DNA from: Rhodococcus sp. Z13
Lineage (GTDB): Bacteria; Actinomycetota; Actinomycetes; Mycobacteriales; Mycobacteriaceae
Length of the DNA: 64,000 nt
Assembly: GCF_025837095.1 (NCBI RefSeq)
Contig: NZ_CP107551.1
Coordinates: 2,214,352-2,278,351 of the forward strand
Direction: 5' to 3'
The notes under the pieces are model-generated. The model was not told where the DNA came from, did no database searches, and was given only the letters and a program-made list of their open reading frames with translations. Numbering within the stretch: the stretch's first letter is position 1; each line of letters opens with the position of its first letter. Position numbers and translations under genes: made by a program. Below, one piece after another: positions 1 to 64,000 of the stretch.

Positions 1-211
1 CCACGCCGAAGAGGTGCTTCTCGACGGAAGGGCGCACGAAGGGGCACACGGGTCCGGCGCGACCGAGGTCCGGGTGGGGTTCGACGAGATAGCCACCGAT
101 CCACGCTCGCAGCACCTGCGCGCTCGCTTCGTGTGAGTGGTCGGGGAGGTCTCCGAAGAGGTCCGCCCAGACCGTGCCCGACCGGGGCCCCACATGTCTC
201 TGCATCGACAT
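1..211 (-). CDS. DUF6875-like protein, N-terminal part (runs off the window)
   Basis: The frame is open from an ATG at 211 down to the window edge, giving about 70 residues. An AAGGA ribosome-binding site lies at 219-223, seven bases before the start. The visible part contains a Trp-Ile-Gly-Gly-Tyr stretch and then HPDLGRAGPVCPFV, which I recognise as the conserved proline/cysteine motif of DUF6875 proteins, whose function is unknown. The gene diverges from the NRPS at 3805. Before the IS insertions the two start codons were about 440 bp apart, so they probably shared a control region. The C-terminus is missing, so full length and fold cannot be judged. Confidence 0.6.
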   Translation of the reverse strand, partial: MSMQRHVGPRSGTVWADLFGDLPDHSHEASAQVLRAWIGGYLVEPHPDLGRAGPVCPFVRPSVEKHLFGV

Positions 212-397
212 GTCGGCATCCTTGTTTCCGTGGAGGGAAAGATGGAAACTATTGACGAATCCCCCTGTCGAAGCGATCGGATCGACGCGAGCGGGTAAAG
301 AATCCTTTCAGGAATGTTTTGCTCGTCGATTGGACTTCGAAGTCCTGAATCGAGCATATCCCGGACCGTGGGTTCGCTCCATATCCGAAAACGAACT
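212..397. promoter_or_regulatory. Left half of the interrupted divergent intergenic region
   Basis: These 186 bases lie between the DUF6875-like start codon and the IS1380 insertion point. They are visibly more AT-rich than the coding DNA, as expected of an actinobacterial promoter region, and short frames across them show no actinobacterial codon bias. The other half of the original intergenic region is at 3557-3804. No exact -35/-10 pair can be assigned by eye. Confidence 0.4.
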
Positions 398-463
398 CTA
401 GCCTCAATCTTTCGCGCGGACCGCGTGCCGGCCTGAGCGGTCTCGGATTGGGTGTGGAAACCG

Positions 464-1922
464 GGCTCTTCGCACTTGGTAGGGGCGGGTGTCGATCGAC
501 GCCGTTGCCGTGTCGGTGATTGAAAAAGGGCCCGCGCCCTTGTGAGCTGGGTGTTCTCAGGCATCCAGGACAGCAAGGAACGCGGGCATGCACCACGGTA
601 GTTCATTGCTGCTCGATCTCGACGGCGTCATCGTCGAATCGGTGCAGCGCACGGTCGAGGGCAGCCGGATCGTGCAGATCGCGACGGCCCCACAGTGGGT
701 CGGGGTGTGCCCGCAGTGCGGGCAGAAGTCCACGCGTTCGAAGGGCTGGGTCACCACCAGACCGCGGGACGTGCAGGTCGGACCCGACCGTCCACTGCTG
801 GTGTGGCGGAAACGGAAATGGTTGTGCACCAATAGCGCCTGTGACCGTAAGGTGTTCACCGAGTCGACGCCGGGGGTGCCGTCCCGGGCACGGGTCACGC
901 CACGAGCGAAGGCGCTGCTGGTCGAGGCGGTCCTCGACGGGGACCGGTCGGTCGCCGCGGTCGCGGGCGACTACGGGTGCGCCGGGCACACCGTCCACGG
1001 CCACCTCGTCGTGGTCGCCGACGCCGCCCTGGCCGGCGAACCCGAACCGGTGGTCGTCCTCGGGATCGATGAAACCCGCCGCGGGAAGGCGAAATGGGAA
1101 ACCGATCCGGACACCGGTGTGCGGTCGTGGGTGGACCGGTGGGACACCGGACTGGTCGACCTGACCGGCGATCAAGGGTTGCTGGCGCAGGTCAACGGAC
1201 GCACCTCCGCCGTGGTGATCGACTGGTTCGACGCCCGCGACGAGACGTGGAAGGCACAGATCACCCATGTCGCGATCGACATGTCGACGGTGTACGCAAA
1301 GGCGGTGCGCGAGGCACTGCCGCACGCACAACTGGTGGTGGACCGGTTCCACCTGGTCAAGAAGGCCAACGAGATGGTCGATACCGTCCGGCGCAGGGTC
1401 ACCCAGGCCGAGCGGGGTCGGCGCGGCCGCAAGAGCGATGTCGAATGGATCAATCGACGACGGTTGTTGAGGGCCTCCGAACGCCTGACCAACGAACAAC
1501 GATCGGCCCTGTTCGAGAAGCTGACCTCCGCCGACCCGCACGGGGACATCGCCGCCGCATGGATCGTCAAAGAACTACTGCGCGATGTGTTGCGCTGCAC
1601 CGACCGTGGTGGCCTTCGCCATGAAATCCGGGACAGACTGTACCGGTTCTACACGTTCTGCGCGGCATGCCGGGTCCCGGAGATCGGCAAGCTGGCGACG
1701 ACCATCTCGGCGTGGCAGGAACCGATGATCCTGGCGATCACCACCGGCCTGTCGAATGCGCGCAGTGAAGGCTACAACCGGATCGTCAAGCACGTCGGCC
1801 GCATCGCGTTCGGATTCCGTACCCCGGAGAACCAACGCCGCCGGGTACGCTGGGCCTGCACTCGACGGTCACGTCGGGTCGCACCCAGCCGGCACCAGTA
1901 CCACTGCTAACTGCGAAGAGCC
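464..1922 (+). mobile_element. ISL3-family insertion sequence, inserted inside IS1380 copy 1
   Basis: The element is 1459 bp with terminal inverted repeats beginning GGCTCTTCGCA (464-474, and the complement ending at 1922). A perfect 8-bp direct repeat GGAAACCG flanks it at 456-463 and 1923-1930, the duplication size typical of ISL3. The target lies 54 bp inside one end of the IS1380 element: in copy 2 the same sequence is uninterrupted and has GGAAACCG once. Both the transposase and the ends are intact, so it may still be mobile. Confidence 0.93.
588..1910 (+). CDS. ISL3-family transposase
   Basis: This is a 440-residue protein filling most of the ISL3 element. Near residue 40 it has the family's N-terminal zinc-finger pattern (CPQCGQKS, then CTNSACDRKVF about 40 residues later). 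A helix-turn-helix-like segment follows, and then the DDE domain with LGIDETRRGK and a later VDRFHLVKKANE motif. The C-terminal ARSEGYNRIVKHVGRIAFGF segment is typical of the catalytic glutamate region. The start at 588 was chosen because it is the first ATG that includes the whole zinc finger. Length matches intact family members and no frameshift is seen. Confidence 0.93.
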   Translation: MHHGSSLLLDLDGVIVESVQRTVEGSRIVQIATAPQWVGVCPQCGQKSTRSKGWVTTRPRDVQVGPDRPLLVWRKRKWLCTNSACDRKVFTESTPGVPSRARVTPRAKALLVEAVLDGDRSVAAVAGDYGCAGHTVHGHLVVVADAALAGEPEPVVVLGIDETRRGKAKWETDPDTGVRSWVDRWDTGLVDLTGDQGLLAQVNGRTSAVVIDWFDARDETWKAQITHVAIDMSTVYAKAVREALPHAQLVVDRFHLVKKANEMVDTVRRRVTQAERGRRGRKSDVEWINRRRLLRASERLTNEQRSALFEKLTSADPHGDIAAAWIVKELLRDVLRCTDRGGLRHEIRDRLYRFYTFCAACRVPEIGKLATTISAWQEPMILAITTGLSNARSEGYNRIVKHVGRIAFGFRTPENQRRRVRWACTRRSRRVAPSRHQYHC

Positions 1923-2039
1923 GGAAACCGTGGATCCGGCGTGCATCCACGGTCGACTGCCCGACACGGTCGGGTGGCGTCGGGGTCCACGGCCCCGGAA
2001 ATCGTGTCCTTTCGTCTCGATGAAACTGGTACATGCAGG

Positions 2040-3432
2040 TCACGCAGGCGCAGGTAGCGCTGCGAGCCGGTTCAGGCTGGCCACGAGAAGATCGACATCC
2101 GGAGCTGTCGCAGCCAGTCGCAGACGAACACGGCGGGCATGCCGGGCGATCTTCCCGGCGATCGACAGCAACCGCAGCCGCAGCCGTTTCGGTTCCCACC
2201 GCCGCGCTGGAACCTCGGTCAAGGCGAGCATCTGCATCCACGCGAGCAGCTCGCATGCCAGTTGCACGAGCGCCAACCAGATGCGGTTCTGGTCGAAACC
2301 GTGCAACGGAAGATTCTGCAAGCCGGTGGCTTTCGCTGCCCGGATCCGGTCCTCGCACCGAGCCCGTCGCCGATGCCGCAACTCCAGATCTGGCAGCTGA
2401 CCGCGGCGGGTGTTCGTCACGAACGCGGTCAGGCGTAGGCCGTCGCGGTCGGTGAACCGCAACTGCGCACCGGGGTGTGGGCGCTCCTTCCGGACGATCA
2501 CCCGCATGCCTTTCGGCCAGGTGGACAGGTCGAGTAGGTCGGTGATCTCGGTGATCCAGGCACCGTCGCGGACCTGCCCGTCGGCGTCGTAGGCCGGGGT
2601 CCATGCCTGTTCCGGAACCAGATCGATCGCGTCGGCGTGGGCGTCGGTCAACCCGAATCCGATCGAGTACGATAGGCGACGCTTGGTGAGGTACTCGATC
2701 AGGTGGTGGGTACCGCCGGCGCCGTCGATACGGACCAGTACCTTCTTCCCGACCCGGTATGCCGGGTCGAGCGGCAACTGTGCGAGTGCGTCCTGCACCA
2801 CGGTGATGTGATCGGAGGCGGTGTTCGATCCCGAGTTACCCGGCCGCAGCAGCATCGCGACGGGTTCACCGGTACCGCCGGTGCCGTGGTCGACGAACGC
2901 GCACAACGGATGGAAACCGAACCCTCGCTTGAACGTCGGGGCGGCCTGTTCCTTCTCGGAATGCGCGGTGACCAGGGTGGCATCGATGTCGAGGACCAGC
3001 GGATGCGCTTCGTCGATGGCATGGTCGGGAGCCGATGTGCCGGCAGCGGCCCAGGCGTGGGAGCGGGCGGTGGCGCGGCCGGTCGATCGCGGCCAGTGCG
3101 GTGTCGGTGTCGGCGGCCAACCTGCTGATCAGGCGGGAGACGGTCGGGTCGGAGGCCACCGCACCGAACAGTTCGGGGTGAGCGCGCAGTTGTGCGATGT
3201 CGGCGAGGCAGTCCCCACCGAGTGCGAGGGATACCGCGAGGTCGAGGACGATCTTGCCGGGATCGTGTCGGGTCAACGGCTTTCGATACGGTGCGAGTTC
3301 GGTCGTCAATGCCGTGGCAAGTCCGGTTTTCTCCGCGGTGCGCAGCAGCAGGACGGCTCCGGCATGCGACACGAGGCCGGTTCCGGTGGCTGATGCGGAC
3401 AGGTGGGGATAGGGGGACGTAGACTTGCTCAC
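2040..3432 (-). pseudogene. IS1380-family transposase, frameshifted (copy 1)
   Basis: The protein begins MSKSTSPYPHLSASATG at 3432 and would run about 464 residues to a stop at 2040. The N-terminal frame is coding-like up to ALAAIDR near position 3079 and then derails. The catalytic part, with LDIDATLVTAHSEKE and FKRGFGFHPL, continues in another frame to the C-terminal ASLNRLAALPAPA. One base must be removed or two added near 3078-3079 to restore one frame. Copy 2 has an extra A at the corresponding point and is also out of frame. It is a DDE transposase of the IS1380 (IS4-like) type and probably inactive unless the base call is wrong. Confidence 0.85.
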
Positions 3433-3556
3433 CGGAATGGTGCTCCTCGAACTGGGACTGATTCAACCTTCGCAAGTCGAATTATCCCAGCTCAGAGCAT
3501 CATTCTTCGTGATTGACACGGGTTTCCGCTCAATCGGCATGAATGCCCGAGGCTAG

Positions 3557-3804
3557 GGTTTTGCTGAGAATGTTCCGATTGCCGGGATCAGTCGTCCGGT
3601 GCGGCGACTCCCTGCGGATTCCATTCCGCCCCAAGGCATTGCGGAAGAGCGGTTTCCGAACCTAGGCTGACGCATGTATTCCTGTGGTGATGTCGATCCG
3701 GAATCCGGGAAAGTTGTACGAGCGCGCAATTCTCACCGGCACCGGCCGCGTCGGGGATTCGTGCCGAATACAAGAAAATTCGGCATCTTCGCGAAGGGTC
3801 CGTC
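3557..3804. promoter_or_regulatory. NRPS upstream region with a hairpin before the start codon
   Basis: This is the 248-base right half of the divergent intergenic region, left between the IS1380 insertion and the NRPS start. It contains an inverted repeat at 3763-3784 (GCCGAAT, 8-base loop, ATTCGGC), ending about six bases before the AAGGG ribosome-binding site at 3794-3798. That repeat could be an operator or an RNA hairpin. No gene is seen. Any NRPS promoter or activator site further upstream is now displaced behind the IS. Confidence 0.4.
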
Positions 3805-6800
3805 ATGAGCATTCCCGTCGAATCCGCCGAAACGCCCTCCGCGAGCGTACCCGCCGGCGCATTTCCTCTGAGTCCCGCCCAGTACGGCATCTGGATCGCT
3901 CAGCAACTCCTGCCCGACGTTCCCTTCGTGATCGCCCAGTACGTCGAATTCCACGGCGATCTCGACCCGGACCTGGTGCGCTGGGCCTCGGCGACGGCAG
4001 GACGCGAGTTCGAGACGGTGTTCCTGCGTCTGCTCGAGGTGGACGGGCGACCCTTCCAGCTCGTCGACGAACACGTCGGATTCGACACCGAGGTGCTCGA
4101 CTTCCGTGACGCACCCGATCCGCGCGCAGAAGCCGAGGAATGGCTCCGTCGGGACGTGGAGACACCCGTCGACCTCCTGTCCGACCGGCTGTGCCGGATC
4201 GTCCTCCTCCGGATCGGCGACGCGCACCATCTCGTCTACGTCAAGGCACACCACGTCGCGCTCGACGGCTTCGGGGCCATGATCCTGATCCGTCGCGGCG
4301 CCGAACTGTATTCCCAGGCGCTCGAGAGCCGGGCGACCGACACGCCCGTGCCCCGGGCGAAACCGCCCGCCTCGCTGCGGTCCCTCTACGAGAAGGACCG
4401 GCAGTACCGTGCGTCCCGACGATTCGCCGCAGACCGTGACTACTGGACCGAACGCATCGTCGGCCTCCCCGGTGCGGTCGAGACCACCGACGTTCCTCCC
4501 ACGGCGCGCACGCTCACCGCCGAGACGGAACTGCCGGACACGGTCGGTACCGGACCGGACGGGACCCGCGACGCCTCCGCCGCCGTGGTGCTCGCGGCCG
4601 CCGCCTGCTTCTTCTCACGTCTGTCCGGCCGGCGCGAGGTGGTCGTGAACATCCCGGTCTCCGCCCGCACCACCGCCGAACTGCGCCGCTCCGCCGGGAT
4701 GCTCGTCAACGTCGTTCCCCTGCGGATCCGGGTGGATCCGGACGAATCGGTCGACGATCTCGTCCGCCGCACCCAGGTCGAACTGGTCGGGGCCCTACGT
4801 CATCAGGCCTGTGGCCTCGACGACATCCGCCGCGCCGGTCACGAAGCCGTGTCCAGGTTCTCGGTACCGCTGGTGAACGTCATGCTCTTCGACCAGCAGC
4901 CGAGGGTGGGGGATGTCGCGGGCATCCCGCACGTGCTGTCCCGCGGTCCGGTGGGGGACCGGCTGATCACCGTCCACCGTCGCAGCGCACCCACCGGCAC
5001 CGTCGTCGAGTTCCGGGCGAACCCCAACCGGTACCGGCAGGACGAGATCGACGCACAGTGCGCACGATTCACCGAGATACTCGACGAGTTCACCACTGCG
5101 GACCCGGCGATGCCGCTCGGCTCGATCCATCCGCCGAGTGCCGCGGCGGCCGCGCCGCGCTACGAGGCGACCGCCCTGCTCGAACACTGGGCCACGGTCC
5201 TGGCCGGTGCCCCGACCCCACCCGCGCCCCTCCCCGGCGGGGGTGGGGCCGGGGCACCCGGGTCGTCCCACCGGTGGGCGGAACACACCCGCCGGCTCGA
5301 CACCGATCTGCTCCGCGCCCTCGACACCACCGCCGAACGGTACGGTGCCGACACGTCCACCCTCGTGCACACCGCCGTCGTCGTCCTCCTCGCCCGCACG
5401 ACCGGCGTCGGTGACATCGTCCTCGGATGTACGGTGCCCCCCGCATCCGGCGCGGTGCTGCCGGTGCGGGTCCGCACGCAGCCGCAGCGGACGTTCTCCG
5501 AGCTGCTCACGGACGTCCGCCGGACCGTCGAGGACGCGCTCGCCCACGCGGCCGTGCCCCTCCCGGCTCTGCTCGAGGCGCTGGCCCCCACCCGCGACGG
5601 CTCCCGGGCACCGTTGTTCCGCGTCACGCTCGACCGGGCCGACGACACCGGCCCGGGCGCGGACGACACCGCGCGCGGGGCGGTGGAACTGGGATTGTCC
5701 GTCCCCGATCGGCACAACCCGCTCCGGATCCGGTACGCCTCCGACCGGTACACCGCGACCGAGATCGCGCGGTTCGCGCAACGCTTGGAGACGCTCCTGG
5801 CGGCCGCCGTTGCCGACCCGGCCGCACCCGTCGGCGACCTCGACCTGCTGGGCCCGGCCGAACGGCGGGCCCTCGTCCCCGCGAGCGGACCACCCGCCGA
5901 ACCGGTGCGGCTGCTGCCCGACATCCTCGGCGACGCCGTGGCACGTGCCCCCGAGGCCGATGCCCTCTCGTGCGGCACCACCCGGCTGTCCTACCGGGAA
6001 CTCGACGAACGGTCGAACCGGCTCGCCCGCCTGCTCGTCGACCTCGGTGCCGGACCGGACCGGACCGTCGCGATCGGTATGTCGCGGTCCGTCGACTCGG
6101 TGCTCTCGACCTGGGCCGTCGCCAAGACCGGCGCCGCCTTCGTACCGATCGACCCCACCTACCCGCGCGAGCGGATCGACTTCATGCTGCGCGACTGCGG
6201 GGCCGTGCTCGGCCTGACCACCCGGGCGGAACGACTGCAACTCCCCGATGCGGTGCCGTGGACGGTGCTCGACGACCCCGACGGGACCGCAGCACGGGCA
6301 CATCACCCCTCCGGCCCCGTGACCTCCGCGGACCGGCGGGCGACCCTGCACCCCGACCACGCGGCCTATCTCATCTACACCTCGGGTTCGACGGGGCGCC
6401 CGAAAGGCGTCGTGGTCACGCACCGGGGCCTGGCGAACCTGGTCGCCTGGATCCGCACACTGGCCGACACCGACGCCCGGGTCTGGCACGGCGCCTCCCC
6501 GAGCTTCGACCTGGCGGTCCTCGAGCTGCTCACGGCCGTCGGCGCAGCGGGCCACCTGGTGGTCGGGCCACCACACCTGTCCGGAACCGAACTCGCCGAG
6601 GCCATGCACGCCGAGCGGATCACCCATCTGTGCATCCCGCCGGGGGTGCTCGCCACCCTCGATCCCGACAGCCTGGAGGACCTCTCCGTCGTCGTCGGAG
6701 GAGAGGCCTGCCCGCCGCGGCTGGTGCAGCGATGGGCCCCGGGCCGCCGCATGATCAACGGCTACGGCCCCAGCGAGACCACCGTGCAGATGAGCGCGGC

Positions 6801-9800
6801 CGATCTCGTCCCCGGCGAGCCCCCCGCCCTCGGTGGACCCGGACCCGGGTTCCGCGCCGTGGTCCTCGATGCGCGGTTGCAGCCGGTGCCGATCGGAGTG
6901 GCAGGCGAACTCCATCCGTCCGGTCCGGGACTCGCCCGCGGCTACCACCACCGGCCCGGGCTCACCGCCACCCGGTTCGTCGCCGATCCGTTCGGCGCCC
7001 CCGGATCCCGGATGTACCGCACCGGCGACCTCGTGTACTGGACCTCCGGGGAGGACGCGGGACCGGACGAACCGTCCGCACTTCGCCTGTCCTATATCGG
7101 TCGGGTGGACCTGCAGGTGAAACTGCGCGGCCACCGCATCGAGCTCGGTGAGGTGGAAGCGGCGTTGCTGAACCGGCCCGACATCGCACAGGCCGCAGCG
7201 GTGATCCGGAACGACACCGGAACCGAGCAGCTGGTGGCCTACGTGGTGCCGGAGGACGGGCGGACTCCGGACGCCTCCGCGCTGAAGGCCGCGCTCGCGG
7301 ACCGGCTGCCCGAGTTCATGGTGCCCGCCGTGGTGGCGCCCCTGCGGGCGATGCCGCTCACCGCGAACGGAAAGGTCGACCGGGCTGCCCTGCCCGCGCC
7401 CGACCGCCGCGCCGCGAGACGCCGGGCACCCCGGACACCCGTGGAACGGGCCCTCGTCGACGCCTTCGCCGACGTGCTGCACCGCTGCCCGGACGAGCTG
7501 GGTATCGACGACAACTTCTTCGCCCTCGGCGGCGACTCGATCATGGCGATCCAGCTGGCGGCGCGCGCGAAGGCCGCCGGACTGGTGTTCACCCCGCGGG
7601 ACGTCTTCGACCACGAGACCGTCGCCGCGCTCGCCCGGGTCGCCGCGGACGGCCCGGCCACCGCGAGACCGGAGGAACCACCCGGGGGTGGAGTCGGCGA
7701 GGTTCCGCTCACCCCGATCCTGCAAGGGCTGCTCACCGGCGAGCGGTGCTTCCCCCGCTGCCACCGGTCCGTGCTCGTGCCGCTGCCCGACGGCATCCGG
7801 CCGGAGAACCTGACCGCCGCCCTGCAGACGGTGCTGGACCGGCACGACATGCTCCGCGCCCGCCTGTCCCGTGAAGCGGACCGCTGGTGTCTCGAGACCC
7901 GACCGGCCGGGGCCGTCCCCGCGGCCATGATCCTGCGGCACCGGCAGGTCGAAGCCGTCTCCGGGCCGGGCTTCGATGCGCTCGCCGACACCGAACTCGA
8001 CGCCGCGACCGGGCGGCTGGACCCCATGGCCGGGGTGATGCTGCAGGCCGTCCACTTCGACACCGGCGCATCCTCCCGGCTCCTGCTCGTCGCCCACCGG
8101 ACGGTGACGGACGTGGCCTCCTGGCGGATCCTGCTCACGGAGCTGGTCACGGCGGCAACCCGCCTCGACCACGGCCACGAACCCGACCTGGCGCCGGTCG
8201 GCACATCCGTGCGCGGCTGGGCCCACGGTCTCCTCGACGAGGCTCGACGCGGCACCCGCCGCGGTGAACTCGGGTTCTGGCAGGCGATGGCGGCCGGCCC
8301 GGATCCGCTGCTCGGCAGCCGACCGCTCGACCCGGCCGTCGACACCGGCGCGACGCTCGACACCGTCACCGTCGAACTGCCCGCTTCCGCCACTGCGCCG
8401 CTGCTCACCGCCCTGCCGGCGGCCTTCCACTGCGGGATGCTCGACGGGCTGCTGGCCGCCCTGGCCGCGGCCGTCACGGCCTGGCGCGCTCGGCGCGGTA
8501 CCGACCTCCCACAGGTGACGCTGAGCCTGGCACGACCCGCGCGGGAGGAACAGGCGGTACCGGGCGCGGACCTGTCCCGCACGGTCGGCTGGTTCACCAC
8601 CACCCATCCGGTGCGCCTCGACCTCGCCGGCGTCGACCCGCGCGCGGTCGCCGAGGGCTCCGCCGCGGCCGGGCGTGCCGTCAAGGCCGTCAAGGAGAAC
8701 CTCCGGGCGATCCCCGACCACGGGATCGGCTACGGCATCCTCCGTTACCTCGACGACGAGACGCGAGCAGCACTCGAACCCCTGCCGGCCCCGCAGATCG
8801 TCTTCGACTGTCCGGGCCGGATCACGAACCCGGGGCCGGACACCGGGCTCGGCGCCGTGCCGGAACCCGGCCTCGAGTTCGGGGGCGGACTCGATCCGGA
8901 ACAACCGGCACCGGCAGTGCTCTCGATCGACGCCGGGATCGTCGACGGCTCCGACGGACCCCGGCTGCGCGCCGGCTTCGCCTACGCCACCGGCGTACTC
9001 GAGCGCGAGCACGTCACCGAACTCGCGGAGCTCTGGTGTGACATGCTCACCGGCCTCGCTCGTCACACCACCACGCCGGGCGCGGGAGGCCGCACACCCT
9101 CGGACCTGCCGCTGGTCCGCCTGAGTCAGGAGCGGATCGAGGAACTGGAACAGCGTCACCCCGATCTCCAGGACGTGTGGCCGCTGACCCCGTTACAGGC
9201 CGGATTCTTGTTCCACGCCGTACAGACCGAATCGGTCGATGCCTACACCGTGCAGATGATCCTGCATCTCGGCGGGACGGTCGACTCCGCACGGCTGCGG
9301 CGCAGTACCGCCGCGCTGGTGGCTCGGCACCCCAACCTGCGGGTGAACTTCGTCATGGACGCCTCCTCACCCCCCGTGCAGGTGGTGCACACGCAGGTGG
9401 ACGTCCCGATCCGCGAACTGGATGTGAGCGAGGCGGACACGGCGACCCGGGCGGCCACCCTCGCCCGGGTCCGGGACGAGGACCGCACACGACGATTCGA
9501 CCCGGGACGCGGTCCGCTGATGCGGTTGAGCCTGGTGCGGATGGGCCCGGACGACGTGCGGGTGGTGTTCACCAACCACCACATCCTGCTCGACGGTTGG
9601 TCCACCCCGTTGCTGCTGAAGGAACTGCTCGCGCTCTACGTCACCGACGGGGTCACCACCGCACTCCCGCCGGTGCCGCCCTACCGGGACTACCTGGACT
9701 GGCTGACCCGGCAGGACACCGACGCCGCCCGCGCCGCGTGGGCACGTCGTCTCGGCGGTCTCGATCGCCCCACGCTCGTCGCACCGGCGGCCCTACGGGC

Positions 9801-12800
9801 ACCCGTCGAGGCCCTGTCCGAGGAGACGAGCCTCGTGCTGGACCCGGCCACGACCCGGCGCCTGGAGACGTTCGTCTGCGCCCGGGCCACCACTGTCGGA
9901 ACCCTCGTGCAGACCGCGTGGGGAATCGTGCTGTCCGGGCTCACCGGGCGGGACGACGTCGTGTTCGGCAGCACCGTCTCGGGGCGGCCCGCCGAGGTCC
10001 CCGGGATCGAGGAGATGGTCGGGCTGTTCGTCAACACGGTGCCGGTCCGGGTCCGTCTCGACGCCTACGAGACACTCGGGGCGCTGGTCGACCGGGTCCG
10101 CGCCGAACAGGCCGAACTGGTGGACCGGCACCATCTCGGCCTGGCCGACATCGCCCGCGTCGCCGGGCCCGCCGCCGGTTTCGACACCCTCACGGTGGTC
10201 GAGTCCTATCCCGTCGACCACGCGGGCCTGTCCGAGGCCGTCGACGTCGCGGGGATGTGCGTGCACGAGGTCACCGTGCGCGACTCCGGGCACTATCCAC
10301 TCACACTCGTCGTCCACCCCACCGACCGGCCGACACTGCGGTTGACCTACCGTCCGGATCTGTTCGACGTCACCACCGCCGAACGGATCGTCGCCCGGGT
10401 GGCCCGGGTCCTGACCCTGCTCGTCACCCGGCCGGACGCGCCGCTCGGTCGGATCCGTGTCGCCGACGAGGTCGCACCCGCCACGGCATCCCCGGCGCCG
10501 GGTGGGGAGCGGACGTGGACCGAGCTGCTCGACGACTGGACGAGCCGGGTACCCGAGGCCGTCGCGGTGGTCGACGACGGCTGCCGGTGGACCTACGCCG
10601 AGCTCGATTGCCGGGTGAATCAGGCTGTGCGGCTGCTGATCTCGAGTGGAGTGGGACCGGAGACGCCCGTGGTCGTCGCGATGCGACGCTCCTTCCTGCG
10701 GCTGGTCGCGATGCACGCGGTGCTGCGCGCCGGAGGGGTGTACGTGCCGGTCGATCCCGATCATCCCGCCGAGCGCACCGCGGCGGTGCTCACGGCGGTG
10801 CGACCGGCCCGCGTGCTCGTCGACCGGCCCGAACCCGCCCTTCCCGTCACCGCTCCGACGCTGTGCGTGCAGGAAGCCACCCTCGATGCGTTCGATGCCG
10901 CACCGGTGACCGACGCCGACCGCGTGGCGCCCGTGCGCACCGACAACTCCGCCTACGTGATCTTCACGTCCGGGTCGACCGGAACTCCGAAGGGGGTGGT
11001 GGTGACGCATCGCGGCATCGCCCACCTGGCGCACCGGCTCGCGACCGTGGCAGATAGCGATTCTGTTGTGGCACAGTCGATTTCGCCGGTCTTCGATGCG
11101 TCGCTGCTGGAATCGGTCGTGGCGTTCTCGGCGGGCGCGCGGCTCGCGGTGGTGCCCCCGGGAATCGACGCCGGCGACGCACTGGCCCGGGTCCTCGCCG
11201 CCACGGACGTCACCCACCTCTACACCACACCGGCGGTGCTCGCGACCCTCCGGCCCGAGGACCTGCCGGCGTTGATCTTCGTGAGCGTCGGCGGCGAGAC
11301 GTGCCCTCCCGCCCTGGCGCAGGCCTGGGCCGGCGATCACCACATGGTCGCCGGATACGGGCCCAGTGAGACGACGGTGATGTCGAACCTGCTCGACCCC
11401 CTCGTCGCGGACCGGCCCGTCACGATCGGCACTCCCATGCCCGGCTTCGTCGAGTACGTCCTCGATTCGCGGCTGCAGCCCGTCCCGGATGCGGCGGTGG
11501 GGGAGATGTACCTCGCCGGTCCGGCCCTGGCCCGCGGCTATCTCGGGCGGCCGGGGCTCACGGCGAGCCGGTTCGTCGCCGATCCGTTCGGGCCTGCCGG
11601 CCGGCGGATGTACCGCACCGGGGACCTGATGCGCCGTCCCCCGGGAACCGGTGACGCCGAGTACGTCGGGCGTACCGACCTCCAGATCAAGCTGCGGGGC
11701 CTGCGGATCGAACTGCAGGAGGTGGAGGAGACCCTGGTCCGGCACCCGGCGGTGGCGCGGGCGGTGGTCGTCGTCCGCGACGACGGCGCCGGCGACCGGC
11801 TCGTCGGCTATGTGGTCCCCATCGGGAGCGAGGCGATCGGGACCGCCGAGCTCCTGCAGTTCGCCGGCGCGCGGCTGCCCCGCTACATGCTGCCGACGGC
11901 CCTGATGGTGGTCGAGGACCTTCCCATCACCGCGAACGGCAAGATCGACCGGTCGGCGCTACCGGCGGTCCCGCCCACCCGCGCCCCGTACCGTGCGCCG
12001 GAGACACCCACCGAACGGCTCGTGGCGCGCGCCTTCGCCGCGGCACTCGGCCTGACCGGGATCGGCGCCGACGACGACTTCTTCGAGCTCGGCGGTACCT
12101 CGCTCGGTGCCGCCTCGGTGGTCTCGGCGCTGCGCACCGAACTGGACCGGGACGTCCCGGTGTCGCTGATCTTCCGGGCGCCCACACCCGCGGCGCTGGC
12201 ACGTGTTCTCGACGATGCGGCGACCACCCGGATTCCCGTCACGGGGTTGCTCGACGTCCTGATCACCCTCCGCGGGCAGGGCCGGCGGACCCCGCTGTTC
12301 TGCGTGCACCCGGCCATCGGACTGTCGTGGGTGTACACGGGACTGCTGCGGTATCTGCCGGACCGCCCGGTGTACGGGCTGCAACTGCCCTTGTTGTCCG
12401 GCGGGCCCGCCTACGGAAGCCGCGCCGAACTCGCCCACCGCTACGTCGAGGAACTGCGCGCGGTGCGCCCGCACGGGCCGTACGCGTTGCTCGGCTGGTC
12501 CCTGGGCGGTCTTCTCGCGCACCACATGGCGGTCGAGTTGCGGGTGCAGGGGGAGGCCGTCGACCTGGTGATCCTCGACTACTACCCGGTGCCGCAGGTG
12601 CGTCGCACCTTCACCCTCGCGGGGATGCTGACCGGTCTGGGAATCGATGTGCCGGGCGATGACGAGCCGTCGTACGAGGACGCCGCCGCGGCGATCGACC
12701 GCGCCGTCGGCCACAGGACAGGTCTGTCCGCCGCCGGCCTCCGGCGCATAGAGCGGGTCCTCGCGGAGTCGGACCCGGGCGGGACGGACCTCGGCCTCGG

Positions 12801-12996
12801 AAGTTTCGACGGGGACCTGGTGTTCTGCGCCGCGGCCGGTTCCCTGGACGCGGGCGAGTCACCGGGGACGTGGCGGCCGTGGATCTCGGGGACGATCACC
12901 GAGCACGTCGTCGACTGCGACCACGACCACCTGATGACGCCGGAGCCGCTCACGGTTATCGGGCCGATCCTGGCCGACCACCTCGATGCGGACTAG
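3805..12996 (+). CDS. Dimodular non-ribosomal peptide synthetase (C-[C']-A-T-E*-C-A-T-TE)
   Basis: This 3063-residue synthetase appears to be a complete two-module line. An N-terminal condensation domain has HHVALDG at 149-155. It is followed by a second partial C-like region (about 455-665) with no HHxxxDG motif. Adenylation domain 1 spans about 703-1190 ([11 protein letters not shown] at 858, NGYGPSETT at 985). Thiolation 1 has its serine in LGGDS at 1245, a form usual before epimerization domains. The E domain (about 1299-1740) keeps RTVGWFT at 1592 but reads HRTVTDV at 1431 and ARPARE at 1576, so the catalytic His and Glu are missing. Condensation domain 2 has HHILLDG at 1925. A second A domain ([11 protein letters not shown] at 2387), T domain (Ser2766) and thioesterase (GWSLGG, Ser2899; His near 3040) finish the protein. 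The product is unknown: the binding-pocket residues match no specificity code I can name. No MbtH gene is seen nearby. Confidence 0.95.
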
Positions 12997-13691
12997 TCGG
13001 AGACGGGGGACCGATCGGGATCGGTCAGGGCGTCGAGCGCGGAACCCGCGGGTTCGGGAAGCCGCGCCTCGAGCCACAGCCCTCCGAGCCCGAGCGCGAT
13101 GCACACGGCGGTCACCACCATCAGGCCCGGATGGGTCTGCCCGGTGAGCGCGTCGCCGAGCAGCACGACCGCGACGGTGCCGGGCATGATGCCCACGATC
13201 GTGGCGAGAGTGTACGGCAGCAGTCGCACCGACGAGACCGCGCAACAGCAGTTCACGACGAAGAACGGCGCCGCCGCGATCAGCCGGAGCGAGCCCACCG
13301 CGAGCCAGCCGCGCCGCGCCAGCCGCAGGTCGATCGCCTGCGCCTTCGGGTGTGTCAGCCGTTCGGCGACGGCCTTGCGGCCCACCGCCCGCACCAGCAG
13401 GAACGCCAGGACCGCACTGACCGTGCTCGCTGCGGCCGCCACCGAGATGCCGACGACGCTGCCGAACAGCACCCCGGCGCTGAGGGTGAACACGGTGCGG
13501 GGGATCGGCGCGATCGTCGCGATCGCGTGCACGGCGAAGAAGACCAGCACGAGCGCGGGCCCGTGGAAGGACTCCGACCACTCGCGGATCTGCCCGATCG
13601 ACGGGTGCGGCACCACGAGCGCCGCGGCGACGAGCAGCGCCAGCAGGACGAGGATGCCGAGAACTCTGCGGTCTGCGATAAGCCTCGTCAC
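12993..13691 (-). CDS. TVP38/TMEM64 (VTT-domain) membrane protein
   Basis: This 232-residue integral membrane protein has an N-terminal hydrophobic helix, the family's [17 protein letters not shown] stretch near residue 60, a central Arg-rich loop ([14 protein letters not shown]) and the conserved [21 protein letters not shown] segment. These are hallmarks of the VTT (SNARE-associated) domain, whose bacterial members are thought to act in membrane lipid or ion homeostasis. The gene converges on the NRPS and the two stop regions overlap by four bases (12993-12996). No functional link with the NRPS is implied. Confidence 0.85.
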
Positions 13692-13804
13692 GGGTGCTCA
13701 GACTACCCGTCGCCCCGCAACGGGTTGCCCCCGTGCGGGGGCGGGTGGGGCGCAGGGTACCGTCTCGTCGGACGCGTTCGTTATCGATCGTTAGAGAATC
13801 TGTG

Positions 13805-13847
13805 GTGATCCCCACAACGCCGCCTCGGTGTGTGGGGCTAGCATCAC
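13805..13847. repeat. Inverted repeat upstream of the mutA operon
   Basis: GTGAT-CCCCACA (13805-13816) pairs with TGTGGGG (13831-13837) and ATCAC (13843-13847), with CTAGC bulged out. The repeat lies about 100 bp before the mutA start codon, in the intergenic region shared with the divergent VTT gene. It could be an operator for a dimeric regulator or a leader hairpin. No cobalamin-riboswitch core is visible here. Confidence 0.35.
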
Positions 13848-13943
13848 AGCAGCGACGCCCTACCCTGTTCCGGGGTCGTCCGTCTCCGGCCGACAACGCC
13901 GTCCGAACCACAGCCTGCAAACCCGCAGTAGGAGGAATCGCAC

Positions 13944-15809
13944 GTGTCATTAGCTGCAGAAGCCGAGGATGCCGCGCGCGCATATGCGCAGTGGCAGGAC
14001 GCGGTTGCGGGAGTGCTGGCCAAGTCCCGGCGCGTCGATCCGGCGGAACTCGGCCCCGAGCCGCAGCGCCTGCTGGAGACCACGACCTACGACGACGTCA
14101 CCGTCGCCCCGCTGTACAGCCGCCGGGACGAGCGCGACGAGCCCCCGCTGCCCGGTGAGTTCCCGTACGTGCGCGGCGGCTCGGCCACCCGTGACGTCAA
14201 CACCGGCTGGCTCGTCAACGTCCGCTTCACCGGCACCGACGCGGCCGCGGTCAACGAGCGCATCCTCGACGCCCTGAACAACGGTGTCAGTGCCCTGTGG
14301 CTCGAGACCGGCGCGGGCGCGGTCCCCGTGGACACCCTGGCCACCGCCCTCAACGGCGTGCTGCTCGACCTGGCGCCGGTCACCCTCGACGCCGGTGCCG
14401 ACACCGTCGCCGCGGCGACCGCCCTCTACGCCCTGCTCGACGCCCGCACCGACGTCCAGGACTGCGCCGCGGTGCGTCTGGCTCTCGGCGCCGCCCCGCT
14501 GACCAGTGCCTTCTCCGGTCGCGCCGACGTCACCCTCGCCGACGCGACCGAGCTGGCCCGCACCGCCGGCGAGCGCACCGAGACCGTCCGTGCGATCACC
14601 GTCGACGGCACCGTCTTCCACAACGCCGGCTCCTCCGACGCCGAGGAACTCGGCGCCGCGATCGCCGCGGGCATCGAGTACGTGCGCGAGCTCGTCGCCG
14701 CCGGGATCCCCGCCGCGGCCGCCCTCGCCCAGCTCGAGTTCCGTCTCGCCGCGACCGACGACCAGTTCCAGACCATCGCCAAGTTCCGTGCCGGCCGCCA
14801 GGTGTGGGCGCGGATCGCGCAGGTCGTGGGCGCCCCCGAGGCGGGCAACGCGCCGCAGCACGCGGTGACCTCCGCCGCGATGATGGCCCAGCGCGACCCG
14901 TGGGTGAACATGCTGCGCACCACCCTCGCCGCCTTCGGTGCCGGTGTCGGTGGCGCCGACGCGGTCACCGTGCTGCCCTTCGACGCGGCCCTGCCCGCCG
15001 GTGTGCTCGACGTGTCCGAGTCGTTCTCGGCGCGCATCGCCCGCAACACCCAGCTGCTGCTGCTCGAGGAGTCCAACCTCGGCCGGGTCCTCGACCCTGC
15101 CGCCGGCTCCTGGTACGTCGAGGAACTCACCGCGAAGATCGCGGAGAAGGCCTGGTCGTTCTTCCAGGAGATCGAGGCGGCCGGCGGCTACCGCGCCGCG
15201 CTCGACGCCGGGCTGATCGCCGAGCGCATCGCCGCGACCCGCGCTCGCCGCGAGACCGACATCGCGCACCGCAAGTTCTCGGTCACCGGTGTCAACGAGT
15301 TCCCGAACCTCGCCGAGAAGCCGTTGCCGGCCGGTGCCGCCGAGGCGGGGGAGATCGCCGCCCGCTACGCCGCTCCGTTCGAGGCGCTGCGTGACCGGTC
15401 GGACGCCCACCTGTCCGCCCACGGTGCCCGCCCGCGGGTGCTGCTGGCGCCGCTGGGCCCGATCGCCGAGCACAACGTGCGCGCGACCTTCGCCACGAAC
15501 CTGCTCGCCGCCGGTGGTATCGAGGCGATCAACCCCGGCCCGCTCGATCTCGGCTCGGACCTGTCCGGGCTCGTCGGCGAGACCGGTACCGGCGTCGCGG
15601 TGCTGTGCGGCACCGACACGCGTTACGGCGAGGAGGCGGCCACCGCCACCGCGGCGCTGCGCGCCGCCGGCATCTCCACGGTGCTGCTCGCCGGACCCGA
15701 GAAGGTCGTCGGGGACGCGCAGGGCGACAGCCGCCCGGACGGCTTCCTCAACGCGCGGATCGACGCCGTGGCGGCCCTCTCCGACCTGTTGAACACTCTG
15801 GGAGCGTAA
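13944..15809 (+). CDS. mutA: Methylmalonyl-CoA mutase small (beta) subunit
   Basis: This 621-residue subunit pairs with MutB in adenosylcobalamin-dependent interconversion of methylmalonyl-CoA and succinyl-CoA, the last step of propionate, odd-chain fatty acid and branched-chain amino acid breakdown. The GTG start at 13944 follows a strong AGGAGGA site (13930-13936). The protein has the TIM-barrel region (QFQTIAKFRAGRQVWARI, then [30 protein letters not shown]) and a degenerate C-terminal domain without the DxHxxG cobalamin motif, as expected of the non-catalytic subunit. mutB begins on the base after its stop codon, so the two are translationally coupled. Confidence 0.97.
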   Translation: MSLAAEAEDAARAYAQWQDAVAGVLAKSRRVDPAELGPEPQRLLETTTYDDVTVAPLYSRRDERDEPPLPGEFPYVRGGSATRDVNTGWLVNVRFTGTDAAAVNERILDALNNGVSALWLETGAGAVPVDTLATALNGVLLDLAPVTLDAGADTVAAATALYALLDARTDVQDCAAVRLALGAAPLTSAFSGRADVTLADATELARTAGERTETVRAITVDGTVFHNAGSSDAEELGAAIAAGIEYVRELVAAGIPAAAALAQLEFRLAATDDQFQTIAKFRAGRQVWARIAQVVGAPEAGNAPQHAVTSAAMMAQRDPWVNMLRTTLAAFGAGVGGADAVTVLPFDAALPAGVLDVSESFSARIARNTQLLLLEESNLGRVLDPAAGSWYVEELTAKIAEKAWSFFQEIEAAGGYRAALDAGLIAERIAATRARRETDIAHRKFSVTGVNEFPNLAEKPLPAGAAEAGEIAARYAAPFEALRDRSDAHLSAHGARPRVLLAPLGPIAEHNVRATFATNLLAAGGIEAINPGPLDLGSDLSGLVGETGTGVAVLCGTDTRYGEEAATATAALRAAGISTVLLAGPEKVVGDAQGDSRPDGFLNARIDAVAALSDLLNTLGA

Positions 15810-18056
15810 GTGAGCATCGAACACGAAATCGGCAGTTTCGCCGACGTCCCGTTGACGGACCCGGCGGCGCCGGCGTCTGCCGCTCCCACCGCGGAGCAGG
15901 CCGCCGCGCTCGTCGAATCCGTTGCCGCGGCGAACAATTACAGCCCCGACGAGGTCGTGTGGACCACGCCGGAGGGCATCGACGTCAAGCCGGTCTACAC
16001 CAAGGCCGACCGCGACGCCGTCGCCGCCGAGGGTCATCCCCTCGACAGCTATCCGGGTCTCGCGCCGTTCCTGCGCGGCCCGTACCCGACCATGTACGTC
16101 AACCAGCCGTGGACCATCCGCCAGTACGCGGGCTTCTCCACTGCCGCCGAGTCCAACGCCTTCTACCGGCGTAACCTCGCGGCCGGCCAGAAGGGCCTGT
16201 CGGTCGCCTTCGACCTGGCGACGCACCGCGGCTACGACTCCGACCACCCGCGCGTCCAGGGCGACGTGGGTATGGCCGGCGTCGCGATCGACTCGATCCT
16301 CGACATGCGTCAGCTGTTCGACGGTATCGATCTGTCGCAGGTGTCGGTGTCGATGACCATGAACGGCGCCGTGCTGCCGATCCTCGCGCTGTACGTCATC
16401 GCCGCGGAGGAGCAGGGCGTCAAGCCCGAGCAGCTGGCCGGAACCATTCAGAACGACATTCTGAAGGAGTTCATGGTCCGCAACACCTACATCTACCCGC
16501 CGAAGCCGTCGATGCGGATCATCTCCGACATCTTCGCGTACACCTCGGCGAAGATGCCCCGGTTCAACTCGATCTCGATCTCCGGCTACCACATCCAGGA
16601 AGCCGGTGCGACCGCCGATCTCGAGCTGGCCTACACCCTCGCCGACGGCATGGAGTACATCCGTGCCGGTCTCGACGCGGGCATGGACGTCGACAAGTTC
16701 GCGCCGCGTCTGTCCTTCTTCTGGGCGATCGGCATGAACTTCTACATGGAGATCGCCAAGATGCGGGCCGGCCGCCTGCTCTGGGCCGAGATCGTCGACA
16801 AGTTCGGTGCCAAGAACGCGAAGTCGAAGTCGCTGCGTACCCACTCGCAGACCTCCGGCTGGTCGCTCACCGCGCAGGACGTGTTCAACAACGTCGCCCG
16901 CACGTGCATCGAGGCGATGGCCGCGACTCAGGGCCACACCCAGTCGCTGCACACCAACGCCCTCGACGAGGCGCTCGCGCTGCCCACCGACTTCTCGGCG
17001 CGCATCGCCCGCAACACCCAGCTGCTGCTGCAGCAGGAGTCGGGCACCACCCGCCCGATCGACCCGTGGGGCGGCTCCTACTACGTCGAGTGGCTCACCC
17101 ACCAGCTCGCCGAGCGGGCCCGCGCCCACATCGCCGAGGTCGAGGCCGCCGGCGGTATGGCCCAGGCGATCTCGGAGGGCATCCCGAAGCTGCGCATCGA
17201 GGAGGCGGCGGCCCGCACCCAGGCGCGCATCGACTCGGGCCGCCAGCCGGTCATCGGCGTCAACAAGTACCAGGTCGACGAGGACGCCCAGATCGAGGTC
17301 CTCAAGGTCGAGAACTCGCGCGTGCGCGCCGAGCAGATCGCCAAGCTCGAGCAGCTGCGCGCCGAGCGTGACGAGGAGGCCACCCGCGCCGCCCTCGACG
17401 CGCTGACCCGCGCGGCCGCCGCCGAGAGCAACGGCCTCGAGAACAACCTGCTCGCGCTCGCCATCGACGCGGCCCGCGCCAAGGCCACCGTCGGCGAGAT
17501 CTCCGAGGCGCTGGAGAAGGTCTACGGCCGTCACCAGGCGGAGATCCGTACCATCAGCGGCGTGTACCGGGACGAGGCCGGCAAGTCCGGCAACATCAGC
17601 GCTGCGACCGCTCTGGTCGAGAAGTTCGCCGAGGAGGAGGGCCGCCGCCCGCGCATCCTCGTCGCGAAGATGGGCCAGGACGGTCACGACCGAGGCCAGA
17701 AGGTGATCTCCACGGCCTTCGCCGACCTCGGCTTCGACGTCGACGTGGGACCGCTGTTCCAGACCCCCGAGGAGGTCGCCCAGCAGGCGGCCGACAACGA
17801 CGTGCACGTCATCGGCGTGTCGTCGTTGGCCGCGGGTCACCTGACGCTGGTTCCTGCCCTCAAGCAGGCACTGGCCGAGGTGGGCCGCGAGGACATCATG
17901 GTGGTCGTCGGCGGCGTCATCCCGCCGGGTGACTTCGACGAGCTCTACGCGGCCGGTGCAGCGGCGATCTTCCCGCCCGGCACCGTGATCGCGGATGCGG
18001 CGACCGGTCTGCTGACCAAGCTCGCCGCGCAGCTCGGCCACCAGCTCGAGGGCTGA
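15810..18056 (+). CDS. mutB: Methylmalonyl-CoA mutase large (alpha) subunit
   Basis: This 748-residue catalytic subunit has an N-terminal TIM barrel ([50 protein letters not shown]) that binds the CoA substrate. A C-terminal Rossmann-like domain carries GQDGHDRG, with His626 the expected lower cobalt ligand, followed by GVSSLAAGH. The GTG start at 15810 lies directly after the mutA stop. Length and motif order match actinobacterial alpha subunits. The chaperone GTPase meaB follows eight bases later. Confidence 0.98.
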
Positions 18057-18063
18057 AGGCACA

Positions 18064-19122
18064 ATGAGTGACACCTCGGTCGACGCACCGAAGACCCGTC
18101 GGCGTCCCGTCGACGTCGACGCCCTGGAACGGGCCGTGCTCGCCAACGAGCGAGCCGGCCTGGCCCGGGCGATCACGCTGATCGAGTCCACCCGCGACGA
18201 CCACCGGGAGCAGGCGCAGCAGCTGCTGCTGCGCCTGCTCCCGCACGCGGGCAACGCCATCCGGGTGGGCATCACCGGGGTGCCGGGGGTCGGCAAGTCC
18301 ACCTTCATCGACGCCCTCGGCATGTACCTGCTCGAGCAGGGACACCGGGTCGCGGTGCTGGCGGTGGACCCCTCCTCCACCCGCACCGGCGGGTCGATCC
18401 TCGGTGACAAGACCCGCATGGCACGGCTCGCGGTGCAGCCCGACGCCTTCATCCGGCCGTCCCCGTCCGCGGGCACGCTCGGCGGTGTCGCCAAGGCCAC
18501 CCGCGAGACGATGGTGCTGCTCGAGGCGGCCGGTTTCGACGTGATCCTCGTCGAGACCGTCGGTGTCGGGCAGTCCGAGGTGACCGTGGCGAACATGGTC
18601 GACACCTTCTGCTTCCTGACCCTGGCCCGCACCGGCGACCAGCTGCAGGGCATCAAGAAGGGCGTGCTCGAACTCGCCGATCTGGTGGCCGTCAACAAGG
18701 CCGACGGGGAGTTCGAACGCGACGCGCGGGTCGCCGCCCGCGAACTCGCCGGTGCGATGCGCATGGTGCATCCGCACGACGCGATCTGGAAGCCGCCGGT
18801 GATCACCATGAGCGGCATGACCGGCACCGGTCTGGACACCTTCTGGAACACCGTGCTCGAGCACAAGAGGGTGCTCACCGAGGCCGGCCTGTTCGAGGAG
18901 AACCGGCGCCGCCAGCAGGTGGACTGGACGTGGACGATGGTGCACGACCAGCTGCTGCGCCGCCTCGAGACGTCCCCGCGGGTCAAGGCGATCCGGGGCG
19001 ACGTCGAGGCGTCCGTGCGGGACGGTTCGCTCACCGCGGCCCTGGCCGCCAAGCGCCTGCTCGACGCCTTCGACGGGGTGGACGACACCGCCTCGGGCAC
19101 GTCGGACGGCCGGGATTCCTGA
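18064..19122 (+). CDS. meaB: Methylmalonyl-CoA mutase-associated GTPase (G3E family)
   Basis: This 352-residue GTPase loads adenosylcobalamin into the mutase and protects it from inactivation. The Walker A motif GVPGVGKS is at residues 72-79. It is followed by VDPSSTRTGGSILGDKTRM (switch region, metal-binding aspartate), ETVGVGQSE (switch III/Walker B-like) and NKADG for guanine recognition. The ATG at 18064 lies seven bases after the mutB stop codon. The mutA-mutB-meaB order is the usual actinobacterial operon. Confidence 0.97.
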   Translation: MSDTSVDAPKTRRRPVDVDALERAVLANERAGLARAITLIESTRDDHREQAQQLLLRLLPHAGNAIRVGITGVPGVGKSTFIDALGMYLLEQGHRVAVLAVDPSSTRTGGSILGDKTRMARLAVQPDAFIRPSPSAGTLGGVAKATRETMVLLEAAGFDVILVETVGVGQSEVTVANMVDTFCFLTLARTGDQLQGIKKGVLELADLVAVNKADGEFERDARVAARELAGAMRMVHPHDAIWKPPVITMSGMTGTGLDTFWNTVLEHKRVLTEAGLFEENRRRQQVDWTWTMVHDQLLRRLETSPRVKAIRGDVEASVRDGSLTAALAAKRLLDAFDGVDDTASGTSDGRDS

Positions 19123-19126
19123 GCCC

Positions 19127-19804
19127 GTGAGCCGCCGCGCGATCGCCGGCACCGTCTTCGGTGCGTGCGCGATCGGCGCGGCGGCTCATCTGCTTTCGCA
19201 GCTCGTCGCGCCGGAGTCGGCGTTCACCGATGTCTCGCAGTGGTTCCTCATGCCGCTGCTCGCGGCCGGGCTCGCGCTCGTCACCTCGGCCCCGCGCAGC
19301 CGTCTCGTCGTGTCCACCCTTGTGGCACTGGGATTTTCGTGGCTCGGTGACACCGCGCCGGATCTCGTCGACGGCGACGCGTCGTTCCTGGTGCTCGTCG
19401 GTTTCTTCCTGTGCGCCCAGCTCACCTACATCGTGGGGTTCCTGCCCTACCGGACCGCGAGCGTGCTGCGCACCCGGCCGTGGGTGGTCGGTCTCTACGC
19501 CGTCGCGGTCGTCGCGATACTCGCCGTGTGCGTGTCCGCCGCAGGGATTCTCGTCGTCCCGATGGCCGTCTACGCGTCGTGCCTGGCGGCGATGGCGATC
19601 CTGGCGACCGGGGTGTCGCGGCCGGCGGCGATCGGCGCGGTGCTGTTCGTGGTCTCCGACGCGCTCATCGCCGTCCGTGCCTTCGTCGACGCGGAGTTGC
19701 CCGCCATGGGGTTCTGGATCATGGCCACCTACATCGCGGCGCAGGCGCTGATCGTGCGCGGCGTGCTCACCGCACACGATCAGCGGGTGTTACAGACCCA
19801 GTAG
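19127..19804 (+). CDS. YhhN/lysoplasmalogenase-family membrane protein
   Basis: This 225-residue protein has about eight hydrophobic helices and the family's charged motifs between them: SWLGDTAPDL near residue 68 and FVVSDALIA near residue 175, whose aspartates form the presumed active site of TMEM86B/YhhN lysoplasmalogenases. The GTG start is four bases after the meaB stop, so it is probably cotranscribed with the mutase genes, although no metabolic link is known. Its 3' end overlaps the convergent lipoprotein gene by 15 bases. Substrate in bacteria is unproven. Confidence 0.8.
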   Translation: MSRRAIAGTVFGACAIGAAAHLLSQLVAPESAFTDVSQWFLMPLLAAGLALVTSAPRSRLVVSTLVALGFSWLGDTAPDLVDGDASFLVLVGFFLCAQLTYIVGFLPYRTASVLRTRPWVVGLYAVAVVAILAVCVSAAGILVVPMAVYASCLAAMAILATGVSRPAAIGAVLFVVSDALIAVRAFVDAELPAMGFWIMATYIAAQALIVRGVLTAHDQRVLQTQ

Positions 19805-20407
19805 CTGCTTGGCGACGGCCACGGCCGCGGGGGCATCCAGTGCCGGCGCATCGCCCCATCGGCCCCCGGAGATCGACACCTCCACGTCGGGGAGCTGCAC
19901 GTGGGTCACCGAGACGGCGGCCACCGCGATGGCCTCGTCCAGGGTGTAGGCGATACCGCCCGCCTCCTCGACGGCAGCATCGGGGACCGGCACGAGACCG
20001 CCCGCCCCGAGGTCGCTCGCAGTGGGGACGGGACCCGCCGACGGGGCCACCGTGATCTCCACCGAGCGGATCTCGGCGAGGCTCGTGGCGCTGTCCGGGG
20101 TCTCCCACAGGCACAGGACGCCGAACTCGTCGACGGTGCTCGACGGCTGCAGCGCCAGGCCCTCGATGTAGGGGGCGACGGCGGGTGCGACGTCGTCGCA
20201 GCTCGAGAAGCGGTCCAGGATGTCGCCGTCGAGCGCGCTCGCACCGGCGAGGGCGTCGGCGTCGACGGTCGCCGTGGAACCGGAAGTCGAGGAATCGGAT
20301 ACCGGCGACTCGGAAACCGAATCGTCGGAGGAACAGGCCCCGAGGAGCAGAGCGCCGGCGAGGGCCGCGGATGCGACCGCGTAACGGGTGTGGTTCACAC
20401 GGGGCAT
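19790..20407 (-). CDS. DUF3558-type lipoprotein (first of a tandem pair)
   Basis: This 205-residue lipoprotein has a type II signal peptide with lipobox LLGAC (lipidated Cys near residue 23). The start MPRVNHTRY at 20407 was chosen because longer frames put an unlikely leader in front of the signal peptide. After a Ser/Thr-rich linker the mature part has the DUF3558 pattern: SSCDDV, PYIEGL, a second cysteine in VLCLWETP and a C-terminal AKQLLGL. DUF3558 proteins are actinobacterial cell-envelope lipoproteins of unknown role. The next gene upstream is a paralogue with the same motifs and C-terminus. Confidence 0.75.
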   Translation of the reverse strand: MPRVNHTRYAVASAALAGALLLGACSSDDSVSESPVSDSSTSGSTATVDADALAGASALDGDILDRFSSCDDVAPAVAPYIEGLALQPSSTVDEFGVLCLWETPDSATSLAEIRSVEITVAPSAGPVPTASDLGAGGLVPVPDAAVEEAGGIAYTLDEAIAVAAVSVTHVQLPDVEVSISGGRWGDAPALDAPAAVAVAKQLLGL

Positions 20408-20477
20408 CGTAACTACCAGTACGAGCGGTATGTGATCTTGGTTCTCCGTTGCGGTCGCGGTCCGCGACGCCGCTCTC

Positions 20478-21056
20478 CTACAGGCCCAGAAGAACCTTGG
20501 CGACCTCGACGCCACCGGCCGGATCGAGCACGACCTGCGTGTCGCGGCCGCTCACCGTGATCGACACCGACGCCCGCGGCAACTCCACTCCGGTCGCGGT
20601 GACGGCGGTGCCGGGCATGTTGATCGGCATGCTGTGGGCGAAGCCGCCCACCGCCTCGATCCGCTCGTCCGGGATCGTGACGAGCCCGGTCTTCGCGGCG
20701 GTCGCGGAGGTCACCGTCTCGGGATCGATGGAGATCTCCACCGAGCGGATCCCCGCGGGCGACTCGCCCTCGGGGGCCTTCCACTCGCAGAACACCTTCG
20801 TCCGGTCGACGGTGCTGCCGGGGGACAGGACCAGGCCGTCGACGTAGGGGGCGATCGTGCCGCCGACGGCCTCGCAGGTGGGGAAACGCTCGGCGACGCT
20901 CACGAGATACGGGGACTCGGACGCGGTCGTGCTCGCGGATCCGACGTCGGCGGCATTGCGGATCTCGGGGTTCTCGTCGCCGGACGAACAACCGGCCAGG
21001 ATCAGGCCGCCGGCGAGAACGACGGGGACACTCTTGTGTATCGGGTTTTGTCGCAC
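20478..21056 (-). CDS. DUF3558-type lipoprotein (second of a tandem pair)
   Basis: This 192-residue lipoprotein has lipobox ILAGC followed by a Ser/Gly-rich linker. The mature domain matches its downstream neighbour motif for motif: PTCEAVGG, PYVDGLVLSPGSTVD, VFCEWKAPE, GIRSVEISI and C-terminal AKVLLGL. The two cysteines probably form a disulfide. The pair is separated by 70 bp and looks like a tandem duplication. The function is not known. Confidence 0.75.
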   Translation of the reverse strand: MRQNPIHKSVPVVLAGGLILAGCSSGDENPEIRNAADVGSASTTASESPYLVSVAERFPTCEAVGGTIAPYVDGLVLSPGSTVDRTKVFCEWKAPEGESPAGIRSVEISIDPETVTSATAAKTGLVTIPDERIEAVGGFAHSMPINMPGTAVTATGVELPRASVSITVSGRDTQVVLDPAGGVEVAKVLLGL

Positions 21057-21149
21057 GCGGGCATGATAGCGATTATGTCGGCCCGTCGGGCATCCGTCGT
21101 GACCAGGCGGAAAGACCGCGATTTTCGTTGTGGCGCGGCACCTTCGGGG

Positions 21150-22109
21150 TCAGTTCGCGGGCGTGCCGGAGGGTGTTTCCGCGGGCTCGCGCAGCACCGC
21201 GGGGGTGGGTTCGGCGAGCGGTTCGAGCGAGCCGTCCTTCTCCGCGCGGGTGAGCCGCGACCGCTTCCACGACACGGTCAGCAACGCCACCCACGCCGTG
21301 AGGATCAGGGCGTAGACCGCGGCGAGCCCACCGCCGGTCAGACCGGCCGCACCGGCGAGCTTGTGGGCGTTGGTCAGCACGATGACACCACCGACGCCCG
21401 TGCCCAGCAGCGTGGCGGGCACCCGGCTGACGAGCCAGGCCGCGACCGGCGCCGCGATCGCCCCGCCGAGGGCGAGGCCCGCGACGATGACGAGATTGCC
21501 GAGCGACTCGTGCCCGAGCCCGAACACGAAGCCCGCACTCGCGGCCAGGGCGACGAGGAACTCCGAGGCGCTCACCGACCCGATGACGGTGCGCGGGGCG
21601 GTCTTACCGCGGGAGAGCAGGGTGCTCGTGGTGATCGGGCCCCAGCCCCCGCCGCCGCTCGCGTCGATGAACCCACCGAAGAAGCCCAGCGGCGACAGGA
21701 ACTTCGCGGTGTGCGGGGAGGTGCGGGCGTGCGCGACCGCGGGCGGGCGCACCGAGAACCGCAGCGCCACGTACACCCCGATGGCCAGCAGGATCCCGGC
21801 CGTCACCGGTTCGGCGGCCTTCGTCGACAGCCCGGACAGCACCGTCGCACCGAGGAACGCGCCGATCGCACCCGGCACGCCCAGCCGCAGCACGACCTTC
21901 CAGTCGATGTTGCGGAACCGCCAGTGCGACGCGCCGGACACGAGAGTCGTGCCGACCTCGGCGAGGTGCACCGCGGCGCTCGCGTGCGCCGGACCCACCC
22001 CGCTGAACAGCAGCAGGGTGGTGGCGGTGACCCCGAAGGCCATGCCGAGGGCGCCGTCGACGAGCTGGGCGCCGACGCCGACGAGGGTGAAGACGAGCAG
22101 ATTCAACAT
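21150..22109 (-). CDS. TauE/SafE-family sulfite/sulfonate-type exporter
   Basis: This 319-residue permease has eight to nine hydrophobic helices. The two inverted TauE repeats are visible as GVGAQLVDGALGMAFGVTATTLLL at the N-terminus and GFFGGFIDASGGGGWGPITTSTLL in the middle. Family members move sulfite, sulfoacetate, sulfolactate or other anions. The start codon at 22109 has a weak CGGAG site. A cysteine-rich leader ORF and compact hairpin lie just upstream, which supports a role in sulfur metabolism controlled by cysteine supply. Confidence 0.85.
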   Translation of the reverse strand: MLNLLVFTLVGVGAQLVDGALGMAFGVTATTLLLFSGVGPAHASAAVHLAEVGTTLVSGASHWRFRNIDWKVVLRLGVPGAIGAFLGATVLSGLSTKAAEPVTAGILLAIGVYVALRFSVRPPAVAHARTSPHTAKFLSPLGFFGGFIDASGGGGWGPITTSTLLSRGKTAPRTVIGSVSASEFLVALAASAGFVFGLGHESLGNLVIVAGLALGGAIAAPVAAWLVSRVPATLLGTGVGGVIVLTNAHKLAGAAGLTGGGLAAVYALILTAWVALLTVSWKRSRLTRAEKDGSLEPLAEPTPAVLREPAETPSGTPAN

Positions 22110-22150
22110 GCAGTGCTCCGAAAGCTGGAAGTACCCGGGGAAGACGGACG

Positions 22151-22164
22151 AGCGCCGAAGCGCT
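22151..22164 (-). promoter_or_regulatory. UUCG-loop hairpin between leader peptide and exporter
   Basis: On the transcribed strand AGCGC-UUCG-GCGCU forms a short, very stable tetraloop hairpin whose first base is the last base of the leader peptide's stop codon. No U-run follows, so it is not a classical terminator. It could pause ribosomes or polymerase, or belong to an attenuation switch. Confidence 0.5.
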
Positions 22165-22280
22165 CAGCAACACTCCGGGGTACGACACAGGCAGTCGAAG
22201 CAGGCGCCGCGACGGGTGGGCCAGAAGGACATCAGCGCGAGGCGAGAGGCCGGAGCCGTCTCGAAGCCCGTCGCGTGCAT
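22164..22280 (-). CDS. Cysteine-rich leader peptide upstream of tauE-type gene
   Basis: This 38-residue ORF starts at 22280 behind an AAGGA site and ends RGACFDCLCRTPECC-stop: five cysteines in the last 11 codons, two of them right before the stop. The arrangement matches actinobacterial cysteine-responsive upstream ORFs, in which ribosome stalling or release at Cys codons controls a downstream sulfur gene. The exporter start is 54 bp beyond the stop. A shorter in-frame start at 22232 lacks a ribosome-binding site. Too short for family assignment; the call rests on position, RBS and composition. Confidence 0.65.
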   Translation of the reverse strand: MHATGFETAPASRLALMSFWPTRRGACFDCLCRTPECC

Positions 22281-22384
22281 GTCGTCGTCCTTGCTGTCGG
22301 TCGCGGTGGCGAATAAGAATCCGGTCGAGCATAACCCTGGTGCGGGCGCAGGGCACCTCAGGGGTGGACTCGCCCAGGGGGGGA

Positions 22385-23620
22385 TCAGGTCAGGCGCCGC
22401 ACCCCGATCTCGAAGCCCGCCGCGCGCAACCGGTCGGTGAGCACGTCCCCGAACGCGACCGCCGGGGTGAGCACCCCACCCCCGGCGTGCAATTCCGCGC
22501 CGCCGACCGCCAGCGACAGCGCCGACTCGGCAAGCATCACCGCGGTCGCCTTGTAACCCGGATCGCCCTTCGCCGCGAACCGCGCGGTGTAGCGCGCCCC
22601 GGATTCGGTCGTCGTGTACAGATCGGCGATGAAGAAGCCGTTCTCCCGGACCTTCTCGGACGGGCCCTCGCCGGGCTTCGGCAGCAGCCGGTCCAGCACG
22701 AACCGGGTGGGCGGGAACATCAGCCCGGCCGCGAGCGCAGCGGTACCGGCACCGACCAGACCGGCGAAGAGCGGCGACAGCGGCGACGACCCGACCCCGA
22801 CGACCTCGCGGTAGCGGAACCGCCGCCCGTACGCCCAGTCGCGCAGCGCGTTGCTGCGGCGCACGATCCGGGTGTTGTAGGTGGCCATGACGAACGGCGC
22901 GGTGCGGCCCTTCAGTTCGGGGGAGATCGCCTTGCCGTCGAGCATCACCAGATCGCTCTGGCGGCCGAGATCGGGTTCCTTCGACGGATCCGGCGACAGC
23001 GAATAGGGCCGGGCGGCGAGCCTGCGTGCGTCCGCGTCCTTGCGGACCACGTCGAGCTGCTGGCGCAGCGAGTCGATCGTGCCGCCGCTGACGCCGCCGC
23101 GGAAGGCACTGAGTACGAAGGTGGTGTCGAGGAGCGGCCCGGTGCCGTCGGCCGCCGCGGCCCGGTACAGGGCGTGGACCCCCAGATCGGAGGGGATCGA
23201 GTCGAACCCGCACGAGTGGACGATGCGGGCGCCGGTGCGGCGCGCGGTCTCGTCGAACCGGTCGATGCTCTCCCGGTGGAAGAGCACCTCACCGGTGAGG
23301 TCGACGTAGTCGGTGCCGGCCTCGGCGCAGGCCTGCACCAGCGGCATGCCGTAGCGGGCGTAGGGGCCGACGGTGGAGATCACCACGCGGGTGGACTCCG
23401 CCAGCGCGGTGAGGGAGGCGGGGTCGTCGGCGTCCGCCTCGGCGATCCGCCAGTCGACGCCGAGTTCGGCGGCGAGCTTCTCGAGTTTGCTGCGGGTGCG
23501 GCCCGCGAGCCCGACGGCCACACCGGCCGGGAGGTGCTCGGCGAGATAGGCGGCGGTGAGGCGGCCGACGAATCCGGTCGCGCCGTAGACGACGATGTCG
23601 AGATCCCGGGAGGCAGTCAT
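22385..23620 (-). CDS. Saccharopine-dehydrogenase-like / trans-acting enoyl reductase family protein
   Basis: This 411-residue protein starts with a Rossmann NAD(P)-binding motif (VVYGATGFVGRLTAAYLAE) and continues with LAGRTRSKLEKLAAELG and STVGPYARYGMPLVQACAEAGTDYVDLTGE, the signature of this family in mycobacteria and rhodococci. A hydrophobic stretch near residue 290 (AAGLMFPPTRFVLDRLLP) suggests membrane or lipid association. One mycobacterial member is the trans-acting enoyl reductase of phthiocerol synthesis, and most are uncharacterised. No polyketide genes are adjacent, so the substrate is open. Confidence 0.8.
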   Translation of the reverse strand: MTASRDLDIVVYGATGFVGRLTAAYLAEHLPAGVAVGLAGRTRSKLEKLAAELGVDWRIAEADADDPASLTALAESTRVVISTVGPYARYGMPLVQACAEAGTDYVDLTGEVLFHRESIDRFDETARRTGARIVHSCGFDSIPSDLGVHALYRAAAADGTGPLLDTTFVLSAFRGGVSGGTIDSLRQQLDVVRKDADARRLAARPYSLSPDPSKEPDLGRQSDLVMLDGKAISPELKGRTAPFVMATYNTRIVRRSNALRDWAYGRRFRYREVVGVGSSPLSPLFAGLVGAGTAALAAGLMFPPTRFVLDRLLPKPGEGPSEKVRENGFFIADLYTTTESGARYTARFAAKGDPGYKATAVMLAESALSLAVGGAELHAGGGVLTPAVAFGDVLTDRLRAAGFEIGVRRLT

Positions 23621-23633
23621 GGCCCCACCCTAC

Positions 23634-24026
23634 TCACGGGTAGCTGCCGGATGCGAGCTTCCTCACACGATCGGCCCGCTTCGCCCGGCGCCACACCCCG
23701 ACCCAGGAGACGACGACACACGCGGCGGCCAGTGCCCGCACGAGCCCGAGCGCCGATTCGGGATAGATCACCCCGGTCAGGTAGTGGTCGATGAAACCGT
23801 TCGGGTCCAGACCGGCCTGCCCGGCCGAGCGTCGCGCCCAGTTCTCCACATCGGTGAGCGGGCAGTCGAAGCCCACCAGGACCGACGCACCACCCCAGAG
23901 CACCGCGGCCACGTGCAGGACGATGGTGCGCGGCCACCGCCACGCCAGGAAACCACCGAACGCGACGTAGAGCACGAACAGCAGATGCACGCATGCCGTG
24001 AGGTCGGCGATCACCCGGAACGCCAT
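23634..24026 (-). CDS. DUF2784 small membrane protein
   Basis: This 130-residue protein has three to four hydrophobic helices. It carries the DUF2784 features: ACVHLLFVLYVAFGGFLAWRW at the N-terminus, then GFDCPLTDVENWARRSAG with the conserved CPLT-x-x-EN motif, and a Tyr-Pro near residue 95 before the last helix. The function is unknown. It lies 13 bp upstream of the enoyl-reductase-like gene on the same strand and may be cotranscribed with it. Confidence 0.8.
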   Translation of the reverse strand: MAFRVIADLTACVHLLFVLYVAFGGFLAWRWPRTIVLHVAAVLWGGASVLVGFDCPLTDVENWARRSAGQAGLDPNGFIDHYLTGVIYPESALGLVRALAAACVVVSWVGVWRRAKRADRVRKLASGSYP

Positions 24027-24066
24027 GTCCCCAGCGTAGATCGGAGGACCGGCGTGCGGGAGGACC

Positions 24067-24438
24067 CTAGTCCTCGGGCTTGATCACCAGCACCGGCACG
24101 GACGACTCGGTGATCAACCGCTGCACCGCCCGCTCCACCAGGAACTTGCCGGTCGCGGTGCGTCCCCGGCTGCCGATGACCACCCGTTCGGCGCCGCTGC
24201 GCTCGAGCAGCTGCACGGTGGTGCCCACCGGGTCGCCCTCGTGCACCTCCGAGAGCAGCTCCCAGCCGTTGTCCCCGGCCACCGCGGTCACCTGCTCCCG
24301 CACCGCCTCGGCCTCGCCGGGATCGTCGAGGGGGTGCAGCACCACCAGCGGCTGGTTCCGGTCGGCGGCCTCGCGCACGGCAGCCCGCAGTGCGACGCGC
24401 CCCTCCGGGGTATCGGCGTGAACGACAGCGACAGACAT
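24067..24438 (-). CDS. Universal stress protein (UspA family)
   Basis: This 123-residue single USP domain starts at 24438 behind a GAGGAGAG ribosome-binding site. The ATP-binding pattern G-x2-G-x9-G-(S/T) is only partly kept: VIGSRGRTATGKFLVERAVQRLI has the first glycines but a divergent third position, and the protein ends in the usual PVLVIKPED strand. Such proteins bind ATP or act as stress-linked dimers in the cytoplasm. It appears monocistronic. Confidence 0.85.
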   Translation of the reverse strand: MSVAVVHADTPEGRVALRAAVREAADRNQPLVVLHPLDDPGEAEAVREQVTAVAGDNGWELLSEVHEGDPVGTTVQLLERSGAERVVIGSRGRTATGKFLVERAVQRLITESSVPVLVIKPED

Positions 24439-24578
24439 GACTCTCCTCGAGCGGGAACCGACAACGGCGTCCATTATCTCCACCCCGGCGGGGTGGCGGC
24501 CACGCGCACGGGTGTGGAACCGGTCTCCACAGCGGGCGGCGTGTCGGCCCGGTCTCGCCGGACCGCTGCCGCACCGGA

Positions 24579-26048
24579 TCACCAGGGGACGCGGCGGTAG
24601 TCCTTGAGGAAGCAGCCGTACACGTCCACCCCGGCCTCGCCCTGCACGATCGGGTCGTAGACGCGGGCCGCGCCGTCGACGAGATCGAGCGGGGCGTGGA
24701 AGCCCTCCTCGGCCAGCCGCATCTTCGTGTGGTGCGGCCGCTCGTCGGTGATCCAGCCGGTGTCGACGGAGGTCATGAGGATGCCGTCGGTGAACATGTC
24801 CTCGGCGCTGGTACGGGTGAGCATGTTCAACGCCGCCTTGGCCATGTTGGTGTGCGGATGCCCGGCCCCCTTGTACCGGCGGCCCCCGAACTGTCCCTCC
24901 ATCGCGGAGACGTTGACGACGTACTTGCGGCGCGCCGGGGACGCGGCGAGCACCGGCCGCAGCCGGTTGACCAGGATGAACGGTGCCACCGAGTTGCACA
25001 GCTGCACCTCGAGCAGTTCGAGGGGCTCGACCTCGCCGACCGTCTGCACCCAGCTGTTGGTGTCCACCAGATCGGGCAGCAGCCCACCGGCGTCGACGGC
25101 CACCCCGGCGGCGATCCGCTCGGGCGTGGCCGACCCGGCGACCATCGCCAGGGAGGTCAGCGACTGCGCCGTCAGTTCCGCGGGCAGCGATCCCGCCAGC
25201 GCGGCGGGATGCGCGTCGGACGGCTTGCCGAAGGTGAGCACCTCCGGGCGCGGACCCGCGGGCAACGGATCGGCCTCGGCCTCGGCGAGCGCCGAATAGG
25301 CGCCGGGGGAGCGGCGCACCGTCTGGGCGGCGTTGTTGATGAGGATGTCGAGCGGGCCCTGCGCGGCGACGTCGTCGGCGAGCGCCACCACCTGTGCGGG
25401 ATCACGCAGGTCGATGCCGATGATCCGCAGCCGGTGCAGCCAGTCGGCGCTGTCCTCGAGGGCGGAGAACCGGCGGATCGCGTCATTCGGGAAACGGGTG
25501 GTGATGGTGGTGTGGGCGCCGTCGCGCAGCAGCCGCAACGCGATGTACATGCCGATCTTCGCGCGGCCGCCGGTGAGCAGGGCGCGCTTGCCCCGCAGGT
25601 CGGCGCGGGCGTCGCGCTTGGCGTGGTTCTCCTCCGCGCAGGACGGGCACAGCTGGTGGTAGAAGGCGTCCACCTGGGTGTACTTGTCCTTGCACACGTA
25701 GCAGTGCCGCGGACGCAACAGGGTGCCGGCGCTGGCCCCGCGGACGGTCGACACCAGCGGCAGCCCCGCGGTCTCGTCGTCGATGCGGGTGGGGGAGGCG
25801 GTGGCGGTGGCGGACAGCACTTCCCGGTCGGCGGCGACCCGCTGCTTGCGGGCCTCGTTGCGCCGCAGCCGCTTGAACTTCTTGAACATGTGGCCGACGG
25901 CGCGCTGGACGGTGATCGCATCCGGATGGTCGGCGTCGAGGCCGGCGGCCTGGTCGAGCACCCGCAGGCAGGTGGCGAGATCGTCGGGATCGATACGGGT
26001 GACGGTTGCGGTCTCGGCCGCGTGCGGGGTGTCGCTGTGGAGGTTCAT
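24579..26048 (-). CDS. SDR-like oxidoreductase with an N-terminal zinc finger and no catalytic tyrosine
   Basis: This is a 489-residue protein from the ATG at 26048 (MNLHSDTP), with a purine-rich site ahead. The N-terminal 120 residues are helical and basic. A zinc-finger-like segment CYVCKDKYTQ...LCPSCAEEN follows, and then a Rossmann SDR domain (LLTGGRAKIGMYIALRLL, ILINNAAQTV). The catalytic serine fits NVSAMEGQ, but at the YxxxK position the sequence is TNMAK, so the usual tyrosine is replaced by threonine. At about twice the size of a classical SDR, it may have a different chemistry or a binding role. It diverges from the small PLDc_N-like gene. Confidence 0.75.
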   Translation of the reverse strand: MNLHSDTPHAAETATVTRIDPDDLATCLRVLDQAAGLDADHPDAITVQRAVGHMFKKFKRLRRNEARKQRVAADREVLSATATASPTRIDDETAGLPLVSTVRGASAGTLLRPRHCYVCKDKYTQVDAFYHQLCPSCAEENHAKRDARADLRGKRALLTGGRAKIGMYIALRLLRDGAHTTITTRFPNDAIRRFSALEDSADWLHRLRIIGIDLRDPAQVVALADDVAAQGPLDILINNAAQTVRRSPGAYSALAEAEADPLPAGPRPEVLTFGKPSDAHPAALAGSLPAELTAQSLTSLAMVAGSATPERIAAGVAVDAGGLLPDLVDTNSWVQTVGEVEPLELLEVQLCNSVAPFILVNRLRPVLAASPARRKYVVNVSAMEGQFGGRRYKGAGHPHTNMAKAALNMLTRTSAEDMFTDGILMTSVDTGWITDERPHHTKMRLAEEGFHAPLDLVDGAARVYDPIVQGEAGVDVYGCFLKDYRRVPW

Positions 26049-26137
26049 CTGCCTTTTCCGGTGTGGTGCTGTATCCCCGATCGTATCGGGCATGATGAGC
26101 GTGTTCGTACGCCCCTGAGCTGTATGGAGGAACACAG

Positions 26138-26371
26138 ATGGCGAGTCCGCGCCTGCCCCGCAAGAAGAAGTTCTCCGAGATGAGCCGCCCCCAGCAGGTG
26201 TTCGTGGTCGTGCTCGCCGTCGTGCAGATCACGCTCGCCTCGGCTGCCTGGATCGATCTCGCGAAGCGCCCGGCCGACAAGGTCAACGGCAGCAAGGCGC
26301 GCTGGGCGCTGACGATCGCGGTGAACTTCGTCGGACCCATCCGGTACTTCCGTTCCGGCCGGCGCGACTGA
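26138..26371 (+). CDS. Small PLDc_N-type membrane protein
   Basis: This 77-residue protein has a basic N-terminus (RLPRKKKFSEM), one hydrophobic helix (VFVVVLAVVQITLASAAWIDLAKRP), and then a second (WALTIAVNFVGPIRYFRSGRRD) ending in the G-P-x-x-Y-F motif of the phospholipase D nuclease N-terminal domain family. These short proteins are membrane-anchored and of unknown role. It is divergent from the SDR gene and followed by a strong terminator hairpin. Confidence 0.7.
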   Translation: MASPRLPRKKKFSEMSRPQQVFVVVLAVVQITLASAAWIDLAKRPADKVNGSKARWALTIAVNFVGPIRYFRSGRRD

Positions 26372-26384
26372 GCCCCGACGAACA

Positions 26385-26419
26385 GAAGGCCCCGAACCGG
26401 AATCCGGTTCGGGGCCTTC
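26385..26419. terminator. Bidirectional intrinsic terminator (PLDc_N gene / first tRNA-Leu)
   Basis: GAAGGCCCCGAACCGGA is followed directly by its reverse complement through 26419, giving a 17-bp stem with almost no loop. It lies between the + strand small membrane protein gene and the - strand tRNA and could end transcription from both. Confidence 0.75.
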
Positions 26420-26430
26420 GTGTTTCGGAG

Positions 26431-26516
26431 TGTCCGAGGGGGGACTTGAACCCCCACGTCCGTTAATAGGACACTAGCACCTCAAGCTAGCGCGTCTGCC
26501 ATTCCGCCACTCGGAC
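26431..26516 (-). tRNA. tRNA-Leu (anticodon GAG), copy A
   Basis: It folds as a class II tRNA: acceptor stem GTCCGAG/CTCGGAC, D arm, anticodon stem CTAGC/GCTAG with loop TTGAGGT (anticodon GAG), a long variable arm (TGTCC...GGACG) and T arm GGGGG-TTCAAGT-CCCCC. The discriminator base is A and CCA is not encoded. It is identical to the copy 361 bp upstream. Confidence 0.95.
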
Positions 26517-26735
26517 CGACGCCCGCACGGGGCATGTCGGTAGAACCCGCTCCCGCGGGCGCTGAGAAAACAGTAGCGCATGGGGCGCCTGATTCCCAAA
26601 ACGCCACTTCAACCCCAGTTTCGGGGCCCGGCCGTCCACCCGCACCCCGTGGATCCACGCGTCTGTTCGTCGTCCGCTGCGCCCATCGCCGCAACGGACG
26701 ACGAGAATCGGAGCGACCGCCGCCGGAACGAGAAA

Positions 26736-26774
26736 CGACGAAGGCCCCGAACCAGAAGTTCGGGGCCTTCGTCG
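26736..26774. terminator. Intrinsic terminator after tRNA-Leu copy B
   Basis: A 17-base arm beginning CGACGAAGGCCCCG, a CAGAA loop and the full complement make a strong hairpin just 3' of the second tRNA on the minus strand. It is a near copy of the terminator at 26385-26419, which indicates that the tandem duplication included the terminator. Confidence 0.7.
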
Positions 26775-26791
26775 TCTGTCTCGACTCAGAG

Positions 26792-26877
26792 TGTCCGAGG
26801 GGGGACTTGAACCCCCACGTCCGTTAATAGGACACTAGCACCTCAAGCTAGCGCGTCTGCCATTCCGCCACTCGGAC
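26792..26877 (-). tRNA. tRNA-Leu (anticodon GAG), copy B
   Basis: It has the same sequence and fold as copy A, with GAG in the anticodon loop, a long variable arm and discriminator A. The upstream flank repeats the GC-rich segment and TAC-rich element seen before copy A. Each copy therefore seems to be its own promoter-tRNA-terminator unit. Confidence 0.95.
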
Positions 26878-27008
26878 CGAAGCCGTTCCCGCTCTCGCGG
26901 GCGCTGTGAAAGAGTAACCCACCGCGCCGCCGGACCCAAATCGCTGTCCTCACCTGCGGTGATCCGAACTCTCGTAGGCGTCGGGCGGGCGGTGGTAGAC
27001 ATACGGCC

Positions 27009-28361
27009 ATGGCCATACACACCAGCGCCCACCAGCCGTCCCGGGCCGAGGAGGAGGTCGTCGACCTCGTCTCCCGCCTCATCCGCTTCGACACCTCGAA
27101 CACCGGCGAACCCGACACCACCCGCGGTGAACGCGAGTGCGCCGAGTGGGTCGCCTCCCTGCTCGAGGAGGTCGGCTACGAGACCACCTACGTCGAATCC
27201 GGGGCGCCCGGCCGCGGCAACGTCTTCGCGCGCCTGCCCGGCGCCGACCCGCACCGCGGGGCGCTCATGCTCCACGGCCACCTCGACGTCGTGCCCGCCG
27301 AGGCCGCCGACTGGAGCGTGCACCCCTTCTCCGGCGCCGTCGAGAACGGCTACGTGTGGGGTCGCGGCGCGGTGGACATGAAGGACATGGTCGGCATGAT
27401 GATCGCCGTCGCCCGGTACTTCAAGGCCGAGAACATCGTGCCGCCCCGCGATCTGGTGTTCGCCTTCGTCGCCGACGAGGAGGCCGGCGGCAGGTACGGC
27501 TCGCAGTGGCTGGTGGAGAACCGCCCCGACCTGTTCGAGGGCGTCACCGAGGCCGTCGGCGAGGTCGGCGGGTTCTCCCTGACCGTGCCCCGCCCCGACG
27601 GCACCGAACGGCGCCTGTACATGGTCGAGACCGCCGAGAAGGGCATGGGCTGGATGCGGTTGACCGCCACCGGCGTGGCCGGGCACGGCTCGTTCCTGCA
27701 CGAGGACAACGCCGTCACCGTCCTGTCCCGCGCCGTCGCCCGCCTCGGCGCCCACACCTTCCCGCTCGTCGTCAACGATTCCGTCGCCGAGTTCCTCGCC
27801 GTGGTGAGCGAGGAGACCGGACTCGACTTCGATCCGGCCTCGCCCGACCTCGACGGTGCCCTCGCCAAACTCGGGTCGATCGCCCGCATCGTCGGCGCGA
27901 CCCTGCGCGACACCGCCAACCCCACGATGCTCGACGCCGGCTACAAGGCCAACGTCATCCCGCGCACCGCCCACGCCGTCGTCGACTGCCGCATCCTGCC
28001 CGGCCGGCTCGCCGAGTTCGAACGCACCGTGGACGAGCTGATCGGCCCGAACGTCACCCGCGAGTGGATCACCAGCCTCGACTCCTACGAGACCACCTTC
28101 GACGGCGATCTCGTGGACGCGATGAACGCGGCGATCCTCGCGCACGATCCCATCGGCCGCACCGTGCCCTACATGCTCTCCGCCGGCACCGACGCCAAGG
28201 CGTTCGCCAAGCTCGGCATCCGCTGCTTCGGTTTCGCGCCGCTGCAGCTGCCGCCCGAACTGGACTTCGCGGCCCTGTTCCACGGTGTCGACGAGCGGGT
28301 GCCCGTCTCGGCGCTGCGCTTCGGCACCCGTGTCATGGAACACTTCCTCCTGCACGCCTAG
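27009..28361 (+). CDS. M20-family metallopeptidase/amidohydrolase (Rv2141c-like)
   Basis: This 450-residue enzyme has the M20 di-zinc ligands in order: His in [11 protein letters not shown] (near residue 80), bridging Asp in [10 protein letters not shown], the general-base pair in FVADEEAGG and a C-terminal His in [11 protein letters not shown] dimerisation domain lies between (GKGMGWMR to [16 protein letters not shown]). It removes an acyl or aminoacyl group from a small amide or peptide, with unknown substrate. It begins a block whose order follows M. tuberculosis Rv2141c to Rv2130c. The PEBP gene follows 23 bp downstream. Confidence 0.88.
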
Positions 28362-28384
28362 AAACGAATCACGGAAGGACCGGA

Positions 28385-28927
28385 ATGGCTTTCGATTACG
28401 ACCCGTACAGCTTCCTGCCCGAGCTGCCCACCTTCGAGGTCACCAGCACCGACTTCGCCGACGGCGAGGAGTGGAAGCTGCCCCAGGCCAGCGGCGCGTT
28501 CGGGATCCCCGGCGGCGGCGACGTCTCCCCGCAGCTGTCCTGGTCCGGCTTCCCCGCCGAGACCAAGAGCTTCGTGGTGACGATCTTCGACCCGGACGCC
28601 CCCACCGCCTCCGGGTTCTGGCACTGGGCCGTGGCGAACATCCCGGCGAGCGTCACCGAACTGCCCGCCGGTGCCGGCACCCCCGGCTCGGACGCACTGC
28701 CCGAGGGCACGGTGACCCTGCGTCACGACGGCGGTGACTTCGGGTTCATCGGCGCCGCCCCGCCGGCCGGCCACGGCCACCACCGCTACATCGTCGCGGT
28801 GCACGCCCTCGACGTCGAGAAGCTCGACGGGGTCACCCCGGACTCCACCCCGGCCTTCCTCGGCTTCAACGTCTTCGGACACGCCATCGCGCGCGGCCTG
28901 CTCACCGGCACCTACGAGGTCCGCTGA
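28385..28927 (+). CDS. YbhB/YbcL-type PEBP (Raf kinase inhibitor-like) protein
   Basis: This 180-residue protein starts at 28385 with a GGAAGGA site ahead. It has the PEBP anion-pocket motifs: [33 protein letters not shown], and [15 protein letters not shown] toward the end. Mycobacterial Rv2140c is the apparent orthologue and binds small phosphorylated ligands in crystal structures. No signal peptide is present, so it is cytoplasmic. A strong terminator follows. Confidence 0.9.
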
Positions 28928-28947
28928 CACACCGTCGCACGACGACG

Positions 28948-28982
28948 AACGGGGCCCGGGTCGCACAGACCCGGGCCCCGTT
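28948..28982. terminator. Bidirectional terminator between PEBP gene and pyrD
   Basis: AACGGGGCCCGGGTC, a five-base GCACA loop and its full complement form a 15-bp GC-rich stem in the gap between the convergent PEBP and pyrD genes. Confidence 0.75.
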
Positions 28983-28994
28983 GCGTGGGAACGA

Positions 28995-30065
28995 TCAGAC
29001 GCGCGCGGCGGCACCCACCGCGTCGGCGATGGACCGGTAGCCCTGCGCCCGCAGCTTGCGGGCGATACCGCGGTTGATGCGACGCGCCCAGAACGGGCCG
29101 CCGTAGATGAACCCGGTGTAGCCCTGCACCAGCGACGCGCCGGCGAGGATGCGCTCGTAGGCCTGCTCCGGCGTCTCGATGCCACCGACGGAGACCAGCA
29201 CGAGCCGGTCACCGACCCGCGCGCGCAGGCGCCGCAGCACCTCGAGGGAACGTTCGGCCACCGGCGCACCCGACAGGCCGCCGGCCCCGATCTCGTCGAT
29301 GCGGCTGCGCGGGGTCTTCAGCCCGTCGCGGCGGATGGTGGTGTTGGTCGCGACGATGCCCGCCAGCTCCAGCTCCAGGGCGAGGTCGGCCACCGCGTCG
29401 ACGTCCTCGTCGGACAGGTCGGGGGCGATCTTCACCAGCACCGGCACGGTGACGGTGTCGAGCACCGCCTGCAGGATCGGGCGCAGCGACTCGACGGCCT
29501 GCAGGTCGCGCAGCCCCGGGGTGTTGGGGGAGGAGACGTTGACGACGACGAAGTCGGCCAGCGGGCCGAGCAGCCGGGCGCTCTCGGTGTAGTCCTCGGC
29601 GGCCTGCTCCGCGGGCACGATCTTGGTCTTGCCGATGTTCGCGCCGATCGGCACGGTGCGCCGGCGCTGCCGCAGCCGGTTGGCGGCCTCCCCGGCACCG
29701 TGGTTGTTGAAACCCATCCGGTTCACGATCGCGCGGTCCTCGGGGAGCCGGAACAGGCGCGGGGCCGGGTTGCCGGGCTGTGCCTGCGCGGTGACGGTGC
29801 CGACCTCGGCGAAGCCGAAGCCGAGCGGCCCCCACGCGTCGACGCCGGTGGCGTCCTTGTCGAAACCGGCGGCCAGACCGACCGGGCCGGGGAACTCCAC
29901 ACCGAAGACGGTGTTGCGGAGGATCGGGTCGTCGGTGACGAGGACCTTCGCCACCAGCGCCCGGATCGGCCCGAAGCGGGTCACCCAGCGCATCGCGAGG
30001 AACGCCAGGTGGTGGGCTCGTTCCGGCGGCAACAGGAACATGAGCCGCAGAAGAAAGCGATACAC
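28995..30065 (-). CDS. pyrD: Quinone-dependent dihydroorotate dehydrogenase (class 2)
   Basis: This 356-residue enzyme oxidises dihydroorotate to orotate in pyrimidine synthesis, passing electrons to membrane quinone through FMN. The N-terminal amphipathic segment ([22 protein letters not shown]) is the class 2 membrane-docking helix pair. The barrel contains [39 protein letters not shown] (catalytic Ser region) and [23 protein letters not shown], which binds the FMN phosphate. Length is normal. It is convergent with the PEBP gene and upstream of the DUF5703 gene. Confidence 0.97.
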
Positions 30066-30123
30066 GAACTACTCCCTGCAAGCCCGGACCGGGGTGGTCC
30101 GGGATCTGGTCATCGACGGTGTG

Positions 30124-30378
30124 TCAGCGAACGGTGGGTTCGGGGACGTGATGGGCGGTCTTGCGGCGGCGCAGCAGCACCCGCCGGCTCCCGTCCGGAT
30201 ACAACCGCACCCGGGTGAGTTCCCAACCGTGGAACTCGGCGGAGATCGCCAGGCGCATCGAGGCACTCACCCGGGACACGTCCCGGGGCAGCTTCAACGG
30301 CACGTACTCGTATTCGTCGTTGCTGGTGTCCCAACCGACCGGCAGCCGGGTGAGCCGTCCGATTCGCTCGTTCGCCAT
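30124..30378 (-). CDS. DUF5703 small protein (Rv2137c-like)
   Basis: This is an 84-residue soluble, basic protein containing WDTSNDEYEYVPLKLPRDVSR and WELTRVRLYPDGSRRVLLRRRK, the conserved core of DUF5703. The ATG at 30378 overlaps the lipoprotein stop codon (TGATG), so translation is coupled. A GTG three bases earlier would add one residue. The order pyrD, DUF5703, lipoprotein matches the mycobacterial region. Function is unknown. Confidence 0.75.
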   Translation of the reverse strand: MANERIGRLTRLPVGWDTSNDEYEYVPLKLPRDVSRVSASMRLAISAEFHGWELTRVRLYPDGSRRVLLRRRKTAHHVPEPTVR

Positions 30379-31391
30379 CACTGTCCTTCGATCGGGATCC
30401 GTTGCAGTCCGTCACCGGTCGCCGAGGCGATCACCAGTGCCGCATCGTCCGGGTCGACGGCGATCGAGTTCGGTTGCCGCACCGTGGCGAAGCGGTGGCG
30501 TTCCTGCGGGATCCCGGTCGACAGATCGTAGCCCACGACCTCGTTGCTGCCGGTCAAGGTTACCCACACCAGATCGCGTGTTCCGTCGTATGTCACAGCG
30601 TAGGGCGCAGGTCCGACGGGATAACGCTGCCGCAGCATGATCGTGTCGAGCGTGTAGACGAGCAGCTCCCCGTCGGTGGTGTCGGTGACGGTCACACGTC
30701 CGAACGGATCGGTGACCAGCTGGGTGGCGCCGTCCCCGGCGCGCAGCGCGGCGCCGAGCCGCCGGTCGTCGAGGTCGAGTTCGGTCAGCGAGGTCTGGCG
30801 CCGGTCGAGGACGGCGACCCCGTCGTCGGTGACGGCGAACGCGTCGGCGGAGGCGAGCCCGCCGATGGAACCGGTCCGGTCTCCGGTGGCGGGGTCGACG
30901 AGGAGGACCCGGCCGTCGTCGGTGCCGACGAGCCACGTCCCGTCCTGCAGCACCGCCACCGACACGGCGGTGGCGTCGACGAGGACCTCCTCGACCCTCC
31001 CGTCCGCGACGTCGACGCGGGCGACGAAGCCGGCGGCGGGGGCGAGGACGGTGCCGGCGGGACCGGGTGCGAGGGTCGTAGCGGTGCTCGGCAGGTCCAC
31101 GGTGCGCGGGGTGGCGGTGGCGTCGTCGAACAGCAGCACCTGCGCGCCGTCGAGGCTCAGCGCAGCGAGGGTGCCGGTGCCGGGCTCGACGACCAGGCTC
31201 GCGATAGCCGTGTCCAGCGGCCGCACGTCACCGGCGGGAGCGGGACCGACCTCGGGGGCGGCGGCGGGGGTGGCGGGTTCGATGGTCTGCAGGCCCTCGG
31301 AGCCGTTCTCCGACGAGCATCCGGTCAGTGCGGCCAACGCGATCGCGCTCACCATCGTGGCCGCTCGGATCCCGGCTCTGCCCATCGTCAT
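30378..31391 (-). CDS. Beta-propeller lipoprotein (LppL-like)
   Basis: This 337-residue protein has lipobox LTGCSS near residue 25, followed by an acidic, proline-rich linker. The rest consists of about 40-residue repeats of the kind VATDDGRVLLVDPATGDRTG, characteristic of YVTN/YncE-type beta-propellers, with ATVRQPNSIAVDPDDAALVIA near the end. It should be anchored to the outer face of the membrane. Position next to DUF5703 and pyrD suggests the counterpart of mycobacterial LppL. The ligand is unknown. Confidence 0.7.
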   Translation of the reverse strand: MTMGRAGIRAATMVSAIALAALTGCSSENGSEGLQTIEPATPAAAPEVGPAPAGDVRPLDTAIASLVVEPGTGTLAALSLDGAQVLLFDDATATPRTVDLPSTATTLAPGPAGTVLAPAAGFVARVDVADGRVEEVLVDATAVSVAVLQDGTWLVGTDDGRVLLVDPATGDRTGSIGGLASADAFAVTDDGVAVLDRRQTSLTELDLDDRRLGAALRAGDGATQLVTDPFGRVTVTDTTDGELLVYTLDTIMLRQRYPVGPAPYAVTYDGTRDLVWVTLTGSNEVVGYDLSTGIPQERHRFATVRQPNSIAVDPDDAALVIASATGDGLQRIPIEGQ

Positions 31392-31523
31392 CGCTCCTCG
31401 TGACTCGCTCGACTCGCGTTCCGGACACTTCCGGCGTCCGGCACGCCACCCTCCCAGTGTTGCCGATGCCCGGCCGCGGCGGGGCAGGGGGTTCGCCGCC
31501 GCCGCGCGGATGTGACCTGCCGC

Positions 31524-32392
31524 TCAGCCCGCCGTGGTGGGCGCACTGTGAGGACTGCGCCGGGGCAGCACCAGTGGGGTACCGGTTTCCGGATGGGCGG
31601 TGACGGTGACCGGATACTGGTAGACCCGGCCGAGCAGGTCCTCGGTGAGCACCTCGGTGGGGGAGCCGTCGGCGACGATGCGGCCCTGTTCGAGCACGCA
31701 GATCCGGTCGGCGTAGGCGGCGGCGAGCCCGAGATCGTGCAGCACCACCACCACGGCGTGCCCGTCGTCGGCGCGGCGGCGCACGACCTGCATGACCGCC
31801 TCCTGGTGGCCGAGGTCGAGGGCGGCGGTCGGTTCGTCGAGCAGCAGCGTCTCGGTGTCCTGCGCGAGCACCCGGGCCAGGGCCACGCGGGCGCGTTCGC
31901 CGCCGGACAGCGCCGGGAACGGCCGGTCGGCGAGGTGGGTGACATCGCAGGTCGCGAATGCTTCGGCGACGAGACGTTCGTCGTCGTCCTGCCGGGGGGT
32001 GCGGTCCCAGGCGGCCCGGCCCATCTGCACGACCTGCCGGGCGGTGAAGGGGAAGCCGACGGTGTGCTGCTGCGGCAGCACGGCGCGGCGGCGGGCCAGC
32101 GCGAGCGACGACCAGCCGTCCAGCGGCCGCCCCTCGATCTCCACGCTGCCGCCGCTGAGCGGATGGTCCCCGGACAGCGCGGCGAGCACGGTGGACTTGC
32201 CGGCGCCGTTGGGGCCGACGAGGGCGACGACCTCACCGGTGCGGACCGCGAAGTCGACGCCGTGGAGGATCTCGCGGTCGCCGCGCCGCAACCGCAGACC
32301 GGTGCCGCGCATGGTCACGGTCCCCGGCGCGGAGCGGGAGGGGAGGTCGTCGCGGCCGGGCAGACGGGGGACGGGCAGGCGGGGGAGCAGGT

Positions 32393-32396
<4 letters not shown>
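31524..32396 (-). CDS. hmuV: Hemin ABC transporter ATP-binding protein
   Basis: This 290-residue ATPase powers heme import with HmuU. Walker A is VGPNGAGKST, the Q-loop is LPQQHTVGFPF, the signature is LSGGERARVALARVL, Walker B is TLLLDEPTAALD and the switch His is in VVVLHDLGLAAAYADR. The GTG start at 32396 overlaps the HmuU stop (GTGA), indicating tight coupling. It is the last gene of the hmuO-T-U-V operon. Confidence 0.93.
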
Positions 32397-33487
<1,091 letters not shown>

Positions 33488-33494
33488 GCCGCGA

Positions 33495-34541
33495 TCACGA
33501 CTCGTCGGCCGGATAGAAGGCCTCCACCAGGGCGGCGAGGACCCTGCCCGACTGCGGGCCGAAGCTCAGCAGGATCGAATCGTCCATGTCCACGATGGTG
33601 CCGGTCTTCCCGGCCGGTGTCTGCGCCACACCCGGCAACCGGGCCATGCCCTCGGCGCCGCCGACGGACTCGAGGCTGTGGGTCATCACGAGGATGATGT
33701 CCGGCGACGACGCGATCATCGCCTCACTGGTGATGGGCACGAACTCCGAGTCCAGGCCCGCGAGGACACCGGCGTCGCGACCCCCGGCGGCGGCGATCAG
33801 GGCGTCCGCGCCGGAACCGGGACCGCCGAGCATCTTGATCGCCGAGCCGCGCAGGTAGAGGAAGGCGACGGTCGGTTCCGGGTGCTCGGCCGGGATCGAG
33901 TCCTTCGCCGCATCGATCTCGGCAAGGGTGCGGTCGGCGAGGGCCCTGCCCTCCTCGGGGACCCCGAGGGCTGCAGCGACCGACTCGATGTCGGCCGCGA
34001 CCGTGTCGAGGGAACGTTCCGGGTCGACGAAGACCACGGGCACCCCCGCCGCGCGGATCTGCTCCTGCACGGCCAGCGGCCCGATGGAGGTGTCGGTGAG
34101 CACCACGGTGGGGTTCAGGTCGAGAATCGCCTCGGCGTTGAGCCCGTGCCCGCCCGGGGTGACGTTGGGGACGTCCTCGATGGCGGGGAACGACGGGGTG
34201 GAGCGGCCGACGAGGTTGTCGCCGAGACCGAGCGCGTAGACGGTCTGGGCGAGGGTGCCGGAGCGGTCGGCCGCGACGATCCGGGACACATCGGTGATCG
34301 TGGTCTCGACGCCGTCGGCCCCGCGGACGGTGGCCGGCAGTGCCGGTTCCGGGTCGGTGGTGATCGGTTCGGGTTCGGCGTCGACGACGGCGGTACGCGG
34401 TCCGGTGACGACCTCGGTCTCGACGGTCTCCCCACCGGTGGAGGGGCTGCTGCACGCACCGACGACGGCGACGGTGAGCACCGCGAGCAGCGCGGTCAGC
34501 AGACGGGCGGCGGAACGCGTCGGTGCTTCGGGGCCGGCCAT
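33495..34541 (-). CDS. hmuT: Hemin-binding lipoprotein of ABC transporter
   Basis: This 348-residue lipoprotein has lipobox VVGACSS near residue 30 and a Thr/Glu/Pro-rich linker. The substrate-binding fold begins at ATVRGADGVETTITDVSRIVAADRSGTLAQTVYALGLGDNLVGRS. Its LNAEAILDLNPTVVLTDTSIGP segment is typical of class III heme/siderophore binding proteins. It lies between heme oxygenase and the HmuU permease, three bases after the hmuO stop. Substrate heme is inferred from the operon. Confidence 0.88.
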   Translation of the reverse strand: MAGPEAPTRSAARLLTALLAVLTVAVVGACSSPSTGGETVETEVVTGPRTAVVDAEPEPITTDPEPALPATVRGADGVETTITDVSRIVAADRSGTLAQTVYALGLGDNLVGRSTPSFPAIEDVPNVTPGGHGLNAEAILDLNPTVVLTDTSIGPLAVQEQIRAAGVPVVFVDPERSLDTVAADIESVAAALGVPEEGRALADRTLAEIDAAKDSIPAEHPEPTVAFLYLRGSAIKMLGGPGSGADALIAAAGGRDAGVLAGLDSEFVPITSEAMIASSPDIILVMTHSLESVGGAEGMARLPGVAQTPAGKTGTIVDMDDSILLSFGPQSGRVLAALVEAFYPADES

Positions 34542-34544
34542 CGG

Positions 34545-35210
34545 TCAGGCCTGCACCCGGTAGCGGTCGATGTCGCGGGCGAGATCGGCGAACAACGCGC
34601 CGTTGAGCCCGTACACGAGGATCGCCTCGTCGATGACCGCCTGCTGCTGGCCGGCGTCGAGCGGGGCGGCGTCGAGCTTGGCGCGGTAGTCGTCCTTGAA
34701 CGGCTTGGTCTTGGGGATGTCGTCGAAGATGTAGAAGCGCAGGCCGTCGCGTTCGTAGCCGTAGGCACGTTCGAGCATGCGCCGGATGATCTGACCGCCG
34801 GACAGGTCGCCGAGATAGCGCAGATAGTGGTGGGCGAGGAACGCCTCGGGGGAGGTCGCGGCGACCGTTTCGAGCCGGTCGACGTAGGCGACGGTGGCCG
34901 GCAGCGGGGCGATGCGCGTCCGCCAGTCCGGGCCGATCAGGAAGTCGAGATCGGCCTCGAGTGCCGCGGTACGCAGCAGCTCGTCGCTGAGGAACGGGCC
35001 GACGATCGGGTCGTCGGTGTAGCCGCGGCCGATCCGTTCGAGGCTGTCGTAGACGAACCAGGTCTGGGCGATGAGCTCGGCGTGGGCCTCGGTCGACAGC
35101 TTGCCGCCGAGCAGTTCCGAGACGAACACCGAGTTCTCGGTGGCGCTGTGCGCCGCCTGCGTCTCCAACCGGATGCGTTCGGCGAATCCGACGACTTCGG
35201 TTGCGGTCAT
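34545..35210 (-). CDS. hmuO: Biliverdin-producing heme oxygenase
   Basis: This 221-residue enzyme cleaves heme to biliverdin, CO and iron in the cytoplasm. The proximal heme ligand fits His21 in ETQAAHSATENSVF, and the distal helix carries YLRYLGDLSGGQIIRRML. Start MTATEVV at 35210 is preceded by GGGAGG and sits 43 bases from an iron-regulator box. Length matches the HmuO/HugZ-independent bacterial HO-1 type. As first gene of the operon it would release iron from heme imported by HmuTUV. Confidence 0.95.
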   Translation of the reverse strand: MTATEVVGFAERIRLETQAAHSATENSVFVSELLGGKLSTEAHAELIAQTWFVYDSLERIGRGYTDDPIVGPFLSDELLRTAALEADLDFLIGPDWRTRIAPLPATVAYVDRLETVAATSPEAFLAHHYLRYLGDLSGGQIIRRMLERAYGYERDGLRFYIFDDIPKTKPFKDDYRAKLDAAPLDAGQQQAVIDEAILVYGLNGALFADLARDIDRYRVQA

Positions 35211-35252
35211 CGACCGACCTCCCTCACGTAGCACCTGCCCGAATCTAACATC

Positions 35253-35271
35253 GCAGGCTAGCCTAACCTTC
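35253..35271 (-). promoter_or_regulatory. IdeR/DtxR-type iron box upstream of hmuOTUV
   Basis: On the minus strand the site reads GAAGGTTAGGCTAGCCTGC, matching 14 of 19 bases of the IdeR/DtxR consensus TTAGGTTAGGCTAACCTAA, with the core AGGTTAGGCTA intact. It lies 43 bp from the hmuO start, where a promoter is expected. Iron-bound IdeR should repress the operon. Confidence 0.75.
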
Positions 35272-35300
35272 GCGATCCGGACGGTCAGGAGTCCCGAGAA

Positions 35301-36239
35301 CTACGCACTCACGTCGTCGAGAGCCGCGGCGATCGCCGGCGGCAACGCCAATTCCTCGGCGACGAGCACCCCGGTGAGCTGCGCGAGATCCCGCGCCCCC
35401 ACGAGCGTCGACGCGACGTGCGGCCGGTCGCGCACCCACGCCAGCGCCACCGCCAGCGGGGACGTGCCGAGGCCGTCGGCGGCGGTGACCACCGCGTCGA
35501 CCACCCGCACCGCCGACTCGGTGAGATAGCGGCGCACCTCCTCGGTGTGCACGTCGTCGGCGCCGCGCGAATCCGCGGGCATGCCCGACCGGTACTTGCC
35601 GGTGAGCACCCCGCCGGCGAGCGGCACCGCGGCGAACACGCCGATGCCGTGGTGCGCGGCCGCCGGGATCAGTTCCTCCTCGACACCGCGGGCGAGCAGC
35701 GAGTACTCGACCTGGGTGCTCACCAACGGCGCCGGACGCCGGGCCGCGGCGGCGGCGGTCGCGAGCTGCCAGCCCAGATAGCCGCGCACACCCACATAGC
35801 GGACGCGTCCGCTGGTGACCGCGAACTCGAGCGCGTCCATCACCTCGTCGACCGGGGTGTGCGGATCCCAGGTCGCGACCTGCCACACGTCCAGGTGATC
35901 GGTGCCGAGCTCACGCAGCGTCGCGTCGAGCTGATTGAGCAGACCCGAGCGGGAGCAGTCCACGCGCCGCGAGCCGAGGGTGGTGGTGTCGATGCCGGAG
36001 CTGCCCGACAGCACCAGCTGGTCGCGGGGCACCACGTCGTCGAGCAGTTCGGCGAGGATCCGCTGGGCCACGCCGTCCCCGTAGGCGGGGGAGGTGTCGA
36101 CGAGCGTTCCTCCTGCATCCACGAACGCCGACAACTGGGCCGCGGCCTCGTCGCCGTCGGTTCCCCGTCCCCACGTCAAGGTGCCCAGACCGAGCCGTGA
36201 CACCCGCAGTCCGCTCGCACCTACAGTCCTGTATTCCAT
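35301..36239 (-). CDS. Aldo/keto reductase-fold protein with incomplete catalytic tetrad
   Basis: This 312-residue TIM-barrel protein starts RTVGASGLRVSRLGLGTLTWG and has DTSPAYGDG (tetrad Asp and Tyr) near residue 50. The usual lysine strand reads LVLSGSSG and the usual histidine position reads VWQVATWDP, so Lys and His are both missing. NADPH-binding features near the C-terminus (VPLAGGVLTGKYR, STLVGARDLAQL) are kept. It may be catalytically altered or a pseudoenzyme. It diverges from uppP across 210 bp. Confidence 0.82.
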   Translation of the reverse strand: MEYRTVGASGLRVSRLGLGTLTWGRGTDGDEAAAQLSAFVDAGGTLVDTSPAYGDGVAQRILAELLDDVVPRDQLVLSGSSGIDTTTLGSRRVDCSRSGLLNQLDATLRELGTDHLDVWQVATWDPHTPVDEVMDALEFAVTSGRVRYVGVRGYLGWQLATAAAAARRPAPLVSTQVEYSLLARGVEEELIPAAAHHGIGVFAAVPLAGGVLTGKYRSGMPADSRGADDVHTEEVRRYLTESAVRVVDAVVTAADGLGTSPLAVALAWVRDRPHVASTLVGARDLAQLTGVLVAEELALPPAIAAALDDVSA

Positions 36240-36449
36240 AACCGCCCGCGTTTCCTCCCGACAGGATGGAGCCCGGCGGCATCCGGCCGCCGGCTCCGTG
36301 TAAGCACCCTAATGCGCCGGGGGCGGGCGATGCCGTTCCGGCGCGCCGCATTCGTTACCACCACGTAGCCTTCGCGGGGTGAGAACCGCATCGCGATTCC
36401 GGTGTCGCCCACCCGATCCGTCCGTGATCGCCGCCGGGGAGGGCGCGGC

Positions 36450-37298
36450 GTGACCGGCGAGTCGATGAGCTGGGTCCAGACCATCGTCCTCGGCATCGTG
36501 CAGGGCCTGACCGAGTTCCTGCCGATCTCCTCGTCCGGGCACCTGCGCATCGTCTCCGAGATCTTCTTCGGGGAAGACGCCGGTGCCTCCTTCACCGCGG
36601 TGACCCAGCTCGGTACCGAGGCCGCGGTGCTGGTCTTCTTCGCCGCCGACATCTCGCGCATCCTGCGCGCTTGGTTCCGCGGGCTGCTGCACCGTGAGCA
36701 CCGCACCGACCACGACTACAGGATGGGCTGGTACGTCATCCTCGGCACCATTCCCATCGGTGTCCTCGGGGTGCTGTTCAAGGACGACATCCGCACCGTC
36801 GCCCGCAATCTGTGGCTCGTCGCCACCATGCTCATCGTGTTCTCGCTCGTCATCGCCGCCGCCGAGTACTTCGGAAGACAGCGCCGCGGCGTCGAGCAGC
36901 TCACGTTGAAGGACGGCCTGATCATGGGGTCGGCGCAGGCGCTGGCGCTGATCCCCGGCGTGTCCCGCTCCGGCGGCACCATCTCCGCCGGCCTGTTCCT
37001 CGGCCTGACCCGCGAGGCCGCCGCGCGCTATTCGTTCCTGCTGGCCGTCCCCGCCGTCGTCGCGTCGGGCCTGTTCAGCCTGCCCGACGCCTTCGAACCG
37101 GTGGGGGAGGGGCTGAACGCCTCCGGTGCCCAGCTGCTGGTGGCCACGGTGATCGCGTTCGCCGTCGGCTACGCGGCGATCGCGTGGCTGTTGCGGTTCG
37201 TCGTCGACCATTCGATGTACTGGTTCGTCGGTTACCGGGTGATCCTCGGCGCCGTCGTGCTCGCCCTGCTGGCCACCGGCGTGGTCTCGGCCACCTGA
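36450..37298 (+). CDS. uppP: Undecaprenyl-diphosphate phosphatase
   Basis: This 282-residue membrane phosphatase recycles undecaprenyl diphosphate for peptidoglycan and other wall polymers. [11 protein letters not shown] near residue 25 and [10 protein letters not shown] near residue 175 are the two catalytic loops (BacA/UppP). Six to eight hydrophobic helices are visible. I chose the GTG at 36450 because a GGGGAGGG site lies six bases ahead. An ATG five codons later is an alternative. It begins the forward gene set uppP to mshC. Confidence 0.95.
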
Positions 37299-37334
37299 CC
37301 CGCCGACCGTCCGGTGTGCCTCTAGTCTGGGCAC

Positions 37335-38063
37335 ATGACGGTCATCCTGCTGCGACACGGGCGATCGACGGCGAACACCTCGCACGTCCTCGCCGGTCGC
37401 ACCCCCGGTGTCGAACTCGACGAGGTCGGCCACGTCCAGGCGAAGAATCTCGTGGCGCGGTTCGCCGGGCTCGAGATCGCCGAGATCGTGCGCTCGCCGC
37501 TGCTGCGCTGCCGCCAGACGGTCCAGCCGCTGGCCACCGACCGCGGTCTCGAACCGGTGATCGACGAGCGGCTCGCCGAGGTCGACTACGGGCAGTGGAC
37601 CGGCCGGGAACTGAAGGACCTCGTCAAGGAACCGCTGTGGTCGGTGGTGCAGCAGCACGCCTCCGGCGCGGTCTTCCCCGGCGGAGAGGGACTGGCGCAG
37701 GTGCAGTCGCGGGCCGTCGCCGCGATCCGCGAACACGACCGGCGCCTGCACGAGCAGCACGGCAGGGACGTGGTGTGGGTGGCGTGCAGCCACGGCGACG
37801 TCATCAAGTCGGTCCTCGCCGACGCGCTCGCCACCCATCTCGACGGGTTCCAGCGCATCGTCGCCGAGCCCGCCTCGATCAGCGTCGTCCGGTACACCGA
37901 CGTCCGCCCGTTCGTGCTGCGGGTGAACGACACGGGTTCGGACCTGTCGGGCCTCGCCGGCCCGGCGGCCCCGAAATCCGTACCCGGAGGAGAGGTCCCC
38001 GGCGCGGTCACCGAACCGGACGGCAAGGCGGCCACCGATGGGTCGGGGTCGACGCGCGGATAA
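37335..38063 (+). CDS. Histidine phosphatase family protein (Rv2135c-like)
   Basis: This 242-residue protein has the phosphoglycerate-mutase-like motif LLRHGRSTAN at residues 5-14, the second catalytic Arg in IVRSPLLRCRQT, the acid/base Glu in LAEVDYGQWTG and the second His in VACSHGDVIKS. It hydrolyses a phosphomonoester of unknown identity. The C-terminal 40 residues are low-complexity. Its position between uppP and the DUF3090 gene is conserved in mycobacteria. Confidence 0.88.
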   Translation: MTVILLRHGRSTANTSHVLAGRTPGVELDEVGHVQAKNLVARFAGLEIAEIVRSPLLRCRQTVQPLATDRGLEPVIDERLAEVDYGQWTGRELKDLVKEPLWSVVQQHASGAVFPGGEGLAQVQSRAVAAIREHDRRLHEQHGRDVVWVACSHGDVIKSVLADALATHLDGFQRIVAEPASISVVRYTDVRPFVLRVNDTGSDLSGLAGPAAPKSVPGGEVPGAVTEPDGKAATDGSGSTRG

Positions 38064-38108
38064 TGACAGTGGACCGGCATGGCAGAGTGAGGGACTCGAG
38101 GAGGTGCG

Positions 38109-38699
38109 ATGGCCCGCGCGATACACGTGTTTCGGACACCCGACCGGTTCGTAGCCGGCACCGTCGGTGAACCGGGCGACCGGGTGTTCTACCTGCAGGC
38201 CGTTCACGAGTCCCGAGTGGTGAGCGTGCTGCTGGAGAAGCAGCAGGTGCAGATCCTGGCCGACCGCATGGGGTTGCTGCTCGAAGAGGTGCAGCGCCGG
38301 TTCGGCACCGAGATCCCCGACGACCCGGAGATCGACGTCAGCCCGCTGGTGACCCCCATCGACGCGGAGTTCCGTGTCGGCACCATGGGGCTCGGCTGGG
38401 ACGCCGACTCCGCCTCGGTGGTCGTGGAACTGCTCGCCGTCACCGAGGGTGAACTGGACGAGTCGGTGGTGCTCGACGACACCGAGGAGGGCCCCGACGC
38501 GGTGCGGGTGTTCCTCACCCCGGCGCAGGCCCGCGAGTTCGCGGCCCGCTCCGAACTGGTGGTCGCGGCCGGGCGCACCCCGTGCCCGCTGTGCGGCGAA
38601 CCCATCGGCCGCAGCGGACACATCTGCATCCGCACCAACGGTTACCTGCGCACCCCGGGCTTCGACCCGACCTCGTGGTTCCGTGAGGAAGAAAGCTGA
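38109..38699 (+). CDS. DUF3090 family protein (Rv2134c-like)
   Basis: This 196-residue protein begins MARAIHVFRTPDRFVAGTVG and contains FYLQAVHESRVVSVLLEKQQVQILADRM, the DUF3090 hallmark. A C-terminal CPLCGEPIGRSGHIC could bind one metal ion (two CxxC-type pairs with a histidine). No enzyme motif is recognised. It is always next to the SCO1664-type gene in actinobacteria, implying a shared pathway. That gene starts four bases after its stop. Confidence 0.85.
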   Translation: MARAIHVFRTPDRFVAGTVGEPGDRVFYLQAVHESRVVSVLLEKQQVQILADRMGLLLEEVQRRFGTEIPDDPEIDVSPLVTPIDAEFRVGTMGLGWDADSASVVVELLAVTEGELDESVVLDDTEEGPDAVRVFLTPAQAREFAARSELVVAAGRTPCPLCGEPIGRSGHICIRTNGYLRTPGFDPTSWFREEES

Positions 38700-38703
38700 C
38701 CAC

Positions 38704-39498
38704 GTGACGGGCCCGGACGTGCGGACCGTCCTGTCCGACGGCGACCTCGAGATCGTCGGGCAGGTCGTGCATGCGAGCAACGCGACCCTGGTGTGCGACG
38801 CGCGCCTCGACGACACCGTCGTGCGCTGCGTCTACAAGCCCGTGCGCGGGGAGCGGCCGCTGTGGGACTTCCCCGACGGCACCCTCGCCGGCCGGGAGGT
38901 CGCGTCCTATCTCATCTCCGAGGCGCTGGGCTGGGACGCGATTCCGCTGACGGTGCTGCGCGACGGCCCCTACGGCACCGGCATGGTGCAGCGCTGGATC
39001 GACACCCGCGAACCCGGTGACGGCCTCGAACTGGTGGACCTGTGCCCGGTCGACGCGGTCACCGAGGGCTGGCTGCCCATCCTGCGGGCCCGCGACTACG
39101 AAGGCGCCGAGGTGGTGCTCGTGCACGCCGACGACCCGCGGTTGCGGCGCCTGGCCGTCCTCGACGTCGTGCTCAACAACGCCGACCGCAAGGGCGGGCA
39201 CGTCCTCGAATCCCTCGACGGGCACGTCTACGGTGTCGACCACGGCATCTGCCTGCACCAGCAGGACAAACTGCGCACCGTGCTGTGGGGCTGGAGCGGC
39301 GACCCGGTGGACCCGACGCTGCTCACCGACCTCGACAAGCTGCTGCGGCACTTCGACGGCGGTTTCGCCGAACAGCTGCACGAACACATCACCGAAGCCG
39401 AGGTCGACGCGCTGCGCCGCCGCATCGTGCGATTGCTCGACGAGCCGGTCATGCCGCAGCCGCGCGGCGACCGGCGCATCCCCTGGCCTGCCTTCTGA
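38704..39498 (+). CDS. SCO1664-type PI3/4-kinase-fold protein (Rv2133c-like)
   Basis: This 264-residue protein starts with GTG at 38704. The N-terminal lobe has [34 protein letters not shown], with a lysine where lipid kinases bind ATP. The C-terminal lobe has [15 protein letters not shown] and [11 protein letters not shown], resembling the catalytic NADR and DHG motifs of PI3/4-kinase-like folds. Phosphotransfer is plausible but unproven. It is cotranscribed with the DUF3090 gene and mshC. Confidence 0.82.
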
Positions 39499-39553
39499 CC
39501 GGTGGCCGGGTGCCCGCGTGGCGCCGCTCCCCGGCTCTATTAGGCTCGTATCC

Positions 39554-40795
39554 ATGCAATCTTGGTCCGACGTCGCGATCCCGTCCGTCCCCGGTCAGGG
39601 GCCTCCGCTGCGGTTGTACGACACCGCGGACCGTGCCGTGCGCCCGGTCACGCCGGGCGCCACCGCCACCATGTACGTGTGCGGCATCACCCCCTACGAC
39701 GCCACCCATCTCGGCCACGCCGCCACCTATCTGACCTTCGACCTGGTGAACCGCATCTGGCGCGATGCCGGCCACGACGTCCACTACGTCCAGAACGTCA
39801 CCGACGTCGACGACCCGCTGTTCGAACGCGCCGAGCGCGACGGTGAGGACTGGGTCGTCCTCGGCATGCGCGAGACCGCCCTGTTCCGCGAGGACATGGA
39901 GGCGCTGCGAGTGCTGCCGCCGCGCGACTACATCGGTGCCGTCGAATCGGTGAACGAGGTCGTCGAGCTCGTCGAGAAGCTCGTCGCCTCCGGCGCGGCC
40001 TACGTCGTCGACGACCCCGAGTACCCGGATGTCTACTTCCGGACCGACGCGACCGAGCAGTTCGGCTACGAGTCCGGCTACGACCACGAGACGATGATGC
40101 GGTTCTTCGCCGAGCGCGGTGGCGACCCGGACCGTCCCGGTAAGCGCAACCCCCTCGACGCGCTGCTGTGGCGCGCGCAGCGCCCAGGTGAGCCGGCCTG
40201 GCCCTCGCCGTTCGGTGACGGCCGCCCCGGCTGGCACATCGAGTGCGCCGCGATCGCCCTCAACCGCATCGGCTCGGGCTTCGACGTGCAGGGTGGCGGC
40301 AGCGACCTGATCTTCCCGCACCACGAGTTCTCCGCCGCGCACGCCGAGGCCGTGACCGGCGACCGACGTTTCGCCCGCCACTACGTGCACACCGGCATGA
40401 TCGGCCTCGACGGCGAGAAGATGTCGAAGTCGCGCGGCAACCTGGTGTTCGTGTCCAAGTTGCGCGGCGAGGGTGTCGAGCCCGCCGCGATCCGCCTGGG
40501 CCTGCTGTCGGGGCACTACCGTGTCGACCGGGCCTGGACGAACGATGTGCTCGAAGCCGCCCAGGCCCGCCTGGCGCTGTGGAAGCAGGCCGCGGCCCTG
40601 CCGTCGGCGGCGTCGGCGGAGGACGTGGTGGCGCGGCTGCGTCAGCACCTCGCCGACGACCTCGACACCCCCAAGGCCCTCGACGCCCTCGACGCGTGGG
40701 CGACCTTCGCCGTCGAGCGGGGCGGGGACGACGCGGGCGCGCCGGGTCTGTTCGCCGACGCGGTCGACGCCCTGCTGGGTGTGAATCTGCGCTGA
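39554..40795 (+). CDS. mshC: L-cysteine:1D-myo-inosityl 2-amino-2-deoxy-glucopyranoside ligase
   Basis: This 413-residue enzyme joins cysteine to GlcN-inositol in mycothiol synthesis, using ATP. It resembles cysteinyl-tRNA synthetase without the anticodon domain. [16 protein letters not shown] holds the zinc-binding Cys43 and the HIGH-like motif at 52-55, [10 protein letters not shown] and [13 protein letters not shown] supply further zinc ligands, and the KMSKS loop is at 289-293. The ATG at 39554 gives the normal length. Mycothiol confirms an actinobacterial host. Confidence 0.97.
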
Positions 40796-40805
40796 ATTCG
40801 ATTCT

Positions 40806-40853
40806 GAGTGCGCACTTTTCGTCGCCGCGTGTCGCGACGAGAAGTGCGCACTC
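40806..40853. terminator. Terminator after mshC
   Basis: GAGTGCGCACTT and its complement at the far side enclose a further paired TCGTCGC/GCGACGA segment, making a long interrupted hairpin starting 11 bases after the mshC stop. A T-rich stretch follows only weakly. Confidence 0.65.
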
Positions 40854-40875
40854 GTTCGTCTGTGATGAACGTCGG

Positions 40876-41637
40876 TCAGACGGAGTTGTTCCAGATCAAG
40901 TGGAAGGGCGGTCCGGCGCTGTAAAGGAAGAACTGCGTTAACCATTCGAGGATGTCGCATGGAAGTTGCGACGGATCTTCGAGGAGTGCACGCTGCATCT
41001 CTTCGATGGACACGACGGAGTCTGGCAGGGACGCCCGGGCGACGAGGCCTCGATCTTTGTCGGGCCAAGCAGGGTGTTCGGAGTCTGCGAGCAGGATTCC
41101 GATACGGTCGACGATGCGTGGCCATTCCGGCATCCCTTTGTGATGCGCACCGGTCCGAAGTGCCTGGAAGACGAGATAGCTCTGCAGCGCGTCGTCGACG
41201 CAGGTGTGCTCGTCTAGGTGAATCAGAAGATTGGTGTGTCTTCGTACGTGTTTGGTGTAGTTGCCTAGCTGGCCGTACCCAAGCTCCCTCAAGGCCCGTC
41301 CACCTGAACAAGCCCAGGGCCGCTTCCGATCCAAGAGATGCTTCTCGAAATCGAGAAGACCATATGCACGTTCCTGTGACGACAAGGCGCGCACAGCATG
41401 AACGTGCAAGGCGGTCGACTCGGCGAACATCATCGTGTCGGTCGGTCCGCGCTTACTGCCATGCATCGCCTCGACTGGACCGTTTCGCCACACATTCTCG
41501 ACTAAACCAACGGCCATAGCGCTGAGCAGAGCTTCGTCTCCGATGATGTTTGCTTCGCGGCAGGAGACTTCGTGCTGACTGGTCAATGTTCGCAAGGCTA
41601 CGCAGAGTTGCGGGTCCCCTCCGCATCCAGAAGCCAT
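40876..41637 (-). CDS. Unrecognised protein, 253 residues
   Basis: I do not recognise this family. The start at 41637 has an excellent ribosome-binding site (AAGGAGG seven bases ahead), which makes it a real gene. The protein is soluble, mostly helical, and rich in His and Trp: HVHAVRALSSQERAYGLLDFEKHLLDRKRPW and HTNLLIHLDEHTCVDDALQSY are its most distinctive stretches. No signal peptide, transmembrane helix or nucleotide-binding motif is seen. Local base composition is lower in GC than the flanking core genes. It lies between mshC and a phage-type winged-helix gene, so it looks acquired. Confidence 0.7.
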   Translation of the reverse strand: MASGCGGDPQLCVALRTLTSQHEVSCREANIIGDEALLSAMAVGLVENVWRNGPVEAMHGSKRGPTDTMMFAESTALHVHAVRALSSQERAYGLLDFEKHLLDRKRPWACSGGRALRELGYGQLGNYTKHVRRHTNLLIHLDEHTCVDDALQSYLVFQALRTGAHHKGMPEWPRIVDRIGILLADSEHPAWPDKDRGLVARASLPDSVVSIEEMQRALLEDPSQLPCDILEWLTQFFLYSAGPPFHLIWNNSV

Positions 41638-41852
41638 CGGACGACCTCCTTCACGTTGTGCCGCGAGTCCTCATTGCCGACCGAACGGCAGTTGGTCGGC
41701 CGCGCGGGTATTCGGCACGCGGCAAGACTATTGCGGTCCACTGCCATTTGGGCTCGAGAAACAGTTGTTGAGGCTGGGGAACGATGCGGAATGCTCGGAC
41801 ACTGTTGGCGTCATTCGGATATGGATCGCGCCCTGACGAAGGACGGTTGGAG

Positions 41853-42707
41853 CTAAGCGCTGCGTGCATACGGAGTGAGCTCGGACTGGGCTCGGCGGCA
41901 TGGGCAGCGGACCGCGCGCCCCAGATCGTCGTCGGGGAGCCAGCCGTACTCGTCGCACTTTCCGCAGGTGGGTGGGCGTTTCGGTCTCGGTGGCTGCAGT
42001 GCCTGCCAGGTGGGAATCCATGCGGCTGCCGAACGGGCGGGGTCGTACGGCCGGTGCCGTTCGAGCGCCGCGCGCACGAGTGCGTCGACACCGTGCACGT
42101 CCACGGAGTGCGCGACCATCGACGCCTTCTGCGCGGTGAGGGTGTCGAAGCGGGCGGTGAGCCCGGCCCGGCGGCACGCCGCGGCCAGCTTCTCGAGCTC
42201 AGGATGCTGCTGCTTCTGTGCCGGTCTCGCGGCCGGTACGGGGTGTAGCGAGCCCGGCGCGGCAGGTTCATTTCTTGGTTCGAGGGCGGTTCGGGTGACA
42301 TCGGTGTCACCCCGTGGGTGCTCATCCGTCACCCCGTCAGGGGCCGGTTCGTCACCCCGTAAACCGGAACGGGGTGACGGTCCGCCGCCCCGCGTCATCG
42401 TCAGGTCGTAGCAGGTGGGGCGGCGGTCCTCGCGGGGGATCGTGGCGGCGACCCGCTGCTGGTCACCGCGCGAGATCAACCCGAGCTCGGCGAGCGCGGC
42501 GAGACACCGCTGCACCTGCCGTTCGCTCATCCGGGCGTAGCGGGCGAGGGTGCGTACCGACGGATATGCGCTTCTCCCGTGCCGCGAGGCGTGATTCGCC
42601 AGACCGATCAGCACCACCGTCAGGGCCGGCGCCGACGGCATGCCCGGTGGAGTGGGGGAGGGGATCTCGGCGCGCTCCAGGACCCAGGTGATCGCCTCGA
42701 TGCTCAT
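41853..42707 (-). CDS. Phage/plasmid-type winged-helix DNA-binding protein
   Basis: This 284-residue protein starts ITWVLERAEIP and continues VVLIGLANHASRHGRSAYPSVRTLARYARMSERQVQRCLAALAELGLI, the winged-helix replication or regulatory domain seen in actinobacterial prophages and integrative elements. A disordered middle rich in Pro/Asp leads to a C-terminal CGKCDEYGWLPDDDLGRAVRCPCRR that resembles a zinc ribbon. It is a likely remnant of a mobile element: no integrase or attachment site is seen nearby. Confidence 0.75.
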   Translation of the reverse strand: MSIEAITWVLERAEIPSPTPPGMPSAPALTVVLIGLANHASRHGRSAYPSVRTLARYARMSERQVQRCLAALAELGLISRGDQQRVAATIPREDRRPTCYDLTMTRGGGPSPRSGLRGDEPAPDGVTDEHPRGDTDVTRTALEPRNEPAAPGSLHPVPAARPAQKQQHPELEKLAAACRRAGLTARFDTLTAQKASMVAHSVDVHGVDALVRAALERHRPYDPARSAAAWIPTWQALQPPRPKRPPTCGKCDEYGWLPDDDLGRAVRCPCRRAQSELTPYARSA

Positions 42708-42841
42708 GGCGTCACCTGCGCATGAGTAAGCTGTGGCATGTTCGACTCCCTAGTTAGTCGGACACCCGGCCCGTCGCGATGGCCGTCGCGGCGGGCCTTC
42801 GTGTTCAGTTTTCTCTCGATGGTGTTCGCACACGTGTTCGG

Positions 42842-43068
42842 TTACGTGTGATCGATGATCTTCGCATCGAGAATCGTGGGCGTCAATGACTCTCCGACAC
42901 GGGCTACGTCGAGCTCGAGGCCGCCACGTGCTCCCGCGCGAGCGGGGACGAGTCCGAGTCGCCGATGATCGCAAACTTCTTGGCGGGGATGAGACCGGCC
43001 ACGGCTCCGAACTGGTGTCTCGCCGGTCGACCGCGGACGGTGCGGCGGTCCAGGGCCGACGGCTCACT
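42842..43068 (-). pseudogene. Decayed gene fragment in the 373-bp spacer
   Basis: This minus-strand stretch reads FGAVAGLIPAKKFAIIGDSD and then SSPLAREHVAA, and after a two-base shift near 42920 continues ELDVARVGESLTPTILDAK to a stop at 42842. The two halves look like one coding sequence broken by a frameshift and lacking its N-terminus. I do not recognise the family. The rest of the 42708-43080 spacer shows only a GC-rich imperfect hairpin near 42766-42800. Confidence 0.35.
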
Positions 43069-43080
43069 TCACCGTGCGGG

Positions 43081-44316
43081 TCACGCGGGCTTTCGCACGT
43101 GCTGCGCGAATACCCGCGCCCCGACCAGCAGCGAGACGACGACGAGTCCGGCGGCCAGGGGGGTGAGCGCCCCGTAACCGAACTTCGCGGCGAGGACGGA
43201 GGGCACGGTCGCCCCGAGGATGGCGCCGGCGGCCACGGCACTGTTGAACAGTCCCATCGCGGAACCCTGACCGTCCAGCGTGAGGTCAGCGGCCATCATC
43301 GTCGCGCCGATGTAATCGAAGGGATAGCCGAAGGCGACGAGCACGAGACCGGCGATGCCGATCCACGAGGCCCCCGGCGGCTGCCAGATCCAGGCACCGG
43401 TCATCGCGAGAAGACCGGCAAGGGTGATCACCAGACCGAGGCGGAGCACCCAGCCGCAGCCGTGCCGCTTGGCGAGCTCGCCGCAGATGGGGTACAGGCA
43501 CGCGCCGAGGGCCGAGGCGACGAGATAGCAGGTCGCCGTGCGTGAGGCCGAGACGTCGAAGGCATCCTTCATCACCAGCGGCATCACGTTCAGGAAGGTC
43601 TGCACCGCGGTCATGGCGAGGAACCAGGAGAGCAGAAAGCGGCCGAACGGGCCCTGCAGTTCGCGGCGGAGGCCACCGGAGGCGGGAGCTGCGGCGGCAT
43701 CGGCCGCGACCGCGTCCTCGGGCTGTGCGGGGTTCAGATGGGGGAGGCGGAGTCTGCCCAACCATGTTCCGAGCAGAATGACGCCACCGGCGACGAGCCA
43801 GCCCGTGTGCACGTGGCGTTCGGCGAAGACGGCGCCGATGGCCAGACCCGACACCTGGCCGATGCCGAACACCAGGCGGAACCATCCGATCCGCTCGTCC
43901 CACTCGGATGCCGGATGACCTTCGACGATGAACACGCTGCCGAGGGTCTGCACGGCGCCGGCGGAAGCGCCGGCGAGCACGGCCGAGACACACCAGCCGA
44001 GCAGGTTGGTCGACAGACCGAATCCGATGGCTGCGGCCCCCATCACCGGAAACGAGCCGAGGAAGGTGAGGCGCTGTGTTCCGGTGCGGTCGGCGATCCT
44101 GCCGATGACGGGAGCGAAGAGCTGGCCGGTGAAGAACGCGGCGAGCACCGTGGCGACCGCGGCGGCTCCGTGCGAGGTGACGGTCAGTGGGATCAGCAGC
44201 GGCACGATGCCGTTGACGAGAAGCCCGGCGAGAGCGTAGGCGCTGAACCAGGGTTCGAGGCTTCGGAGCATGCCCACGCGGGTGGGCTGCGCAGTGGTCT
44301 GGGCGTCGCTCGGCAC
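43081..44316 (-). CDS. Major facilitator superfamily transporter
   Basis: This 411-residue, 12-helix transporter has a typical loop 2-3 motif (GRIADRTGTQRL) and a long central loop rich in Ala (residues about 190-215). The substrate is unknown. I chose GTG at 44316 because AGGGAGG lies five bases before it. A longer frame uses an ATG at 44340, but that codon is inside the terminal repeat of the IS1380 copy at 44331 and was added by the insertion. The IS lies directly against the ribosome-binding site, so native promoter sequence has been cut off. Confidence 0.85.
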   Translation of the reverse strand: MPSDAQTTAQPTRVGMLRSLEPWFSAYALAGLLVNGIVPLLIPLTVTSHGAAAVATVLAAFFTGQLFAPVIGRIADRTGTQRLTFLGSFPVMGAAAIGFGLSTNLLGWCVSAVLAGASAGAVQTLGSVFIVEGHPASEWDERIGWFRLVFGIGQVSGLAIGAVFAERHVHTGWLVAGGVILLGTWLGRLRLPHLNPAQPEDAVAADAAAAPASGGLRRELQGPFGRFLLSWFLAMTAVQTFLNVMPLVMKDAFDVSASRTATCYLVASALGACLYPICGELAKRHGCGWVLRLGLVITLAGLLAMTGAWIWQPPGASWIGIAGLVLVAFGYPFDYIGATMMAADLTLDGQGSAMGLFNSAVAAGAILGATVPSVLAAKFGYGALTPLAAGLVVVSLLVGARVFAQHVRKPA

Positions 44317-44330
44317 GGATCCCTCCCTAT

Positions 44331-46015
44331 CCTCGGGCATTCATGCCGATTGAGCGGAAACCCGTGTCAATCACGAAGAATGATGCTCTGAGCTGGGATA
44401 ATTCGACTTGCGAAGGTTGAATCAGTCCCAGTTCGAGGAGCACCATTCCGGTGAGCAAGTCTACGTCCCCCTATCCCCACCTGTCCGCATCAGCCACCGG
44501 AACCGGCCTCGTGTCGCATGCCGGAGCCGTCCTGCTGCTGCGCACCGCGGAGAAAACCGGACTTGCCACGGCATTGACGACCGAACTCGCACCGTATCGA
44601 AAGCCGTTGACCCGACACGATCCCGGCAAGATCGTCCTCGACCTCGCGGTATCCCTCGCACTCGGTGGGGACTGCCTCGCCGACATCGCACAACTGCGCG
44701 CTCACCCCGAACTGTTCGGTGCGGTGGCCTCCGACCCGACCGTCTCCCGCCTGATCAGCAGGTTGGCCGCCGACACCGACACCGCACTGGCCGCGATCGA
44801 CCGGACCGCGCCACCGCCCGCTCCCACGCCTGGGCCGCTGCCGGCACATCGGCTCCCGACCATGCCATCGACGAAGCGCATCCGCTGGTCCTCGACATCG
44901 ATGCCACCCTGGTCACCGCGCATTCCGAGAAGGAACAGGCCGCCCCGACGTTCAAGCGAGGGTTCGGTTTCCATCCGTTGTGCGCGTTCGTCGACCACGG
45001 CACCGGCGGTACCGGTGAACCCGTCGCGATGCTGCTGCGGCCGGGTAACTCGGGATCGAACACCGCCTCCGATCACATCACCGTGGTGCAGGACGCACTC
45101 GCACAGTTGCCGCTCGACCCGGCATACCGGGTCGGGAAGAAGGTACTGGTCCGTATCGACGGCGCCGGCGGTACCCACCACCTGATCGAGTACCTCACCA
45201 AGCGTCGCCTATCGTACTCGATCGGATTCGGGTTGACCGACGCCCACGCCGACGCGATCGATCTGGTTCCGGAACAGGCATGGACCCCGGCCTACGACGC
45301 CGACGGGCAGGTCCGCGACGGTGCCTGGATCACCGAGATCACCGACCTACTCGACCTGTCCACCTGGCCGAAAGGCATGCGGGTGATCGTCCGGAAGGAG
45401 CGCCCACACCCCGGTGCGCAGTTGCGGTTCACCGACCGCGACGGCCTACGCCTGACCGCGTTCGTGACGAACACCCGCCGCGGTCAGCTGCCAGATCTGG
45501 AGTTGCGGCATCGGCGACGGGCTCGGTGCGAGGACCGGATCCGGGCAGCGAAAGCCACCGGCTTGCAGAATCTTCCGTTGCACGGTTTCGACCAGAACCG
45601 CATCTGGTTGGCGCTCGTGCAACTGGCATGCGAGCTGCTCGCGTGGATGCAGATGCTCGCCTTGACCGAGGTTCCAGCGCGGCGGTGGGAACCGAAACGG
45701 CTGCGGCTGCGGTTGCTGTCGATCGCCGGGAAGATCGCCCGGCATGCCCGCCGTGTTCGTCTGCGACTGGCTGCGACAGCTCCGGATGTCGATCTTCTCG
45801 TGGCCAGCCTGAACCGGCTCGCAGCGCTACCTGCGCCTGCGTGACCTGCATGTACCAGTTTCATCGAGACGAAAGGACACGATTTCCGGGGCCGTGGACC
45901 CCGACGCCACCCGACCGTGTCGGGCAGTCGACCGTGGATGCACGCCGGATCCACGGTTTCCACACCCAATCCGAGACCGCTCAGGCCGGCACGCGGTCCG
46001 CGCGAAAGATTGAGG
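44331..46015 (+). mobile_element. IS1380-family insertion sequence, copy 2 (inverted relative to copy 1)
   Basis: The 1685-bp element begins CCTCGGGCATTC and ends with the complement of CCTCAATCTTTC. It is flanked by a 4-bp direct repeat CTAT (44327-44330 and 46016-46019), different from copy 1's CTAG, so it was an independent insertion. It differs from copy 1 in length only by one base (A at 44805) once copy 1's nested ISL3 element is discounted. Confidence 0.92.
44451..45844 (+). pseudogene. IS1380-family transposase, frameshifted (copy 2)
   Basis: The protein begins MSKSTSPYPHLS at 44451 and ends ALPAPA at 45844. The N-terminal frame ends its coding-like run at AAIDR (44804), and the catalytic domain (RATARSHAWAAAG, LDIDATLVTAHSEKE, GFGFHPLCAFVDHG) continues in a different frame. 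One added base or two removed would join them. The lesion is at the same spot as in copy 1 but with a different length, which is odd for two nearly identical copies. Confidence 0.85.
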
Positions 46016-46235
46016 CTATTCCTTTTCGGTTCATCGCGTATTCGGCGTGATTCGGGTGATTTTCACACGAATTCTCGGACGGGGTGATCCGATGCGTCGG
46101 TGTGAAGGGGTGTGGAAATCTCGCCGGAGCTGACGAGAAAGCCTTCGGTGTGGCATAGGAAAGTAGTCTGTCGAACTCCCCGCTGCTCGACGGTTCCGTG
46201 GGGGATCTTCGGGAAGTATTCCACGACAAGGTGTT

Positions 46236-46251
46236 CCGGATCGCGATCCGG
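46236..46251. repeat. Perfect 16-bp palindrome
   Basis: CCGGATCGCGATCCGG is an exact palindrome in an AT-rich, gene-free spacer. It could be an operator of a dimeric regulator or a cruciform. No gene for a cognate regulator is adjacent. Confidence 0.5.
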
Positions 46252-46390
46252 GTGTGCTGGTGTCTACCTCTGTGTCCGGTCTTCGGTGGTGGGGGCCAGC
46301 GGAATTAATCCGCATTTTTCACCCGATTGTCGGAGTGGATTGGATATCGGGGTCACGTGATGTTCGGTAAGGGGTGCAACCGCTACCGTC

Positions 46391-46430
46391 CTTGCCATTC
46401 GCTGCGGCAATTGCGATAGCGGATGGCAAG
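46391..46430. repeat. Hairpin-forming inverted repeat
   Basis: CTTGCCATTCGCT (46391-46403) pairs with AGCGGATGGCAAG (46418-46430) with a single mismatch that would be G-U in one RNA strand. Loop 14 bases. It lies 38 bp left of the IS5-family element. No U-run follows on either strand. Confidence 0.5.
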
Positions 46431-46467
46431 AACGCGAGCGGATTGCCGGAGAGGGAAATCCCCCATT

Positions 46468-47409
46468 GAGGTTTTCTCACCAGAGAGTCACCGACGACAG
46501 CAAAGACATCCGAACGGTGTGGCGTGAAAAGAGGACGTGGGGTCCTGCCTGGTAGGGATTGTTTCGAGCAAGAAGCAACCCGGAGCAGGACCCCACGTGA
46601 TTACCTATCGTGCCACGCTCGACGTGCCCGAGCACACCCTGACCTTCGTCGCCCGTATCCTCGCTGCCCACCGCCGCAGGACCGATCGCCGGCCGTGGCA
46701 GCGGGCCGCGACCGTCTACGTCCAGGCTCTGATGGTGCTGCGGTGGTTCCGCGACGGCACCGACGTCGCCACCCTGGCGCGCGATGCCCGCATCTCGCAG
46801 GCCACCGCCTACCGGTATCTCCACGAAGGTATCGACGTGATCGCTGCGCACGCCCCGGACCTGCACGACGTGCTCGAACGTGGGATCGAGTCCGGCTGGG
46901 AGCATGTCTGTCTCGACGGCACCCTCATCGCCTCGACTCGCTGCCGGGAGCGTTCCGAGTCCGGGCACGACGTGTGGTACTCGGGTAAACATCGCCGCCA
47001 CGGCGGCAACGTCCAGGTCCTGACCGATCCGACCGGCTACCCGATCTGGGTGTCCGAGGTTGCCCCCGGTTCGGTGCACGACCTCACCGCTGCTCGTCGG
47101 GGCGGGATCCTCGGCGCCCTCTACCACGCTGCCGCCGGCGGGATGCCCACCCTCGCCGACAAGGGGTACACCGGTGCCGGGATCGGCGTCCACGTCCCGA
47201 CGAAAGGCCGTGATCTCGATATCGGCACTCGTTGCCGCAACACGCTGCTGTCTGCGATGCGTGCTCCGGCCGAACGCGCGAACGCGCTGCTGAAGACCCG
47301 GTGGAAGGCGCTGCAGCGAATCAGTCTATGTCCGTGGAGGATCGGCTCGATCGCTGCTGCGGCTCTCGTTCTTCTTCACCTGCAAGCACCGGCCTGGTGA
47401 GAAAACCTC
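46468..47409 (+). mobile_element. IS5-family insertion sequence
   Basis: The 942-bp element has perfect 16-base terminal inverted repeats (GAGGTTTTCTCACCAG at the left, complement at the right), with ATT repeated directly outside both ends (46465-46467, 47410-47412). The single transposase gene has its stop inside the right repeat. It lies about 40 bp upstream of the enoyl-CoA hydratase promoter/operator and 450 bp from IS1380 copy 2. Confidence 0.9.
46597..47400 (+). CDS. IS5-family transposase
   Basis: This 267-residue DDE transposase has a helix-turn-helix region (VATLARDARISQATAYRYLHEGID), first Asp in HVCLDGTLIAS, second Asp in TLADKGYTG and Glu in PAERANALLKTRWK. The GTG start (VITYRATLDVP) was chosen because the longer frame begins within the terminal region and is non-conserved in composition. 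No frameshift is seen, so it should be functional. Confidence 0.88.
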   Translation: MITYRATLDVPEHTLTFVARILAAHRRRTDRRPWQRAATVYVQALMVLRWFRDGTDVATLARDARISQATAYRYLHEGIDVIAAHAPDLHDVLERGIESGWEHVCLDGTLIASTRCRERSESGHDVWYSGKHRRHGGNVQVLTDPTGYPIWVSEVAPGSVHDLTAARRGGILGALYHAAAGGMPTLADKGYTGAGIGVHVPTKGRDLDIGTRCRNTLLSAMRAPAERANALLKTRWKALQRISLCPWRIGSIAAAALVLLHLQAPAW

Positions 47410-47448
47410 ATTGTGCCCGAGGCTGCAGGTTCCCGCAGGTAGTTATTT

Positions 47449-47464
47449 CAGAGCACGTGCTCTG
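47449..47464. promoter_or_regulatory. 16-bp palindromic operator over a promoter
   Basis: CAGAGCACGTGCTCTG is a perfect palindrome, followed at once by TTAATATT, a good -10 candidate. It lies 60 bp before the hydratase start. Placement inside the promoter and a TetR gene in the same operon suggest autorepression. Confidence 0.65.
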
Positions 47465-47524
47465 TTAATATTCCGCGCATGTCCGCCCTCGACGGCGGCC
47501 CGACCTACGAAGGGACGACCCGAC

Positions 47525-48187
47525 ATGCCAACGATCACCCGCGACGGTGCGATCTGGACGCTGAATCTCGGCGACGACGAGAACCGCTTCGGTCCCGCCT
47601 GGCTCGACGAGGTCGAGAAGGTGCTCGACGACGTCGAGGCCGCCACCGAGCCGGTCGTGCTCGTCACCATCGGCGACGGCAAGTTCTACTCCAACGGCCT
47701 CGACCTCGAATGGGTCAGTGGGCACATGGACCAGTTCGCGACCTACGCCGAACGCGTGCAGGCCCTGCTCGCGCGCGTGCTCACCCTGCCCGTGCCGACG
47801 GTCGCGGCGGTCAACGGTCACGCCTTCGGGGCCGGCGCCATGCTCGCCCTCGCCCACGACTTCCGTGTCATGCGCGACGACCGGGGTTTCTTCTGCTTCC
47901 CCGAGGTCGACATCCGCATCCCGTTCACACCGGGCATGTCGGCGCTGCTCATGACCAAGCTGACGCCGCAGACGGCCGTCAAGTCGATGACCACCGGGCA
48001 CCGCTACGGCGGCCCGGAGGCGCTGCAGGGCGGGCTCGTCGACGCCACCGCGTCCCTCGACGACCTGCACTCGGCCGCAACCGAACTCGTGCGGCCGCTG
48101 GCCGGCAAGGATCGTGGCACCCTCGCCACCATCAAGAAGACCATGTTCGCCGAGGTCGTCGAGGCACTGACCCGGAAGATCGGATGA
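47525..48187 (+). CDS. Enoyl-CoA hydratase/isomerase family protein
   Basis: This 220-residue crotonase-fold protein is short for the family (usually about 255). The CoA-binding and oxyanion-hole regions are present (GKFYSNGLDLEW, NGHAFGAGAMLALAHDFRVM). The FPEVDIRIPFTPG segment carries one Glu, as in delta-3, delta-2 enoyl-CoA isomerases, so isomerase activity is likelier than hydration. Start ATG at 47525 has AAGGGA ahead. The stop overlaps the TetR start by four bases. Confidence 0.8.
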   Translation: MPTITRDGAIWTLNLGDDENRFGPAWLDEVEKVLDDVEAATEPVVLVTIGDGKFYSNGLDLEWVSGHMDQFATYAERVQALLARVLTLPVPTVAAVNGHAFGAGAMLALAHDFRVMRDDRGFFCFPEVDIRIPFTPGMSALLMTKLTPQTAVKSMTTGHRYGGPEALQGGLVDATASLDDLHSAATELVRPLAGKDRGTLATIKKTMFAEVVEALTRKIG

Positions 48188-48843
48188 CGACACCCGAGCA
48201 CGACCGGCCCGCGACGCGCACGGGACGCGCCGTGGGCCGGCCCCGCCGGCACGACCGCGGCGCACTGCTCGACCACGCGCGTGACCTGTGGGTCGAACGC
48301 GGCACGGCCGGGGTCACGATCCGGGCGCTGAGCAGCGCGTCGGGGGTGTCGAACGGCGCCATCTACAACGCATTCACCTCCCGCGACGGGCTGCTCGCGG
48401 CGGTGTGGACGCGCGAGGCCGCGCACTTCCTCGACTTCCAGTACGCCGCCGTCGACCGTGCCCGCGCCGAGGACGGCAGCGCCGCCGACACGGTGGTCGC
48501 CGCCGCCCTCGCTCCCGCGCGCTACGCGGCGTCGAACGAGCGGGCCGCGCACCTGCTGCTCGCCGTGAGGCCCGACGACCTCGTCACCCCCGAACTCACC
48601 GACGAGCAGCGACACGAACTCCTGGAACTCAGGAAAGTGCTGGGGGAGTTGATCGTTCGGCTCGCCGACGCGCAATGGGGTCGACGGGACCGGAACGCGG
48701 TCACCCTGATCCGGTACTGCATCGTAGAACTCCCCGGAGCCCTGTTGCTGCGGGGTGGGGGTCTGCTCGACCCGGTGGCGCACCACGCGCTCGAGCACGC
48801 CGTGCGCGGCATCGTCTCGGCACCTCCACCGCCCCGTGGCTGA
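48184..48843 (+). CDS. TetR-family transcriptional regulator
   Basis: This 219-residue repressor has an N-terminal helix-turn-helix (ALLDHARDLWVERGTAGVTIRALSSASGVSNGAIYNAFTSRDGLLAAVW). A ligand-binding C-terminal domain follows. It overlaps the crotonase gene (ATGA) and is therefore in the same operon. The palindrome at 47449 is the likely binding site, and an acyl-CoA the likely ligand class. Confidence 0.88.
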   Translation: MTTPEHDRPATRTGRAVGRPRRHDRGALLDHARDLWVERGTAGVTIRALSSASGVSNGAIYNAFTSRDGLLAAVWTREAAHFLDFQYAAVDRARAEDGSAADTVVAAALAPARYAASNERAAHLLLAVRPDDLVTPELTDEQRHELLELRKVLGELIVRLADAQWGRRDRNAVTLIRYCIVELPGALLLRGGGLLDPVAHHALEHAVRGIVSAPPPPRG

Positions 48844-48907
48844 CGGGACCCACTCGCGGAGCCGGAATGGGTACTGTGTCCCCTTCCTCCATCGAAAGGA
48901 CCGATTC

Positions 48908-49357
48908 ATGTCGATTCGCCGACGGGTCGCTCTCGCGGCCTCCGCCGTCGCCGTCGCTGCCGGTGCCGCCGTGGCGACCACCGGAACGGCCGCCGCCACC
49001 CCGGTACCCGTGCTCCAGCTGCTCGGAACCGCGCTGGTGCCGATCCCGACGGGGCAGTGCCACGGCAGCATCGAGGTCGCCTACGAGCACGTGCCGGGCC
49101 GCCCGGACCTGGCCGAGGCCGTCTTCACCCCGACCGGCACCTGGGGAGCGATCCCGGACTGCGAGGTCCCGGTGCAGTTCGCGTGGATCAACGGGGTCTT
49201 CCCCTTCACCCACGGACACCAGGTGACCGTCGCGAACGGCCGCACCACCACGATCATCGACCCGGGTGCGGGCGTGAGCCTGCTGGTCTCCCTCCCGACC
49301 CAGGCTCCGGGCACGCCGGGCTGGGGCACCAGCGGCTACATGTGGCTCCAGCCCTGA
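48908..49357 (+). CDS. Small secreted protein
   Basis: This 149-residue protein has a clear Sec signal peptide ([29 protein letters not shown], cleavage after the final Ala). The mature part of about 118 residues has two cysteines (CHGSIEV and PDCEVPV), likely disulfide-bonded, and a beta-rich composition. I do not recognise the family beyond resemblance to small actinobacterial secreted proteins. It lies 65 bp after the TetR gene with its own ribosome-binding site (GAAAGGA). Confidence 0.7.
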
Positions 49358-49373
49358 CATCCCGATAGGTCAC

Positions 49374-50900
49374 TCACGAGCGAGCGGCGCGCGCCGCGGC
49401 ATGTCGTCGCAGCGCGCGCCGCAGTTCGTCCCGGTCGTCGAACGCCCGCACCGTCTCTCCGGCGACCAGACGCGGCTCGCAACCCCGCCCCGCGGCGACG
49501 ATCACGTCCCCGGGCCCGGCGCAGGACGCCGCGATCTCGAACGCGCGACGCCGGTCGGCCTCGACGATCACCCGCGCACCGTTCGCAGCGAAGGCGCCCT
49601 CGGCCACCGCCTCCCGGAGAACGTGCGGGTCCTCGGAGAGCGGACTGTCGTCGGTGACCACCACGACGTCCGCGTAGGTCGCCGCGGTGTGACCGAGCGG
49701 GAAGCGCTTGCCGGGATCGCGTTCCCCGGTCGCGCTGATCACCAGGATCAGCCGCCGCTCCGGGGCGAGCGACCGCAGGAACGGCAACAGTTCGTGTTGT
49801 CCGGCCGTGTTGTGCATGTAGTCCACCAGGGCGAGAACGTCCCGGCCGGACTCGACCCGCTCGAGCCTGCCGGGTACCCCCGCCAACGTCTCCAGGCCCG
49901 CCGCGGCCCGCACCACGTCGCCGCCGGCGGCGACGATCGAGGTCAGCGCCGTCAGCGCATTGGCGACCTGGTGCGGGCCGAGCAGCGACAGCCGCACCGG
50001 CGCGGATCCGACCGGTGTGTGCACGGTGAACGCGGTGCCGGCCAGATCGCACCGGATCGCGTCGGCATACACGTCGGCACTCGGATCCCGCATCGAGTGC
50101 GTCCACACCGGCACGTTCACCGCCGCGCGCAGGCGCCGTCCGTACTCGTCGTCGACGTTCACCACCGCGGCCCGTGTGCGCTCCGCGGTGAACAACGCCG
50201 CCTTGGCCGCGAAATACCGTTCCATCGTGCCGTGGAAATCGAGATGATCCCGCGCGAGATTGGTGAAGGCGACGGTACGGAAGCGCACCCCGTCGACGCG
50301 GTGCTGGCTGACGGCGTGCGACGACACCTCCATCGTCACCGCCCCCACCCCCTGGTCGCGGAACCCGGCGAGGGTGCGCTGCACCACCGCGGCCTCCGGG
50401 GTGGTGCGCGTGGCCGGGCAGGCGCCCGCCGGACCCCGGACGACGACCCCGCCGATCAGACCGGTGACGAGCCCGGTCGCGGCGAGCGCGGCGTCGAGCA
50501 GGTAGGTCGCGCTCGTCTTGCCGTTGGTGCCGGTGACCCCGTACACCGGCAGCTCCTGCGAGGGATGGCCGAAGATCCAGGACGCCAGGGCACCCACCCG
50601 CTCGCGTGGCCGGTCGACGAGCAGCGTGGGGAGCCGGCGCGACGGCCGGTCGCTGAGTACGGCGACCGCGCCGCGCGCGGCGGCCTCCTCCTCGAAGTCC
50701 AGGCCGTGGAACCGGCGTCCGGGCAGCGCGACGTAGAGATCTCCGGGCTGCACTGTCCGGGAGTCGTCGCCGATCCCGGTGATCACGTGGTCGTGCCCCT
50801 CGGTCGGCTCGGCCCGCAGGTCGTCGCCGAGGTGTTCGGCCACGTCGCCGAGCCGGATCCGGGGGGCGGCGCTGCGAGGACCATCCGGGGCAGAGGACAC
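49374..50900 (-). CDS. MurE-like Mur ligase, divergent paralogue
   Basis: This is a 508-residue Mur ligase from GTG at 50900 (start uncertain: no good ribosome-binding site). It keeps the P-loop [38 protein letters not shown] and the ATP-dependent MurE architecture. The DNPR motif that recognises meso-diaminopimelate is replaced by DDSPLSEDP, the VDYAHTPD segment by VDYMHNTAG and GDRDKGKR by GERDPGKR. It lies outside a division cluster, so it is not the housekeeping enzyme. Substrate amino acid unclear: perhaps a different diamino acid or a non-wall role. Confidence 0.8.
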
Positions 50901-50963
50901 GGGGGCGGATACCCGGTCGGTGCGGAAACGATGCTCGCCGCGCGTGGTCGCTACCCTCGTGGG

Positions 50964-52472
50964 ATGGCAACGACCCCGGAGTCCACGGCGAGCACGAACA
51001 CGGCGGTGCCCGGCCTCGAGAGCACTTTCGCCGACGCCCTCGCCGACCTGACGGTGGCGTGGCAGGGCGCCGAGGTGCCCGAACCGCGGCTGCTCGTCCT
51101 CAACGCGCCGCTCGCCGCGGAGCTGGGACTCGACGCCGAGACGCTGCGGACCGAGGACGGGATCGCCGTCCTCGCCGGCGCGCAGATCCCGGCCGGGGCC
51201 AGGCCCGTGGCCATGGCCTATGCCGGTCACCAGTTCGGTGGTTATGCCCCGCTGCTCGGCGACGGCCGGGCCCTGCTGCTCGGTGAGCTCGTCACCGGTG
51301 ACGGCCGCCGAGTGGATCTGCACCTCAAGGGCTCGGGACCGACCCCGTTCTCGCGCGGCGGCGACGGGTTCGCCGTCGTCGGGCCGATGCTGCGCGAGTA
51401 TCTCGTCAGCGAGGCGATGTACGCGCTGGGGATCCCCACCACGCGGTCGCTGTCGGTGGTCGCGACGGGCCGCGCCGTGCGGCGCAACGGTCTCGAACCC
51501 GGCGCGGTGCTGGCGCGGGTGGCGTCCAGTCACCTGCGGGTGGGCACCTTCGAACTCGCCGCCCGGTACAACGGACTGCTGCAGCCGCTCGCCGACCACG
51601 CCATCGCCCGTCACTATCCGCACTTGGCGGACCTGCCGGAGACCGGTGAGGGCAACCGCTACCGCGCGTTCTTCGAGGCCGTGGTCGAGGCGCAGGCGTC
51701 GCTGGTGGCGCGGTGGATGCTCGTCGGGTTCGTCCACGGCGTGATGAACACCGACAACACGACGATCTCGGGAGAGACCATCGACTACGGCCCCTGCGCC
51801 TTCCTCGACGCCTTCGACCCGGCCGCGGTGTTCAGTTCGATCGACAACTCGGGGCGCTACGCCTACGGCAACCAGCCCGGCGTGCTGCAGTGGAATCTCG
51901 CCCGTTTCGCGGAAACCCTGCTGCCGCTGGTCGATCCGACCCCGGACGACGCGATCGCCGCGGTCACCGAGATCCTGCACAGCTTCGACGCTCGCTACGA
52001 GCGGCACTACGTGGCCGGTATGGCCGCCAAACTCGGCTTCACGCACGGAGCCATCGACCGAACCCTGATCGACGAGCTGCTCACACTCCTGGCCGAACAC
52101 CGCGCCGACTGGACCGGCACCTTCCGGGCGCTCGCCGACGACCTGCGCGGCGACACCACCGCTCTCGACGCGTTGGTGCCGCGCGCGGCGCTCGCGCCGT
52201 GGCTCGAACGCTGGCGCAACACCCTTGCGGCGCAAGGACGCAGCGCGGCCGACGCCGCCGACGCGATGGACCGCGCCAACCCGCTGTACATCCCGCGCAA
52301 CCACCGCGTCGAGGAAGCCCTCACCGCCGCCCACGCCGGGGACCTCGGGCCGTTCGAGGCCCTGCTCGATGCCGTCACCCATCCGTTCGAGCGACGCACC
52401 GATCGCGCGCCCTATGCCGAACCGGCCCCGCGGGAGTTCGCGGAGACCTTCCGCACCTTCTGCGGCACCTGA
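50964..52472 (+). CDS. selO: SelO/YdiU-family protein AMPylase
   Basis: This 502-residue pseudokinase transfers AMP to proteins in redox stress. It contains [42 protein letters not shown] and [24 protein letters not shown], the binding and metal motifs of the family. The C-terminus ends TFCGT, with cysteine where many members have the redox cysteine or selenocysteine. It diverges from the MurE-like gene with 63 bp between the starts. Length is normal. Confidence 0.93.
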
Positions 52473-52475
52473 CGT

Positions 52476-52916
52476 TCAGCCGCGCTGTTCGAACAGCGAC
52501 ACGATGATCCCGTCGGGCCCGCGCACGTAGGCCATCCGCACGCTGCCCCGGTACTCGCCGATCCCGCCGACGAGGCCGTAGCCGTCCGCGGCGACCGCCT
52601 CCACCGCCGCCTGCAGGTCGGCGACCTCGAACGAGACGTTGCGCAGGCCGAGTTCGTTGGGCATCGCCGCCGGGGACCCGGGCAGGGGAGCGGGGGTGAC
52701 GAAGCGGGAGAGCTCGAGCCGGTCGCTGCCGTCCGGGGTGCGCAGCATGACGAGCTCGCAGCGGGTTCCGGGCAGGCCGCAGACGGTCGACGGGAACTCG
52801 CCGTCCACCGCGCCGGTGCCCTCCACCTCGAGTCCCAGCGTCACGAAGAACGCCGTCGCCGCGTCGAGGTCGGAGACGGTGAGGCCGACGTGGTCGAACC
52901 GTCGGATGTGTGCCAT
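52476..52916 (-). CDS. VOC-family (glyoxalase fold) protein
   Basis: This 146-residue protein has two beta-alpha-beta-beta-beta repeats. It starts RRFDHVGLTVSDLDAATAFFVTLGL and ends AYVRGPDGIIVSLFEQ, which carry the usual His and Glu metal ligands. Such proteins include epimerases, dioxygenases and fosfomycin-type resistance enzymes; the substrate cannot be told. Start 52916 has GAGAGGA ahead. Confidence 0.8.
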   Translation of the reverse strand: MAHIRRFDHVGLTVSDLDAATAFFVTLGLEVEGTGAVDGEFPSTVCGLPGTRCELVMLRTPDGSDRLELSRFVTPAPLPGSPAAMPNELGLRNVSFEVADLQAAVEAVAADGYGLVGGIGEYRGSVRMAYVRGPDGIIVSLFEQRG

Positions 52917-52983
52917 GACGCGCCGTCCTCTCCGGGGAGTGTTCGACCCCATCGTACTTCACCTAGATAACCAAGTGATCCTG

Positions 52984-53012
52984 TTGACATATGTTGGACC
53001 CACCTTTACGCT
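52984..53012 (+). promoter_or_regulatory. Promoter (and possible operator) for the Liv-type transport operon
   Basis: A perfect TTGACA (52984-52989) is followed after exactly 17 bases by TACGCT, a TAnnnT -10. Just upstream an imperfect palindrome TCACCTAG-ATAA-CCAAGTGA could be a regulator site. The start codon of the binding protein is 75 bp downstream, leaving a sizeable leader. Confidence 0.55.
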
Positions 53013-53086
53013 CAGCCCACTCGGTGTGAGGTACATCACGTCGAGTTCCGTTCCGAGGCGTGTGGCTCCAACGAGGGAGTGGACCC

Positions 53087-54331
53087 ATGTCCCAGAAATC
53101 CAGTTCAGGCAGCGCTTTCCGACGTCGTGCCCGCATCGGGGTGTACCTCGCGACCTCCGCGCTCCTGGTCGGAACCGCCTGCAGCAACGCGGACGACACC
53201 GCGGAGGCCGACACCGTCGAAGCCCCGAGCAGCGCGTTCCCCGACAACCCCGCCACCGGCACCCCCGTGAAGATCGGGGTGATCAATCCGGAAGGCGGGC
53301 CGGCGATCTCCATGCCGAACAACCGCCGCGCCGCCGAAGCCGCCGCCGAGTACGCCAACGCGCACCTCGGTGGCATCGCCGGGCACCCGATCGAGGTCGT
53401 CACCTGCGCCGCCAAGGAGGATCCCGCCTCCAACCAGGACTGCGCGAACCAGATGGTCGAACAGGGGGTCGCCGCGGTCGTCGTCCCCTCCTCCGGCAAC
53501 GGCGCGGTGATGGTGCCGATCATCACCGGCGCGGGCATCCCCTACGTGACCCCCTCGGGCACCACCCCGGTCGAGCTCACCACCCCCTCGGCCTACGCCC
53601 TCAACAGCGGCTTCCCCGGGTCGCTCGCGTCCATGGCCGCCTACTCCGCCCAGCAGGGCTACAAGAAGGTCGCCGCCTTCGTCATCGACACCGGCGCCGT
53701 GATCGCCTCCACCGAAGCGCTCGGCGACGCCACCTTCGGCGCCGCCGGCGTCGAATTGCAGCTCGCACCCGTCACCCCGGGCACTCCCGATGCGACCCCG
53801 CAGGTCAGCGCCGGGGTGGCCGACGACGTCGACGCCGTCGCCATCGTCGGCGACGCCACCATGTGCACCTCGGTGCTCAAGGCCATCGGCACCCTCGGCG
53901 CCGGTCAGGAGAAGATGGTCATCCAGCCGTGCCTGGACCCGTCGGTGGTCGACGCCGTCGGCACCACCCTCGACGGTGCCACCGCCTTCCTCGGCGCCGA
54001 CATCGACTCCGACGGACCCGAAGCCGTGCTCTACCGGGCGGTGATGGAGCAGTACGCCCCCGATGTCGACATCAACGGCTTCACCTTCACCGGCTACCAG
54101 GCCATGCTCGGCCTGATCCGCGCGGCCCAGGGCGTCGAGGGCGACCCGACCCCGCAGGCCATCGACGCCGCGATCCGCACCGCCGTGGACGTGCCCATGC
54201 CCGCCGCCGACGACATCACCTTCACCTGCAACGGCACGGCGATGCCCGGCATGCCCTCGGTGTGCGCGAACAAGGGCATCGTCGCGACCGTCGAGGACGG
54301 CAAGGCCGTCGACCCGAAGGTCGGCGAGTGA
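53087..54331 (+). CDS. Branched-chain amino acid-type ABC transporter substrate-binding lipoprotein
   Basis: This 414-residue protein starts at 53087 (GAGGGAG ahead) and has a lipoprotein-type signal peptide ending LLVGTACS. Its core is a class I periplasmic fold: KIGVINPEGGPAISMPNNRRAAEAAAEYAN, and SGNGAVMVPIITGAGIPYVTPSGTTP as the hinge, with a VTCAAKEDPASNQDCANQM disulfide-like loop. The exact ligand is unknown. Neighbouring catabolic genes suggest a carboxylic acid rather than an amino acid. Confidence 0.85.
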   Translation: MSQKSSSGSAFRRRARIGVYLATSALLVGTACSNADDTAEADTVEAPSSAFPDNPATGTPVKIGVINPEGGPAISMPNNRRAAEAAAEYANAHLGGIAGHPIEVVTCAAKEDPASNQDCANQMVEQGVAAVVVPSSGNGAVMVPIITGAGIPYVTPSGTTPVELTTPSAYALNSGFPGSLASMAAYSAQQGYKKVAAFVIDTGAVIASTEALGDATFGAAGVELQLAPVTPGTPDATPQVSAGVADDVDAVAIVGDATMCTSVLKAIGTLGAGQEKMVIQPCLDPSVVDAVGTTLDGATAFLGADIDSDGPEAVLYRAVMEQYAPDVDINGFTFTGYQAMLGLIRAAQGVEGDPTPQAIDAAIRTAVDVPMPAADDITFTCNGTAMPGMPSVCANKGIVATVEDGKAVDPKVGE

Positions 54332-54360
54332 CGACCGGTCCCGACGAGAACGAGTGAACG

Positions 54361-57141
54361 ATGTCCGATCACCTGGTCTTCCTGGCACTCGGGCTGGGCA
54401 ACGGCGCCGTCTACGCGGCGCTGGGCCTGGCGCTGGTCATGACCTTCCGCAGCTCCGGTGTGGTCAACTTCGCGACCGGCGCGATCGCTCTGTACGTGGC
54501 GTACACCTACGGGTTCCTCCGCAAGGGTGAGCTGCTCAGCCCGATCCCCGGGACCCCGACCACGATCGACCTGGGCGGCCCGTGGGGATTCCTCCCCGCC
54601 CTGGCGCTGTCCCTGCTCATCGCCGCCGCGCTCGGCGCGCTCCTCTACGGGCTGGTCTTCCGGCCCGTGAGGAGCGCGCCTCCGGTGGCCAAGGCCGTGG
54701 TGTCCATCGGGGTCATGCTGGTGGTGCAGGCGCTGCTCGCCCTGCGGGTCGGCACCACCCCGGTGTCGGTCAAACCGATCCTGCCCACCGGCGCGCTCGA
54801 GGTGGGCGGCACCCGCATCCCGCAGGACCGCCTGTGGTTCGCGGTGCTGATCGTCGCGCTGACGGTCGTGCTGGTGCTGCTGTTCCGCCACACCCGGTTC
54901 GGGCTGGCGACCCGCGCCGCAGCGGAGTCGGAGAAGGGTGCCCTGGTCACCGGCCTGTCACCCGACCGCATCGCCCTCGGCAACTGGGCGCTGAGCACCG
55001 CGGTCGCCGGTCTCGGCGGCATCCTCATCGCCCCGATCGTGCCGCTGGTCCCGGTGTCCTACTCGTTGTTCGTCATTCCCGCCCTCGCCGCGGCGCTGGT
55101 CGGCAACTTCACGGCGATGGGCGTGACCGTCGCCGCCGGCTTCGCCATCGGCATGCTGCAGTCGGAGATGACGCACCTGCAGGCCACCGTGTCCTGGTTC
55201 CCCGGTTCCGGCATGGCCGAACTGGTGCCGCTCGCCCTGATCCTCGGCTTCCTCGTGGTGCGTGGCAAGCCCCTGCCCACCCGCGGCTCGATCGTCAGGT
55301 CCTCGCTGGGCAAGGCGCCGCGACCGCGGAACATCCTGGTGCCCACCCTGATCGGCATCGTCGTGGCGACCGTCGCGCTGCTGGTGACCTCCGGCAGCTA
55401 CCGCGGCGCCGTGATCGTCAGCCTCGTGCTCGCGGTCATCGGCCTGTCCCAGGTGGTCGTCACCGGTTTCGCCGGGCAGATCTCGCTGGCCCAGCTGCCG
55501 CTGGCCGGGGTCGGGGCGTTCACCCTCAGCCGCCTGACGGTGGATCTGGGCATCCCGTTCCCGATCGCCCCGCTCCTCGCGGCGCTGGCCGCCATGGTGA
55601 TCGGCGTGGTCGTCGGCCTGCCCGCCCTGCGCATCCGCGGCCTGCCGGTCACCGTGGTGACCCTCGCGCTGGCGGTGTTCCTCGAGTTCGTGTGGTTCCG
55701 CAACACCGACCTCAACGGTGGCATGCAGGGCGCCCGCGTGGAACCGCCCTCGCTGTTCGGTCTCGACCTGTCCATCGGGGCGGGCGCGGACTATCCGCGC
55801 CTCGCCTTCGGGTTCCTGTGCCTGGTGACGCTCGTGGTCGTCGCGGTGGCGATCGCGCGACTGCGCACCGGCCGGCTCGGCGCGGCGATGCTCGCCGTGC
55901 GCGCCGACGAACGCGCCGCGGCTGCCTCGGGCATCAACGTCGCCCGCACCAAGCTGCTGGCCTTCGCGATCGGGGCGTTCGTCGCCGGACTCGGCGGTGC
56001 GCTGATGGCCTACCAGCAGACGATCGTGACTGCGGAGTCGTACTCCACCATGGGCGGCATCGCGATGTTCGCGATGATCTACATCGCCGGGGTCACGCTC
56101 GTCAGCGGCGGCGTCCTCTCCGGGGTGCTCGGCGCCGGCGGCCTGATGTTCGTCCTGCTCGACCGGCTGCTCGGCTTCGCCGACTTCTACGCCATCATCG
56201 GCGGGGTGCTGCTGACCCTCACGGTGATCGGCTACCCCGAGGGCATCGCGGGCAGCACCGCCGAACGCCTGCAACGCCTGCGGGCCCGGCTGCCGAAGAA
56301 GACCCGCGCCGCCGTCCCGGCGCCGGCGGGCACCGCCGAGGAACCGGCCCGGCCGGACACCGACGCGGAACTGACGACGCTGCTCGCCCACGACGTCCCC
56401 GAGGGCACGGTGGTGCTCACCGCCGAGGGGGTGAGCGTCACCCACGGGGCGATCACCGCACTGGCCGACGTCTCGCTCGAGGTCCGGGTCGGGGAGATCG
56501 TCGGGCTCATCGGCCCGAACGGTGCCGGCAAGACCACCTGCATCGACGCCCTGAGCGGATTCGCGGACGCGACCGGCACCGTCACCCTCGGCGACCACCG
56601 CATCGACGGGCTGGTGCCGCACCGTCGCAGCCGCCTCGGGCTCAGCCGCACCTTCCAGGACATGTCCCTCTACGAAGATCTCTCGGTGCGGGAGAACGTC
56701 GAGGTCGGCACGTTCACCGCCGGTCGCGGCGACCGCGCCGACGCCCACGACCTCGACACGCTGTTCCGGATCCTCGACCTGCACGACCGCGCCGACGAAC
56801 CGGTCGGCGAGCTGTCGCAGGGGCGCAAGCAACTCGTCTCGGTCGCCCGCGCCCTCGCGGGCCGGCCTCGCGTGGTGCTGCTCGACGAACCGGCCGCCGG
56901 CCTCGACAGCACCGAAAGTCGTTGGCTGGGCGATAAATTGCGGTCCGTGCGCGACGCCGGGGTCACGATCGTGCTCGTCGACCACGACATGGATCTGGTG
57001 CTGGACCTGTGCGACCGGATCGTGGTGCTCGACCTCGGCCGGATCATCGCGACCGGCCGGCCCGACGAGATCCGCACCGACCCGGCGGTGATCGCGGCGT
57101 ATCTCGGTGCCGCGCGGGAGAAGACGGAGGCAAGCCTGTGA
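54361..57141 (+). CDS. LivH-LivM-LivG fusion: two permease domains plus ATPase
   Basis: This 926-residue protein joins three transporter parts usually encoded separately. Residues about 1-300 are a LivH permease (ALGNGAVYAALGLALVMTF-type start). Residues about 310-620 are a LivM permease (GFAGQISLAQLPLAGVGAF, ALRIRGLPVTVVTLALA). Residues about 660-926 are a LivG ATPase with Walker A GPNGAGKT at 718, LSQGRKQLVSVARALA and Walker B VVLLDEPAAGLD. The linker at about 622-660 is Ala/Pro-rich. livF overlaps its stop (GTGA). Only the second ATPase and binding protein remain separate. Confidence 0.93.
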   Translation: MSDHLVFLALGLGNGAVYAALGLALVMTFRSSGVVNFATGAIALYVAYTYGFLRKGELLSPIPGTPTTIDLGGPWGFLPALALSLLIAAALGALLYGLVFRPVRSAPPVAKAVVSIGVMLVVQALLALRVGTTPVSVKPILPTGALEVGGTRIPQDRLWFAVLIVALTVVLVLLFRHTRFGLATRAAAESEKGALVTGLSPDRIALGNWALSTAVAGLGGILIAPIVPLVPVSYSLFVIPALAAALVGNFTAMGVTVAAGFAIGMLQSEMTHLQATVSWFPGSGMAELVPLALILGFLVVRGKPLPTRGSIVRSSLGKAPRPRNILVPTLIGIVVATVALLVTSGSYRGAVIVSLVLAVIGLSQVVVTGFAGQISLAQLPLAGVGAFTLSRLTVDLGIPFPIAPLLAALAAMVIGVVVGLPALRIRGLPVTVVTLALAVFLEFVWFRNTDLNGGMQGARVEPPSLFGLDLSIGAGADYPRLAFGFLCLVTLVVVAVAIARLRTGRLGAAMLAVRADERAAAASGINVARTKLLAFAIGAFVAGLGGALMAYQQTIVTAESYSTMGGIAMFAMIYIAGVTLVSGGVLSGVLGAGGLMFVLLDRLLGFADFYAIIGGVLLTLTVIGYPEGIAGSTAERLQRLRARLPKKTRAAVPAPAGTAEEPARPDTDAELTTLLAHDVPEGTVVLTAEGVSVTHGAITALADVSLEVRVGEIVGLIGPNGAGKTTCIDALSGFADATGTVTLGDHRIDGLVPHRRSRLGLSRTFQDMSLYEDLSVRENVEVGTFTAGRGDRADAHDLDTLFRILDLHDRADEPVGELSQGRKQLVSVARALAGRPRVVLLDEPAAGLDSTESRWLGDKLRSVRDAGVTIVLVDHDMDLVLDLCDRIVVLDLGRIIATGRPDEIRTDPAVIAAYLGAAREKTEASL

Positions 57142-57869
57142 CCGCGACGCTGACCTGCACCGGACTGTCGGCCGGCTACCGACGCGGGCACGCCTGCGTC
57201 CGGGACGTGAGCTTCGCGCTCGAACCCGGCCGGGTGATGGCGTTGCTCGGCCCGAACGGCGCCGGGAAGACGACGCTGCTGCTCACCCTCGCCGGGCTGC
57301 TGAGCCCGCTCGGCGGCCGCCTCGACCTCGACGGCGCCCCGATCCGCACCGGCAACGCGCGCCTGGCGTCGCGCGCCGGGATCGTGCTCGTGCCCGACGA
57401 CCGGTCCCTGTTCACGGGGCTGACGGTGACCGAGAACCTGCGGCTGGCCCGCCGCAAGGGCGGCCCCACCGTCGCCGAGGTGATCGACTACTTCCCGCGG
57501 CTCGGAGAGCGCAGGTCGATCGCGGCGGGCAGGCTCTCCGGCGGCGAGCAACAGGTGCTCGCCCTGGGACGGGCGTTCATGCAGGCGCCGAAGGTGCTGC
57601 TCGTCGACGAGCTGAGCATGGGTCTGGCGCCCGTGGTCGTCGAATCCCTGCTGCCGATCGTGCGGTCGTTCGCCGACGACCGCGGCACCGCCGTCGTGCT
57701 GGTCGAGCAGCACGTGCACCTGGCACTGGCCACGGCGGACGTGGCGACCGTGCTGCGGCACGGCGAGGTGACCACCACCGGGCCCGCCGCGGAACTGGCC
57801 GCGGACCCGGAGCGGCTCGAACAGGCCTATCTCGGGTCCGCGGCCGGGGCGGGCACCGCGGTGTTCTGA
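57138..57869 (+). CDS. livF: Branched-chain amino acid-type ABC transporter ATPase
   Basis: This 243-residue ATPase starts with GTG at 57138, overlapping the fusion gene stop. It has Walker A LLGPNGAGKTTLL, a LivF-type VPDDRSLFTGLTVTENL segment, LSGGEQQVLALGRAFM and Walker B VLLVDELSMGLAP. LivF lacks the usual DEP-x-x-x-LD sequence (DELSMGL is a LivF trait). It would pair with the LivG domain. Confidence 0.93.
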   Translation: MTATLTCTGLSAGYRRGHACVRDVSFALEPGRVMALLGPNGAGKTTLLLTLAGLLSPLGGRLDLDGAPIRTGNARLASRAGIVLVPDDRSLFTGLTVTENLRLARRKGGPTVAEVIDYFPRLGERRSIAAGRLSGGEQQVLALGRAFMQAPKVLLVDELSMGLAPVVVESLLPIVRSFADDRGTAVVLVEQHVHLALATADVATVLRHGEVTTTGPAAELAADPERLEQAYLGSAAGAGTAVF

Positions 57870-57903
57870 ACACCGTGTTCCCACACCGCGGTGTTCCGAA
57901 CCG
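57854..57903. repeat. Palindromic direct repeats between convergent genes
   Basis: CACCGCGGTGTTCTGAA (57854-57870) and CACCGCGGTGTTCCGAA (57884-57900) are near-identical, 30 bp apart, and each begins with the palindrome CACCGCGGTG. The first overlaps the end of livF. They lie between livF and the convergent acyl-CoA dehydrogenase gene and could form alternative hairpins that end transcription in both directions. Confidence 0.5.
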
Positions 57904-57906
57904 GGC

Positions 57907-59202
57907 TCAGACGGAGGCGAGAATCTCGTCGAACAGCGCGGCGTAGCGTTCCTGCGCCGCGCGCCGGCGGGTGGGCACGTGCTCGCTCGGCACGTTGCCG
58001 GCGGGTGGGGTGTAGTCGCGCAGCACCAGCTTGGCGACGGTGTCGCGGTGCACCTCGTCCGGCCCGTCGTACAGGCGCGCGGCGCGCGCCGCCCGGTACA
58101 TGAAGTCCAGCGGCAGGTCGGAGCTGTACCCGAGGGAACCGTGGGTCTGCACGGCTCGGTCGATGACGTCGTGCAGGATCTTCGCGCCGTAGTACTTGAT
58201 CATGGCGATCTCCTTGCGGGCCGCCTTGGTGCCCTGGGTGTCGATCACCCACGCCGCCTGCAGCGTCATCAGCCGCAGCGCCTGCATCTCGGCGGCGGAG
58301 TCGGCGATCCAGTTGCGCACGGTCTGCTTGTCGCCGAGGACGCCGCCGTGCGCGAACCGGTAGGTGGCGCGCTCGCACATCATGTCGAAGGCCCGGTTGG
58401 CCTGGCCGATCCACCGCATGCAGTGGTGGATGCGGCCCGGCCCGAGCCGCTTCTGCGCGATCAGGAAGCCGTCGCCGGGATTGCCGAGCAGCGCGTCGTC
58501 CCCGACCCGCACGTCGCGGAAGACCACCTCGCAGTGCGAGCCGTAGGTGTTCTCCCGCGGCGACGGGTTCTCCATCGATGCGATGTCGCGCACCACCTCG
58601 AGTCCCGGGGCGTCGATGGGGACGATGAACTGCGAGGTGCGGCGGTGGCGTTCGGCGTCGGGGTCGGTGACGGCGACGACGATGACGAAATCGGCGGTGG
58701 CGGCGTTGGAGATGAACCACTTGGCGCCGTTGATCACCCAGCCGTCACCGTCGCGGACGGCGGTGGTGGTCAGGTTCGTGGGATCGGCCCCCGCGTTGTC
58801 GGGTTCGGTCAGCGCGAACGCCGAGTACATCTCGCCGGCGAGCAACGGATCGAGCCAGCGGCGCTTCTGCTCGCCGGTGCCGGCCGCGGCGAGGATCTCC
58901 GCGTTCCCGGAGTCCGGTGCCTGACAGCCGAACACGAGCGGTCCGTAGGGGCTGGAGCCGAGGATCTCGTGCATGAGACCGAGCTTGACCTGCCCGTAGC
59001 CCTGGCCTCCGAGTTCGGGGTCGAGATGCGCGGCCCACAGTTGCTGCTTCTTGACCTCCTGCTGCAGCGGCGCGATGGCCGCGCGCAGTTGCGGCCAGGA
59101 CAGGTCGAGGGTTTCGAGCGGGCGGATCTCGTCGTGGACGAAGCCTGTCATCCAGTCGAGTTTCTGCTGGAACTCGGGTTCGGTGGAGAAGTCCCATGCC
59201 AT
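57907..59202 (-). CDS. Acyl-CoA dehydrogenase (ACAD10/11-like)
   Basis: This 431-residue FAD enzyme has LTEPDNAGADPTNLTTTAVRDGDGWVINGAKWFISNAATAD, a typical flavin and substrate region, and the C-terminal RAVQTHGSLGYSSDLPLDFMYRAARAARLYDGPDEVHRDTVAKLVL with the dehydrogenase signature. It resembles the dehydrogenase domain of ACAD10/11 and bacterial LvaC. The next gene upstream encodes an APH-fold phosphotransferase, the other half of that pairing. Confidence 0.88.
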   Translation of the reverse strand: MAWDFSTEPEFQQKLDWMTGFVHDEIRPLETLDLSWPQLRAAIAPLQQEVKKQQLWAAHLDPELGGQGYGQVKLGLMHEILGSSPYGPLVFGCQAPDSGNAEILAAAGTGEQKRRWLDPLLAGEMYSAFALTEPDNAGADPTNLTTTAVRDGDGWVINGAKWFISNAATADFVIVVAVTDPDAERHRRTSQFIVPIDAPGLEVVRDIASMENPSPRENTYGSHCEVVFRDVRVGDDALLGNPGDGFLIAQKRLGPGRIHHCMRWIGQANRAFDMMCERATYRFAHGGVLGDKQTVRNWIADSAAEMQALRLMTLQAAWVIDTQGTKAARKEIAMIKYYGAKILHDVIDRAVQTHGSLGYSSDLPLDFMYRAARAARLYDGPDEVHRDTVAKLVLRDYTPPAGNVPSEHVPTRRRAAQERYAALFDEILASV

Positions 59203-59235
59203 GTCGTCGTACCTCCGGGGTGTGCGGGAGCGGGG

Positions 59236-60288
59236 TCAGTCGATCGAGCGCAGGGTGCGGTCGAACAGGAGCAGGGCGTAGCGGTGCAGGCGGTCGCCGA
59301 TGTCGGTGGGAGCCTGCCCGGAGCGGGAGCGGGCGTAGGTGCCCTCGAGGATGATGCCGAGCTTGAACCCGGCGAGCGCGGTGTACCAGTCGATGGCGGA
59401 GAGGTCGCGGTCGCTGTTGTCGGCGTACCGGGCGACGAGTTCGGCGCGGCTCGGCAGGCCCCCGGCCGCGGCGAGGCGGCTCTCGAGCAGGTCGGGTTCG
59501 CCGTCGGCGTCCGGCCACATCGCCAGCATCCAGCCCAGATCGAGCAGCGGGTCGCCGACGGTGGCCATCTCCCAGTCGACCATCGCTGCGACCGTCGGGG
59601 CGACGCGGTCGAACATGACGTTGGCGACGTGGTAGTCGCCGTGCAGGAGACCGGGGGCGCCCTGCGGCGGCCGGTTGTCGTCGAGCCAGGACGCGATCTG
59701 CTCGACCTGCGGCAGCAGCACCGTCGGATAGCCGGGCAGCCGCGTGAAGGATTCGAGTTCGCCCAGCCAGCGGCCCACCTGCCGTTCCAGGAATCCCTCG
59801 GGGCGGCCGAACTCGGCCAGTCCGAGCGCCGCCGGGTCGAGGCGCGCCAGTTCGGTGAGCGCGTCGACCATGCTCAGGCCCATGCGGTGGCGCAGGGCCG
59901 GGTCGGCGGCGTGGGCGGGGGTGAGGGTCTCGGCGGCGTTGTAGCCGTCCACGGCGTGCATCAGATAGAACACCGCGCCGAGCACGTCCGGGTCCTCGCA
60001 GCCGGCGACGAAGGTCGGGTGAGGCACCGCGGTCCCGGACAGTGCGCGCAGCAGCGTCATCTCGCGTTGCATCATCCGGTTCGATTGGGGGCGAAGGTGT
60101 TTCGGTCCTCGTCGGAGCACGTACCGGACGCCGGAGCGTTCGAAGCCGATCATGATGTTCTGGGTTCCGCCGCCGATGGGGGAGACCGCGGTCGGTTCGC
60201 CGGAGCCGAGGCCCTGGGTGTCCATCCAGTCCCGCACGGCGGTGAGATCGACCCCGAGGAGGTTGCTGGGTGTGGTGTCGGTCGGCAT
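59236..60288 (-). CDS. APH-fold phosphotransferase (LvaA/ACAD10-kinase-like)
   Basis: This 350-residue protein has a protein-kinase-like fold: IGGGTQNIMIGFERSGVRYVLRRG (ATP-binding loop), catalytic loop GLLHGDYHVANVMF (HxDxxxxN) and metal loop AMVDWEMATVGDPLLDLGWML. In known systems such enzymes phosphorylate the 4-hydroxy group of acyl-CoAs so that a partner ACAD can remove it. It is 33 bp upstream of that ACAD gene on the same strand. Confidence 0.85.
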   Translation of the reverse strand: MPTDTTPSNLLGVDLTAVRDWMDTQGLGSGEPTAVSPIGGGTQNIMIGFERSGVRYVLRRGPKHLRPQSNRMMQREMTLLRALSGTAVPHPTFVAGCEDPDVLGAVFYLMHAVDGYNAAETLTPAHAADPALRHRMGLSMVDALTELARLDPAALGLAEFGRPEGFLERQVGRWLGELESFTRLPGYPTVLLPQVEQIASWLDDNRPPQGAPGLLHGDYHVANVMFDRVAPTVAAMVDWEMATVGDPLLDLGWMLAMWPDADGEPDLLESRLAAAGGLPSRAELVARYADNSDRDLSAIDWYTALAGFKLGIILEGTYARSRSGQAPTDIGDRLHRYALLLFDRTLRSID

Positions 60289-60384
60289 GATTCGAACGTA
60301 TCGGCCGACACCCTCGGGGACACCGCGCTTTTCGGGACCGATTGTGGATTCCTACAACGCCCGGTGGGCCGGGATCGGCGCCGG

Positions 60385-62244
60385 TCAGCGGGCCGAGAAC
60401 TCGAGGATCTGGAAGGCCAGGCGCGCCGAGAGCAGCGCGTCGAGACTGCTCGGGTCCAGCCCGGTCAGCTCCTTGATCTTGCCCATCCGGTAGCGGACGG
60501 TGTTCTCGTGCACGTCCAGCGCCACCGCGGCGCCCTGCACCCGGCCCTCCGCGGCCACGAAGGCCCGCCAGGTCTCGAGCAGCACCCCGTCGTCGGCGGC
60601 GCGCACGGTGTGCACGTACTCGTGGGCGAACCGCACGGCCTCCTTGACCCGCCCGGAGCTGACCACCACCCGCAGCAACCCGAGTTCGGTGACGTCGAGG
60701 ACGTCGTCGAATCGGTCGAAGGAGTGGGCGATCTCGGCGACCTCCCGCATCTCGCGGGCGGCGTGCGGGAAGTCGGCGACCTCCCGGCACACCCCGGAGA
60801 CGACGGTGGCGCCGGTGGCCAGATCGGGTTGCAGCGACGCGCGCACCTGCCGCACCTTCTCTCGCACCGCCGCCAGCTCGTCGGCCGAGCCGCCCTCGCG
60901 CAGCGGCACCAGCACGATGATGTGGCCGGGCAGTTTCACCGCGGCGGGCTCGTCGATGCCGAGGATCTCCCGGAACCGGCGGGTGACCAGGCGCTGCGCC
61001 GCCGAGGCGGTCAGGCGGGGGTTCGCGGACAGGGTGAAGCGCACCAGCACGTGCGGGTTGGTCAGGTCGATGCCGAACTGCGGGCCGCGGCGGATCAGGT
61101 GCTCCTTGTCGCGGGTGTTGCGCAGCAGGTCGGACAGGTAGTCGTCGCGGGCCTGCCCCTGCGTCTCGATCTGCCGGCGTTCGGAGAGGATCTGCAGCGA
61201 CAGCACGGTCGCGCCGTGCTCGGCGATGTTCGCGTCGACCGCCTCGAGCGACCGGCCGACCTCGACGATGCCGAGATAACCGTTGGGGCGGCCCTCGATG
61301 ACGAGCCGGCACATCAGGTGCCGGCGGCCGAGCCCGACCGACAGGGTCGGTGGCACCACCGCCGAGGGCCGTTCCGGGCTGAGACCGGCGAGTTCGGCCT
61401 TCACCGACGGCATGCCGCGGATCTTCTCGGAGATCACCGGCGGCCGGTCGAGGCCGAGCGCGGCGGGTGCGGACCAGGCCAGCACCCGGAAGTCCTCGTC
61501 GTAGAGCACAGCGGGTTTGCCGGACAGGTCCGACAGCAACGCCACGACGGTGTGGATGTCGGCGCCCTCGAGCACCGCGTTGGTGAGCTTGCGGTGCACG
61601 TCGGCGAGATAGGCGAGGGTGTTGCGGCTGCGGGCGATCTCCGAGGCCTGGGTGCGCAACCGCACGTTGAGCATCGCCTGGCTGATGAACAGCGCACTGA
61701 GCTGCGCGAACATCTCGGCGATCTCGATGTCCTCCTGGGTGTAGGCGTGGTCGCCGTCGCGGTCGTCGACGAACAGCAGCCCGATGACCTCGCCGTCGAA
61801 CACCAGCGGCACACCGAGCATGGCCCGCACCTGCCAGTGCTCCATGGTGCGCCGGTGCGGCCGCGGGTCGTTGCGCACGTCCTCGATGAGCACCGGGCGG
61901 GCGGTGTCGATGATCTCCCGGCTGAACCGGTCGCCCTCGATCCCGGATTCCTGCCGCTTGACGGCCTCGGTGATGTCGCCCTGCTCGGCGCAGTGCCCGG
62001 CGGCGCCGCGGAAACGGCCGTCGGGACGCTTGAGGTAGAGGGAGGAGCGGCAGACCCCGATCACCTCGCACAGCTTCACGCACACCGCGCGCAGCAGTTC
62101 CTCGAGGTCGGTGTCCTTGATCGCCTCGCCGGTGATCTCGGCGAAGGCGGTGATGACGTCGCGTTCGCGGTGGCGGGGGACGGTGGCCGTGCCCGGAGGG
62201 TGGAGCGGGGTGGTCGCGGTTCCGGTGCTCGGCAGCAGGGTCAT
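60385..62244 (-). CDS. GAF-PucR family transcriptional activator
   Basis: This 619-residue regulator starts MTLLPSTG at 62244 with GAGAGGAC ahead. Residues about 30-180 form a GAF sensory domain (SSLYLKRPDGRFRGAAGHC to LGVPLVFDGEVIGLLFVDDRDG). A central GGDEF-like CdaR region follows, and the C-terminus is a PucR helix-turn-helix (AVALDVHENTVRYRMGKIKELTGLD). It is upstream of the phosphotransferase and ACAD genes on the same strand, and is the likely regulator of the catabolic and transport genes. Confidence 0.88.
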   Translation of the reverse strand: MTLLPSTGTATTPLHPPGTATVPRHRERDVITAFAEITGEAIKDTDLEELLRAVCVKLCEVIGVCRSSLYLKRPDGRFRGAAGHCAEQGDITEAVKRQESGIEGDRFSREIIDTARPVLIEDVRNDPRPHRRTMEHWQVRAMLGVPLVFDGEVIGLLFVDDRDGDHAYTQEDIEIAEMFAQLSALFISQAMLNVRLRTQASEIARSRNTLAYLADVHRKLTNAVLEGADIHTVVALLSDLSGKPAVLYDEDFRVLAWSAPAALGLDRPPVISEKIRGMPSVKAELAGLSPERPSAVVPPTLSVGLGRRHLMCRLVIEGRPNGYLGIVEVGRSLEAVDANIAEHGATVLSLQILSERRQIETQGQARDDYLSDLLRNTRDKEHLIRRGPQFGIDLTNPHVLVRFTLSANPRLTASAAQRLVTRRFREILGIDEPAAVKLPGHIIVLVPLREGGSADELAAVREKVRQVRASLQPDLATGATVVSGVCREVADFPHAAREMREVAEIAHSFDRFDDVLDVTELGLLRVVVSSGRVKEAVRFAHEYVHTVRAADDGVLLETWRAFVAAEGRVQGAAVALDVHENTVRYRMGKIKELTGLDPSSLDALLSARLAFQILEFSAR

Positions 62245-62323
62245 GCCGTCCTCTCGCCTCCTCGTCGTGGTCGCGGTCACTCGGCATCCACGAGGTTGTG
62301 CAACATCACAAAGTAGTCGATGT

Positions 62324-63568
62324 TCAGGTCGCGATCACATCCGGAAGCGGCGTGTCGAGCACGTGCCCCATGCGGTCCCGCTTGGCGCGCAGGTAGCGCA
62401 GGTTGTGGGTGGTGACGGCGGTCGGCAGCGACACCCGGCCGACGATCTCGATCGAGTAGCCCTCCAGCCCGCCGAGTTTGCTCGGGTTGTTGGTGATCAG
62501 CCGCATGCGCCGCACCCCCAGATCGGCGAGGATCCGGGCGCCGACGCCGTAGCTGCGCGAGTCGTCCGGCAGCCCGAGTGCGCGGTTGGCGTCGACGGTG
62601 TCGAGGCCCTGTTCCTGCAGCGAGTAGGCGCGGATCTTGTGGGCGAGGCCGATGCCGCGGCCCTCGTGGCCGCGCAGGTAGACCAGCACCCCGCAGCCCT
62701 CGCGGGCGATCTCGGCGAGGGCCCGTTCGAGCTGGGCGCCGCAGTCGCAGCGCAGCGAGCCGAGGATGTCGCCGGTGAGGCATTCGCTGTGCACCCGCAC
62801 CAGCACCCCCTCGCGGCTGCGGCCGGCGGCGGCGACGTCGCCCATCACCAGCGCGAGGTGCTCGCTGCCGTCGAGCACCGACCGGAACGCCACCGCCCGG
62901 AACATGCCGAACTCGGTGGGCATCTGTGCCTCGGCGACGTACTCGACGAACGGCTCGGTCGCGGCCCGGTAGCGCACCAGATCGGCGATGCGCAGCAGCG
63001 GCAACCCGTGGGCGGCGGCGAACGCGGTCAGGTCGTCGCCGCGGCGCATCGAGCCGTCCTCGGCGACGATCTCGCCGATCACCCCCACCTCGCCGGCGCC
63101 GGCCAGGCGCAGCAGGTCCACGGCGGCCTCGGTGTGCCCGGCTCGGGCGAGCACCCCGCCCTCGCGGGCGCGCAGAGGGAAGACGTGGCCCGGGCGGCGC
63201 AGATCGGTGGGGGCGGTGGCCTCGTCGGCGAGCGCCCGGACCGTGGCGGCGCGGTCGGCGGCGCTGACCCCGGTGCCGGTGGAGACGTGGTCGACGCTCA
63301 CGGTGAAGGCGGTGCCGTGCGCGTCGGTGTTGTGCTCGACCATCAGCGGCAGGCCGAGGGCGTCGGCGCGGTGCGCCGGCATGGGTGCGCAGACGATGCC
63401 GGTGGTGTGGCGCACGAGGAACGCCATCTGCTCGGCGGTGATCGTCGACGCGGCGGCGACGAGGTCGCCCTCGTTCTCGCGGTCGTCGTCGTCGACCACG
63501 ACGACCAGTCCGCCCGCGGCGAGGGTCTCGACCGCGAGTTCGACCTGCTGGGCCGGGGTGCGGGGCAT
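62324..63568 (-). CDS. ribBA: Bifunctional 3,4-dihydroxybutanone-4-phosphate synthase / GTP cyclohydrolase II
   Basis: This 414-residue enzyme makes both early riboflavin precursors. N-terminal RibB domain: VVDDDDRENEGDLVAAAST with acidic metal ligands, then HTTGIVCAPM and the substrate loop near HVFPLRAREGGVLARAGHTEAAVDL. C-terminal RibA domain: HSECLTGDILGSLRCDCGAQL for the zinc site and RGHEGRGIGLAHKIRAY for GTP. The start at 63568 excludes an arginine-rich run that is noise. It is followed upstream by a flavin reductase, fitting flavin metabolism. Other rib genes are not in view, so it may serve a local flavin enzyme. Confidence 0.95.
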   Translation of the reverse strand: MPRTPAQQVELAVETLAAGGLVVVVDDDDRENEGDLVAAASTITAEQMAFLVRHTTGIVCAPMPAHRADALGLPLMVEHNTDAHGTAFTVSVDHVSTGTGVSAADRAATVRALADEATAPTDLRRPGHVFPLRAREGGVLARAGHTEAAVDLLRLAGAGEVGVIGEIVAEDGSMRRGDDLTAFAAAHGLPLLRIADLVRYRAATEPFVEYVAEAQMPTEFGMFRAVAFRSVLDGSEHLALVMGDVAAAGRSREGVLVRVHSECLTGDILGSLRCDCGAQLERALAEIAREGCGVLVYLRGHEGRGIGLAHKIRAYSLQEQGLDTVDANRALGLPDDSRSYGVGARILADLGVRRMRLITNNPSKLGGLEGYSIEIVGRVSLPTAVTTHNLRYLRAKRDRMGHVLDTPLPDVIAT

Positions 63569-63573
63569 GGCCA

Positions 63574-64000
63574 CTACTCCTGTTCTGCGCTGTGGGTGCC
63601 GAAGGTGCGCCGGTGATAGGTCAGCGGCGGACGGTCGTGGCGATCGGCCTCGGCGACGTGGCCGAGGACCACCACGTGGTCGCCGCCGTCGACGAGGTCG
63701 GCGACGGTGCACGCCACCCAGCCGGGCGCGCCGGTGATGCGCGGGGCGCCCGCCGACAGCGACCAGGCGACGCCGGCGAACTTGTCGGGACCCTTGCGGG
63801 CGAAGGTCAGTGCCAGGCCGTCCTGGCCGTGGCCGAGGATGTTGACCCCGAACCGTCCCTGTCCGCGCACGACGGTGAGCAGGTCCGATCCGCGGTCGAG
63901 GGCGACGAGCACCATCGGAGGATCCATCGACAGCGACGCGAAGGCGCTGACGGTGGTGCCGTGCGGGCGGTCGCCGTCGAGTGCGGTCACCACCGTGACG
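63574..64000 (-). CDS. Flavin reductase domain protein, 5'-truncated by window edge
   Basis: The reading frame continues beyond base 64000. Visible residues read VTVVTALDGDRPHGTTVSAFASLSMDPPMVLVALDRGSDLL and GRFGVNILGHGQDGLALTFARKGPDKFAG, matching the flavin-binding domain of HpaC-type NAD(P)H:FMN reductases, which feed reduced flavin to two-component monooxygenases. The stop is six bases before the ribBA start, so they share an operon. A frame start at 63993 is internal to the domain and is not the true start. Confidence 0.88.
   Translation of the reverse strand, partial: VTVVTALDGDRPHGTTVSAFASLSMDPPMVLVALDRGSDLLTVVRGQGRFGVNILGHGQDGLALTFARKGPDKFAGVAWSLSAGAPRITGAPGWVACTVADLVDGGDHVVVLGHVAEADRHDRPPLTYHRRTFGTHSAEQE

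Follow-up and report, generated by a model that had tools for sequence, protein, structure and literature searches.

A short open reading frame lies ahead of a TauE-type gene in Rhodococcus sp. Z13, and the locus raises the question of whether this frame encodes a translated leader peptide, what its cysteine codons may sense and what kind of gene it may control. The window analyzed is a stretch of 64,000 nt (contig NZ_CP107551.1, positions 2,214,352–2,278,351) in a 4.53 Mb single-contig genome. Table 1 lists the features of the locus.

Table 1. Features of the leader locus, numbered from the first nucleotide of the window
Feature	Position	Strand	Basis
Upstream open reading frame (uORF), leader peptide of 38 aa (38 codons)	22164..22280	minus	ORF translation; motif LxxFWPxRRxxxFDxxC
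AAGGA, Shine-Dalgarno of uORF	22288..22292	minus	sequence; 7 nt 5′ of ATG
TATGCT, possible -10 element of leader promoter	22328..22333	minus	read by eye
Conserved core FWPTRRGACFDCLC, codons 19–32	22185..22226	minus	176 distinct relatives
Invariant Cys codon TGT (C32), proposed stall codon	22185..22187	minus	TGT 176/176; 50/50 representatives <80% identity
Hairpin TGAGCGC-TTCG-GCGCTCG	22149..22166	minus	begins in uORF stop codon
Spacer uORF-tauE, 54 nt	22110..22163	minus	first 40 nt C-rich, G-poor across family
GGAG, Shine-Dalgarno of tauE	22116..22119	minus	sequence
TauE/SafE-family permease, probable CysZ-type sulfur oxyanion uptake protein	21150..22109	minus	PF01925

The translated sequence of the uORF is MHATGFETAPASRLALMSFWPTRRGACFDCLCRTPECC; it starts with ATG at 22280 and ends with TGA at 22166–22164 on the minus strand. 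An earlier sequence-only reading had described a uORF with a ribosome-binding site, two Cys codons at its end and a UUCG hairpin that starts at its stop codon, all ahead of a TauE-type gene. Each of these features is present: AAGGA is 7 nt before the ATG, the final two sense codons are TGT TGC (Cys-Cys), the hairpin is at 22166–22149, and the downstream gene matches PF01925 (E-value = 2.2e-36, 126 bits, cut-off 32.6). This gene is the only PF01925 match in the genome and its closest named relatives are from Rhodococcus. The sequence TATGCTCGA upstream of the uORF, a candidate -10 region, recurs by eye in several Rhodococcus relatives; a sigma-70-like promoter scan of positions 21900–22460 gave no site and did not pick up TATGCT. 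Elsewhere in the window, two adjoining genes of a DUF3558-like lipoprotein type are found downstream of tauE on the minus strand (20478–21056 and 19790–20515; E-values 7e-4 and 6e-3, under the Pfam cut-off), and two tRNA-Leu(GAG) genes of equal score are found 275 nt apart, also on the minus strand (26431–26516 and 26792–26877).

TauE relatives were collected at 99 loci, 19 from 18 genomes of the genus and 80 from a wider contig search, the two sets overlapping. The motif LxxFWPxRRxxxFDxxC is found upstream of TauE at 64 of the 67 loci from Rhodococcus, Mycobacterium/Mycolicibacterium and near kin (L001–L066 and L090), and is missing at L048, L058 and L065. It has the form ..ALMPFWPTRRGACFDCLCC.. 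in Rhodococcus and ..ALEPFWPSRRLMAFDEWC(C/R).. in mycobacteria, and the uORF stop codon at motif-bearing loci is 53–74 nt ahead of the TauE match. The motif was not found at the other 32 TauE loci (Corynebacterium, Pseudonocardiaceae, Sphingomonadales and others) with patterns that would miss divergent motifs. Over the 53 distinct core DNAs of the 64 loci pN/pS is 0.375 in the uORF frame; the remaining sense frames give 1.49 and 2.25, and the antisense frames 0.99, 0.57 and 1.67. The uORF is thus under selection as a peptide and in this frame only, which argues that it is translated. A translated leader with a key Cys codon was what the sequence-only reading had supposed, and selection on the leader peptide appears well supported by these comparisons. 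The locus L058 (Mycolicibacterium) has no motif, and about 100 to 59 nt before TauE a short in-frame end VLDRWCCPRL is kept, possibly as a decayed copy; a second TauE-family gene comes directly after the first at this locus.

The uORF had also been termed a poly-cysteine one, a description that does not stand. Among 176 distinct sequences, merged and de-duplicated from all sets, a single Cys is invariant, i.e. C32 inside FWPxRRxxxFDxxC. The W, R and C of the motif are invariant and the F, R/Q, F and D are nearly so. The terminal Cys-Cys of the window copy is dispensable, as relatives end with ..FDEWCRARI or ..FDCECCSWMSF, and the poly-Cys attenuator as first stated is rejected on this conservation pattern. 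Polycysteine leaderless short-ORF attenuators that respond to cysteine, with ribosome pausing proposed, were reportedly described in mycobacteria by Canestrari et al. in 2020. They resemble the present family in having a short Cys-codon open reading frame before actinobacterial sulfur genes. Compared by description only, the FW family differs in its one invariant Cys in place of a run, its long non-Cys motif and its fixed UGU; and unlike the leaderless frames, the window copy has a Shine-Dalgarno sequence and, if the -10 element is right, an untranslated 5′ end. A plain cysteine attenuator, in which the Cys codons alone matter and the remaining peptide is conserved for other reasons, would be in keeping with those mycobacterial uORFs (said to be cysteine-responsive; Canestrari 2020) and with the second Cys that residue 33 provides in 78 of the 176 sequences. 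However, W20 and R23 are invariant over the same sequences in which only one Cys is, and synonymous sites vary, so that this explanation is an unlikely one.

The peptide has no match to a known protein family in NCBIfam or Pfam. If translation begins at the nearest start, some members would be no more than 22 residues long, e.g. MTAQLEPFWPGRRADAFDETCC (L166). Copper-sensing uORFs such as CruR/CutF have a sensor part outside of the tunnel with a CXXC. The FW family is unlike these, with no conserved CXXC across the 176 leader sequences and some members of only about 22 aa. A small open reading frame with a different Cys-rich end (RGCRCST or close) and a stop codon 17 nt before the TauE relative is present at 9 of the 19 loci L080–L089 and L091–L099 (Sphingomonadales and others), namely L087, L091–L095 and L097–L099. 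It may be a Cys leader of separate origin ahead of this gene family.

The most striking property of the motif is at the nucleotide level. The C32 codon is TGT in 176 of the 176 distinct sequences, and this holds in 50/50 representatives with less than 80% identity and 16/16 with less than 70%. By set, TGT is found in 53/53 distinct TauE-linked cores, 76/76 distinct places elsewhere, 6/6 divergent members obtained with a looser pattern and 24/24 distinct sequences of a further, partly overlapping family set. TGT is the rarer of the two Cys codons: it accounts for 198 of 1565 Cys codons (12.7%) in neighbouring gene calls of the fetched loci, a background that may be too low because the gene caller favours high GC3, and for 20 of 150 in the gene calls of the window. 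Because the searches compared proteins, they exerted no selection on codon choice. At the invariant Arg codons the third base varies (entropy 1.6–1.8 bits), and that of C32 shows no variation. In addition, the base after the C32 codon is G in none of the 176 sequences, compared with 772 of 1569 Cys codons in gene calls.

The class RRHVDYLRVSSxLCR, which we take to be the annotated putative leader peptide of sulfur genes, served as a control. It too is a short actinobacterial peptide that ends near one Cys and is followed by a C-rich spacer; however, its motif is unrelated and its Cys codon is TGC in 20 of 21 distinct sequences, in contrast to TGT in 176/176 of the FW family. It was found in at least 53 of 60 genomes at a lax E-value ≤ 0.1, and 8 of 30 loci gave no match for its motif. 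The only TGT in this class is that of the query locus (L274/L168; G264:C1:3860941–3861021, minus strand; peptide RRRHIDYVRISSTLCRR), which lies near a carbonic anhydrase gene bearing an FW-type leader.

One tRNA-Cys gene, with anticodon GCA, is present among the 53 tRNA hits in the genome of the window. Thus no special isoacceptor reads UGU there, and a dedicated UGU-reading tRNA is ruled out for this genome. A tentative suggestion, which we hold to be rather doubtful, is that the switch reads one synonymous codon: it would need UGU and not UGC, would sense wobble decoding by tRNA-Cys, and one motif would coordinate its targets. As part of this suggestion, sulfur-dependent modification of tRNA-Cys and not only its charging would possibly be sensed at UGU. 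A known example of sulfur-dependent tRNA modification is ms2i6A37.

The leader RNA of the window has a more stable predicted fold than 197 of its 200 dinucleotide-shuffled versions (z = -2.41). A stop-codon hairpin with a stem of at least 5 pairs is found in 21/21 distinct Rhodococcus sequences, where it shows compensated changes, and in 17% of mononucleotide shuffles; it is found in 0/31 mycobacterial sequences. The hairpin is thus real but, in this sample, a genus-level feature. An intrinsic terminator at the stop codon was rejected, as there are no terminator-like sites in positions 21900–22460 and no hairpin in the 31 mycobacterial sequences. In the first 40 nt of the spacer C exceeds G in 160 of 172 family members, compared with 71 of 172 for an upstream control. 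Such a C-rich, G-poor spacer suits Rho but is not specific, because the RRHVDYLRVSSxLCR control class has a similar one. Hiding of the tauE Shine-Dalgarno sequence is not decided by predicted accessibility, which is slightly below that of shuffled sequences in Rhodococcus (0.31 versus 0.36) and above it in mycobacteria (0.42 versus 0.35).

A different explanation for these constraints is an RNA element, where conservation would stem from the fold of the RNA or from a site on it, UGU included, to which a protein binds. The fixed third base of the Cys codon, the restricted base after it and the covarying Rhodococcus hairpin would fit. On the other hand, third bases of Arg, Pro and Ser/Thr/Gly codons vary (entropy 1.4–1.8 bits), there is no fixed base around UGU beyond the amino acid requirement, and a known RNA family is rejected, since only two tRNAs in the window match Rfam at gathering scores. 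No conserved RNA switch was found in the leader family, and an RNA element is quite improbable as the source of the conservation.

The family is widespread. A peptide profile of 36 positions matches at least 64 of 397 genomes of the order (E-value ≤ 0.01), the weakest matches including places without the motif. A core profile matches at least 58 of 394 genomes of the class and at least 13 of 396 of the phylum, and a broader core profile at least 36 of 150 genomes within one family, where a genome can have as many as five copies (all E-value ≤ 0.001). These searches scored 19, 22 or 60 candidates per genome, so that the counts are lower bounds. A reversed-core decoy matched 1 of 150 genomes at E-value ≤ 0.01; its comparison with the order-wide search is approximate, i.e. 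20 positions on 150 genomes against 36 positions on 397. Of 97 loci, 18 failed the first motif pattern and were dropped there. Looser patterns recovered the motif in nine of these (L195, L196, L199, L200, L205, L212 and L234–L236), all with TGT, and the other nine (L192, L202, L215, L216, L219, L221, L223, L241 and L242) show no motif with any pattern. Two of the 29 loci of the family set (L254 and L259) also gave no match for the FW-type motif. Viral contigs yielded 28 pattern matches and no confirmed relative, and each of the two peptides compared with plasmids gave a single weak match (E-values 0.5 and 0.6).

The genes that follow the leader were classified at 127 distinct places by the nearest same-strand tblastn match (E-value ≤ 1e-6, within about 2.6 kb), with reference proteins drawn from the same loci. 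They are beta-carbonic anhydrase (28 places), cysteine dioxygenase (23), TauE (22), winged-helix Trans_reg_C (22), SsuA (9), SBP_bac_5 (6), LLM monooxygenase (4), methanethiol-oxidase-like (3), Cys/Met PLP enzyme (2), and DUF4395, SBP_bac_1, YceI and Rrf2 (one each); no class was assigned at 4 places. Several matches are far off and are weak evidence, e.g. two of the three methanethiol-oxidase-like genes (>1 kb), YceI (612 nt), Rrf2 (474 nt) and two SBP_bac_5 genes (about 480 nt). Pfam and NCBIfam name the representatives as SsuA_fam (189 bits, cut-off 163.5), NtaA/DmoA (553 bits, cut-off 279.7), CDO_I, Rhodanese with Trans_reg_C, Pro_CA, TauE, DUF4395 and Cys_Met_Meta_PP; the methanethiol-oxidase label is weak (E-value = 7.8e-5, 21 bits against a cut-off of 650). 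At 22 of the 23 cysteine dioxygenase places a rhodanese/winged-helix gene comes next. Plain sulfur genes (TauE, cysteine dioxygenase, SsuA, LLM and Cys/Met PLP) are headed at 60 of the 127 places. The leader had been tied to sulfur genes from family knowledge, and the census agrees: the family heads sulfur genes in many actinobacteria, and its sulfur link appears well supported. The carbonic anhydrase (28) and winged-helix (22) targets are not plainly sulfur genes. At one carbonic anhydrase locus (L169) cysN- and cysD-like frames adjoin, as read by eye.

The census also bears on a trans-acting role, in which the peptide would work as a small Cys protein, for example one that binds a metal, and not as a sensor in cis. 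The conservation of Cys, Arg and aromatic residues would fit such a protein. However, a recognised gene class follows on the same strand at 123 of the 127 places (only same-strand matches being counted), the 22 aa length of members such as L166, taken from the nearest start, speaks against it, and a codon constraint is meaningless for a free peptide. A trans-acting peptide is therefore very improbable.

One group of leaders is from Streptomyces-like organisms of one genus with genomes of 6–11 Mb (L143, L145–L152, L154 and L156–L163). Here the motif is mostly FWPSRQHHDFDRVCC, and it heads an orphan winged-helix (Trans_reg_C) gene in 18/18 distinct places examined; in other families this domain is fused to rhodanese behind cysteine dioxygenase. 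A -10-like box (TATATT, TACATT or TTCAAT, by eye) is found 6–7 nt before the nearest uORF start at L145–L163 and at L224, L226 and L228 (family f32). This spacing suggests leaderless leaders at those loci, unlike the Shine-Dalgarno-led copy in the window.

The label of sulfite exporter for the downstream gene is doubtful. At the Corynebacterium locus L067 a TauE relative with 57% identity comes after genes for CysD, CysN and CbiX (profile matches), and a cysD-cysN-cbiX-tauE block is also visible by eye in the corynebacterial loci L070, L071, L073 and L077. This is the order of cysDNYZ in C. glutamicum, where deletion of cysZ abolishes growth on sulphate and sulphite and leaves growth on thiosulphate, sulphide and cysteine unaffected (PMC1266029). 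That phenotype implies uptake. Placement of the TauE relative in the corynebacterial cys block, together with the CysZ phenotype, favours uptake over export for the permease encoded by tauE of the window; it is probably of the CysZ type, by analogy with a gene order read in other corynebacteria. Unlike the C. glutamicum gene, the Rhodococcus tauE stands apart from cys genes and carries its own leader; the leader motif was not found before corynebacterial TauE genes with the patterns used.

The stall, signal and switch of the leader are what we infer from these observations. The reading we prefer, held with confidence evenly divided for and against, is that the uORF is a nascent-chain-assisted, cysteine-responsive attenuator with its stall at or beside one UGU codon. 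With members that would be as short as 22 residues from the nearest start, the conserved part would not yet have left the ribosome at the time of Cys decoding, and W20 and C32 are 12 residues apart, as W12 and P24 are in TnaC (PMC10941005); these two properties suggest that the nascent chain helps the ribosome to pause at the UGU step. The uORF would then act as a cis-acting sensor peptide. The nascent LxxFWPxRRxxxFD in the exit tunnel would slow the ribosome at UGU, or one step past it, and shortage of Cys-tRNA would turn the pause into a stall. The step would remain slow because UGU is read through wobble by the sole tRNA-Cys and is never followed by G. The stalled ribosome would shield the C-rich spacer from Rho, or keep the RNA from hiding the tauE Shine-Dalgarno sequence, and the sulfur-uptake gene would be expressed. 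With ample cysteine the ribosome would finish and release, and the gene would be attenuated. Induction by cysteine shortage would be the natural reading for CysZ and sulfonate genes. Cysteine dioxygenase, which consumes Cys and makes up 23 of the 127 targets, is ill suited to it.

The dioxygenase targets fit better with an arrest peptide that senses a ligand, as TnaC of E. coli does. Here the nascent chain would bind a small molecule with sulfur within the tunnel, such as cysteine, sulfite, sulfide or persulfide, an excess of which would induce the gene; arrest would occur while Cys-32 is attached to the tRNA in the P site, and a Cys, Arg, Pro or stop codon in the A site would be a poor partner. 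In 165 of the 176 sequences C32 is followed by Cys, Arg, Pro or the stop codon, peptide conservation over these sequences reaches far past one Cys, and the cysteine dioxygenase-rhodanese targets (23/127) suit induction by excess. TnaC is also a short leader, in which W12 is 12 residues before P24, an Asp is conserved and the stalled ribosome blocks Rho (PMC10941005). The FW family has the same Trp-to-stall spacing if C32 is the stall codon, as well as the Asp, and TnaC is a possible model. The likeness is drawn without sequence relation, however, and TnaC senses free Trp at a Pro-stop where the FW family ends at an invariant Cys codon. In addition, ligand sensing does not by itself explain the UGU requirement, and the CysZ, SsuA and LLM genes suit induction by shortage. 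This explanation is possible but rather doubtful.

Leader peptides linked to Cys are already known in actinobacteria (PMC1262725; Canestrari 2020). Seliverstov et al. 2005 presented candidate cys leader peptides in Mycobacterium, P. acnes and B. longum (PMC1262725). These resemble the present leaders as open reading frames before cys genes with no conserved terminator, for which the authors suggested Rho. They differ in their runs of Cys codons near the stop and in heading cys operons and cbs; the distinction is by description and the two sets may overlap. In Rhodobacterales, uORFC-8-2 is a uORF before cysS with conserved Cys codons as attenuator, and it differs in having two tandem Cys codons, an intrinsic terminator and UGC, not UGU, as the dominant codon, with some UGU (PMC8632094).

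A literature text search that left most subscription literature outside of its scope did not find the string PFWPSRR. The motif is likewise not described in the titles and abstract openings of the leader-peptide literature found, most subscription papers again being outside of the scope, nor mentioned in the portions examined of PMC8632094, PMC9094748, PMC13236596, PMC1262725 and PMC8079986; the eight S. lividans leader peptides shown in the last all lack it. As far as searched, novelty lies in the FWPxRRxxxFDxxC family itself, in its distribution across sulfur and neighbouring genes and in its invariant UGU.

A widespread leader family, for which the scans of Pfam, NCBIfam and Rfam gave no model, thus marks actinobacterial sulfur genes. 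As it also marks beta-carbonic anhydrase and winged-helix regulators, it can help to find further genes that belong to the sulfur network. For the neighbouring 'sulfite exporter' gene the likely role would shift to uptake. In a cell with a single tRNA-Cys, an invariant UGU is an unusual constraint at the codon level, and the fixed, rarer Cys codon hints at how sulfur shortage may be sensed. If the codon-reading suggestion is true, one motif would coordinate uptake permeases, sulfonate/organosulfur genes, cysteine dioxygenase and carbonic anhydrase across Actinomycetes.
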